From Candidatus Igneacidithiobacillus taupoensis (GTDB taxonomy: Bacteria; Pseudomonadota; Gammaproteobacteria; Acidithiobacillales; Acidithiobacillaceae), in the NCBI GenBank assembly GCA_021375695.1, contig JAEPKX010000008.1:14998-58208 (forward strand): a DNA stretch of 43,211 nucleotides, given 5' to 3'. Made by a program: the position numbers and the translations under genes. The notes below the pieces were generated by a model. It saw nothing but the letters and a program-made list of their open reading frames with translations. It had not been told where the DNA came from and ran no database searches. Of the stretch, positions 1 to 43,211 are shown in pieces. Within the stretch, counting starts at the first letter, position 1. Each line of letters begins with the position of its first letter.

Positions 1-191
1 GCGGCATGCACCGGCTCACCACTGACGGCGCCATCGAGATCGACAATATGCAGGCGACGGGCGCCAGCATCCACCCAGCGGCGAGCGGTGGCGACGGGAT
101 CTTCGGAAAAAACCGTATGGTCATCCATGCGCCCTTGGCGGAGACGAACACACTGTCCACCCTTCAGGTCGATGGCCGGAATCAATAGCAT
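1..191 (-). CDS. hisA: HisA, phosphoribosylformimino-AICAR-phosphate isomerase (N-terminal part)
   Basis: This is the start of a gene that runs off the left edge. Translated from the ATG at 191 it begins [20 protein letters not shown], the usual opening of HisA, with the catalytic Asp in PAIDLKGG and a second conserved stretch (HIVDLDGA). HisA is a TIM-barrel enzyme that isomerises ProFAR to PRFAR in histidine synthesis, the step just before the HisH/HisF reaction. A purine-rich GGAGG sits a suitable distance upstream of the ATG. It follows hisH by 21 bases, the only real gap in the murA-his run. About 63 of the roughly 240 codons are present. hisF would be expected next, outside the window. 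Confidence 0.93.
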
Positions 192-212
192 CGTTGCTTT
201 CCTCCCTGTTTT

Positions 213-878
213 TTAGTCGATGCCACAGCTACTACCTCCACAATCCCCATTCCATTGCAGAAAATTGCCGAGCAGGCGAAGGCCCGCAGTGCCGCTTTTT
301 TCGGGATGACACTGCAGGGCAAAGAGATTTTCGTGGGCAAGCGCGGCACAAAAAGGAAAACCGTAGTCCGTACAGGCCACCAACAGGTCGGGGTGGGCAG
401 GTTCTACATAATAGGAATGGACAAAATAAAAATGGGCGTCCTGGGGAATGCCGGCAAAAAGGGGGTGGGCCGCCAGCTGGTGCAGCTGATTCCAACCCAT
501 GTGGGGGACTTTGCGGAGGCGGCCCCCGCTATCTTGCAAGACCTCTTCGGGAAAAGGGAGAACACGGCCGGGAAGGATGGCAAGTCCCCCATGCTGGCCA
601 TGTTCCTCACTGGTTTCCATCAGGGCCTGCATGCCCAAACAAATACCGAGAAAAGGCCGATGCTGGGCTGCCATGCGCAAGAATTCGTCCAATTCCCGTT
701 CCGCAAGAGCCTGCATACAGTCCCCAAAAGCTCCGACTCCCGGAAAAATCAGGCGATCGCAGCTGGCGAGTTCGTTGGCTTTGCTGCTGACCACTGCCTT
801 GGCCCCCAGATATTCCACTGCCTTGGCCACCGAATAGAGGTTGCCCATCCCGTAGTCCACGATCCCAACGGTATTCAT
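213..878 (-). CDS. hisH: HisH, glutamine amidotransferase subunit of imidazole glycerol phosphate synthase
   Basis: A class I glutamine amidotransferase that frees ammonia from glutamine for HisF, which makes imidazole glycerol phosphate and AICAR. The nucleophile is Cys80 in GICLGMQ, and the His-Glu pair is H191/E193 in QCHPEKS. The oxyanion-loop region PGVGAF is also present. The 221-residue length is a little above the usual 200-215, with the excess at the C-terminus. Its ATG overlaps the hisB stop by 4 bases, so the two are probably translationally coupled. Confidence 0.96.
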
Positions 879-1471
879 TGGGACAAGGTGCCCTTGGTGC
901 TGGGGACCCTATCCCCCAGGCGGGGGTCGAATTCGACGGCCATGCGCAGGGCACGCCCGCAGGCCTTACAGAGGGTTTCGGCAATATGGTGGGCGTTGCG
1001 CCCCCGCAGATTGTCCAGATGGAGGGTGACCTGGGCGTGATTGACAAAGCCCTGGAAGAACTCCTGCAGGAGATCCACATCGAAGTCACCAATCCGGGCC
1101 CGCGGAAAGTCTACGGCATACAGGAGCCCAGGGCGGCCGGAGAGGTCCACTACCACCCGCGACAGGGCCTCATCCAGGGGTACATAGGCATGACCGTAGC
1201 GGGTCAGTCCGGCCTTGTCGCCCACTGCCTTGGCAAAGGCTTGACCCAGGGTGATGCCGATGTCCTCCACCGTATGATGGGCATCGATTTCGAGATCTCC
1301 GTGGGCCTTGATCTGCAGATCGAAAAGACCGTGCCTCGCAATTTGGTGCAGCATGTGATCGAGAAAGGGGAGTCCCGAGTGCAGGTCGGCGTGGCCGCTG
1401 CCATCCAGGCAGAGGCGGACGAAGATCTGGGTTTCCAGGGTGTCGCGGCGGACTTCGGCGATCCGACTCAT
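875..1471 (-). CDS. hisB: HisB, imidazoleglycerol-phosphate dehydratase
   Basis: Converts imidazole glycerol phosphate to imidazole acetol phosphate, a manganese-dependent dehydration. The His/Glu-rich metal motifs are visible: [12 protein letters not shown] near residue 38, [14 protein letters not shown] near 63, and a second-half HVTLH-like stretch (HAQVTLH) with GRNAHHIAE. At 198 residues it is the monofunctional form, without the N-terminal histidinol-phosphatase domain fused in enteric bacteria. A separate histidinol phosphatase must therefore exist elsewhere. It overlaps hisC upstream and hisH downstream by 4 bases each. Confidence 0.96.
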
Positions 1472-2538
1472 AATAGGGCTTCCAGGGCGTTCAAAAAGGC
1501 GTCATTTTCGGTGGGCGTACCCACGCTGACCCGTAGATGGTCGCCGAGACGGGGGTGTCCTGTAAAGGACTTGATGAGAATGCCCGCTTGCTTGAGACCG
1601 GTATGGATCTGTGCGGCCCGACCGGGGAGGGTGAAGAGCAAAAAGTTGGCTCGACTGGACCAGACCTTCACTCCCAGGGCGTCCAAACGCTCCCACAAGC
1701 GCTGCCGTTCGGCAACGATGGCCTGGGCCTGTTGGGCAAAGACCTCGGCATGTTGCAGGGCAAAGGCCGCACTACGTTGGGTCAGCACATTGATGTTGTA
1801 GGGCAAACGTAACTTGTCCAATTGTTCAATCCATTCTGGGGGCCCCGCGAGGTAGCCCAGGCGCAGTCCGGCCAGCCCTTCTTTGGAGAGGGTGCGCAAC
1901 AGCAGCAAGTGGGGCCAGCGGCCCAGATGCGAGGCAAAGCTTTCTCCACTGAAGGGGAAATAGGCCTCATCGATGACCACCAGACCCGGTGCGGCCGCCA
2001 CGATGGCCTCCAGACTGGCCGTCGGAATCAGCTGGCCCGAGGGGTTGTTGGGACAATCCAAAAAGACCAGCGCCGGTCGCCAGCGCTCCATGGCCGCCAG
2101 GAAAGCCTCCAGATCCAACTGGAAATCCTCATCGAGGGCAACGCTTTGATAGGGAACGCCAAGCTGGTCCGCAAGGATCCGGTACATGACAAAGCTCGGA
2201 TCGACGCCCAGGATGGGTCGTCCCGAACCGGCCACGGCGGTAATGAGGATCTGGATGAGTTCATCGGAACCATTGCCAAGCATCATTCCTAACCCTTCAG
2301 GGATCTTGCCATGGGCAGCCAGAGCCTCGTGCAGGGCGGTGGGACGGGGGTCGGGGTAGCGATGGAGCGGACTGTCGGCGAGGGTCTGGAGCCACAAGGG
2401 ACGGAGCTCGGCAGGAAGAGGATAGGGATTCTCCATGGCGTCGAGCTTGATGAGCCCGCGGCTATCGGCCACGGCGTAGGCAGCTGCCGACAGGACGCTG
2501 GGACGCAGGAGGCTTGCTGCTAAGTCGTGGGAGCTCAT
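1468..2538 (-). CDS. hisC: HisC, histidinol-phosphate aminotransferase
   Basis: A PLP-dependent fold-type I aminotransferase that transfers the amino group from glutamate to imidazole acetol phosphate. The PLP-binding lysine is K219 in [15 protein letters not shown]. The Asn-Pro motif CPNNPSG (about 162-168) and the cofactor Asp in [10 protein letters not shown] (about 187-196) are also present. The 356-residue length is normal. It overlaps hisD and hisB by 4 bases each. Placement inside the his run makes HisC a better call than a paralogous aromatic or cobalamin-pathway aminotransferase. Confidence 0.95.
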
Positions 2539-3823
2539 GACTGGGTACGGGCTGCGGCCGAGCGGGCGTGGGCAGTCAGCCCTTCCGCTTCGGCTAGGCT
2601 TTTGGCCAAGCGTCCAAGCCGCTTTGCCCCCGGAGGACTGGCTTCGATGAGACTGCTGCGTTTAATGAAGTCATAGACTCCCAGTGGCGAGGAAAACCGC
2701 GCACTACCACCGGTAGGAAGCACGTGGTTGGGACCAGCGACGTAGTCCCCCAGGGCTTCGCAAGTGTATTTGCCAAGGAAGATAGCCCCGGCATTGTGGA
2801 TCTTGGGCAGGAGCTCACGGGGGTTGGCAACGGCCAGTTCCAGGTGTTCTGGGGCAATGGCATTGGCAAGCTGACAGGCCTCTTCGGCATCCCGGGCCAG
2901 AATCAGGGCGCCCCGATGTTGCCAACTGGCGCGGGCTATGGGTGCCCGGTCCAGTTCCGTGAGGGCCACTTCCACCGCCTGGGCGACGGCCTCGAGATGG
3001 GCTTCATCCCAGCCAATCAAGATGCTTTGGGCAATTTCATCATGCTCGGCCTGGGACAGGAGATCCCAGGCGAGCCATGGAGCAGGCGCAGAGCCATCGC
3101 TCAAGACCAGGATTTCGCTGGGTCCTGCGATCATATCGATGCCCACCTTGCCAAAGACCATCCGTTTGGCCGTAGCCACATAAATATTGCCCGGACCGAC
3201 AATCTTGTCCACGGCGGGGACCAGCTCCGTACCATAGGCCAGGGCGGCAACTGCCTGGGCACCGCCAATGCGAAAAATTCGATCCACACCGGCAATGGCA
3301 GCGGCAGCCAGAACCCATGGGTTGATTTCGCCCTTGGGAGTAGGCACGGTCATGATGATCTCCCTTACTCCGGCCACTTTGGCAGGTACGGCATTCATCA
3401 GTACCGAGCTCGGGTAGGCTGCCTTGCCACCGGGCACATAGATCCCGACCCGATCCAAAGGCAGAATCCGTTGGCCAAGGCGCGTTCCATCGGGCTCCTG
3501 GATTTCCCAGGACTCGGTAATTTGATGCTGATGATATTTTTGGATGCGCGCTGCTGCCTCGCCGAGCGCCTCCCGATGGTCGGTAGAAAGTCCGTGGAGG
3601 GCCTCGTCCCATCGGCTACGAGGAATTTCCAGGTCATGAGGATGGGTCAGGGCAAGCCCGTCAAAGCGGGCGGTAAAATCCAGCAGTGCGGCATCGCCGC
3701 GGGTTTGCACCTGGTGGAGAATATCCCGTACCCGGCTCTCGACCTCGGCATCGCCGCTGGCCTCCCAGCCATGCAGGGAACGAAATTTTTCCAGGAAATC
3801 CGGATCTCGGGTATGCAGACGCT

Positions 3824-3827
<4 letters not shown>
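2535..3827 (-). CDS. hisD: HisD, histidinol dehydrogenase
   Basis: A zinc enzyme that oxidises histidinol to histidine in two NAD-dependent steps, the last reactions of the pathway. Family signatures include the [20 protein letters not shown] stretch, the catalytic Glu-His in [14 protein letters not shown], the [11 protein letters not shown] region and the C-terminal [20 protein letters not shown] with its zinc-binding His. The 430-residue length is typical. The ATG at 3827 overlaps the hisG stop by 4 bases. Confidence 0.97.
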
Positions 3828-5748
<1,921 letters not shown>

Positions 5749-6069
5749 TCAGCCTTGGGCCTTGGCAACCAGTTTCTGCAGCTCACCTTGTTGGAACAGG
5801 TCTGCCATGATATCGGCGCCGCCCACAAATTGGCCATTGATGTAGAGCTGGGGAATGGTTGGCCAGTTGGAAAACTTTTTGATTCCATCACGGATTTGCG
5901 GGTCGGCCAGGACGTCAACAGTGAAAAGCTCCTTTACGCCTGCCTGCTGCAACAACTGGATGGCCCGGGCAGAAAAGCCGCATTGGGGTGCTCGGGGAGT
6001 GCCTTTCATGTAGAGAGCAATGGGGTGTTTTTGCACTTGATCGCGAATAATGTCTTGAATGTCAGTCAT
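5749..6069 (-). CDS. grxD: Monothiol glutaredoxin, Grx4/GrxD type
   Basis: A 106-residue monothiol glutaredoxin with the CGFS active site at residues 30-33 (APQCGFSARA), preceded by the family KGTPRAPQ stretch. The glutathione-binding WPTIPQLY and the following GG(A)DI are also present. CGFS glutaredoxins bind and pass on a [2Fe-2S] cluster, often as heterodimers with BolA-family proteins. A BolA-family gene starts 33 bases upstream, which supports a paired function in Fe-S or iron handling. A GTGG-rich stretch precedes the ATG. Confidence 0.95.
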   Translation of the reverse strand: MTDIQDIIRDQVQKHPIALYMKGTPRAPQCGFSARAIQLLQQAGVKELFTVDVLADPQIRDGIKKFSNWPTIPQLYINGQFVGGADIMADLFQQGELQKLVAKAQG

Positions 6070-6102
6070 GATCCACCTCGTGACACTGGGGGTGAGAAAA
6101 CC

Positions 6103-6345
6103 TCAGTTCTGCAGTTTCGACTCGGATGGAGTCAAGGTGCGGAGCTGAAGGGCATGAATTTCGTCGCGCATCCGGTCTCCCAGACAGGCATAGACCAATT
6201 GATGGCGCTGGACGAGAGACTTGCCGGCAAATTGCTCGGCAATGACGATGGCCTCAAAGTGGGCACCATCGTCTCCCAGGACCTGTACTTTGGCGTTGGG
6301 GATTCCTTGTTCGATGAGTTGGCGAATGGTTTGTGCTTGCATCAT
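6103..6345 (-). CDS. ibaG: BolA-family protein, IbaG/YrbA type
   Basis: An 80-residue BolA-like protein. The C-terminal helix-turn region around LVQRHQLVYACLGDRMRDEIHAL and the GDDGAHFEAIVIAEQF core match the short IbaG branch, which lies next to murA in many proteobacteria. The His in HFEAIV and the one near RHQLVY are the usual cluster ligands when paired with a monothiol glutaredoxin, and that partner is encoded directly downstream. The start could be 6345 or the next Met codon at 6342. I saw no strong ribosome-binding site for either. Confidence 0.9.
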   Translation of the reverse strand: MMQAQTIRQLIEQGIPNAKVQVLGDDGAHFEAIVIAEQFAGKSLVQRHQLVYACLGDRMRDEIHALQLRTLTPSESKLQN

Positions 6346-6381
6346 AGGACTATGTTACCGGAAAAAAGTACATTTGTGACC

Positions 6382-7224
6382 TCAAGGGCGCAACTTGTAT
6401 CCCTGTTGCAAGAGACGCCATGCCCAGAAGGCGCTGAACAGGAAAAAGGCCGTAGCAACCGCGAGGCTGAGGAGGATGGATTCATCTGCTTTGCCAAAGA
6501 AGCCATAGCGAAAGCCGTCGACAATGTAGAAAAAGGGGTTGACCAGGGAGAGTTGCCGCCAGATCCCAGGCAGGCTGGCCACCGAGTAGAAGACCCCCGC
6601 CAAAAAAGTGAGCGGCATGATCAGAAAATTTTGAAAACCGGCAATCTGGTCAAACTTCTCTGCCCATAGCCCAGCAATGATTCCCAGTGCCCCCATGCCA
6701 CCTGCACCGAGAAGGGTAAAGAGCAAAATCCACCAGGGATGCGCAATGGGGAGCCGGAGAAAGAGTATGGCCAGGAGGAGGATGGCAAGGCCGACCACGG
6801 CACCACGGACTATGGATGCGGCAGTCATGGCCAGAAAGATTTCCAGTGGGCGAAGGGGGCTCAACAAGAGAAAGATGATATTCCCGGTGACCTTGGCCTG
6901 AATCAGGCTGGAAGAGCTGTTGGCAAAGGCATTCTGGAGTACGGACATCATCATCAGACCAGGGACGATGAAGGCCATATAACTCACCCCAGGATAGATT
7001 TGGGTATGGTTACCCATGGCATGACCAAAGACCAACAGGTAGAGGAGGGTGGTCACCAAGGGGGCGGCAACGGTCTGCAACCAGACCCGGGTAAAGCGCA
7101 GGACTTCCTTGCGAAAGAGTGTCCACACGGGTACCCAAGCAAAAGACGGTAAGGAGGGTTGCGTCGCTGGCTTCGCAGCGCCGCTTCGGTGTCCTGGGAG
7201 AGCGGTTGGGAACTGGTCAGACAT
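6382..7224 (-). CDS. ABC-2 type transporter permease (YadH/NodJ-like), no ATPase gene beside it
   Basis: A 280-residue integral membrane protein with six hydrophobic segments. The ABC-2 signature region (FQNFLIMPLTFLAGVFYSVASLPG) and the N-terminal cytoplasmic VWTLFRKEVLRFTR are those of the NodJ/YadH group. The start is taken as ATG 7224 (MSDQFPTALPG), because an upstream extension of the frame would lie inside surA. This gives an 8-base overlap with the surA stop. Such permeases need an ATP-binding partner, and in beta-proteobacterial relatives the ATPase gene lies immediately upstream of the permease-bolA-murA run. Here surA occupies that place. The substrate is unknown; envelope lipid or polysaccharide is plausible from context only. 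Confidence 0.88.
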   Translation of the reverse strand: MSDQFPTALPGHRSGAAKPATQPSLPSFAWVPVWTLFRKEVLRFTRVWLQTVAAPLVTTLLYLLVFGHAMGNHTQIYPGVSYMAFIVPGLMMMSVLQNAFANSSSSLIQAKVTGNIIFLLLSPLRPLEIFLAMTAASIVRGAVVGLAILLLAILFLRLPIAHPWWILLFTLLGAGGMGALGIIAGLWAEKFDQIAGFQNFLIMPLTFLAGVFYSVASLPGIWRQLSLVNPFFYIVDGFRYGFFGKADESILLSLAVATAFFLFSAFWAWRLLQQGYKLRP

Positions 7225-8626
7225 CCTGACTACGAAGACTGGGGTCGAGAATCTTGACATAGGCCCCATCGCGGATCCGCCGCTGCCATTCCGCCAGGCG
7301 TTCGCGGGCAATGCGATTGAACAGTTGCATGCGCGCCACGGATTCCATTTGCGCGTCGTCCAGCGGGGCCTGCCGCTGGCCCTGGGATTGCAGGATGTAG
7401 ATATCCCCACCCACTTGAACAGGGCTGCTGACATTGCCTGGCTGCAGACTCAACAGGGTACGTTCCAGCAAGTCTGGCAGGACCCCTGGGCCCACCCAGC
7501 CCAATTCGCCACCTTTCGTGGCGGTACTTGGATCCTGGCTATAGCGCCTGGCCAAATCGCTGAAACTGACCCCTGCTTGCAAGGACCTTTCAATATCTTC
7601 GGCTTGCGATTGGGCCACCTGCTCTTGCAGTCCCTTTCCTGCATGCAGCACGATCATGGCAGCCTTGACCTCGGTCACGGTGGGAGTTTCGTGTCTGGTG
7701 TCAAGAAGCTTGAAGATGTAAAAGCCGGTGGGACCCGGAATGACCGGGCTGATCTGGCCGGGCTTGAGCTTCAGCAAGATCTGACTCACAGCGCTCGGCA
7801 GCTCGGCTGCCTTCACCCAGCCCAGCCGGCCTCCCTGGAGCGCATCCTGGGCAGCACTGACTTCCGTAGCCAGGCGACTGAAGCTTGCACCTTCTTCCAG
7901 CTTTTCATGAACTTGCTGGGCGGCGCGGCGGACCTCGGTTACGGCCTCAGGACTCGGATCAGCAGGGAGGGGCAGAAAGATCTGCTGCAGCTCAAAACTA
8001 ACCCCAGCGATTTCTTTCAGCTGATGGGCAAAGGTTTTGATCTCGTCCTTGTCCAGGTGGATCCGGCCCTCCACCTCCTGTTGCTGGAGACGATCCACCA
8101 GAATCCGGTCTTTCAGGGTATCAACGAACTGTTCCCAGGACTCGCCTTGTTGACTCAAGGCTTGCCGAAGTTGGTCGGGAGTGAGGTTGTTGGCTTGGGC
8201 AATGTTGGCGATGGCCTGATCCAGCGTTCCTTGATCTACCTCCAGTCCCAGGCGTCTGGCCATTTGCAACTCGACATCTTGCAGGATCATCTGCTGCAGA
8301 ACCTGCCGGCGGAGCACGGAATCGGACGGCAGCTGGCCAGGATTCTGCTTTTCCAACTGGGCCTTGATGGCATCGACGCGCTGGGATAGTTGCAAAGAGG
8401 TAATGATTTGATCGTTGACCACTGCCACGACCTTGTCGAGGTAGTCAAGATTGTCTGGGGGTGGCGTGTTTGCAGGAGCAACGGCAGACCGTTCGGAATA
8501 GACCTGGCTTCTGGCCTTGGGGGACGGGGCAAGGAGGGAGTCCCGGTTGAGGAACGGGGTAGCGGCAAGGCTGTTACCGGCAAAGGTTGCCAACAGCAAG
8601 GCAATGATCAGGCGAATGCGGGGCAT
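7217..8626 (-). CDS. surA: SurA, periplasmic peptidyl-prolyl isomerase and porin chaperone
   Basis: A 469-residue secreted chaperone that delivers unfolded outer-membrane proteins, LptD among them, to the BAM complex. The signal peptide is MPRIRLIIALLLATFAGNSLAA. The N-terminal SurA domain follows (DKVVAVVNDQIITSLQL, about residues 64-80), then two parvulin domains at about 211-310 (LQQIFLP...GGRLGWV) and 322-425 (GGELGWVGPG). The start at 8626 is chosen for the signal peptide; a longer reading frame upstream belongs to the lptD shadow. Its ATG shares one base with the lptD stop, so chaperone and client are made together. Confidence 0.95.
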   Translation of the reverse strand: MPRIRLIIALLLATFAGNSLAATPFLNRDSLLAPSPKARSQVYSERSAVAPANTPPPDNLDYLDKVVAVVNDQIITSLQLSQRVDAIKAQLEKQNPGQLPSDSVLRRQVLQQMILQDVELQMARRLGLEVDQGTLDQAIANIAQANNLTPDQLRQALSQQGESWEQFVDTLKDRILVDRLQQQEVEGRIHLDKDEIKTFAHQLKEIAGVSFELQQIFLPLPADPSPEAVTEVRRAAQQVHEKLEEGASFSRLATEVSAAQDALQGGRLGWVKAAELPSAVSQILLKLKPGQISPVIPGPTGFYIFKLLDTRHETPTVTEVKAAMIVLHAGKGLQEQVAQSQAEDIERSLQAGVSFSDLARRYSQDPSTATKGGELGWVGPGVLPDLLERTLLSLQPGNVSSPVQVGGDIYILQSQGQRQAPLDDAQMESVARMQLFNRIARERLAEWQRRIRDGAYVKILDPSLRSQDV

Positions 8627-10767
8627 CAGAACTCCATGCTGGCACCGGGCACATACTGATCCAGGAATCCACGAGAATTCCCGATACTGGTCAGCCCCCG
8701 AAGCACAATTTCCAGATAGACGGCGTTGTTGGTTTGACCACCCAAAAGAATTTGATGGAAAACCACGAACTGGGCCGTCCAGCAACCGCCATCATAGCCG
8801 ATCCCCAAGAGCTGCTCCAGAGGCTTGTCATTTTGCAGATCATATTGGTAGCTACCTAGGAATCGCCACTGGCGACCAATGGGAACTGCTGCGGATACTC
8901 CGGTCTGATGGACGAAAGCATGGGTGTAGCGGTAATCGAGATTCAATACCGTGCCGTGGGGAGCCAACCATTGGGCACGGAAATCCATCCGCTCCAGATG
9001 CTTCCAGTCCGCATTGGTCTCTGCGCTCGTCAGAAGGTTCAAAGTGGGCAGAGGGGCATATTGGGCTTGCCAAAAATAGTCGGAGCGGGCGTTCTGGGAA
9101 ACGATATCGCCAGCCAGGTTGATCTGTTTGCTGTTGAAATACTGGATTTGCCCAATGGCAGCACTCCATAATTGTCGGCTGCTGGCGGTGTATCCGGTAC
9201 CTTGGAATCCGTAAGCCAGTTGGTTGGCGGCATTGATGCGGTCGCTGCCATCATAGCGGCTATTGTCGGTGAAGATGCTGGGAAAATTCTGAAAGGGTTG
9301 GCTCGTGTCGAAGAGCGGAATTTGATTCTGGGCCTGCAAAGGGATGTACAGATATTTGAAAAGGGGTTGCAGGACGATGCTGCTGCCATCGCTACCGAAG
9401 CGCACAAAATTCAAACCTCCTTTGAGGCTTAGAGCCGGGAGACTGCGATTGATGGAGCGGGCATAGGAAGGTCCATTGCGCTGGATCTGATAGTGGCTGT
9501 AGTACAGTCGGGCCTGCGGTTCCAGAAAACCCCACGCCCGACTCCATTTCCAGCCAAGGGTTGGGGTGAGATCCAGACGCTGACCAATGGGTCCGGTACT
9601 GGCATAGAAGTAATTGAAATTGCTGCGCCAGGCAAAGTATCCAGAGTCAGCCAGGCGCCAATACCCATTGGCATAGACATAGGGTAACTGCGCGTAGGGT
9701 GCCGACCCTCCCTGGGCCAGTTCTTGATAATCCTGTAGTGCCACCCCAGCGTTCAGGTTGTTGCTGCCATAGCTAATGGTGGCCGTCGAAGTCAGATAAG
9801 GCGCATTGCCCACCCCACCCAGATATCCCCCGTTGAATTGGGTCACCCCCGCCAGGTCGGCAAGAAAGTTGCGATAACTGACGCGATTGAGATTGACATT
9901 CAGTTGCAAACCGTCTCCCAGATTTTGCTGGTGTTGCCAGGAAATGGCCCAAACCGTACTGTCGGTGAGTTTGTCGTTGGGGAGCAGATCGAGTAACAAG
10001 GTCCCCGAATAACGGGGCTCCAGATAGCGAAATTGGTTCTGGAGGAGGACCCCGCGTTTGCTCAAGCCCTCCACCGTGAGGGTGTCATCGAGATTGCTGG
10101 CGATATCGAAATAGTACGGCACGCCCAGAGTTAGGCCATTGATGGTCGAGCTCCCCAGGGTTGGTGGTAAGAATCCCGAATGGCGCGCCAAGGGAAAATT
10201 AAGGTAAGGCAACCACAAGACCGGCAGCCCAAACACATCCAAGGTCGTATTGCGGGTAGTGATATATTGATCGTTCTGATTCAGGTCCAGCTGCTGGCTC
10301 CACAGCTGCCAGGCGGGAATTCGTCCATGGCAGGTCGTGTAGCATGCCTCGTTGAGTCGATATCTTCCCTTGCCGAGTTCTTGCCCTTGCAGGGCATGGC
10401 CGTGACCGTCTTGGCTGGGCAGCACATAGCGAGGGGCAAAGACAATACCCTGATTGGCGCGCACTTTGAGCTTGGCCTTGGGGGCATTGGTGACTAGGCC
10501 AGGACTGACCAGATGGACATGGCCCTGGGCAATGATCTCGTCACTGTTTTGATCGTAGTGCGCCGAATCGGCATAGAGCTTGCGATCGCCATAGAGGACC
10601 TCCACATGCCCTGTTGCTGTCCAGTGGCCACTCCCGATGCCATGGATCTGGTCGGCATAGAGGGTGACTGGACCGTCATTGGCGTGTGCCAGGGTGGGCA
10701 GGGCACAGAACAGTGCCATAACTACGGTCAAGGTCCGTGCGTGCATGGGGCAAGGGCCAGCGGCCAT
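8626..10767 (-). CDS. lptD: LptD, LPS-assembly outer membrane protein
   Basis: The outer-membrane barrel that inserts LPS into the outer leaflet. After a signal peptide ending ALPTLAHA come an OstA/LptA-like beta-jellyroll (VTLYADQIHGIGSGHW onward) and a long C-terminal beta-barrel ending in an aromatic residue (SMEF). The mature protein has only three cysteines: a CYTTC pair after the jellyroll and one in YDGGCW. E. coli uses four in two disulfides. The start is uncertain. ATG 10767 has an AGGA 8 bases upstream; ATG 10746 gives the neatest signal peptide but has no Shine-Dalgarno; GTG 10809 is also open. The frame is certain. Confidence 0.94.
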   Translation of the reverse strand: MAAGPCPMHARTLTVVMALFCALPTLAHANDGPVTLYADQIHGIGSGHWTATGHVEVLYGDRKLYADSAHYDQNSDEIIAQGHVHLVSPGLVTNAPKAKLKVRANQGIVFAPRYVLPSQDGHGHALQGQELGKGRYRLNEACYTTCHGRIPAWQLWSQQLDLNQNDQYITTRNTTLDVFGLPVLWLPYLNFPLARHSGFLPPTLGSSTINGLTLGVPYYFDIASNLDDTLTVEGLSKRGVLLQNQFRYLEPRYSGTLLLDLLPNDKLTDSTVWAISWQHQQNLGDGLQLNVNLNRVSYRNFLADLAGVTQFNGGYLGGVGNAPYLTSTATISYGSNNLNAGVALQDYQELAQGGSAPYAQLPYVYANGYWRLADSGYFAWRSNFNYFYASTGPIGQRLDLTPTLGWKWSRAWGFLEPQARLYYSHYQIQRNGPSYARSINRSLPALSLKGGLNFVRFGSDGSSIVLQPLFKYLYIPLQAQNQIPLFDTSQPFQNFPSIFTDNSRYDGSDRINAANQLAYGFQGTGYTASSRQLWSAAIGQIQYFNSKQINLAGDIVSQNARSDYFWQAQYAPLPTLNLLTSAETNADWKHLERMDFRAQWLAPHGTVLNLDYRYTHAFVHQTGVSAAVPIGRQWRFLGSYQYDLQNDKPLEQLLGIGYDGGCWTAQFVVFHQILLGGQTNNAVYLEIVLRGLTSIGNSRGFLDQYVPGASMEF

Positions 10768-10820
10768 CCTGTGCATCCTGGGGCTAGGCATAGACCCGTA
10801 AAATCGCACAGAATGTGCTA

Positions 10821-11816
10821 ATGTCGCAATCTCCCTTTGCCTTCCCGGCCTCCCGGGCCCATCATCGCTGGTTGCAGGGCCAGGGTGTGGATCCCCATAC
10901 CCTCATCCCTTTGCCAGGAGATGCCGGTACGCGCCGATACTTTCGCGCCGAACCGGGACGGATAGTAGCCTGGGTTCCCGATGGCGAAGAGCTCCTTCCA
11001 TTTCTCCGGGTACAACATCGATTTGCCCGGGCAGGACTTGCGGTGCCCCGGATTTTTGGAGTTTCAGCCGCCTTGGGCTTGTGTTTGCAAGAAGACCTGG
11101 GTTCTTGTGATCTGAAGAAGGCGCTGGACCATGGCGAAAATCCCGATTCCCTCTTTGCCTTGGCATTTACTCTGTTGCTAGGCCTGGCCACGGCCCCGAC
11201 ATATGGAGTATCCCAGCCCCCTTTCCCCAGCTACGATGCGGGGCGCCTCCTGCAGGAACTGGCCCTTTTCCCGGACTGGTATTTGCGCGTCCATCGGGGA
11301 GTTACTCCCGATCCGGCGGCAAGCGCTGCCCTCCAGAGCCTTTTTGCCAAACTGGTGGAAGGGGCGCTCGCCCAACCCAGGGTTTGGGTCCACCGGGACT
11401 TCCACGCGCGCAATTTGTTCTGGTATGCCAACGAGTTGGTGATGATTGATTTTCAAGATGCGGTCCTTGGACCTTGGACCTATGATTTGGCCTCCTTGCT
11501 CTGGGACCGCTACTGGGACTGGGGTAGGGAACGGCGCGAGCTATGGATCGAAACGTACCGCAATCGCTTGCAAGGCCGAGGATTCCCGGTGCCCGATGCC
11601 CAGCTTTTTCGTAAGCAAACAGAGCTTTTGGCCCTGCAACGAAATCTGAAAATCCTCGGGATCTTTTGTCGTTTGGCCTATCGGGATGGCAAAAGGGAGT
11701 ATCTCCAGTTTTTGCCGCGTTTTTGGACCTACTTATGGGATCTTCTGGCTGGCCTGCCCGATGGCCATGCCCTGCAGCAGGTGTTTGCGCCATGGGCACC
11801 CGATTCCAGGCCGTAA
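10821..11816 (+). CDS. amgK: AmgK-like sugar kinase (N-acetylmuramate/N-acetylglucosamine anomeric kinase)
   Basis: An aminoglycoside-phosphotransferase-fold kinase of 331 residues. The catalytic loop is HRDFHARNLFW (about residues 191-201) and the metal-binding stretch is MIDFQDAVLGPWTYDLASLL (about 208-227). AmgK phosphorylates recycled MurNAc at C1. The adjacent nucleotidyltransferase and the divergent lptD-surA pair reproduce the arrangement described in Pseudomonas putida, which supports this function over a generic phosphotransferase. GTG 10815 is a possible earlier start; ATG 10821 is preferred. It overlaps murU by 25 bases. Confidence 0.86.
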   Translation: MSQSPFAFPASRAHHRWLQGQGVDPHTLIPLPGDAGTRRYFRAEPGRIVAWVPDGEELLPFLRVQHRFARAGLAVPRIFGVSAALGLCLQEDLGSCDLKKALDHGENPDSLFALAFTLLLGLATAPTYGVSQPPFPSYDAGRLLQELALFPDWYLRVHRGVTPDPAASAALQSLFAKLVEGALAQPRVWVHRDFHARNLFWYANELVMIDFQDAVLGPWTYDLASLLWDRYWDWGRERRELWIETYRNRLQGRGFPVPDAQLFRKQTELLALQRNLKILGIFCRLAYRDGKREYLQFLPRFWTYLWDLLAGLPDGHALQQVFAPWAPDSRP

Positions 11817-12475
11817 TTCTGGCTGCGGGCAGGGGCGAACGCTTACGTCCCTGGACGGATCATCTGCCCAAGCCGCTCTTGAGTGTGGCTGGGCGTCCGG
11901 TGATCGTTCACCATCTCGACGCGCTGGCTAGCGCTGGGTGTGAACGGGTGTTCATCAATATTTCTCATCTGGGGGATTTGCTCCCCCGATTTTTGGGCAG
12001 ACAGTGGACAGGAATGACTTTGGAGTACAGTGACGAGCGATCCGGGCGCTTGGAAACGGGAGGGGCTTTGGTAGCGCTGGCAGAGCAGTTGGGTACGGGT
12101 TTCTTCCTGCTGCTCAATGGGGATGTGCTGTGCGACTATTCCCTCATCGGGCTGTGGCAGCAGGCAGAGCCGGGGCTCGTGTTGGTGGACAATCCCCATT
12201 GGCATCCCCAGGGGGATTTCAGTATTTGCCATGGTCGCGTCCATAACCCCCGAAATGGTAACCAGACCTTTACCTATGGAGGCATGGCAATATTGTCGGG
12301 GGCCTGGCTATTGGAGCGGGCTCCGGGAGTGGCACCCTTGACTCCCTGGTTGCGAGAATGGGCCCAAAGGGAATGGTTGCGGGCCTATCGGCATCAGGGT
12401 GCCTGGTTTGATATGGGAACCCCCGAGCGCTTGGCATGGGCCAGACAGAGTTGGAGTGCAGCAGATGCAATTTGA
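11792..12475 (+). CDS. murU: MurU-like nucleotidyltransferase (MurNAc-1-phosphate uridylyltransferase)
   Basis: A 227-residue sugar-phosphate nucleotidyltransferase. The N-terminal signature is LAAGRGERLRPWTDHLPKPLL (about 10-30), followed by FLLLNGDVLCDY with the metal-binding Asp and a C-terminal WFDMGTPERL. MurU turns MurNAc-1-P into UDP-MurNAc, completing the route that avoids MurA and gives intrinsic fosfomycin tolerance in pseudomonads. The start at ATG 11792 lies inside the end of amgK; the reading frame is open further upstream, but only this start gives the compact family N-terminus. A GlmU or RmlA relative is the alternative, less likely given amgK next door. Confidence 0.86.
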   Translation: MGTRFQAVILAAGRGERLRPWTDHLPKPLLSVAGRPVIVHHLDALASAGCERVFINISHLGDLLPRFLGRQWTGMTLEYSDERSGRLETGGALVALAEQLGTGFFLLLNGDVLCDYSLIGLWQQAEPGLVLVDNPHWHPQGDFSICHGRVHNPRNGNQTFTYGGMAILSGAWLLERAPGVAPLTPWLREWAQREWLRAYRHQGAWFDMGTPERLAWARQSWSAADAI

Positions 12476-12899
12476 TGAAAGGGAGGTCAAAAGCTGGGTC
12501 CAGCCCACCCCACAACAGCTATGCCATTGGCGAAGGCACTGGAACAGTCTGATGGACATGGCCCTTTGGGAAGACCTGAAAAGTAGTCAGCTCGGTGCCA
12601 TGGGTAAATTTCGCAAACGCGTTCTCGACCTTGGGGAAAAGATCCGTTCCTACACCGCGGATCGGGGGTGGATTCCCCATCCCAGAGAGCAAATCAAAAA
12701 CTGCCTGAGTAGCGGCTTGCAACTGCGGGAATCCCTGGACAAGGTCCAGGAAAGCATCGCCATGCTCGATGGCGGGGAGGCACTCGTGCCACTGCGCAGC
12801 TTGTGGGATACTTTGGCAGAGGAATTGCAGACAGATCTGCATCAGCGCGAGCAGGCACTGGTGGCGATGCTCGATCGTCAATACAAGGAAGAAGTCTAA
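12465..12899 (+). CDS. Conserved-looking hypothetical protein, helical and soluble
   Basis: A 144-residue protein that I do not recognise. It starts at ATG 12465 (MQFDEREVKSW), overlapping murU by 11 bases, which argues for coupled translation. It is rich in Leu, Glu, Gln and Arg with heptad-like spacing (QLRESLDKVQES-type stretches and a C-terminal EELQTDLHQREQALVAMLDRQ), so it is probably mostly alpha-helical and perhaps coiled. There is no signal peptide or membrane segment. Two cysteines (LCHW and KNCLSS) are not in a metal motif. Position between murU and kdsD suggests an envelope role, but that is context only. Confidence 0.72.
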   Translation: MQFDEREVKSWVQPTPQQLCHWRRHWNSLMDMALWEDLKSSQLGAMGKFRKRVLDLGEKIRSYTADRGWIPHPREQIKNCLSSGLQLRESLDKVQESIAMLDGGEALVPLRSLWDTLAEELQTDLHQREQALVAMLDRQYKEEV

Positions 12900-12923
12900 C
12901 ATGTCACGGATCACAAGAAATCG

Positions 12924-13187
12924 ATGAAGCTCATATATGCATTGATCTTCATTGGTGCAGCGGGTTTTTTGCTGCTCTTCTACCTGGCCGATCACCCAAG
13001 CATATTGGCCGGCTCCCCCCAACGAGGAACGGTGGAATGGTATCGCTCCCACCCCGATGCCTTGGCGGCAGAAAACATCAAGTGCTGGAAATTGCTGCAA
13101 GAGACCCCTTTTGCCGAGGTGGACCAGGTCATGGCCAAGCATCCGGAATGTCATCAGGCCTACCTGGCCAGCAACAACGATGGCTGA
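12924..13187 (+). CDS. Small membrane-anchored protein with an EexN-like C-terminal motif
   Basis: An 87-residue protein with one N-terminal hydrophobic segment (about 4-22, IYALIFIGAAGFLLLFYLA) and a short polar domain outside the membrane. The domain reads VEWYRSHPDALAAENIKCW and then HPECHQAY. This resembles the WYKxHPxER...C...dPxCxxA pattern of EexN-type small lipoproteins, here without a lipobox Cys. The likeness is from memory of the family pattern and would need a profile search. The two cysteines could form a disulfide if the domain is periplasmic. Its end overlaps the kdsD start by 8 bases; 24 bases separate it from the previous gene. Confidence 0.7.
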   Translation: MKLIYALIFIGAAGFLLLFYLADHPSILAGSPQRGTVEWYRSHPDALAAENIKCWKLLQETPFAEVDQVMAKHPECHQAYLASNNDG

Positions 13188-14166
13188 GCCTTCCCTAGAC
13201 CCTACGGCGCTATTGCGTACCGGTCGGGAAACCCTGCGGCTGGAGCGGGAAGCCCTGTGCGCGCTGGAAGAACGGCTCGATGAGAGCTTTGTTCGCGCTT
13301 GTGAACTCCTGCTGGCCTGCCGTGGTCGGATTGTGGTCAGCGGGATGGGCAAATCCGGCATCATCGGCAAAAAAATTGCCGCTACCCTGGCGAGTACCGG
13401 CAGTCCCGCTCTCTTCCTCCATCCTGCAGAAGGCAGCCATGGGGACCTTGGGATGCTCACTCGCGAGGATCTGCTGCTGGCGCTTTCCAACTCGGGGGAA
13501 ACGGCGGAGCTGCTCGCCATCCTGCCAGTGGTCAAACGCTTGGCAGTTCCGTTGATTGCGTTGACCGGCAGACCCGACTCCACTCTGGCCCAACGGGCAG
13601 ATGTCCATCTGGACTGTGCCGTGGCGCGGGAAGCCTGCCCCCTCAATCTCGCTCCCACGGCTTCTACCACCGCTTCTTTGGCCATGGGTGATGCCCTGGC
13701 CATGGCCTTGCTCGAGGCACGAGGCTTCTCTGCTGAGGATTTCGCCCTTTCCCATCCAGGTGGCGCCTTGGGCAAACGACTCCTCTTGCGTGTTGATGAC
13801 CTCATGCGGCGGGGTGAACAGTTGCCCAAGGTGAGAATCGGGACCCTACTACACGATGTCATTCTCGAGATGAGTGGCAAGGGAATGGGGATGACGACTG
13901 TGCTCGACCAGGAGGGGCACTTGCTTGGAATCTTTACCGATGGTGACCTGCGGCGAGCCATCTCTGCTTGTCCTGACCTTTGGGAACTTCCCATTGACCA
14001 CTTTTACCATCCCAAGCCTTTGTGTATTGCTGCAGATGCCCTGGCGGCCGAGGCCGTTGCCCAGATGGAAGCGCACCAGGTGAGCGTATTATTGGTGTGT
14101 GGTCCGGACAGCGAATTGCTGGGTGCCATAAGTATGCATGATTTATTGCGCGCGGGGGTTGCATGA
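13180..14166 (+). CDS. kdsD: KdsD, D-arabinose 5-phosphate isomerase
   Basis: Interconverts ribulose 5-phosphate and arabinose 5-phosphate, the first step to Kdo for the LPS inner core. The N-terminal SIS domain has VVSGMGKSGIIGKKIAATLASTG and LALSNSGETAEL. A linker SHPGGALGKRLL is followed by two CBS domains (about 205-328). The 328-residue length matches KdsD/KpsF. The start at ATG 13180 is set by the family N-terminus and overlaps the small membrane protein gene. Overlap with kdsC by 4 bases and lptCAB downstream favour the LPS KdsD over GutQ. Confidence 0.95.
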   Translation: MAEPSLDPTALLRTGRETLRLEREALCALEERLDESFVRACELLLACRGRIVVSGMGKSGIIGKKIAATLASTGSPALFLHPAEGSHGDLGMLTREDLLLALSNSGETAELLAILPVVKRLAVPLIALTGRPDSTLAQRADVHLDCAVAREACPLNLAPTASTTASLAMGDALAMALLEARGFSAEDFALSHPGGALGKRLLLRVDDLMRRGEQLPKVRIGTLLHDVILEMSGKGMGMTTVLDQEGHLLGIFTDGDLRRAISACPDLWELPIDHFYHPKPLCIAADALAAEAVAQMEAHQVSVLLVCGPDSELLGAISMHDLLRAGVA

Positions 14167-14684
14167 ACTTTGTGGAGCGTTGTGCCCGGGTACGCATGCT
14201 GATCCTGGATGTGGATGGTGTTCTTACGGATGGACGGCTGATCTTTGATGCGGAAGGGCAGGAAAGCAAGGTTTTTTCTGTGCGCGACGGATATGGCATT
14301 CGTCTGCTCCAGGACCATGGGGTGGAAGTAGCCTTGATAACCGCCCGGTACTCGGCGGCCCTGGCCCACCGCGCACGGGACTTAGGGATTCGCCGCGTCT
14401 ATCAGGGTAGCCTCGACAAGTTGGTGGCCTATACCGAGCTCCAGGTGGCCAGTGGCTTACCCGATGAGGCCTTGGCCTACATGGGCGATGATCTCATAGA
14501 TCTTCCCATTCTACGTCGGGTTGGCCTTGCTGCGGCGCCCGCCGACGCCCACCCGGAGGTCTTGCAACGTGTCCACTGGCAGGCAGCGCAGGTGGGGGGG
14601 GCTGGAGCGGTGCGGGCGTTGAGCGAGGCCATTCTCCAGGCCCAGGGGCATTGGTCGGGTATTTTGCAGCGGGCTGGAGGCTAG
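14163..14684 (+). CDS. kdsC: KdsC, Kdo-8-phosphate phosphatase
   Basis: A compact HAD-superfamily phosphatase of 173 residues that removes phosphate from Kdo 8-phosphate. The catalytic Asp pair is in LILDVDGVLTDGRL (about 14-27). The Thr/Ser motif is in VALITARYS, and the metal-binding motif is YMGDDLIDLPIL. The absence of a cap domain is typical of this tetrameric subfamily. It overlaps kdsD by 4 bases and is 3 bases from lptC. KdsA and KdsB are not in the window. Confidence 0.96.
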   Translation: MNFVERCARVRMLILDVDGVLTDGRLIFDAEGQESKVFSVRDGYGIRLLQDHGVEVALITARYSAALAHRARDLGIRRVYQGSLDKLVAYTELQVASGLPDEALAYMGDDLIDLPILRRVGLAAAPADAHPEVLQRVHWQAAQVGGAGAVRALSEAILQAQGHWSGILQRAGG

Positions 14685-14687
14685 CCC

Positions 14688-15242
14688 ATGGGTCGGGCAG
14701 TATGGCCCAGGCTTTGGCCGGCGTTGGTCTTGGCCCTTGCCCTTGCCGCACTGTGGTGGACCTGGCCACGGCAGCCGGTACCCATGGTGACCATTGACTG
14801 GCAGGGAAAAGTCCAACGCGGTGATCAGGCAGCCAGTGATGTGCTCTTGCGGGAATATGACGCCAAGGGCAAGTTGGTTTTACTGGCCCACGCCGCAACG
14901 GCCTATCATCTTCCGCAGGGAAGCCAGACTTTTCTGGATGATTTGCAGGTAACGCGCTATCGCTCCCAGGGGAATCTGCACTTGACTGCCCAGCATGGGC
15001 TGCTTCGCAACGGTGACCAAGAGCTGGAAGTTTGGGATCAGGTCCATGCCCTTTTGGAGCCCAACACCACGTTGTCGACCGCACGTTTGCGCTATGATCC
15101 CCACACGGAAATCATCTCGACCCAATCCCCCGTGCGGTTGACACGCGGGCGCAGCACCCTGGAGGGCATCGGGCTTTGGGCATCGGTCAAGACCGAGGAA
15201 ATCAAGATTCTCGAGCAGGTGCGAGGAAACTATGTTCCCTAG
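14688..15242 (+). CDS. lptC: LptC, inner-membrane anchored LPS transport protein
   Basis: A 184-residue bitopic protein: one N-terminal membrane segment (about 9-25, ALVLALALAALWWTW) followed by a periplasmic beta-jellyroll. It links the LptBFG ATPase complex to the LptA bridge. Sequence conservation in LptC is low, but the size, topology, TARLRYDPHTEIISTQSPV repeat style and the kdsC-lptC-lptA-lptB order make the call firm. It overlaps lptA by 11 bases. Confidence 0.92.
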   Translation: MGRAVWPRLWPALVLALALAALWWTWPRQPVPMVTIDWQGKVQRGDQAASDVLLREYDAKGKLVLLAHAATAYHLPQGSQTFLDDLQVTRYRSQGNLHLTAQHGLLRNGDQELEVWDQVHALLEPNTTLSTARLRYDPHTEIISTQSPVRLTRGRSTLEGIGLWASVKTEEIKILEQVRGNYVP

Positions 15243-15735
15243 CCATCGGATTTACTTTTTATTGTTCTTTTTCCTGGGGACGGCTTCGGCCTTGGCGGCC
15301 AATGCTGACCAGCAGCTGGGCAAGGGTCCCATCCAGGTGCTTGCCGATCATCTGGTAGCACAAAACAAGCCCAGACAACAGGCAATCTACTCTGGCAATG
15401 TGGTCATGAAACAGGGAGATCTGGTGATTTATGCAGCCGACCTCACCATCTATGGGGACAACGGCAAGGTGCAAGAGGCGGTGGCCACCGGATCGCCGGT
15501 GCGCTTTACCATGTCCAGTGCGATGCGCCATGGCTATGGCAATACCCTGACTTACGAACCCGCCAGTGGGCGAATTGTGTTACAGGGCGATGCCCATCTG
15601 TGGCAGGGTAAGGATGAAGTCAGTGGCAATGAGGTCATTTATTTGCTGCAAAGCCAACAGACCCAAGTGACAGCGCAACCGGGGCAGCGGGTGCGCTCGG
15701 TCTTTTATCCAAGTAAAGAGCAAAAAAAGCCATGA
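15232..15735 (+). CDS. lptA: LptA, periplasmic LPS bridge protein
   Basis: A secreted 167-residue OstA-family protein that polymerises into the periplasmic LPS bridge between LptC and LptD. The signal peptide is about residues 1-23 (hydrophobic [17 protein letters not shown]). The jellyroll begins at [11 protein letters not shown] and includes [25 protein letters not shown], with repeated strands ending ERVRSVF-like (QRVRSVFYP). The ATG lies within lptC, and the stop overlaps lptB by 4 bases. Confidence 0.95.
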
Positions 15736-16457
15736 GTTCCGAGCTCCGTGCCCAATCCCTGGTGAAACGGTACCGGCGCAAAACGGTTGTTCGGGATGTT
15801 TCGGTCGAGGTCCAGGCGGGAGAAGTGGTGGGGCTGCTCGGGCCCAACGGTGCCGGCAAGACCACGACTTTCTACATGATGGTGGGGCTGGTTCGTCCCG
15901 ATCAGGGGCGAATTTTCCTGGATGGGCAAGAGATTACCCAGAAGCCCATGCATGAAAGGGCCCGTATGGGACTGGGTTATCTTCCCCAGGAACCCTCCGT
16001 CTTTCGTCAACTGACGGCTGCCGACAATATCCTGGCGGTGCTGGAACAATTGCCTTTGCGCGCAGAGGAACGCAGCGAGCGGCTGGAAAGCTTGCTGGTG
16101 GAACTCCATCTTCATGGCTTACGGGATACCAAGGGTCAGAGTCTGTCGGGAGGAGAGCGGCGTCGGGTCGAGATCGCCAGGACCCTGGCCATGAGCCCTC
16201 GCTTCATTCTCCTGGATGAGCCCTTTGCCGGGATTGATCCCATCTCGGTGATCGAGATTCAACAGTTGGTGACGGGTTTGAGCCAGCGTGGCATTGGTGT
16301 ATTGATCACCGACCATAATGTTCGAGAAACCTTGGGCATCTGCGAACGGGCCTATATTCTCCATGATGGTGGGGTACTGACCGCAGGGACACCCCAGGAA
16401 ATTGTGGAAAACCCCAATGTCCGCGAAGTCTATCTGGGAGATCAATTCAAAATCTAA
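15732..16457 (+). CDS. lptB: LptB, LPS export ABC transporter ATPase
   Basis: A 241-residue cytoplasmic ATPase that powers LPS extraction with LptF and LptG. Walker A is GPNGAGKTT (about 37-45), the Q-loop is [15 protein letters not shown], the ABC signature is [13 protein letters not shown], Walker B is [12 protein letters not shown] and the switch His is in [10 protein letters not shown]. The [12 protein letters not shown] stretch and the C-terminal YLGDQF are diagnostic for LptB over branched-amino-acid ATPases. lptF and lptG are not in the window. Confidence 0.97.
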
Positions 16458-16460
16458 ACC

Positions 16461-17885
16461 ATGAAACAGGGACTGGAAATCAAACTTGGGCAACACTTGG
16501 CCATGACTCCCCAGCTGCAACAGGCCATCCGCCTGCTGCAGCTCTCCACGGTGGATCTTCAGCAGGAAGTGCAAGGTATGCTGGAAAGTAATCCGCTCCT
16601 GGAGGAGGAAGAGGTAGGGGAGGTCAGCCCTCTCGATACAGCGTCCGAGGCAAGTTCCCTCAGCGAAGACCGTCAGCTGGATCTGGCCACCGACACGACC
16701 CTGCCCGAGGAACTGCCCGTCGATAGTCAGTGGGAAGACGTCTTTGATTTGGGTAGCAGTGGCCCGGCACCCAGTTCGGATGAGGATCTACCGGACTTTG
16801 AGGCGCGTAACAGTCGGGAGCAGAGCCTGCAGGATTACTTGCGTTGGCAGGCCGATCTATCCCCTTTTACCCCCGAAGAACGTAACTTGGCGGAGCTGAT
16901 CATCGATGCCATCGACGATAATGGCTATTTGGCTAGCTCCCTTGGCGAGCTGGCGGAAATTGCAGGGGTTTCGGAAGAGGAAATTGCTGCGGTTTTATCC
17001 GCCATCCAGGACTTCGATCCTCCTGGTGTAGGGGCAAGAAACCTGGCGGAGTGTTTGGATCTACAGTTGCAACAGCTCCCGACCGATCGGAAAGACGTTG
17101 CCTTGGCCCGATGTATTGTTCAACAACAGCTCGAAGTGTTGGGGCGTCATGACTATACCCGTTTGCGCCAGGTTCTCCATGTCGAAGAGGAAGAGCTACG
17201 CGAGGCGGTAGCGCTGATTGGTACCCTCAATCCCAAACCGGGTGGTGAGGTAGGCGCTAGCGATTCCGGGTACGTCATTCCCGATGTGATCGTTCGTTGG
17301 GTTGGCAAGCGCTTGCGGGTGGAGCTGAACCCCGAGGCCATGCCCAGGCTTCGTATCAATCGTCACTATGCCGATCTCTCCAGTGGCCGGGACGCGACCC
17401 ATCGCTACATTCAGGATCAGCTCAACGAAGCCCGATGGTTTATCAAGAGTCTGCAAAGTCGGCAGGAAACCATCCTCAAGGTGGCCAGGGCCATTGTCGA
17501 TCGACAAAAAGATTTCTTTAGCAATGGACCGGAAGCAATGCGTCCGATGGTATTACGGGATATTGCCGAAGAAGTGGAAATGCATGAATCCACTATTTCC
17601 CGGGTTACCAATCAAAAGTACATGGCGACTCCGCGCGGGCTTTTCGAGTTCAAGTATTTCTTTTCCAGCCATGTCGGCACCGACCAGGGTGGCGCAGCCT
17701 CGGCTACGGCCATTCGGGCGGTAATCATGAAGCTGGTGCAAGCAGAGGATAGCAAGCACCCCTTAAGCGACGCCGAAATTGCCAAGATTCTTGCTGATCA
17801 AGGGATCCAGATTGCCCGAAGGACTGTGGCCAAGTATCGGGAAGCTGCCAATATCCCATCCGCCAGCCAGCGACGCAGGCTGTAA
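16461..17885 (+). CDS. rpoN: RpoN, RNA polymerase sigma-54 factor
   Basis: The alternative sigma factor for -24/-12 promoters, dependent on AAA+ activators. Region I is the Gln- and Leu-rich N-terminus (LGQHLAMTPQLQQAIRLLQL, residues 9-28). An acidic region II follows (about 52-120). The core-binding and HTH regions come next, and the RpoN box is ARRTVAKYRE near the C-terminus. Length is 474 residues. It lies 3 bases after lptB, as in enteric bacteria. I did not find a convincing -24/-12 promoter in this window. Confidence 0.97.
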   Translation: MKQGLEIKLGQHLAMTPQLQQAIRLLQLSTVDLQQEVQGMLESNPLLEEEEVGEVSPLDTASEASSLSEDRQLDLATDTTLPEELPVDSQWEDVFDLGSSGPAPSSDEDLPDFEARNSREQSLQDYLRWQADLSPFTPEERNLAELIIDAIDDNGYLASSLGELAEIAGVSEEEIAAVLSAIQDFDPPGVGARNLAECLDLQLQQLPTDRKDVALARCIVQQQLEVLGRHDYTRLRQVLHVEEEELREAVALIGTLNPKPGGEVGASDSGYVIPDVIVRWVGKRLRVELNPEAMPRLRINRHYADLSSGRDATHRYIQDQLNEARWFIKSLQSRQETILKVARAIVDRQKDFFSNGPEAMRPMVLRDIAEEVEMHESTISRVTNQKYMATPRGLFEFKYFFSSHVGTDQGGAASATAIRAVIMKLVQAEDSKHPLSDAEIAKILADQGIQIARRTVAKYREAANIPSASQRRRL

Positions 17886-17975
17886 AGTGCCCCTTTGCAC
17901 GAAGCTTGGTAGTTGAAGGATCCAATTGACGGCAGCTTCGAACCTGCCGGGGCGCTTGCCGGGGAAAGTGGCACT
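17886..17975. other. Convergent intergenic region with nested inverted repeats, possible terminator or structured RNA
   Basis: Between the convergent ends of rpoN and pyrC lie 185 untranslated bases. Within them AGTGCC (17886-17891) can pair with GGCACT (17970-17975). Inside that span GGCAG (17931-17935) pairs with CTGCC (17944-17948) across an 8-base loop. A small GTGC/GCAC hairpin at the left end competes with the outer stem. There is no run of T after any stem, so a standard intrinsic terminator is not clear on either strand. The remainder, up to 18070, shows nothing I can name. Confidence 0.3.
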
Positions 17976-18070
17976 CTAGCGAAAAAGCCTCGCGAATTAC
18001 GACCAAAGCATGTCTGGAACCCTGGTGATAGCAGGACTTGACCTAATACTACCACCGACGGGAAAACTCT

Positions 18071-19165
18071 CTAATTTGCCAGGCGGAGGCTTTCTTCCTC
18101 CGTAATGGTCCACTGGATGCTTTCCCCAGCCCGCAGCGGGACGATCGTTTCCGCTCCAGAAAAAGCTGCAGGGAGGGTCCATTGCCGGCGTTCCAGGGTG
18201 AGATAGTCCTGGTTTTCGGGCAGTCCATAAAAAGCAGGCCCATTGCAACTGGCAAATGCCTCCAGGCGGTCCAGCGCGTGTTGGGAGGCAAAAACCTCGG
18301 TATACAGTTCCAGTGCTGCTGGCGCGGAATATATCCCGGCGCAGCCACAGGCCGATTCTTTGGCATGGCGGGGGTGAGGCGCGCTATCGGTGCCCAGAAA
18401 AAAGTGGGGATCGCCACTGGTGGCTGCGGCCAGCAAGGCTTGTCGATGGCTTTCCCGCTTGAGCACGGGCAGGCAGTAGTGATGGGGGCGGATGCCCCCT
18501 ACCAGCATGGCATTGCGATTGAAAAGTAGATGATGGACGGTAATGGTCGCGCCAACCCTCGCTGATTGTCCCAGAACAAAGTCCACGGCGTTTTGGGTGG
18601 TGATGTGTTCGAGAACCACCTTGAGGGCCGGGAAATCCCGCAAAAGTGGTTCCAGGATCTGCTCGATGAAAACCGCTTCCCGGTCGAAGATGTCCACTTC
18701 TTGGGCGGTGACCTCCCCGTGCAGCAAGAGCGGCAGTCCCAGTCGCTCCATGGCCGCCAGTACCCCATACACCCGGGAGATTTGCGTTACCCCATTTTCG
18801 GAGTTGGTGGTGGCCCCGGCAGGATAGTATTTGACACCATAGACCAGGCCGCTGGCGTGCGCTGCCTCGATTTCATGGGCAGGGGTGCTATCGGTGAGGT
18901 ACAAGGTCATCAACGGCGTAAAGGCCATTCCCGCAGGGAGAGCGGCAAGGATACGGTCCCGATAGGCTGCAGCCTGGGCGACGGTTCTGATGGGCGGGCT
19001 GAGATTGGGCATGACCATGGCCCTTGCAAAACAGCGGGCGGTGGCAGGGACAACGCTGCTGAGCAAATTACCATCACGCAGATGCACATGCCAGTCATCG
19101 GGCTTGCGAATACAGATTCGCTCGGGGAGAGAGGCAACGCAAGGTGGGTCTTGGGTGGATGACAC
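18071..19165 (-). CDS. pyrC: PyrC, dihydroorotase (class II)
   Basis: Closes carbamoyl aspartate to dihydroorotate in pyrimidine synthesis. The zinc motif DWHVHLRDG (about 24-32), the carboxylated Lys in GVKYYPAGATTNS, the HGEVT and EHITT histidines and the catalytic Asp in GTDSAPHP are all present. Length is 364 residues, typical of the homodimeric PyrC in Gram-negative bacteria. The start is GTG 19165, with a GGAG about 10 bases upstream. The gene is opposite in direction to its neighbours and sits between rpoN and hpf, which are normally adjacent. Confidence 0.95.
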   Translation of the reverse strand: MSSTQDPPCVASLPERICIRKPDDWHVHLRDGNLLSSVVPATARCFARAMVMPNLSPPIRTVAQAAAYRDRILAALPAGMAFTPLMTLYLTDSTPAHEIEAAHASGLVYGVKYYPAGATTNSENGVTQISRVYGVLAAMERLGLPLLLHGEVTAQEVDIFDREAVFIEQILEPLLRDFPALKVVLEHITTQNAVDFVLGQSARVGATITVHHLLFNRNAMLVGGIRPHHYCLPVLKRESHRQALLAAATSGDPHFFLGTDSAPHPRHAKESACGCAGIYSAPAALELYTEVFASQHALDRLEAFASCNGPAFYGLPENQDYLTLERRQWTLPAAFSGAETIVPLRAGESIQWTITEEESLRLAN

Positions 19166-19197
19166 AGCAGGTACTCCAACGGGATACAGGAATTCTG

Positions 19198-19225
19198 ATC
19201 ATAGAGGATGCAAGCCCCGATCCAA
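19198..19225 (-). promoter_or_regulatory. Candidate sigma-70 promoter for pyrC
   Basis: On the minus strand TTGGAT (19220-19225) is followed after 16 bases by TATGAT (19198-19203), a five-of-six match to the -10 consensus. It would start transcription about 25 bases before the pyrC GTG. The -35 box is weak. In the same gap on the plus strand, TACAAT at 19319-19324 may be a -10 box for hpf, but I see no good -35 for it. Confidence 0.4.
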
Positions 19226-19340
19226 AAGTCGCTGCTCTCCTCCCCAAGGTTTTTTTGTGGCGCATATGGCGCTACACTGGATGCCGAGCGGTAGGGCAGT
19301 GCCTCATTCACAAAAGGTTACAATCGTATAGGAGCTTGCC

Positions 19341-19679
19341 ATGCAACTACACCTGACCGGCCATCACATGGACCTTACCGAGGCCCTGAAAGATCATGTT
19401 CAGCAAAAACTCAGCCGGATTGACCATTATTTTGATCGGGTCATTGATGCCAAAGTGATATTGCGCCATCTGTCCCATGAAAATCCTGCCAATCAGGCGG
19501 AGGTGACCATTATTGTCCCTGGTCATGAATTCCATGCCGAGGCGCGGGATCCAGATATGTATGCGGCCATTGATATGGTGGTGGAAAAGATCGATGGGCA
19601 GCTGCGACAGTTCAAGGACAAGCTGCACAAGCATCGCGCCGAATCCATGGGTGCGGTGTTGATCGCAGAAGCGGAATAA
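19341..19679 (+). CDS. hpf: Hpf, ribosome hibernation promoting factor (short form)
   Basis: A 112-residue protein of the Hpf/RaiA family that binds the 30S decoding centre and stabilises inactive ribosomes in starvation. The opening MQLHLTGHHMDLTEALKDHVQQKLSRIDHY and the core MYAAIDMVVEKIDGQLRQFKDKLHKHR are typical. It lacks the C-terminal dimerisation domain of long Hpf. An AGGAG lies 8 bases before the ATG. hpf normally follows rpoN directly; here pyrC lies between them on the other strand, so hpf needs its own promoter. Confidence 0.95.
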   Translation: MQLHLTGHHMDLTEALKDHVQQKLSRIDHYFDRVIDAKVILRHLSHENPANQAEVTIIVPGHEFHAEARDPDMYAAIDMVVEKIDGQLRQFKDKLHKHRAESMGAVLIAEAE

Positions 19680-19685
19680 TCATCC

Positions 19686-20144
19686 ATGACTGCGCTGCCG
19701 CTCGCCCGCAGTTCCATTGATCTGGATTTTTCTGCCGCAAGCGCAGAGGAAGTTCTGTATCGTCTTGCAGAACTCTTGAGCGAAGTTTCGGGGCAGACTG
19801 TCGATAATATTGTGAGGGCGCTACGGGAACGGGAATCCCAAGGTTCTACAGCTTTGGGTTTGGGAGTAGCTGTTCCTCATGCCCGGATGGAGCAACTGTC
19901 CGGCATTGCCATGGCCGCGCTGCGCGCCCACACCCCAGTGGCTTTTGGAGCCCCCGATGGATTGCCAGTCCGGCTTTTCGTGGCGCTACTGGTGCCGCAA
20001 TCAGCACAGAGCGAACATCTGGAACTGCTCTCCCAGATTGCCTCGCGCCTTGGCAGCGAGAATAGTCGATTGGCTCTCTTAACAGCATCGTCACCCGAGC
20101 AATTTTTCGATCTCCTGGTACAGGATGCAGCGATAGCAAGTTGA
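19686..20144 (+). CDS. ptsN: PtsN, nitrogen-regulatory EIIA of the phosphotransferase system
   Basis: A 152-residue EIIA(Ntr) protein with the phosphorylatable His65 in LGLGVAVPHARM. The fold is that of the fructose/mannitol EIIA. It takes phosphate from the PTS phosphorelay and signals nitrogen, potassium or envelope state rather than moving sugar. It begins 6 bases after hpf and keeps the order hpf-ptsN seen in many proteobacteria. Confidence 0.94.
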   Translation: MTALPLARSSIDLDFSAASAEEVLYRLAELLSEVSGQTVDNIVRALRERESQGSTALGLGVAVPHARMEQLSGIAMAALRAHTPVAFGAPDGLPVRLFVALLVPQSAQSEHLELLSQIASRLGSENSRLALLTASSPEQFFDLLVQDAAIAS

Positions 20145-20179
20145 TCGCGAGGCCAGGGCGTTTGTAGACGGAGGGCTGC

Positions 20180-21106
20180 TTGGATCGCGAAGTCGACTGT
20201 ACCAAGCTATGGCAAGATCTTCGCCAGGAGTTGCACTGGGAGATCCTGGAATCCGGTCGTAACCCTCATCTGCGGGTGGACCTCAGCGATGGGAACTTTG
20301 GCGACGGGGCTTCTCTTGTCGGCTTCTTGAGTTTTATCCGTTCTCACTGGGTCCAGGTGGTCGGCCGCTCGGAATTGGAGTATCTCCTTGCCCATCCCGA
20401 ACAAATTCCGCAATTTCGCAAAGGGCGACTGGAGATACTGGTCCTTTGCGAGGATGTTCAACTACCCAGGGAATTCGCCACGATGATGGTTGCCGAGGGG
20501 GTAGCCATCTTTCGTACCAGCCTTCCAACTCGTCGGGTCCTGGTGCGGCTGCAGCACTATTTGCGGACAGAATTGGCTCCCCGTTGCCTGTTGCACGGTG
20601 TTTTGGTGGATATCCTGGGGGTTGGGATCCTCATTCAGGGAGAGGCAGGCATTGGTAAATCCGAGTTAGCCCTGGAGTTGGTCAGCCGACAGCATCGCCT
20701 GGTGGCCGATGACAGTGTGCTTTGTATCCGCGAGGCACCGGACGTGGTTACCGGTCATTGTCCCCCTGCATTGCAGGATTTTCTGGAAGTGCGCGGGCTT
20801 GGCATTGTCAACATCCGCCAACTTTTTGGTGCAGCGGCAGTCATTGATTCCAAGCGGCTGCGCCTGGTGGTGGAAATTCGGGATATGTCCGAAATGGAAT
20901 TGGCCGATGTCGATCGTTTGCAGGGGCAGGTCGATCACCTGTCCATTCTTGGGGTAGATTTTCCCCGCCTCCGGCTACCGGTCAGTGCTGCCCGTAACTT
21001 GGCGGTCCTGGTAGAGGCGGCTGCCCGTGGTTACTATGTGTCCCAATCCGGAGTGGATATGCTCGCCCATTTTGATGCCCAAACCCGGCGCCTGCAAACA
21101 CCATGA
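20180..21106 (+). CDS. hprK: HprK, HPr kinase/phosphorylase
   Basis: A bifunctional enzyme that phosphorylates and dephosphorylates HPr on a serine. The 308-residue protein has an N-terminal HprK domain (1-130), a P-loop GEAGIGKSE (154-162) and the family signature LEVRGLGIVNIRQLFG. The start is TTG 20180 with GGAGGG 5-10 bases upstream, better than any ATG in the frame. It overlaps rapZ by 4 bases. Its substrate HPr is not encoded in the window. Confidence 0.95.
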   Translation: MDREVDCTKLWQDLRQELHWEILESGRNPHLRVDLSDGNFGDGASLVGFLSFIRSHWVQVVGRSELEYLLAHPEQIPQFRKGRLEILVLCEDVQLPREFATMMVAEGVAIFRTSLPTRRVLVRLQHYLRTELAPRCLLHGVLVDILGVGILIQGEAGIGKSELALELVSRQHRLVADDSVLCIREAPDVVTGHCPPALQDFLEVRGLGIVNIRQLFGAAAVIDSKRLRLVVEIRDMSEMELADVDRLQGQVDHLSILGVDFPRLRLPVSAARNLAVLVEAAARGYYVSQSGVDMLAHFDAQTRRLQTP

Positions 21107-21999
21107 ATCCCCAAAGCGATTTGATCATCGTTACTGGCCTTTCTGGTTCGGGGAAAAGTACCGTTCTCCAGGCCCTGGAAGATCTGGGCTATTTCTGTGT
21201 GGATAATCTTCCGGCAACCCTGCTGGGGGATTTGCTGCGCGCGCTGTTGCACCATCAAACTGGTTTGCTACGGGTGGCGGTCAGTATCGATGTGCGCAAT
21301 CGTGCTTTTTTGGATGCCTTGCCCCAAGCGCTTTCCCGTATCCCAGTGGAATTTGGTCTGCGCCCCAGGGTTTTGTTTCTGGAGGCCGATGAAGAAACCT
21401 TGCTCCGTCGGTACAGTGAAACCCGACGCCGACACCCGTTGAACCATCTTGCGGGTGCTCCCTCCGAGGGGCTGCGTCAGGTCCTTGCCCAGGAGCGCAA
21501 GCTGCTGGCTCCCTTGGTAGCCCTGGCGGACCGTCAACTGGATACTTCACAGTTTCATGGTCACAGTTTACGGCTGCGGGTCCAAGCCTGGGCGAAGGTG
21601 GCCGAGGCGCTCAGCCTGATCCTGCTCTTGCAGTCCTTTTCCTTTCGCAATGGCGTTCCCTCCGATTCGGATTTTGTCTTTGATTTGCGGGCACTGCCCA
21701 ACCCCCATTACCAACCGGAATTACGAGCCTGGACGGGCCGTGATCCCCAGGTCCAGCAATTTTTGGCCCAGCAGGCCGCCGTGCAGGAGGCCCGGGCGAG
21801 CCTGAATGCCTTTCTGCAGGCCTGGCTACCCTCTTTTGCCCAGGATCACCGGAACTATGTCACCATTTCCCTGGGATGCACCGGTGGTCGACACCGTAGT
21901 GTGTATCTGGTGGAGTGCCTGGCAGAGGATTTGGTGGGAAGTTTTGGACCAGTGCTCTTGGAACATCGGGAGTTGGCTATCCAAGAGCAACGAAGATGA
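21103..21999 (+). CDS. rapZ: RapZ/YvcJ family nucleotide-binding protein (RNase adapter)
   Basis: A 298-residue P-loop protein. Walker A is GLSGSGKST (12-20), the family region is FCVDNLPATLLGDLL, and the C-terminal domain ends with SLGCTGGRHRSVYLVECLA, which binds RNA and amino-sugar metabolite in E. coli RapZ. In enterics it directs RNase E to the sRNA GlmZ and so controls GlmS, the entry to cell-wall precursors. Whether that circuit exists here is unknown. It overlaps the EIIA gene downstream by 4 bases. Confidence 0.95.
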   Translation: MNPQSDLIIVTGLSGSGKSTVLQALEDLGYFCVDNLPATLLGDLLRALLHHQTGLLRVAVSIDVRNRAFLDALPQALSRIPVEFGLRPRVLFLEADEETLLRRYSETRRRHPLNHLAGAPSEGLRQVLAQERKLLAPLVALADRQLDTSQFHGHSLRLRVQAWAKVAEALSLILLLQSFSFRNGVPSDSDFVFDLRALPNPHYQPELRAWTGRDPQVQQFLAQQAAVQEARASLNAFLQAWLPSFAQDHRNYVTISLGCTGGRHRSVYLVECLAEDLVGSFGPVLLEHRELAIQEQRR

Positions 22000-22391
22000 C
22001 CCATTCGGCAGAAATTGTGTTGCTGACCCATGCCGGTTTGGGAACCGCCTTTTTGGGAGTATTGCGGCATATCTTTGGGGAGTTGCCGCCGGATGTTTCG
22101 GCCCTGGAAGCGGATCCGGACGATTCTGATAGCCTGCGGACTCGCCTCGCGCAGCGGATGGCGAGTGCCCGTGCCGAAAAACGCCCCTTGCTGATCTTGT
22201 GCGATTTGCCCGGTGCCAGCCCAGCCAATGCCATACCCAAGACCCTGGACCCCCAATGGGTAGAGGTAATTTATGGGTTGAATCTCCCCATGCTACTACG
22301 GGCCCTTTCCCGTCGGCAGGACTGGCAGGATCTGGGGGCATCGGTACGGGAAGGGGGGCGTCTTGCCATTGATTGGCAACCATTTTCCTGA
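21996..22391 (+). CDS. Mannose-type EIIA of the phosphotransferase system
   Basis: A 131-residue EIIA(Man) domain. The phosphorylated His12 is in VLLTHAGLGTAFLG, and LILCDLPGASPANAI is the family core. In species with incomplete PTS this protein acts in signalling, as no EIIB/C/D sugar permease genes accompany it. The start is ATG 21996 inside the rapZ stop (ATGA). HPr and enzyme I genes commonly come next in related clusters, but here transaldolase follows after 71 bases. Confidence 0.9.
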   Translation: MTHSAEIVLLTHAGLGTAFLGVLRHIFGELPPDVSALEADPDDSDSLRTRLAQRMASARAEKRPLLILCDLPGASPANAIPKTLDPQWVEVIYGLNLPMLLRALSRRQDWQDLGASVREGGRLAIDWQPFS

Positions 22392-22462
22392 TCCAGCCGC
22401 GAAGCTATTCCTATGCTACTCTTTAAAGGGGTATCCAAGGCCCAGCATAGGGAGTTGGTAAC

Positions 22463-23551
22463 ATGGTTGATTTGCAGAATTTTCGATCCAGGTTTGGACA
22501 GAGTCTGTGGCTCGACAATCTTTCCCGTACCTTGATCCATGAGGGTATCCTGGCGCGGCATATTACCGAAGATGGCATCACTGGGGTGACTTCCAACCCT
22601 AGCATTTTCCAGAGAGCAATCCACGAGAGCCCCTATTATCAGCAGGATCTTCGGCAACCAGCCCAATCGGCGGAGCGTTTATATGAAGAGCTGGTCAAGG
22701 TGGATTTACAGATGGCCTGTGATCTGCTGGCACCCATCCATGCGCAAACGGATGGGGATGATGGTTGGGTAAGTTGGGAGGAATCCCCAGAGCTCGCTCA
22801 GGATACCGAAGCGACCATTGCCGAGGCCGAGCGCCTGCGGGGTATGGTGGCGAGAGAAAATCTCTTGATCAAGGTGCCGGCTACCGAGGCGGGGATTCGC
22901 GCCTTGCGGGCGCTGATTGCCAAGGGAATTTCCATCAACGTCACTCTGATTTTTGGCTTGGCCCAGCTCCGTCAGGTCTTTCAAGCTTATCAGGATGGTT
23001 TGGCACAGTGGGTGCGACAAGGTGGCGATGCCAGGCAGGTCAAAGCAGTGGCGAGCCTCTTTTTATCTCGGGTCGATACCCTGGTCGATCAAAAGCTCAG
23101 CCAGGTGGGCAGTAGCGAAGCCTTGGCCTTGCGGGGAAAAACGGCCGTGGCCATGGCAAAACGGGCCTACGCCCTCTACCAGGAAATGTTTTATGGCCAA
23201 GCCTTTGCTGACTTGGCTGCCCAGGGAGCTCGTCCGCAGTACCTGCTGTGGGCAAGCACCAGCACCAAAAATCCTGCCTACCCGGATTTGCTTTATGTGG
23301 AACCGCTCATTGGGCCGGAGACGATCAATACTCTCCCTGAGGAGACCTTGTCCAAGCTCAAGGATCATGGACGGTTGGCGGCGGAGCTAACCCAAGGAAT
23401 GAATGAGGCTACCGAAACCTTGTCTCAAGTCCAAGGGCTTGGCATTGATCTCGATGGCGAGATTGCCCCTACCCTGCAAACCCAAGGGCTACAGGCCTTC
23501 GCCGATGCCTATCATGCCATGTTGGCGGAAGTGGAGAAGTTTCGGGCTTAA
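22463..23551 (+). CDS. tal: Transaldolase
   Basis: Transfers a dihydroxyacetone unit between sedoheptulose 7-phosphate and glyceraldehyde 3-phosphate in the pentose phosphate/Calvin network. The Schiff-base Lys is K137 in [12 protein letters not shown], and [10 protein letters not shown] (41-50) and [12 protein letters not shown] are conserved. The 362-residue length is that of the longer cyanobacterial/actinobacterial-type transaldolase. The 71-base gap before it probably holds its own promoter. Its TAA stop shares the bases TTAA with the stop of fabI on the other strand. Confidence 0.95.
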
Positions 23552-24321
23552 AAACCAATGATATTATAGCCGGCGTCCACATAGGTGATCTCGCCGGTGA
23601 TCCCGGAGGCCAGATCCGAGCAGAGAAAGGCGGCCACATTGCCAACTTCCTCCTGGCTGACATTGCGGCGCAGTGGGGCATGTTCTGCGTAGTGCTCCAA
23701 AATGCTGCGAAATTCACTGATTCCGCTGGCGGCAAGGGTACGGATCGGTCCGGCAGAAATGGCATTGACGCGGATATTTTCCGGACCCAGGGATTGCGCC
23801 AGGTAGCGCACCCCTGCTTCCAGGCTTGCCTTCGCGAGTCCCATCACGTTGTAATTGACCATGGCCCGCACGGCGCCAAGATAGCTCAGCGCCAGCAGGG
23901 CCCCTCCCCGACCTTGCATGAGGGGTCGAACTGCCTGTGCCAAGGCCGTAAAGCTGTAGGAGGAGACTTCATGGGCAACGCGGAAACCCTCCCGGGTGGT
24001 GACATCAGCATAATTTCCAGAGAGTTCCTGCTTGGGGGCAAATGCCGCGCCATGGATGGCAATGTCGACCCCCCCCCAGCGCTCCTGTAATGCAGACACT
24101 ACGGCATCCAGTTGGGTGGGCTCCAGAAGGTCCAGGGGCAACGGGGAAGGGGCGCCAATCTGCCTTGCCAGATCTTCGACGCGGCTTTGGGTACGCTCAC
24201 TCTGATAGGTAAGCAGTACTTCGGCTCCTTCCCGCACCATGGCCTGGGCAATGCCCCAGCAAATGGAACGATCATTGGCAACGCCCACAACCACCGCCTT
24301 TTTGCCCGCAAGAAATGCCAT
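23548..24321 (-). CDS. fabI: FabI, enoyl-[acyl-carrier-protein] reductase (NADH)
   Basis: Reduces the enoyl-ACP double bond in each cycle of fatty acid elongation. The protein is a 257-residue atypical short-chain dehydrogenase. The nucleotide-binding region is [15 protein letters not shown], the catalytic pair is Y157 and K164 in NYNVMGLAK, and a second tyrosine Y147 occurs in SYLGA, the FabI pattern sensitive to triclosan-type inhibitors. An AAGGAT precedes the ATG. It follows the lytic transglycosylase gene by 16 bases and is probably co-transcribed with it. Confidence 0.96.
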
Positions 24322-24337
24322 TTTTGGAATATCCTTT

Positions 24338-26017
24338 TTATCGTGTGTAAATGGTAAGTCGAGTACCTGGGTGAATATCCGCTGCCGAAGCCAGGCGATT
24401 CCACTGTACTACGGACTTGGGAGAAACGTGATAGCGGGCGGCAATCTGCCAGACCGTATCGCCAGGACGAACCACATAGGTGGTTGCCCGAGGTATTGCT
24501 GCAGCCAATTGTTCCTGTCGGGGACGTAATGCGGCCATCAAGCTTCCCTGGGCGGGGAGACGCAGGACCTGCCCGGGATGAATCATGCTGTGGGTACTGA
24601 GATGATTGGCAGCGGCGAGGGCTGCTACATTGACCCCAGCCCGTTGCGCAATCTGCCAGAGGCTCTCGCCCGCCCGCACTGTGATCGTAGCTTGGGTAGC
24701 GGTCACTACGGGTATGGTTTTACCCCCATAGACCACGAGCTTTTGCCCAACCTGCAGGTCATTGGCGGAACGGAGATGGTTCCAGCGCTGCAGGTCGCTG
24801 ATGGAAACCCCGGTGCGCAGCGCCACCTGGGAGAGGGTCTCGCCGGAGCGGATGGTAATATAGTGCACATTGGGGGTGGCTTTGGCCGGCCTGGGCTCAG
24901 AAACGGGGGTAACCTTTCTGGCAACGGCCTCTTCACTGCTGGGCTGAGAAGAGGAGGTCGAAGGAGTGCCCATGAGCTCCGTAGACTGTTGTGATAATGC
25001 AGTACGCAGGGTCTCCGCCTTGTCTTTGGGGACGACCAGGGCATATCCGGCAGGGGCCACCCCATAGCGCAAACCGGCATTGAGATGTTGCAACTCGCTT
25101 ACCGAGACATTCATGAGTCTGGCAGCGACTTCCAGATTGACACTCTGTTGGGGATGCACCAGGGCAAGCTGCGCCCGATTGGCGATCTCTGGGAGCGCGA
25201 CATGATATGCAGTAGCGTTCTTGATGACTTGCGCCAATGCCAGCAACTCTGCAACGTAGTTTTCGGTCTCATTGGGGAGGTGTAGGTCCCAGAAATCCGT
25301 GGGCAGCCCAGCGGCAACGTTTTGCTGGATTGCCGCCGAAACGGTGCCTTGGCCAGCATTGTAGGCGGCAATGGCCAGGAGCCAATTGCCGCCAAAGTAA
25401 TTATAGAGATAGGAGAGATAATCCAGGGCGGCGTTGGTGGAAGCAGTAAGGCTGAGCCGGGGGTCTCCCCAGCGGGTATTTTGCAAACCAAAGCCGCGCG
25501 CAGTACCGGGTACGAACTGCCAAAGGCCGGCAGCCGCGGCGGGCGAGTAGGCGCGAGGATTGTAGCCGCTCTCAATGGCGGGCAAGAGCGCAAGCTCCAT
25601 GGGCATGCCCCGTTCCTTCACTGCTGTGGCTACATAATATAGAAAAGGGCGGGAGTTCTGGAGAATTTCTTCGAGTTTTCCTTGATGTTGCAGAAACCAT
25701 GTCCGCCATTTATCGACGCGGGGCCGATCCACGTCACTGATTCGAAAACCTTCAATAATACTTGGCCAAAGATTTTTCTGATCCGGTAATGCACCATCGG
25801 CTTTGGCCTGTTGCAAGGTCTGCAGCAGACCATCGCCACTACCGGGGACTTCAGTAGATGGAGAATCGGTGGTGGAGAGGGTGCCGTTGTTCTGGAGTTG
25901 ATCGATGAGCTCCGTCAGGGATTGCTGCGCGTTGATTTCGCCATTACCACCAGCAATGGTCGACACAGGAAGGGCCAGGGCCCAGGCAACAGAAAGGGCT
26001 AGGAAGGTCTTTGACAT
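24338..26017 (-). CDS. mltD: MltD-like membrane-bound lytic murein transglycosylase with three LysM domains
   Basis: A periplasmic enzyme that cleaves peptidoglycan glycan strands. The 559-residue protein has a signal peptide (1-22, no lipobox Cys), an SLT domain with catalytic E149 in [24 protein letters not shown]-type sequence (about 130-245), and LysM peptidoglycan-binding repeats at about 385-430, 444-488 and 513-557. The start at ATG 26017 has GGAG upstream; a longer frame to 26098 is unlikely because it lacks a signal peptide at its end. It differs from E. coli MltD in lacking the lipoprotein Cys. Confidence 0.92.
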
Positions 26018-26070
26018 ATCGCTCCTTCTTTGGTGAGGACGCCTGCTGGGTGTCCTGGCCAAATTTGTCG

Positions 26071-26098
26071 ATAATAAATGGTAAACAATGACTTGCAA
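26071..26098 (-). promoter_or_regulatory. Candidate sigma-70 promoter for mltD-fabI
   Basis: On the minus strand TTGCAA (26093-26098) and TATTAT (26071-26076, five of six to consensus) are 16 bases apart. Transcription would start near 26064, leaving a leader of about 45 bases before the mltD ATG. It lies in an AT-rich part of the 231-base divergent region between mltD and gltX. Confidence 0.5.
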
Positions 26099-26204
26099 TA
26101 TCCTTGGTACTTTGGGGTGATATTAGGGCCAATAACTTCCCTCGTCAATCTTATGGACCATTAGCGTTTTCTATCATCGGTCATCGCCGATTTTACGCCT
26201 TTTC

Positions 26205-26213
26205 TGTTATAGT
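26205..26213 (+). promoter_or_regulatory. Candidate extended -10 promoter for gltX
   Basis: TGTTATAGT fits the extended -10 pattern TGnTATAAT with one mismatch. It lies 35 bases before the gltX ATG. No good -35 hexamer is at the expected distance, which is acceptable for an extended -10 promoter. Confidence 0.45.
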
Positions 26214-26248
26214 TCGGGGCTTATGATTTGCTGACATAGAAGATCCCC

Positions 26249-27664
26249 ATGGCTATTCGTACCCGCTTTGCGCCAAGTCCCACTGGTTATCTCCACATTG
26301 GTGGCGTTCGCACGGCCCTGTTCTCCTGGCTCCACGCCCGCCAGCATGACGGTGCATTCATTTTACGCATCGAGGATACCGACCTGGAACGTTCGACTCC
26401 CGAGGCGACGGCGGCCATCCTGGAGGGGCTGGCTTGGTTGGGCCTGGATTGGGATGAGGGCCCCTACTATCAGATGCAGCGCATGGACCGCTACCGGGAG
26501 GTGCTGGCAAAGATGCTTGCGGCTGGTACGGCCTATCACTGCTATTGCAGTAAAGAAGAGTTGGAAAGCATGCGGGAGCAACAGCGTCAGCAGGGCTTGA
26601 AGCCGCGTTATGATGGCCGTTGCCGGCACCGCCAGGAGCCCCTCCCGGGAGTGAAGCCGGTGGTTCGCTTTCGGAGCCCCACGGAGGGGGAGACGGTAGT
26701 GGAAGATCTGGTCCACGGTACCATCCGCTTCCAGAATCAGGAACTGGATGATTTGATTATTGCCCGTTCCGACGGTACACCTACCTATAACTTTTGTGTG
26801 GTGGTGGATGATTGGGACATGGCCATCACCCATGTGATTCGCGGCGATGATCACCTCAACAATACCCCTCGGCAGATGCAAATATTGCAGGCCCTGGGAG
26901 CCGTCCCACCGCGTTATGCCCATGTGCCCATGATCCTCGGGCCCGATAAGCAAAAACTCTCCAAGCGCCATGGCGCCGTGAGTGTGCTGGAATATCGGGA
27001 GCAGGGTTTCCTGCCTGATGCGTTGTTGAATTTCCTGGTACGTTTGGGTTGGTCCCATGGTGACCAGGAAATCTTCAGTCGCGAGGAAATGATTCGGCTC
27101 TTTCGCATTGAAGACGTGCACAAGGCGGCTTCGGCCTTTAATCCGGACAAGCTCCTCTGGCTCAATGCCCAGCACTTGCAACGCATGAGTGATCCTGATC
27201 TGGCCTTGCAATTGCGACCTTTCTTGCTGCAAGAGGGCGTCAGTGCAAGGGAACTGGACGCCAGGTCCAGCCTTGCGGCGGTGGTGCCGCTCTTGCGAGA
27301 GCGGGCCAAGACCCTGGTGGAAATGGCTCAGGCTGCCAAAATCTTCTTTCAGGCACCCAAAGAGGTGCTGGAAAAAGACCGGGAAAAATACCTGCAGGGG
27401 CAAGAAACCCTGCTCCAGGCTGCAGCAACGGAGTTCCGTTCTCTCCCCCAGTGGCATGCGGAAGCGATCCATGCCAGCCTGCAACGGCTGGCCGACCAAT
27501 ATGCCGATGGCAAATTGGGCAAGATTGCCCAGCCCTTACGGGTTGCCGTTGCTGGTCGCGCCGTTTCGCCCCCGCTGGATCAAACCCTGGCGGTCTTGGG
27601 TCGGGAGGAAACGCTGCAACGGCTGGAGTATGCCCGCTCCTGGACCGAAAAACCCTTGGCGTAG
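26249..27664 (+). CDS. gltX: GltX, glutamyl-tRNA synthetase
   Basis: Charges tRNA with glutamate. The 471-residue class I synthetase has the HIGH motif as HIGG (16-19, FAPSPTGYLHIGGVRTALF) and KMSKS as KLSKR. The zinc-binding set is complete: CYC, then YDGRCRH. Acidithiobacillus is known to have two GluRS enzymes, one of which charges tRNA-Gln for GatCAB transamidation. This sequence alone does not tell me which one it is. Fifty-three bases separate it from aconitase. Confidence 0.95.
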   Translation: MAIRTRFAPSPTGYLHIGGVRTALFSWLHARQHDGAFILRIEDTDLERSTPEATAAILEGLAWLGLDWDEGPYYQMQRMDRYREVLAKMLAAGTAYHCYCSKEELESMREQQRQQGLKPRYDGRCRHRQEPLPGVKPVVRFRSPTEGETVVEDLVHGTIRFQNQELDDLIIARSDGTPTYNFCVVVDDWDMAITHVIRGDDHLNNTPRQMQILQALGAVPPRYAHVPMILGPDKQKLSKRHGAVSVLEYREQGFLPDALLNFLVRLGWSHGDQEIFSREEMIRLFRIEDVHKAASAFNPDKLLWLNAQHLQRMSDPDLALQLRPFLLQEGVSARELDARSSLAAVVPLLRERAKTLVEMAQAAKIFFQAPKEVLEKDREKYLQGQETLLQAAATEFRSLPQWHAEAIHASLQRLADQYADGKLGKIAQPLRVAVAGRAVSPPLDQTLAVLGREETLQRLEYARSWTEKPLA

Positions 27665-27717
27665 GCGAGTGCTTTTGTCATTATCCTTCCAGAACCCCGT
27701 CCTTCAGGAGAGTCTCC

Positions 27718-29655
27718 ATGGCCCAGAACGTTACCCAGAAGATCATTGCCGCCCATTTGCTTGCGGGTGAAATGCAGCCAGGTAGCGCCATTGCCATTCG
27801 TATTGACCAAACGCTAACCCAGGATGCGACGGGTACCATGGCCTATTTGCAATTTGAGGCCTTGGGGATCCCCAAAGTCCGCACGGAACTGTCCGTTTCC
27901 TATGTGGACCATAACATGCTGCAGTCTGGTTATGAGAATGCCGACGATCATCGTTTTCTCCAAAGCTTTGCTGCCAAGTACGGTATCCATTTTTCCCGTC
28001 CCGGTAATGGAATTTGCCATCAGGTCCACCTGGAGCGTTTTTCCAGACCAGGGAGGACTCTCTTGGGCTCGGATTCCCATACCCCTACTTCTGGTGGGGC
28101 AGGCATGCTGGCCATTGGTGCTGGCGGGCTGGATATCGCCTTGGCCATGGGGGGGCTGCCCTTCCATCTGACCATGCCCCAGGTGATCGGGGTCAAACTC
28201 ATCGGGCGTTTGCAACCCTTTGTCAGCGCCAAGGACATCATCCTGGAGGTACTGCGGCGCAAGACGGTCAAAGGTGGGGTGGGCAAGGTCTTCGAGTATT
28301 TTGGACCGGGAGTGGCTCATCTATCAGTCCCGGCGCGTTCCACCATTACCAATATGGGGGCAGAATTGGGGGCAACCACCAGCGTGTTTCCGAGCGATGA
28401 GGTTACCCGGGAATATTTGCGTGCCCAGGGAAGGGAGGCGGACTGGTCTCCATGGGTAGCCGATCCCGATGCCAGCTACGATGAGGTGCTGGAGATCGAT
28501 CTCGATGCCCTGGAACCCCTCATTGCCTGCCCCCATAGTCCCGATAATGTGAAGAAGGTGCGAGAGGTGGCCGGCACCCCCGTAGCCCAGGTCGCCATTG
28601 GTTCTTGTACCAATTCCTCCTATACCGACCTGATGACCGTCGCCCACATGTTGGCAGGCAAGGTCGTGGCAGACGGTGTCAGCCTGGGGATTTCGCCAGG
28701 TTCCCGTCAGGTCATGGAGATGGTGACCCGGGATGGTGGCCTGCTGCGCTTTATCGGGGCGGGGGCAAGGATTCTGGAATCAGCTTGTGGCCCGTGTATC
28801 GGGATGGGTTTTGCCCCGCCCAGCGAGGGAGTCTCGGTGCGCTCCTTCAACCGGAATTTCTATGGCCGTTCCGGGACGAAAAATGCCTCGGTATATCTGG
28901 CCAGTCCTGAGACCTGTGCTGCCTGTGCTTTGACCGGTGTCATTACCGATCCCCGAGATCTGGGACTGGCGCCCATTTCGGTGTCCCTGCCGCACCAGTT
29001 CCTCGTCGATGACCGCATGATCCTGCCCCCGGCCGCCGAACCTGGAAAGATCGAGGTCCTGCGCGGACCCAATATTGCCAGGCTGCCCACCTATGGTGCC
29101 CCTACAGAAGAATTACGTGGACCGGTCTTGATCCGTCTGGGGGACGATATCACGACGGACCATATCATGCCGGCAGGGGCCAAGGTATTGCCGTTGCGCT
29201 CCAATCTTCCGGCCATCTCCGAGTATGTCTTCCACGTGCTTGATGAAAGTTTTCCGGCCAGGGCCAAAGCAGCTGGAAAAGGATTCATTGTTGCGGGACA
29301 AAACTATGGACAGGGCTCCAGCCGCGAGCATGCTGCCCTAGCTCCCCGCTATCTGGGGGTGCAGGCCGTACTGGTGCAATCCTTTGCCCGGATCCATCTG
29401 GCCAATCTGATCAATTTTGGGATCTTGCCACTGACCTTTGTCCAGCCGCAGGACTATGAGCGCATTGCCCAGGAGGATGAGCTTTCCCTGGATCTCCGTG
29501 CCCTGGACTTGCATAAGCCCTTGACGCTACGCAACCTGACCCAAAATTTTGCGATCGAGGTCCTGCCCCAGCTGGCAAGTGAACGGGATTTGGCCTTGAT
29601 TCGCAAAGGTGGAGCCCTGTCCTGGGCCAGAGAAAACCTGGAGAAAAGCGCATGA
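27718..29655 (+). CDS. acnA: Aconitate hydratase, 645-residue mitochondrial-like type
   Basis: Isomerises citrate and isocitrate using a [4Fe-4S] cluster. The three cluster cysteines are in [14 protein letters not shown] and [12 protein letters not shown], and the swivel domain has the [13 protein letters not shown] substrate motif. At 645 residues it is shorter than AcnA (about 890) and AcnB (about 865). It belongs to the compact subgroup found in Aquifex-like and delta-proteobacterial organisms, so the symbol is provisional. An AGGAG precedes the ATG at 27718. It overlaps icd by 4 bases. Confidence 0.94.
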
Positions 29656-30920
29656 CTGGTACCAGTATCCAGTACCACAATGGACAGATTCATGTTCCCA
29701 ATGATCCGGTGATCCCCTTTATCGAGGGGGACGGCATTGGCGTGGATGTTACCCCGGCCATGCAAAAGGTCCTCGATGGCGCAGTGACCAGGGCCTATGG
29801 AGGTCTGCGGAAGCTCCATTGGCGGGAGCTCTATGCCGGGCAAAAGGCGGTTGTCGAGTTTGGTGAAGGGGTCTATCTCCCTGCTTCGACCCTGGAGGCT
29901 ATTCGGCACTACCATGTGGCCATCAAGGGACCGCTGGAAACCCCGGTGGGGGGAGGGATTCGTAGCCTCAATGTCACCTTGCGCCAGGACCTGGATCTCT
30001 ACGTTTGCCTGCGCCCGGTGCGCTACTTTCCCGGTACCCCAAGTCCGCTCAAGGAGCCGGAGAAGGTGGACATGGTGATCTTTCGGGAAAATGCCGAAGA
30101 CATCTATGCCGGAATCGAATGGGCAGCGGGGACTCCAGAGGCAGCCAAGGTCATCGCTTTTTTGCAGCAGGAAATGGGAGTGAAGCAGATCCGGTTTCCC
30201 GCCAGTTCTGCCATAGGTATCAAGCCGGTCTCCCAGGAAGGCTCCGCGCGCCTGATTCGTAGGGCTATCCAGTATGCATTGCAGCATCGCCTTCCCTCGG
30301 TAACCTTGGTCCACAAGGGCAATATTATGAAGTACACCGAAGGGGGATTCCGGGACTGGGGCTATGCCTTGGCCGAGTCGGAGTTTGGCGAACGGATCTT
30401 TACCTGGCGACAGCGTGCAGCCCTCCGCAAGGAAAAGGGGCGGGAGGCCGCGATCGCGGCAGAACGAGAGGCTTTGGCTGCAGGGAAGTTGCTGGTGAAG
30501 GATGTGATTGCCGATAACTTTCTCCAGCAGATCTTGCTCCGTCCTGAAGACTACTCGGTGGTGGCTACCCTCAATTTGAATGGGGACTATATCTCCGATG
30601 CCCTGGCGGCAGAGGTGGGGGGAATTGGTATGGCCCCCGGGGCCAATCTGTCGGACACCCACGCCATTTTCGAGGCGACCCATGGTACGGCCCCAGATAT
30701 CGCTGGCCTTGGCAAGGCGAACCCAAGCTCTTTGATCCTCTCAGGGGCGATGCTTCTGGAGCACCTGGGGTGGCAGGAGGCGGCCGATCTGGTGATCCAA
30801 TCCCTGGCAGCGGCCATTGCCGCAGGACAGGTCACGGAAGATCTGGCCAGTTTACAAGGGCGCTCGGGGCTCTCTACCGCAGAATTTACGGCTGCCATCC
30901 TCCAGCAGATGGGGGGGTGA
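29652..30920 (+). CDS. icd: Isocitrate dehydrogenase, NAD-dependent by sequence
   Basis: Oxidatively decarboxylates isocitrate to 2-oxoglutarate. The substrate-binding loop [12 protein letters not shown] has Ser105, the equivalent of E. coli Ser113. The cofactor site reads HGTAPDIAG with D349-I350, where NADP enzymes have Lys-Tyr (E. coli Lys344-Tyr345). Asp-Ile is the known NAD-specific pair, and NAD use has been reported for the A. thiooxidans enzyme. The 422-residue length matches the homodimeric bacterial type. It overlaps acnA by 4 bases and is 4 bases from sucC. Confidence 0.95.
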
Positions 30921-30924
30921 GTCC

Positions 30925-32088
30925 ATGAATCTCCATGAATACCAAGCCAAACGGCTGCTGCAGGAAGAAGGGGTTCCGGTCCCCAGAGGCATCCCGGCTT
31001 TTTCCGTCAAAGAGGCGGTCAATCAGGCCCGGGCTCTCGGTGGACAAAACTGGGTCCTCAAGGCCCAAGTCCATGCGGGTGGGCGGGGAAAAGCCGGTGG
31101 TGTGCGGCGTGTAGCTAGCATTGGCGAGCTGGAACAGGCGGCACAATCCTTGCTTGGTAAACCCTTGGTAACCCAGCAGACGGGTCCCGAAGGGAAGCAC
31201 GTGGCGGCCTTGCTAATCGAGGAGCCCAGCAGTATCCAGCGAGAGTTTTATCTGGCCTTGCTGGTGGATCGCAGTACGGCGCGTCAGACCTTCATCGCCT
31301 CCCAAGCGGGGGGGATGGAAATCGAGACCCTGGCCGTGGAGCACCCTGAGGCGATTGAACGCATCCCGCTGGAGCCGGGAGTGGGCTTTCTGCCCTACCA
31401 GGCACGAAGTCTGGGCTTTCGCTGGGAATTGCCCCTGGGCGCGGTGCAGCAACTCGTCCGCATCATGCACGGCATGTGGCGTCTGGCCCAGCGTCTGGAT
31501 GGCCAGTTGCTAGAGATCAACCCCCTGGCGCTCACAGCCGATGATCGCCTGGTGGCACTGGATGCCAAAATTGTCATAGACGACAATGCCTTGTATCGGC
31601 ATCCCGAGTCCGACGAACTCTTTGATTCCACCCAACAAGACGCCCGCGAGATTGTCGCCCGGCAGTTTGGACTCAATTATATTTCCCTGGGTGGTACCAT
31701 TGGCTGCATGGTCAATGGCGCAGGCCTTGCCATGGCCACCATGGATCTAATCAAGCTCGAAGGAGGAGAGCCGGCCAATTTTCTTGATGTGGGTGGTGGT
31801 GCAGCGGCCGACAAAGTTACCCAGGCCTTCAAGCTGATCCTCTCGGATCCCCGGGTCAAGGCCATTTTGGTGAACATTTTTGGGGGCATCACCCGCTGCG
31901 ATTTGCTGGCCCAGGGTATTGTCCAGGCCGCGAGCGAAGCGGGGGTGCCCGTACCCGTGGTGGTCCGCCTGGAAGGGACCAAAAAGGAGGAGGGCATGGC
32001 GATCCTGGCTGCCAGTGGCCTCCATTTCGTCACCGCTGACGGCCTAACGGATGCTGCCCGTAAGGCCGTCCTGGCAGCACAAGCATAG
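30925..32088 (+). CDS. sucC: SucC, succinyl-CoA synthetase beta subunit
   Basis: The ATP-grasp subunit of succinyl-CoA synthetase, 387 residues. It opens MNLHEYQAKRLLQEEGVPVP, has the KAQVHAGGRGKAGG nucleotide region, LLEINPLAL, and the C-terminal FLDVGGGAAADKV and NIFGGITRCD. In an organism without 2-oxoglutarate dehydrogenase it would run toward succinyl-CoA for biosynthesis. The start is ATG 30925; upstream frame is icd. A small gene separates it from sucD, which is unusual, since sucC and sucD are normally adjacent. Confidence 0.96.
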   Translation: MNLHEYQAKRLLQEEGVPVPRGIPAFSVKEAVNQARALGGQNWVLKAQVHAGGRGKAGGVRRVASIGELEQAAQSLLGKPLVTQQTGPEGKHVAALLIEEPSSIQREFYLALLVDRSTARQTFIASQAGGMEIETLAVEHPEAIERIPLEPGVGFLPYQARSLGFRWELPLGAVQQLVRIMHGMWRLAQRLDGQLLEINPLALTADDRLVALDAKIVIDDNALYRHPESDELFDSTQQDAREIVARQFGLNYISLGGTIGCMVNGAGLAMATMDLIKLEGGEPANFLDVGGGAAADKVTQAFKLILSDPRVKAILVNIFGGITRCDLLAQGIVQAASEAGVPVPVVVRLEGTKKEEGMAILAASGLHFVTADGLTDAARKAVLAAQA

Positions 32089-32431
32089 CTTGGATGTGAA
32101 CGTCCTCTGGTTACAGAAGTTATGGCCCTTGTTACGGAATTCGGGGCCGCTCATCGCCCGGTTGGCAGAGAGCTATGTCAAGCGTGGTGCCGATCGCAAA
32201 ACGGCCGAAAACATTGCCAGTACTGCGGTGATCCTCGATCAGGTCCTGGAGGAGCGTCTGAAGGAGGTCCCGACCATCGAAGATCTGGACAAGCTACGAC
32301 AAGAATTGAGCCAATTGCGCAGCCTGCTCCAAAGCCAGGGGCTCCCGCGGCGACCTCTGATCCTGTGGTATCTCTTGCTTGGGCAATGGATCATCATTGC
32401 CCTCCTTTTGTATTTTGGAATTCATTCATGA
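32051..32431 (+). CDS. Small C-terminally membrane-anchored coiled-coil protein between sucC and sucD
   Basis: A hypothetical protein I do not recognise. The core has a helical stretch with heptad-like leucines ([19 protein letters not shown]) and a single hydrophobic segment near the C-terminus ([20 protein letters not shown]), followed by only a few residues, so it should be a tail-anchored inner-membrane protein facing the cytoplasm. The start is uncertain. ATG 32051 overlaps sucC by 38 bases; TTG 32090 and GTG 32096 come right after the sucC stop. None has a clear Shine-Dalgarno. Its stop overlaps sucD by 4 bases, so it is translated with the enzyme subunits. Confidence 0.75.
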
Positions 32432-33303
32432 GCATTCTTCTTACGCGCAATACGCGGGTGATCTGTCAGGGCTTTACGGGTAAACAGGGCACCTTTCATT
32501 CGGAACAGGCCCTTGCCTATGGTACCCGCATGGTAGGGGGAGTAACTCCAGGCAAAGGCAATACCCGCCATCTGGATCTGCCGGTCTTTGATACCGTGGC
32601 CGATGCGGTGATGGCAACGGGGGCAGAGGCCAGCGTCATCTATGTTCCCTCCCCCTTTGCTGCTGATGCCATCATCGAGGCAGCTGACGCCGGCATCGAA
32701 CTCATTGTCTGCATTACCGAAGGGATTCCTGTCTATGACATGCTGCAGGTCAAGCAGTTTTTGGCCCACCGCCCCCATGTCCGCCTGATCGGACCGAACT
32801 GCCCGGGAATCATCACCCCCGGGGAATCCAAGATGGGCATTATGCCGGGGAGTATTCACCGCCCGGGATCGGTGGGGATCGTGTCCCGGTCGGGCACCCT
32901 CACCTACGAGGCAGTGGAGCAGACGACCCGGCTGGGACTGGGGCAGAGTACTTGTGTGGGCATTGGTGGGGACCCCATCATCGGCATGGATTTTGTGGAA
33001 GTCTTGCGACTTTTTGAGGCGGATCCACAAACGGAGCTGGTGATTCTGGTGGGAGAAATTGGCGGCAGGCTCGAGGAAGAAGCGGCCGACTTCATCCGCA
33101 GGGAAATGCACAAACCCGTGGTCGCGTTCATTGCCGGATCAACGGCCCCCAAGGGAAAACGCATGGGTCATGCAGGGGCCATCATCGATGGCGTTGCGGG
33201 CACGGCCGAATCCAAATATGAGGCCTTGCGCGCGGCGGGAGTGCATTGCGTTTTCTCCCCAGCGGAACTGGGGGCCGAGGCCAGTCGGGTCTTGGGTCGC
33301 TAG
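32428..33303 (+). CDS. sucD: SucD, succinyl-CoA synthetase alpha subunit
   Basis: The CoA-binding, phospho-histidine subunit of succinyl-CoA synthetase, 291 residues. It opens [22 protein letters not shown], with [14 protein letters not shown] and the phosphorylated His248 in [10 protein letters not shown]. The ATG at 32428 overlaps the small upstream gene by 4 bases; a much longer open frame upstream is only the shadow of that gene. One base separates the stop from nadE. Confidence 0.96.
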
Positions 33304-33304
33304 C

Positions 33305-35262
<1,958 letters not shown>

Positions 35263-36003
35263 TTAGCCGATCTTGCTGAGATAACTGCTCTTGGGATAGT
35301 TGTAGCGCAAGATGGCCGCAGTATCCTGGGCTAACTGTGCCAGATCCAGGTGTTTATAGGAAAGATATAGATAATAGAGAGCCTCTTCCCGGGCGGGACT
35401 AAGTTGGTACTTGCTGACGACAGTGGCACAGCGGTTGGCCGATGCTACGTAGGCATGGCGCACATAATAAAACTTGCAGATATCCAGATTGCGTTTGCCC
35501 AGCAGGTCGATAATTTTGGCCATGCGCAAGCGGGCATCGGCGGCATAGGGGCTCTTGGGCCAACGCTTGACCAAGGTTTCGAAAGTATCGAAGGCTTGCC
35601 GCATGGGGACCGGGTTCCAATTGGCCCCTTCAATTTCCTGATACTGGGAAATTCCCTTGAGATACCAGGCATAATCCACAAAGGGGTTGACGGGGTGCAG
35701 CTTGATGAAGCGTTCCGCCGCCGCGGCCGCAGCTTTGGACTCCCCTTGCTGGTAATAACTGTAGGCGATGTTGAGCTGCGCCTGTTCGGCATAGGGACCA
35801 TAGGGATACATGGCCTCCAGCTCTTCATAGTCCCGGATGGCCTGACCATAGTCCTCGCGATCTTGGGCTTGCTTGGCTTTCTGGTACATGGTGGCAGCGG
35901 CCTCATGGGAATCGAGGAGATTCCCCTGCGGTTTGTCCGTGGCACAGCCAGCTAGGCTGAGCAGAGAAATGGAGCAGAAAATGATAAAAGGGCGTTTGCG
36001 CAT
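35263..36003 (-). CDS. bamD: BamD, outer membrane protein assembly lipoprotein
   Basis: An essential lipoprotein of the BAM complex that folds barrel proteins such as LptD into the outer membrane. The signal peptide ends in a lipobox LAGC with Cys20. About five TPR-like repeats follow (AEQAQLNIAYSYYQQGE, NPFVDYAWYLKGIS, SPYAADARLRMAKI). Length from ATG 36003 is 246 residues. A start at 36033 is open but would overlap rluD on the other strand. The bamD / rluD-pgeF divergent order is common in gamma- and beta-proteobacteria. Confidence 0.95.
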   Translation of the reverse strand: MRKRPFIIFCSISLLSLAGCATDKPQGNLLDSHEAAATMYQKAKQAQDREDYGQAIRDYEELEAMYPYGPYAEQAQLNIAYSYYQQGESKAAAAAAERFIKLHPVNPFVDYAWYLKGISQYQEIEGANWNPVPMRQAFDTFETLVKRWPKSPYAADARLRMAKIIDLLGKRNLDICKFYYVRHAYVASANRCATVVSKYQLSPAREEALYYLYLSYKHLDLAQLAQDTAAILRYNYPKSSYLSKIG

Positions 36004-36031
36004 ACCGGGCAATGATCTATAGTGGCGAGCC

Positions 36032-36985
36032 ATGGACCTGGATACTACGGAAATTGCATTGTTTTTACCAGTGGAGCGGGCGGGAGAACGGCTCGATAGC
36101 CTGCTTTGCGAGCTACTGGCGGAGTTGAGCCGCAGTCGCATCCAGGAATTGCTGCAAAGTGGGGCCATTACCATTGATGGAGGGTTGGCCCGTCCGAGTC
36201 AGCGGGTGCGTGGGGGGGAGGCCGTACAGGTCCGACTGCCGCCGCGGGAGCCTGGCCACTGGCAAGCGGAGCGGATCCCTTTGCAAATCGTCCATGAAGA
36301 TGAAGAGATTCTGGTCGTCGACAAGCCGGCGGGGATGCTTACCCATCCTGGTGCGGGGCATACGGCAGGAACCCTCGCCAATGGGATTTTGGCCCATTGC
36401 CCCGACAATGCCCAATTGCCGCGTGCTGGCATTGTCCATCGTCTGGATAAAGATACCAGCGGACTCCTGGTAATTGCCAAAACCGAGCATGCCCGGCAGG
36501 ATCTAATGGAGCAACTGGCAGAACGGGCCATGCATCGAGAATATGTGGCCCTGGCTTTGGGGGCCATGACCGGAGGAGGGCGGGTGGAAGCCCCCATCGG
36601 CCGCCATTCCCAGGATCGTCTGCGCATGACCGTGCGCAGCGATGGCCGGCCCGCCCGTACCGATTACCGCCTGCTGGAGCGATTCCCCAGGCATACCCTC
36701 TTGCGACTGCGCCTGGCTACGGGTCGTACCCATCAGATTCGCGTCCACATGCGGCATATTGGTCATCCCTTGGTGGGAGATCCGGTTTATGGTGGACGCC
36801 CGATCGTTCCCCCTGGTCTGGATGAAGCCGGTTTGCAGATTTGGCGTTCCTTCCGGCGGCAAGCCCTGCACGCCTGGCGCCTGGAGCTGGAACATCCCCG
36901 GGATGGCGAAGTCTGTACCTTTGAAAGCCCGCTGCCCGCGGACCTGCAGACCTTATTGACGCTACTGCGCAATGCACAGGACTGA
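36032..36985 (+). CDS. rluD: RluD, 23S rRNA pseudouridine synthase
   Basis: Makes pseudouridines in helix 69 of 23S rRNA. The 317-residue protein has an N-terminal S4 RNA-binding domain (about 18-70), the catalytic Asp139 in GIVHRLDKDTSGLLVIAK, and RTHQIRVHMRHIGHPLVGDPVYGG. The S4 domain and synteny with bamD and pgeF favour RluD over RluC or RluA. It is 28 bases from divergent bamD and overlaps pgeF by 14 bases. Confidence 0.94.
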   Translation: MDLDTTEIALFLPVERAGERLDSLLCELLAELSRSRIQELLQSGAITIDGGLARPSQRVRGGEAVQVRLPPREPGHWQAERIPLQIVHEDEEILVVDKPAGMLTHPGAGHTAGTLANGILAHCPDNAQLPRAGIVHRLDKDTSGLLVIAKTEHARQDLMEQLAERAMHREYVALALGAMTGGGRVEAPIGRHSQDRLRMTVRSDGRPARTDYRLLERFPRHTLLRLRLATGRTHQIRVHMRHIGHPLVGDPVYGGRPIVPPGLDEAGLQIWRSFRRQALHAWRLELEHPRDGEVCTFESPLPADLQTLLTLLRNAQD

Positions 36986-37727
36986 TCCCCTGTTGCTGTT
37001 ACCAGATTGGCCTGGACCCCCTGGGGTCCGGGCCGCCATCACAACCCGACGGGGAGGCTGGAGTCAGGGACCCTATGCTTCTTTCAATTTGGGAGCTCAT
37101 GTGGGGGACGATGTCTTCGCCGTGCAGCAAAATCGGGCACTGTTATCCCGCATTCTGGATCTGCCAGCAGCCCCGCGCTGGCTGCGGCAAGTCCACGGCA
37201 CCAACATTGTGACGATTGGTACGGAGGATCGGGATTGGCAGCCGGCCGACGGTGCCGTCAGCTTTGCGCCGGCCGTGGTGCTGGCGGTGCTCAGCGCCGA
37301 TTGTTTGCCTGTCCTCGCCGTTTCCGCCGACGGTCAGCGTCTGGGTGCCTTTCATGCCGGTTGGCGGGGGCTTGCGGCAGGAATTCTCGAACAGGGGATC
37401 GCGGCCCTGGGCGTTGCAGCCGAACAGATTCTGGTATACTTGGGGCCTGCCATTGGCCCTGATGCCTTTGTTGTTGGGGGCGAGGTGCGGGCATGCTTTC
37501 TGGCCGCCGATCCCGATGCCTCATGGGCTTTTCGTCCGGGTTACGGTGATCGCTATTATGCGGACCTCTATGCCTTGGCCCGGATGCGTCTGGCCCGTCT
37601 GGGGGTGACCCGGATTTATGGTGGTAACTATTGTACGGTACGAGATGAATCCCTGTTTTTCTCCCACCGCCGCGACGGGGTGTGTGGACGGATGGCCAGC
37701 TTGATCTGGCGGGAGGCAACATCATGA
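36972..37727 (+). CDS. pgeF: PgeF/YfiH, peptidoglycan editing factor (laccase-domain protein)
   Basis: A 251-residue cytoplasmic protein of the DUF152 family. In E. coli it removes wrongly added L-Ser from UDP-MurNAc. The metal/catalytic residues are H75 (RQVHGTNIV), C111 (LSADCLPVL) and H128 (AFHAGWRGLA). It overlaps rluD by 14 bases and mtnD by 4. Some relatives are annotated as polyphenol oxidase or purine nucleoside phosphorylase; the enzyme activity is uncertain for any given member. Confidence 0.92.
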   Translation: MHRTDPLLLLPDWPGPPGVRAAITTRRGGWSQGPYASFNLGAHVGDDVFAVQQNRALLSRILDLPAAPRWLRQVHGTNIVTIGTEDRDWQPADGAVSFAPAVVLAVLSADCLPVLAVSADGQRLGAFHAGWRGLAAGILEQGIAALGVAAEQILVYLGPAIGPDAFVVGGEVRACFLAADPDASWAFRPGYGDRYYADLYALARMRLARLGVTRIYGGNYCTVRDESLFFSHRRDGVCGRMASLIWREATS

Positions 37728-38269
37728 AGGAATGGCGCTTTGGAGATGAGGGGGCCCAGGGCACGTCGGCCAGGGAGCTACAACAGTGGCTGGCTCCCTT
37801 GGGGGTGACCCTGCGTGCATACCCGGTAGCAGCTGCCGCCCGCCCATGGTTGACACCGGCGGTGCTGGATGCAGCAGGGCAAGCGGCGCTACTGGTCGCA
37901 TTGGACGAGGTTTTTCAGCACCTCAAGGCAGAGCGAGGCTATGCGGATCGTGATCTGGTGGTGCTCTATCCCGAGCATCCGCAACTCGCTGCCTTGGACG
38001 AGCGTTTCGCCCCCATCCACATCCACGAGGACGAAGAGGTGCGCTATGTGGTGGATGGCGAGGGGATCTTTGGTTTTGTGCTCCCCGATGGCCGACAGCT
38101 GGAGGTTACGGTCAACGCTGGGGATTATCTCCATATCCCCGCCCAGGTAGAACACTGGTTTCGCCTGACGGCGTGCAAGCGCATCAAGGCGGTGCGCTAT
38201 TTCAGCGCCCAAGGAGGCTGGACGCCCATCTACAGTCAGCGATCCCGCCAGCGTTTCCCGATCCAATGA
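37724..38269 (+). CDS. mtnD: MtnD, acireductone dioxygenase
   Basis: Oxidises acireductone, giving with Fe2+ the keto-acid precursor of methionine plus formate. The 181-residue cupin has the metal motif HxHxxxE at H99, H101, E105 (APIHIHEDEEVRYVV) and H144 in QVEHWF. The start at ATG 37724 sits in the pgeF stop (ATGA), and the stop overlaps mtnW the same way. The next three genes supply the steps leading to its substrate. Confidence 0.93.
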   Translation: MKEWRFGDEGAQGTSARELQQWLAPLGVTLRAYPVAAAARPWLTPAVLDAAGQAALLVALDEVFQHLKAERGYADRDLVVLYPEHPQLAALDERFAPIHIHEDEEVRYVVDGEGIFGFVLPDGRQLEVTVNAGDYLHIPAQVEHWFRLTACKRIKAVRYFSAQGGWTPIYSQRSRQRFPIQ

Positions 38270-39441
38270 AGGCGGTCATTGAGGTCGATTATCTTTTTCC
38301 GGCCGGAAGTTCCCCAGAACAACAAGCCGAGGCCCTGGCCATTGGGCAGACGGCGGGAACCTGGGATGCCCGATTTATCCACCGGGAAGCTGCCTTGCGG
38401 GAGCACCTGGGCGAGATTCGTGCCCTGGAAATCCTCCCCGATGGGCAGAGTGTAGCCCGCATCGCCTTTCCCCTGGCCAATGTAGACGGTGGCATGGGTA
38501 GCCTCCTCACCATGATCTTTGGCAAGTATTCCCTGGGTGGTACGGCCAAGATTCTGGATCTTCGCCTGCCCGCTGATTATGGTCTGCAGCCGCGCTTTGG
38601 GATGGAAGGTATCCGCCAGCAGCTTGGCGTATTCCGGCGGCCATTGGTCATGGCGATTTTCAAGCCTGCTTTGGGTCTTTCTGCCACAGATCATGCCGAA
38701 ATCCTGGCGGAAGTCGCCTGGGCTGGACTGGACATCATCAAGGACGACGAAATTCTCCCCAATTTGCCCAAGGCTCCCACCCTGGAACGTTGGCGGGCCT
38801 GTGCCCCGATCCTCGAAGCCCGGCGAGACCGGCTGGGTCGGGATCTCCTGTACGCGGTCAACCTTTCGGGCAATGCCGCGCAAGTACAAGACCTGGCGCG
38901 CCGGCTCGTAGCCGAGGGGGCCAATGCCTTACTGCTCAATGTTTTTGCCTACGGTCCTGCGGTGCTGGAGGCCCTGGCCCAGGATCCGGAAATCAATGTC
39001 CCGATATTTGCCCATCCAGCCCTGGCCGGGGCTTTTTCGGCGGCACCTGCCCATGGCTTGAGCTACCGGGTAACCCTCGGCCGATTGCTGGCCCATGCCG
39101 GTGCCGATGCGGTTCTTTATCCAGCCCATTATGGAAGTTTACCCTTTCCTGCTGCGGAGGAGTTTGCCATTCGAGATATTCTCCGCCAACGAGGCTTGGC
39201 CTGTGTGCCCTCGGCTGGGGTGCATCCCGGGATCCTGCCCGCCATCATGGAGGATTATGGAAGCGAGGTCATCCTAAACGCTGGTACCGGGATCATGGAT
39301 CACCCCCAGGGTCCAGCCAGCGGGGTGCGGGCTTTTTTTGAGGCCTGGGAGCGCTATGGGGCGCAGGAGAGTTTTGCGCTTTCGTCCCTGCCTGCAGGCC
39401 CACTGCGCGCAGCAATGGAAAAATGGGGACCCCATGGCTGA
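38266..39441 (+). CDS. mtnW: MtnW, RuBisCO-like protein (2,3-diketo-5-methylthiopentyl-1-phosphate enolase)
   Basis: A 391-residue form IV RuBisCO homologue. K133 (FKPALGLS) and the metal/carbamate motif K159-D160-D161-E162 (LDIIKDDEI) are kept. The CO2/RuBP loop-6 Lys motif of true RuBisCO is replaced by YPAHYGSLPF, and the phosphate-loop region reads NAGTGIMDHPQGPASG. K87 in IFGKYSL may be the enolisation base of MtnW, by alignment from memory. The mtnD, mtnX and mtnB neighbours fix the role as the enolase of methionine salvage. ATG 38266 overlaps mtnD by 4 bases; the stop overlaps mtnX by 8. Confidence 0.93.
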   Translation: MKAVIEVDYLFPAGSSPEQQAEALAIGQTAGTWDARFIHREAALREHLGEIRALEILPDGQSVARIAFPLANVDGGMGSLLTMIFGKYSLGGTAKILDLRLPADYGLQPRFGMEGIRQQLGVFRRPLVMAIFKPALGLSATDHAEILAEVAWAGLDIIKDDEILPNLPKAPTLERWRACAPILEARRDRLGRDLLYAVNLSGNAAQVQDLARRLVAEGANALLLNVFAYGPAVLEALAQDPEINVPIFAHPALAGAFSAAPAHGLSYRVTLGRLLAHAGADAVLYPAHYGSLPFPAAEEFAIRDILRQRGLACVPSAGVHPGILPAIMEDYGSEVILNAGTGIMDHPQGPASGVRAFFEAWERYGAQESFALSSLPAGPLRAAMEKWGPHG

Positions 39442-40066
39442 TCGACTCATTTTTTGCGATTTTGATGGCACCATCCTGGTGGAGGAAATCTTCCGGGACT
39501 TGCTCACGCACTTTGCCCCCGAGCCGGCTGCCCGAATCCTGCCGGAGATCCTGGCCTTGCGGGTGAGTTTGCGGGAGGGCCTGACGGCGATCCTTGGCAC
39601 CATCCCTTCGCACCGCTGGCCAGAGATGGAGGCCTTTGTTCTGGAAAACAGCCACTTGCGGGCGGGTTTTCCGGAATTCCTGGAGGCCCTCCCCAGGCTT
39701 GGCTGGGAGCTGCTGGTGGTGACCGGGGGGTTTACTTCCATGGCGGAGCTGGTGCTGCGGCCCTTGCGTAGCCAAATCCTCGCTATCCATGGCCTCGAGG
39801 TGGATCTTGGCCAACCCTTTTTGCGCGTCCATTCTTCCTGGGAGGATCAGGAGGAGCTGGTGGCCAAAAAACGAGTTTACGACCACTATGCACCCAGGGA
39901 AGCCCTTTGCATTGGTGATTCCGTCACGGATTTGCGGCTGGCCCGCCAATGCCCCAAGGTCTTTGCTCGCAATGGCCTGATCGGATATCTGGAGCGGGAG
40001 CGACTTCCCTTTACCCCCTTTGTGGATTTTTGGGACCTATTGCGTGCTTTGGAGGCACCATCATGA
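39434..40066 (+). CDS. mtnX: MtnX-like HAD phosphatase (2-hydroxy-3-keto-5-methylthiopentenyl-1-phosphate phosphatase)
   Basis: A 210-residue HAD-family phosphatase, with D9 and D11 in IFCDFDGTILVEE, Thr in LLVVTGGFTSMAE and the metal-binding CIGDSVTDLRLA. The start ATG 39434 lies inside mtnW; the family N-terminus begins there. In the Bacillus-type pathway MtnX dephosphorylates the enol product of MtnW to acireductone. The class alone is broad (SerB-like); the specific role is inferred from the operon. Confidence 0.88.
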   Translation: MADRLIFCDFDGTILVEEIFRDLLTHFAPEPAARILPEILALRVSLREGLTAILGTIPSHRWPEMEAFVLENSHLRAGFPEFLEALPRLGWELLVVTGGFTSMAELVLRPLRSQILAIHGLEVDLGQPFLRVHSSWEDQEELVAKKRVYDHYAPREALCIGDSVTDLRLARQCPKVFARNGLIGYLERERLPFTPFVDFWDLLRALEAPS

Positions 40067-40686
40067 AAGATCTGCGCTCGGCCTTGGCAGCAGCGGCTCG
40101 GGATTTCTATGCACGGGGATGGATGTTGGGAACGGCAGGCAACCTCTCGGCCCGGCGCGATGCCGTAAGTTTTTGGATAACCGCCAGTGGTCGCCCCAAA
40201 GACGCCCTTACTCCCGAAGATTTTGTAGCCGTAGATCTGGACGGACAGCTTTTGGAGTCGGGACAGGAGCGACGTCCCTCGGCCGAAACCAGTATCCATA
40301 GGGTCATCTACCGACATTTCCCCAGTGCCCAGGTGATTTTCCATGTCCATTCGGTGGAGGCCAATCTTTGCGGACATTTTGCCAGGGATGGACGTCTGCG
40401 CCTGCCCCCGTTGGAAATGCTCAAGGGATTGGGTATTGCGGAAGTCGATCCCCAGATCGATCTCCCAGTCTTTCGCAATCATCTGCAGGTGGAGCAGATT
40501 GCCGAAGACATGAATGCAAGTTTCCGTCAAAATCCACCGCGTGTGCCTGGGGCACTCATTCACCTCCATGGGATGACGGCCTGGGGGCCTGGGCTGACCG
40601 AGGCCCGACACCATCTGGAGCTCTTTGAGTTTTGTTTTCGGTATCTATCGATGGCCCGATTGTTGGGTCTTGGAGGAGAGTCATGA
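40063..40686 (+). CDS. mtnB: MtnB, methylthioribulose-1-phosphate dehydratase
   Basis: A class II aldolase-fold zinc enzyme of 207 residues that dehydrates MTRu-1-P to the diketone substrate of MtnW. The zinc histidines are H94 and H96 (VIFHVHSVEAN) with a third in LIHLHGMTAWG. The conserved Glu lies in SAETSIHRVIY. The MtnB-specific opening GTAGNLSAR is present. Placement with mtnD, W and X separates it from fuculose-phosphate aldolase. Overlaps both neighbours by 4 bases. Confidence 0.93.
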   Translation: MKDLRSALAAAARDFYARGWMLGTAGNLSARRDAVSFWITASGRPKDALTPEDFVAVDLDGQLLESGQERRPSAETSIHRVIYRHFPSAQVIFHVHSVEANLCGHFARDGRLRLPPLEMLKGLGIAEVDPQIDLPVFRNHLQVEQIAEDMNASFRQNPPRVPGALIHLHGMTAWGPGLTEARHHLELFEFCFRYLSMARLLGLGGES

Positions 40687-41204
40687 GTCAAGCGTTGCTG
40701 ACGGTCATTGGGGAAGATCGCCCCGGAATCGTGGCGGCCGTAACCCAGGCCCTGTATGCCGCCGATTGCGCTATTGGCGATGCTTCGATGATGCGTTTGG
40801 GGGGGTACTTCACCATTATGCAGGTCATTGAGTACCAACGTGATTTTGGTGCCGTAGAAACAGCCCTGGATCCGGCGGTAAAGCGGCTGAACCTGCGTGT
40901 CCATCTGGATCCCATTCCGAGCCTTCCCCGCCAGGAGGATGTTGCCAATGTACGCGTCACCGTCTATGGCGCGGATCATCCAGGGATCGTGGCCAGTGTA
41001 ACCGATGCCCTGGCCCGGATTGGTTTCAACATCATTGATCTGGAAAGCGAGCGCTCCGGTAACCCAGAGCGACCTATTTATGTCATGGTCATCCAAGGCT
41101 CGGCGCCTGGAGGTACGAAAGCTGTCGCCGATGTTCTGGAACCCCTCAAGATCAGCCAGGGCATCGAAATCACGGTGCATCCAGTGGATACGGTGCTGCT
41201 CTGA
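40683..41204 (+). CDS. Double ACT-domain protein, GcvR-like
   Basis: A 173-residue protein made of two ACT domains (about 5-85 and 92-170). Each opens with the typical DRPGIVAAVTQAL or DHPGIVASVTDALARIGFNI ligand-binding turn. ACT pairs of this GcvR/YpiR type bind amino acids and act as regulators without a DNA-binding domain. The ligand here is unknown; methionine or glycine are possible guesses from the family and context. It overlaps mtnB by 4 bases and def by 1 base. Confidence 0.87.
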   Translation: MSQALLTVIGEDRPGIVAAVTQALYAADCAIGDASMMRLGGYFTIMQVIEYQRDFGAVETALDPAVKRLNLRVHLDPIPSLPRQEDVANVRVTVYGADHPGIVASVTDALARIGFNIIDLESERSGNPERPIYVMVIQGSAPGGTKAVADVLEPLKISQGIEITVHPVDTVLL

Positions 41205-41716
41205 TGGCTGTGCTACCCATCCTTACCTACCCCGATCCCCGTTTGCACCGCAAGGCCGAACCGGTGCAGGAGTTCGATGGAGAATTGCGCCAGTTTGTGA
41301 CCGATTTGACCGAGACCATGTATGCAGGCCCCGGCGGGGTAGGTATTGCCGCCCCGCAAGTGGACCGCTTGCAACGGATTGTGCTGGTGGATGTCCGTCC
41401 CAAGCTTGGTGATGACTGTCATGGTTTGATGATTCTCATCAATCCCGAATTAGTGGCTTGGGAGGGAATGGCGGTGGGACGGGAGGGTTGTATGTCGGTA
41501 CCCGATTTTACGGGCAATGTCATTCGTGCCGAGCGAATCCAGGTCCGGGCCCAGGACGGGGAAGGGCGGGATCGCTTTTACGAGTGCCAGGGCTTCGAGG
41601 CCCGGGCCGTTCAGCACGAGATGGACCACCTCGACGGTCTATTATTTTTGGATCGCCTGGTGTCCCGCAAGACCGATCTTTTTCGTCGTAAACAGTATCA
41701 GCCCAAGAAAAAATAA
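41204..41716 (+). CDS. def: Def, peptide deformylase
   Basis: Removes the formyl group from the N-terminal Met of new proteins, a Fe2+ enzyme. Motif I is GVGIAAPQV (45-53), motif II is EGCMSVP with metal Cys96, and motif III is QHEMDHLDG with H138 and H142. The 170-residue length is normal for the type I enzyme. It overlaps the ACT gene by one base (TGATG). def is more often next to fmt; here it ends a methionine salvage run. Confidence 0.95.
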   Translation: MAVLPILTYPDPRLHRKAEPVQEFDGELRQFVTDLTETMYAGPGGVGIAAPQVDRLQRIVLVDVRPKLGDDCHGLMILINPELVAWEGMAVGREGCMSVPDFTGNVIRAERIQVRAQDGEGRDRFYECQGFEARAVQHEMDHLDGLLFLDRLVSRKTDLFRRKQYQPKKK

Positions 41717-41726
41717 GAAAATGTAA

Positions 41727-41746
41727 GGGGACAAGAAACTTGCCCC
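41727..41746 (-). terminator. Hairpin between def and the AhpD-like gene
   Basis: GGGG-A-CAAG (41727-41735) pairs with CTTG-CCCC (41739-41746), one bulge, loop AAA. On the minus strand it is followed by a T-rich stretch (TTACATTTTCTTATTTTTT-like), so it may end the minus-strand gene. On the plus strand only a few A residues follow. Both converging genes could use it. Confidence 0.45.
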
Positions 41747-41762
41747 CAAATATCCTGACCCC

Positions 41763-42299
41763 TCAACCAGCCTGGTAGGGGGCGACCCGAAAGGTTTCAA
41801 AAAGGATGTCAATGGCCTGGTGCTGGGCACCATGGGCGACGGCATCAAAAATATCCTGATCCGTCCATCCCAGGGAGCGAAGTTGGGCAACCTCCGCATC
41901 CCCGACGCTATGGGGGTTGCGTACGGCTTTGAGAACATAATCCAACAGCCGATTTTCTGCTTCCGCCAGGGGGCCGCGGAGTGGGTCCTGGCGCGCCTGT
42001 TGCAGATCCTCCTTGTTCAGTCCCTCGTTCAAGAGCAGGGCTTCATTGAAGCCGATGCAAAATTGGCAATTCCCTTCTTCGGACAAAATGTAACGTAACA
42101 ATGCCAGGAACTTGCCCGTCAAACGGGGATGCTGGCTAAAATAAGCCAAATTCTGCCATTGACTACGCAGCAGGGCAGGGCTGATGCCAAAGAGTTGCAG
42201 GCCTTCCGGAACTCCCCCAAAGGCCTGTTGGATTTGCTGATAGAGTTCGGCAAGTTCCCCGTGGGCATTTTCAGGGGGGGTCAGTGCAAGGATGGTCAT
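41763..42299 (-). CDS. AhpD-like carboxymuconolactone-decarboxylase-family protein
   Basis: A 178-residue helical protein of the AhpD/CMD fold. The redox pair is C78 and C81 in GNCQFCIGFN. The usual CxxCxxxH motif has Asn85 in place of the His. The preceding EE (74-75) could serve the proton relay. Relatives reduce peroxides or act in electrophile defence, often beside quinone or nitro-reductases. Its start is ATG 42299 with CAGGAG upstream. A good promoter with an embedded palindrome lies directly before it, and an NfsA-type nitroreductase is divergent. Confidence 0.85.
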   Translation of the reverse strand: MTILALTPPENAHGELAELYQQIQQAFGGVPEGLQLFGISPALLRSQWQNLAYFSQHPRLTGKFLALLRYILSEEGNCQFCIGFNEALLLNEGLNKEDLQQARQDPLRGPLAEAENRLLDYVLKAVRNPHSVGDAEVAQLRSLGWTDQDIFDAVAHGAQHQAIDILFETFRVAPYQAG

Positions 42300-42334
42300 G
42301 GGAATCTCCTGGTGAGTGGGAAAAAAGCAGTAAC

Positions 42335-42363
42335 AACATACCGACTGATCGGTATATAGTCAA
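42335..42363 (-). promoter_or_regulatory. Sigma-70 promoter for the AhpD-like gene
   Basis: On the minus strand TTGACT (42358-42363, five of six) is followed by exactly 17 bases and TATGTT (42335-42340). Transcription would begin near 42328, about 28 bases before the ATG. Of the promoters read by eye here it is the best match to consensus. Confidence 0.7.
42338..42355. promoter_or_regulatory. Perfect palindromic operator, TetR-type
   Basis: ATACCGACTGATCGGTAT is a perfect inverted repeat, 7-base arms with a 4-base centre. It fills the spacer and part of the -10 box of the minus-strand promoter, so a bound dimer would block RNA polymerase. Size and arm composition fit TetR-family operators. 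It also lies 82 bases upstream of the nitroreductase ATG and may control both genes. No TetR gene is in the window. Confidence 0.65.
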
Positions 42364-42436
42364 GAAGCAGGGTTTGCCCAGGAAAGATGGTAAAAAATTC
42401 TTTAGAATATCGATATTTTCTTTTGGGAGATTGGTT

Positions 42437-43174
42437 ATGAACCAGGTGATCGATGTATTGCAATCCCATCGCTCCATTCGCCGTTTTCGCCCGGATCCCC
42501 TTCCTGACGGCCTGTTGGAAGAAATCGTCCGTGCTGGGCAACAAGCCCCTACGTCCAGCAACCTGCAGGCTTATCGCATTCTGCGGATCACCGAGCCTGG
42601 GCTGCGCAGCCAACTAGCAGATTGGGCCGGAGCCCAAGAGTACGTCCGCTTGGCACCGGAATTCCTGGTTTTTTGCGCCGACCTGCGGCGGGCGCAAAGG
42701 ATCTGTCAAAGGCAAGAGACCCCTTTTGTAGCGGGGATGACCGAGCATTTTCTGATTGCCACCATCGATGCCGCCTTATGCGCGCAAAATTGCGTCGTTG
42801 CTGCCGAAAGTGAGGGATTGGGGGTTTGTTACATTGGCGCTGTGCGCAATCATCCAGAGGAGATCAGTGAGGCTTTGGCTCTCCCCGAACAGGTCTACCC
42901 GATCTTTGGTTTGTGTTTGGGATACCCAGACCAGGACGTGGAGCGCAAGCCAAGGCTGCCGCTGCGCGCCGTCTTGCAGGAAAACCGCTATTCGGAAGCA
43001 GAAGATGCCGAACTTCTTGCCCAATATGACCAGCAGATGCAGCAGTACTATCAGCATCGAAGTGATCATCAAAAGGACAGCCGTTGGACCCAGGAAGTAG
43101 CCGCCCATGTGGGTCGGGAAGCTAGGCCCCATATGGCTGGTTTTTTGCGTCGGCGAGGTTTTCTCCAGCGCTAA
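42437..43174 (+). CDS. nfsA: NfsA-type NADPH nitroreductase / flavin reductase
   Basis: A 245-residue FMN enzyme of the NfsA/Frp group that transfers two electrons from NADPH to nitro compounds or quinones. The FMN-binding start HRSIRRFRPDPLP, the FLVFCADLRRAQRIC region, AAESEGLGVCYIGAVRN and the PIFGLCLGYPDQD...KPRLPL stretch align well with E. coli NfsA as I remember it. ATG 42437 has GGGAG 8 bases upstream. The divergent AhpD-like gene and shared palindrome suggest common stress control. A short palindrome, AATATCGATATT (42406-42417), lies just before the ribosome-binding site. The last 37 bases of the window hold no gene. Confidence 0.87.
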   Translation: MNQVIDVLQSHRSIRRFRPDPLPDGLLEEIVRAGQQAPTSSNLQAYRILRITEPGLRSQLADWAGAQEYVRLAPEFLVFCADLRRAQRICQRQETPFVAGMTEHFLIATIDAALCAQNCVVAAESEGLGVCYIGAVRNHPEEISEALALPEQVYPIFGLCLGYPDQDVERKPRLPLRAVLQENRYSEAEDAELLAQYDQQMQQYYQHRSDHQKDSRWTQEVAAHVGREARPHMAGFLRRRGFLQR

Positions 43175-43211
43175 TGGTAAGATATCTGGAAAAAAGGCAG
43201 GTTTTGCGCTC

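Follow-up and report, generated by a model that had tools for sequence, protein, structure and literature searches.

The MtnW-MtnX route of methionine salvage in Bacillus subtilis and Geobacillus uses a RuBisCO-like enolase and a separate HAD phosphatase together with MtnB and MtnD. Pseudomonas aeruginosa takes MTA through an MTA deaminase and a methylthioinosine phosphorylase, and it uses MtnC. A cyanobacterial MtnW is represented by Microcystis rbcLIV/mtnW, and GcvR and PurU carry ACT domains of the ACT_6 type. In A. ferrooxidans a form IV RuBisCO was already reported in 2008 (PMC2621215).

We analyzed a window of 43,211 nucleotides (the whole stretch of DNA under study) from Candidatus Igneacidithiobacillus taupoensis, in which mtn genes run into a gene for a tandem ACT-domain protein and a second deformylase gene, def2. 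The locus likewise encodes a separate enolase and phosphatase with the active-site residues kept, whereas its MtnW is about 39-40% identical to the Bacillus subtilis and Geobacillus proteins, mtnD comes first so that the gene order differs, curated cut-offs are not reached, and MTA probably enters by way of methylthioinosine. Identity to MtnW in the cyanobacteria found is about 56-66%, and some cyanobacteria have the mtnD-mtnW-mtnX-mtnB order in common with the locus, with no adjacent ACT-def in the loci read. Both MTA-processing enzymes of P. aeruginosa have close relatives in the genome, but the downstream steps here belong to MtnW and MtnX. AFE0435 of A. ferrooxidans is a form IV RuBisCO-like protein from the same taxonomic order and very likely the orthologue of the MtnW described here; its paper (PMC2621215) suggested a stress role only, while a salvage operon is described here.

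Layout and conservation of the locus

The overlapping mtnD-mtnW-mtnX-mtnB-ACT-def string of the initial annotation was recovered from the ORF positions: six genes at 37724-41716 overlap head to tail, by 4, 8, 4, 4, and 1 bases in turn. The overlapping string comprises eight genes in all, since pgeF and mtnD have 4 bases in common and rluD runs into pgeF (Table 1). Its upstream member, rluD, lies outside salvage. Consensus scans returned promoter-like sites (2 found, 2.3 expected) and terminator-like sites (8 found, 6.6 expected) at chance level.

Table 1. Genes of the overlapping string, in window coordinates
Gene and product	Position	Strand	Basis of assignment
rluD, 23S rRNA pseudouridine synthase	36032..36985	+	NCBIfam PRK11180 360 bits, above cut-off; order conserved in relatives
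pgeF, peptidoglycan editing factor (YfiH family)	36972..37727	+	TIGR00726 above cut-off; Pfam Cu-oxidase_4
mtnD, acireductone dioxygenase, 181 aa	37724..38269	+	Pfam ARD; solved match 4qgl
mtnW, RuBisCO-like protein	38266..39441	+	solved match 2zvi, conserved residues, tree; under TIGR03332 cut-off
mtnX, HAD phosphatase of MtnX type, 210 aa	39434..40066	+	MtnX models best but below cut-off; Pfam HAD
mtnB, methylthioribulose-1-phosphate dehydratase, 207 aa	40063..40686	+	TIGR03328 199 bits, cut-off 137
Tandem ACT-domain protein, deformylase-linked type, 173 aa	40683..41204	+	Pfam ACT_6 and ACT; AlphaFold fold; def pairing
def2, second peptide deformylase, 170 aa	41204..41716	+	TIGR00079 above cut-off; motifs; tree apart from def1

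The 20 relatives read within Acidithiobacillales all show the arrangement rluD-pgeF-mtnD-mtnW-mtnX-mtnB-ACT-def, with two exceptions: one genome (G029) lacks mtnX and in another (G030) several kb separate pgeF from mtnD. Such conservation places the gene order far from chance. The salvage operon itself is ordinary, as it is present in all 20 relatives and the form IV RuBisCO has been on record since 2008. We infer the co-transcription of the genes and the activities of their enzymes.

Independence of the ACT-def2 pair from the salvage genes

Def2 contains GVGIAAPQ, EGCMS, and QHEMDHLDG, corresponding to the deformylase motifs GxGxAAxQ, EGCxS, and HExDH. All of these motifs are kept, and Def2 probably works as a second, active deformylase. 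The fmt-linked def1 is located on contig C28, and the two deformylases separate in the tree at 100/99 support. The ACT protein exceeds the PRK00194 cut-off by one bit and contains Pfam ACT_6 and ACT domains. Its AlphaFold model (pLDDT 89.6) resembles 2nyi and the GcvR-like 1u8s, the latter with a TM-score of 0.75-0.77 at 19% identity. It thus has ACT_6-type domains in common with GcvR and PurU and a tandem ACT fold as in GcvR, but its identity to 1u8s is low and the curated GcvR cut-off is not reached (44 bits against 267). Of 18 weaker matches of GcvR-like type that were read, 17 have no def beside them, and one MAG carries both a deformylase-linked ACT gene and a separate GcvR-like one.

Elsewhere in Pseudomonadota, 70 out of 71 read loci with this ACT gene lack mtn genes and carry a deformylase gene immediately after it. 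Acireductone dioxygenase is absent from 17 of the 20 tested genomes that carry ACT-def without mtn genes. Conversely, Nitrospirota, cyanobacteria, and Acidiferrobacter have mtnD-W-(X)-B loci that lack ACT-def, and an Ectothiorhodospiraceae MAG has both modules on different contigs. One genome (G065) counts against the pairing of ACT with def: its ACT gene and second def share a contig but are separated by about 35 kb. As each occurs elsewhere without the other, mtnDWXB and ACT-def2 are two independent modules that are joined here. The first, mtnD-mtnW-mtnX-mtnB, would cover those late steps of methionine salvage that depend on oxygen; the second is a pair placed behind mtnB in Acidithiobacillales, which many Pseudomonadota possess without the salvage genes and which is probably unconnected with the recycling of methionine as such. 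We consider it likely that a salvage module followed by a distinct ACT-def2 pair with an active Def2 is the best explanation of the locus as a whole.

What the pair does is a more tentative matter. It is conceivable that the genes are mere neighbours in a housekeeping run from rluD and pgeF to def, in which overlap serves translation coupling alone and no functional tie joins the ACT protein to Def2; the upstream genes are indeed unrelated housekeeping genes, the other neighbours of ACT-def vary by lineage, and the two genes can remain adjacent for expression reasons only. We regard this reading as credible without favouring it, since the pair persists over many families despite the changing neighbours. 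Such persistence is otherwise hard to explain, which suggests some functional link between the ACT protein and Def2. Gene pairing and fold, the only basis here, point tentatively to a tandem-ACT protein that would bind a small amino acid and modulate the activity or the amount of Def2. By analogy with PurU and GcvR, methionine and glycine are candidate ligands. It is possible, though short of an even chance, that the ACT protein and Def2 form a regulated deformylase system tuned to amino-acid or one-carbon status in several Pseudomonadota lineages. A literature search for deformylase with ACT returned nothing on point, and the ACT-def2 pair, alone in this region, may be undescribed.

The initial annotation had instead taken the string for a single unit. 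There the ACT protein would serve salvage as a sensor of methionine or SAM-derived compounds, and the presence of def would follow from the methionine and formyl groups that salvage and acireductone dioxygenase provide. The overlapping genes and the fully conserved joined order in Acidithiobacillales fit this proposal, and a shared regulatory benefit is possible within that order. However, the distribution given above speaks against both of its parts: the widespread occurrence of ACT-def without mtn genes and of mtn genes without ACT-def in other phyla led us to reject the ACT protein as a part of salvage, and a tie of def to salvage through formate finds no support, the genomes with ACT-def but no mtn genes mostly lacking acireductone dioxygenase. 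We therefore consider the single unit improbable.

MtnW and the predicted salvage pathway

The best solved match of MtnW is the MtnW structure 2zvi (278 bits, E 1.5e-81); the non-MtnW RuBisCO-like proteins match at about 1e-33 or weaker (93 bits for 3qfw). Residues K133, K159, D161, E162, H250, S316, and G340, which solved MtnW proteins also have at their catalytic and metal sites, are invariant among 13 members of the order and three solved MtnW-group proteins. In the phylogeny that the initial annotation had proposed as a check, a tree of 43 rows with no deep-Ykr reference among them, MtnW groups with the Bacilli MtnW and away from other RuBisCO-like proteins (93/86 on the MtnW side). On structure-match scores and tree together, we rejected placement in another RuBisCO-like clade. 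The split route had also been called the Bacillus type; this stands for the MtnW/MtnX-type operon and the grouping with Bacilli MtnW, but the protein belongs to a clade of its own with Acidithiobacillales, cyanobacteria, Nitrospirota, and Acidiferrobacter (98/100 for the first three), not to the Bacillus group. MtnW scores below the NCBIfam equivalog cut-offs (TIGR03332, 295 against 513.6 bits; PRK09549, 346 against 409), with the MtnW model still the best. Since these models appear tuned to Bacilli, we use the name MtnW-type and not that of a certified member. On sequence grounds MtnW belongs among the RuBisCO-like proteins of the enolase type and is a predicted DK-MTP-1-P enolase.

MtnD scores 71 bits with Pfam ARD (cut-off 27) and best matches the acireductone dioxygenase 4qgl (E 3.4e-18). 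The best models for MtnX, PRK09552 (E 4e-30) and TIGR03333 (E 5e-26), remain under cut-off (92 bits against 303.2); mtnB and def are above theirs in NCBIfam. Elsewhere in the genome, where the initial annotation had suggested a search, we found mtnA on contig C29 (448 bits, cut-off 279) and a Pseudomonas-type methylthioinosine phosphorylase (MTIP) on C57 (361 against 223). The latter best matches 3ozb (E 2e-86), with which it has a VVNPAAGK stretch in common, and its gene adjoins hpt (hypoxanthine phosphoribosyltransferase). An MtaD-type MTA deaminase is encoded on C26 (592 against 540; best solved matches 4dyk and 4gbd, both E about 1e-126). By homology, one genome thus holds mtnA, MTA/MTI phosphorylase, mtnB, enolase, phosphatase, and mtnD, and a pathway broken for want of mtnA or phosphorylase is ruled out. 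A second PNP-family protein, on C19, was rejected as an MTA nucleosidase; it is HpnG-like (hopanoid-associated phosphorylase).

The presence of mtnA, MTIP, and MTA deaminase suggests that MTA probably enters salvage via methylthioinosine. MtaD would deaminate MTA to methylthioinosine, which MTIP would split by phosphorolysis into methylthioribose-1-phosphate and hypoxanthine. MtnA would then isomerise methylthioribose-1-phosphate and MtnB would carry out the dehydration, followed by enolisation by MtnW and dephosphorylation by MtnX in a split enolase and phosphatase route. MtnD would cleave the product to ketomethylthiobutyrate and formate, and a transaminase presumably converts ketomethylthiobutyrate to methionine. 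A role outside salvage, either in stress as proposed for the form IV protein of A. ferrooxidans (a stress response is mentioned there by personal communication; PMC2621215) or as an isoprenoid-shunt isomerase, would agree with the sub-cut-off MtnW score but is very improbable given the far closer match to 2zvi than to 3qfw, the grouping with Bacilli MtnW, the flanking mtnD, mtnX, and mtnB, and the mtnA and MTIP genes.

These results replace the vague stress role of the form IV RuBisCO in acidophiles that oxidise sulfur and iron by a concrete predicted place, in methionine salvage entered through methylthioinosine. They also reveal that the MtnW/MtnX route exists in Pseudomonadota and has close kin in cyanobacteria and Nitrospirota. 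For N-terminal deformylation, usually regarded as a constitutive housekeeping step, the ACT-def2 pair raises the possibility of control. If true, a regulated deformylase of ACT and Def2 would sit inside the methionine salvage operon in Acidithiobacillales.

The overlapping gene string and its probable RuBisCO-like enolase

The initial annotation described mtnD-mtnW-mtnX-mtnB as overlapping genes that continue gaplessly into ACT and def, and this is borne out by the ORF coordinates and by family searches, with which the gene names agree. Each gene starts inside the end of the preceding one (successive overlaps of 4, 8, 4, 4, and 1 bases), and the string begins upstream of mtnD, with a 4-base pgeF/mtnD overlap and rluD running into pgeF. 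For MtnW and MtnX the correct models are the best matches, yet the scores lie under the curated cut-offs.

Genes of the overlapping string and their positions in the window
Gene	Position
mtnD	37724-38269
mtnW	38266-39441
mtnX	39434-40066
mtnB	40063-40686
ACT-domain gene	40683-41204
def (def2)	41204-41716

MtnW is 79% identical to its nearest named relative, from Candidatus Igneacidithiobacillus taiwanensis. Among solved structures the enolase 2zvi is closest (E 1.5e-81), followed by other MtnW-group proteins, whereas E values for non-MtnW RuBisCO-like proteins are no better than about 1e-33. The MtnW alignment conserves the lysine, KDDE, histidine, and phosphate-loop residues, with the loop reading NAGTGIMDHP where Bacilli have NAGGGIHGHP. 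A 43-row tree places the protein inside a 27-row clade (support 98/100) of Acidithiobacillales, cyanobacteria, Nitrospirota (Leptospirillum), and Acidiferrobacter, beside the neighboring group of Bacilli MtnW and with other RuBisCO-like and RuBisCO proteins outside, which upholds the proposed MtnW assignment. Branching within the clade is poorly resolved and gives no direction for any horizontal transfer. This genome also has a RuBisCO on another contig, judged from its tree position to be form I. A contig labeled as a Klebsiella pneumoniae MAG (locus L116), probably a misassignment, also carries mtnD-mtnW-mtnB of this clade. Microcystis mtnW was reported as a DK-MTP-1-P enolase gene (PMC2442094), and a 2008 paper already recorded a form IV RuBisCO in A. 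ferrooxidans (PMC2621215); the salvage operon is an instance of an already known kind of system.

Conservation of the operon and the remaining salvage steps

The operon is universal or nearly so in Acidithiobacillales: of the 31 genomes searched, 28 encode a full-length MtnW (66-100% identity) and two more have a fragment truncated by a contig end. The order rluD-pgeF-mtnD-mtnW-mtnX-mtnB-ACT-def is kept in the 20 relatives within the order whose neighborhoods were read, with two exceptions, both in the sister family. In one (G030) pgeF and mtnD are separated by several kb; the other (G029, 100% complete) lacks mtnX between mtnW and mtnB (L053, G029:C2; mtnW 10978, mtnB 11003), and no recognizable mtnX was found elsewhere in that genome. 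mtnX is also missing from the mtn cluster in Acidiferrobacter/Ectothiorhodospiraceae loci (L120, L122, L125-L130, L132, L133). Because of these absences, the dephosphorylation step of such clusters must be carried out by another phosphatase.

The window's genome (Igneacidithiobacillus-like, within Acidithiobacillales; 1.73 Mb, 98% complete) also holds the mtnA and MTA phosphorylase type of gene whose presence elsewhere had been left to be checked: one mtnA (448 bits, cut-off 279) and a phosphorylase (G000:C57, L005) that exceeds the cut-offs of two models, methylthioinosine phosphorylase (361 bits, cut-off 223) and MTA phosphorylase (289 bits, cut-off 275). The best solved match of this phosphorylase is 3ozb, the P. 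aeruginosa methylthioinosine phosphorylase, with the VVNPAAGK stretch common to both, and its gene adjoins a hypoxanthine-guanine phosphoribosyltransferase gene, which fits hypoxanthine release. An MTA-deaminase-like hydrolase (G000:C26, L037; 592 bits, cut-off 540) is encoded beside ubiG and a phosphoglycolate-phosphatase-like gene; it matches 4dyk and 4gbd best, with almost equal scores, 4gbd being the P. aeruginosa MTA deaminase. Taken together, the model scores, solved matches, and phosphoribosyltransferase neighbor indicate that MTA most likely enters salvage via methylthioinosine. An autotrophic acidophile carries Pseudomonas-type genes for both enzymes; the deamination route for MTA has been described in P. 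aeruginosa (PMC6302742).

The ACT protein and the second deformylase

A tandem-ACT gene followed by a second deformylase gene (window 40683-41716; L140-L210, L257) is a conserved pair in many Pseudomonadota families. In a draw of 299 Pseudomonadota genomes, the ACT protein found matches in 132, a figure that includes GcvR-like proteins. Among the 71 strong-match loci read (E <= 7.8e-15, window not counted; the split from weaker matches by score was chosen after the matches were seen), a deformylase gene lies directly downstream on the same strand in 70, and mtn genes occur in none of the stretches read around them. The sole exception, G065, has a second def about 35 kb from ACT on the same contig. 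def is present in 1 of 18 weaker, mostly GcvR-like loci, and the remaining neighbors of ACT-def vary from family to family. A deformylase-family search of 20 genomes found two copies in 18 and a single copy in two drafts (76% and 93% complete). The other copy in the window's genome, def1, is followed by fmt; in a tree of 42 deformylases the ACT-linked ones split from the other group at 100/99.

The initial annotation had placed ACT, as a candidate sensor, and def within methionine salvage. Neither link is supported outside the order: acireductone dioxygenase is absent from 17 of 20 ACT-def genomes there, the mtnD-mtnW-(mtnX)-mtnB clusters of Nitrospirota, Acidiferrobacter, and several cyanobacteria have no ACT-def alongside, and one Ectothiorhodospiraceae MAG carries mtnD-mtnW-mtnB, an ACT-def pair whose two genes directly adjoin, and a GcvR-like protein, each at a different place. 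These patterns tie the ACT protein to def2 rather than to salvage, and the joining of the pair to the salvage operon is a lineage-specific arrangement.

Def2 keeps the deformylase motifs and would be expected to be an active enzyme; at motif I it reads GPGGVGIAAPQ vs APGIGLAAPQ in def1, with an extra residue ahead of the motif. Two ACT domains are present in the predicted structure of the ACT protein (pLDDT 89.6), which resembles 2nyi and the GcvR-like 1u8s and, over a single domain, the formyltetrahydrofolate deformylase PurU. Methionine and glycine, to which E. coli PurU responds, are by analogy candidate ligands of the ACT protein, and the ACT protein may control Def2. A literature search on deformylase with ACT domains returned nothing on point among the papers it covered, which is not proof that the pair is undescribed, as it apparently is. 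The ACT-def2 pair is the portion that deserves specialist attention.
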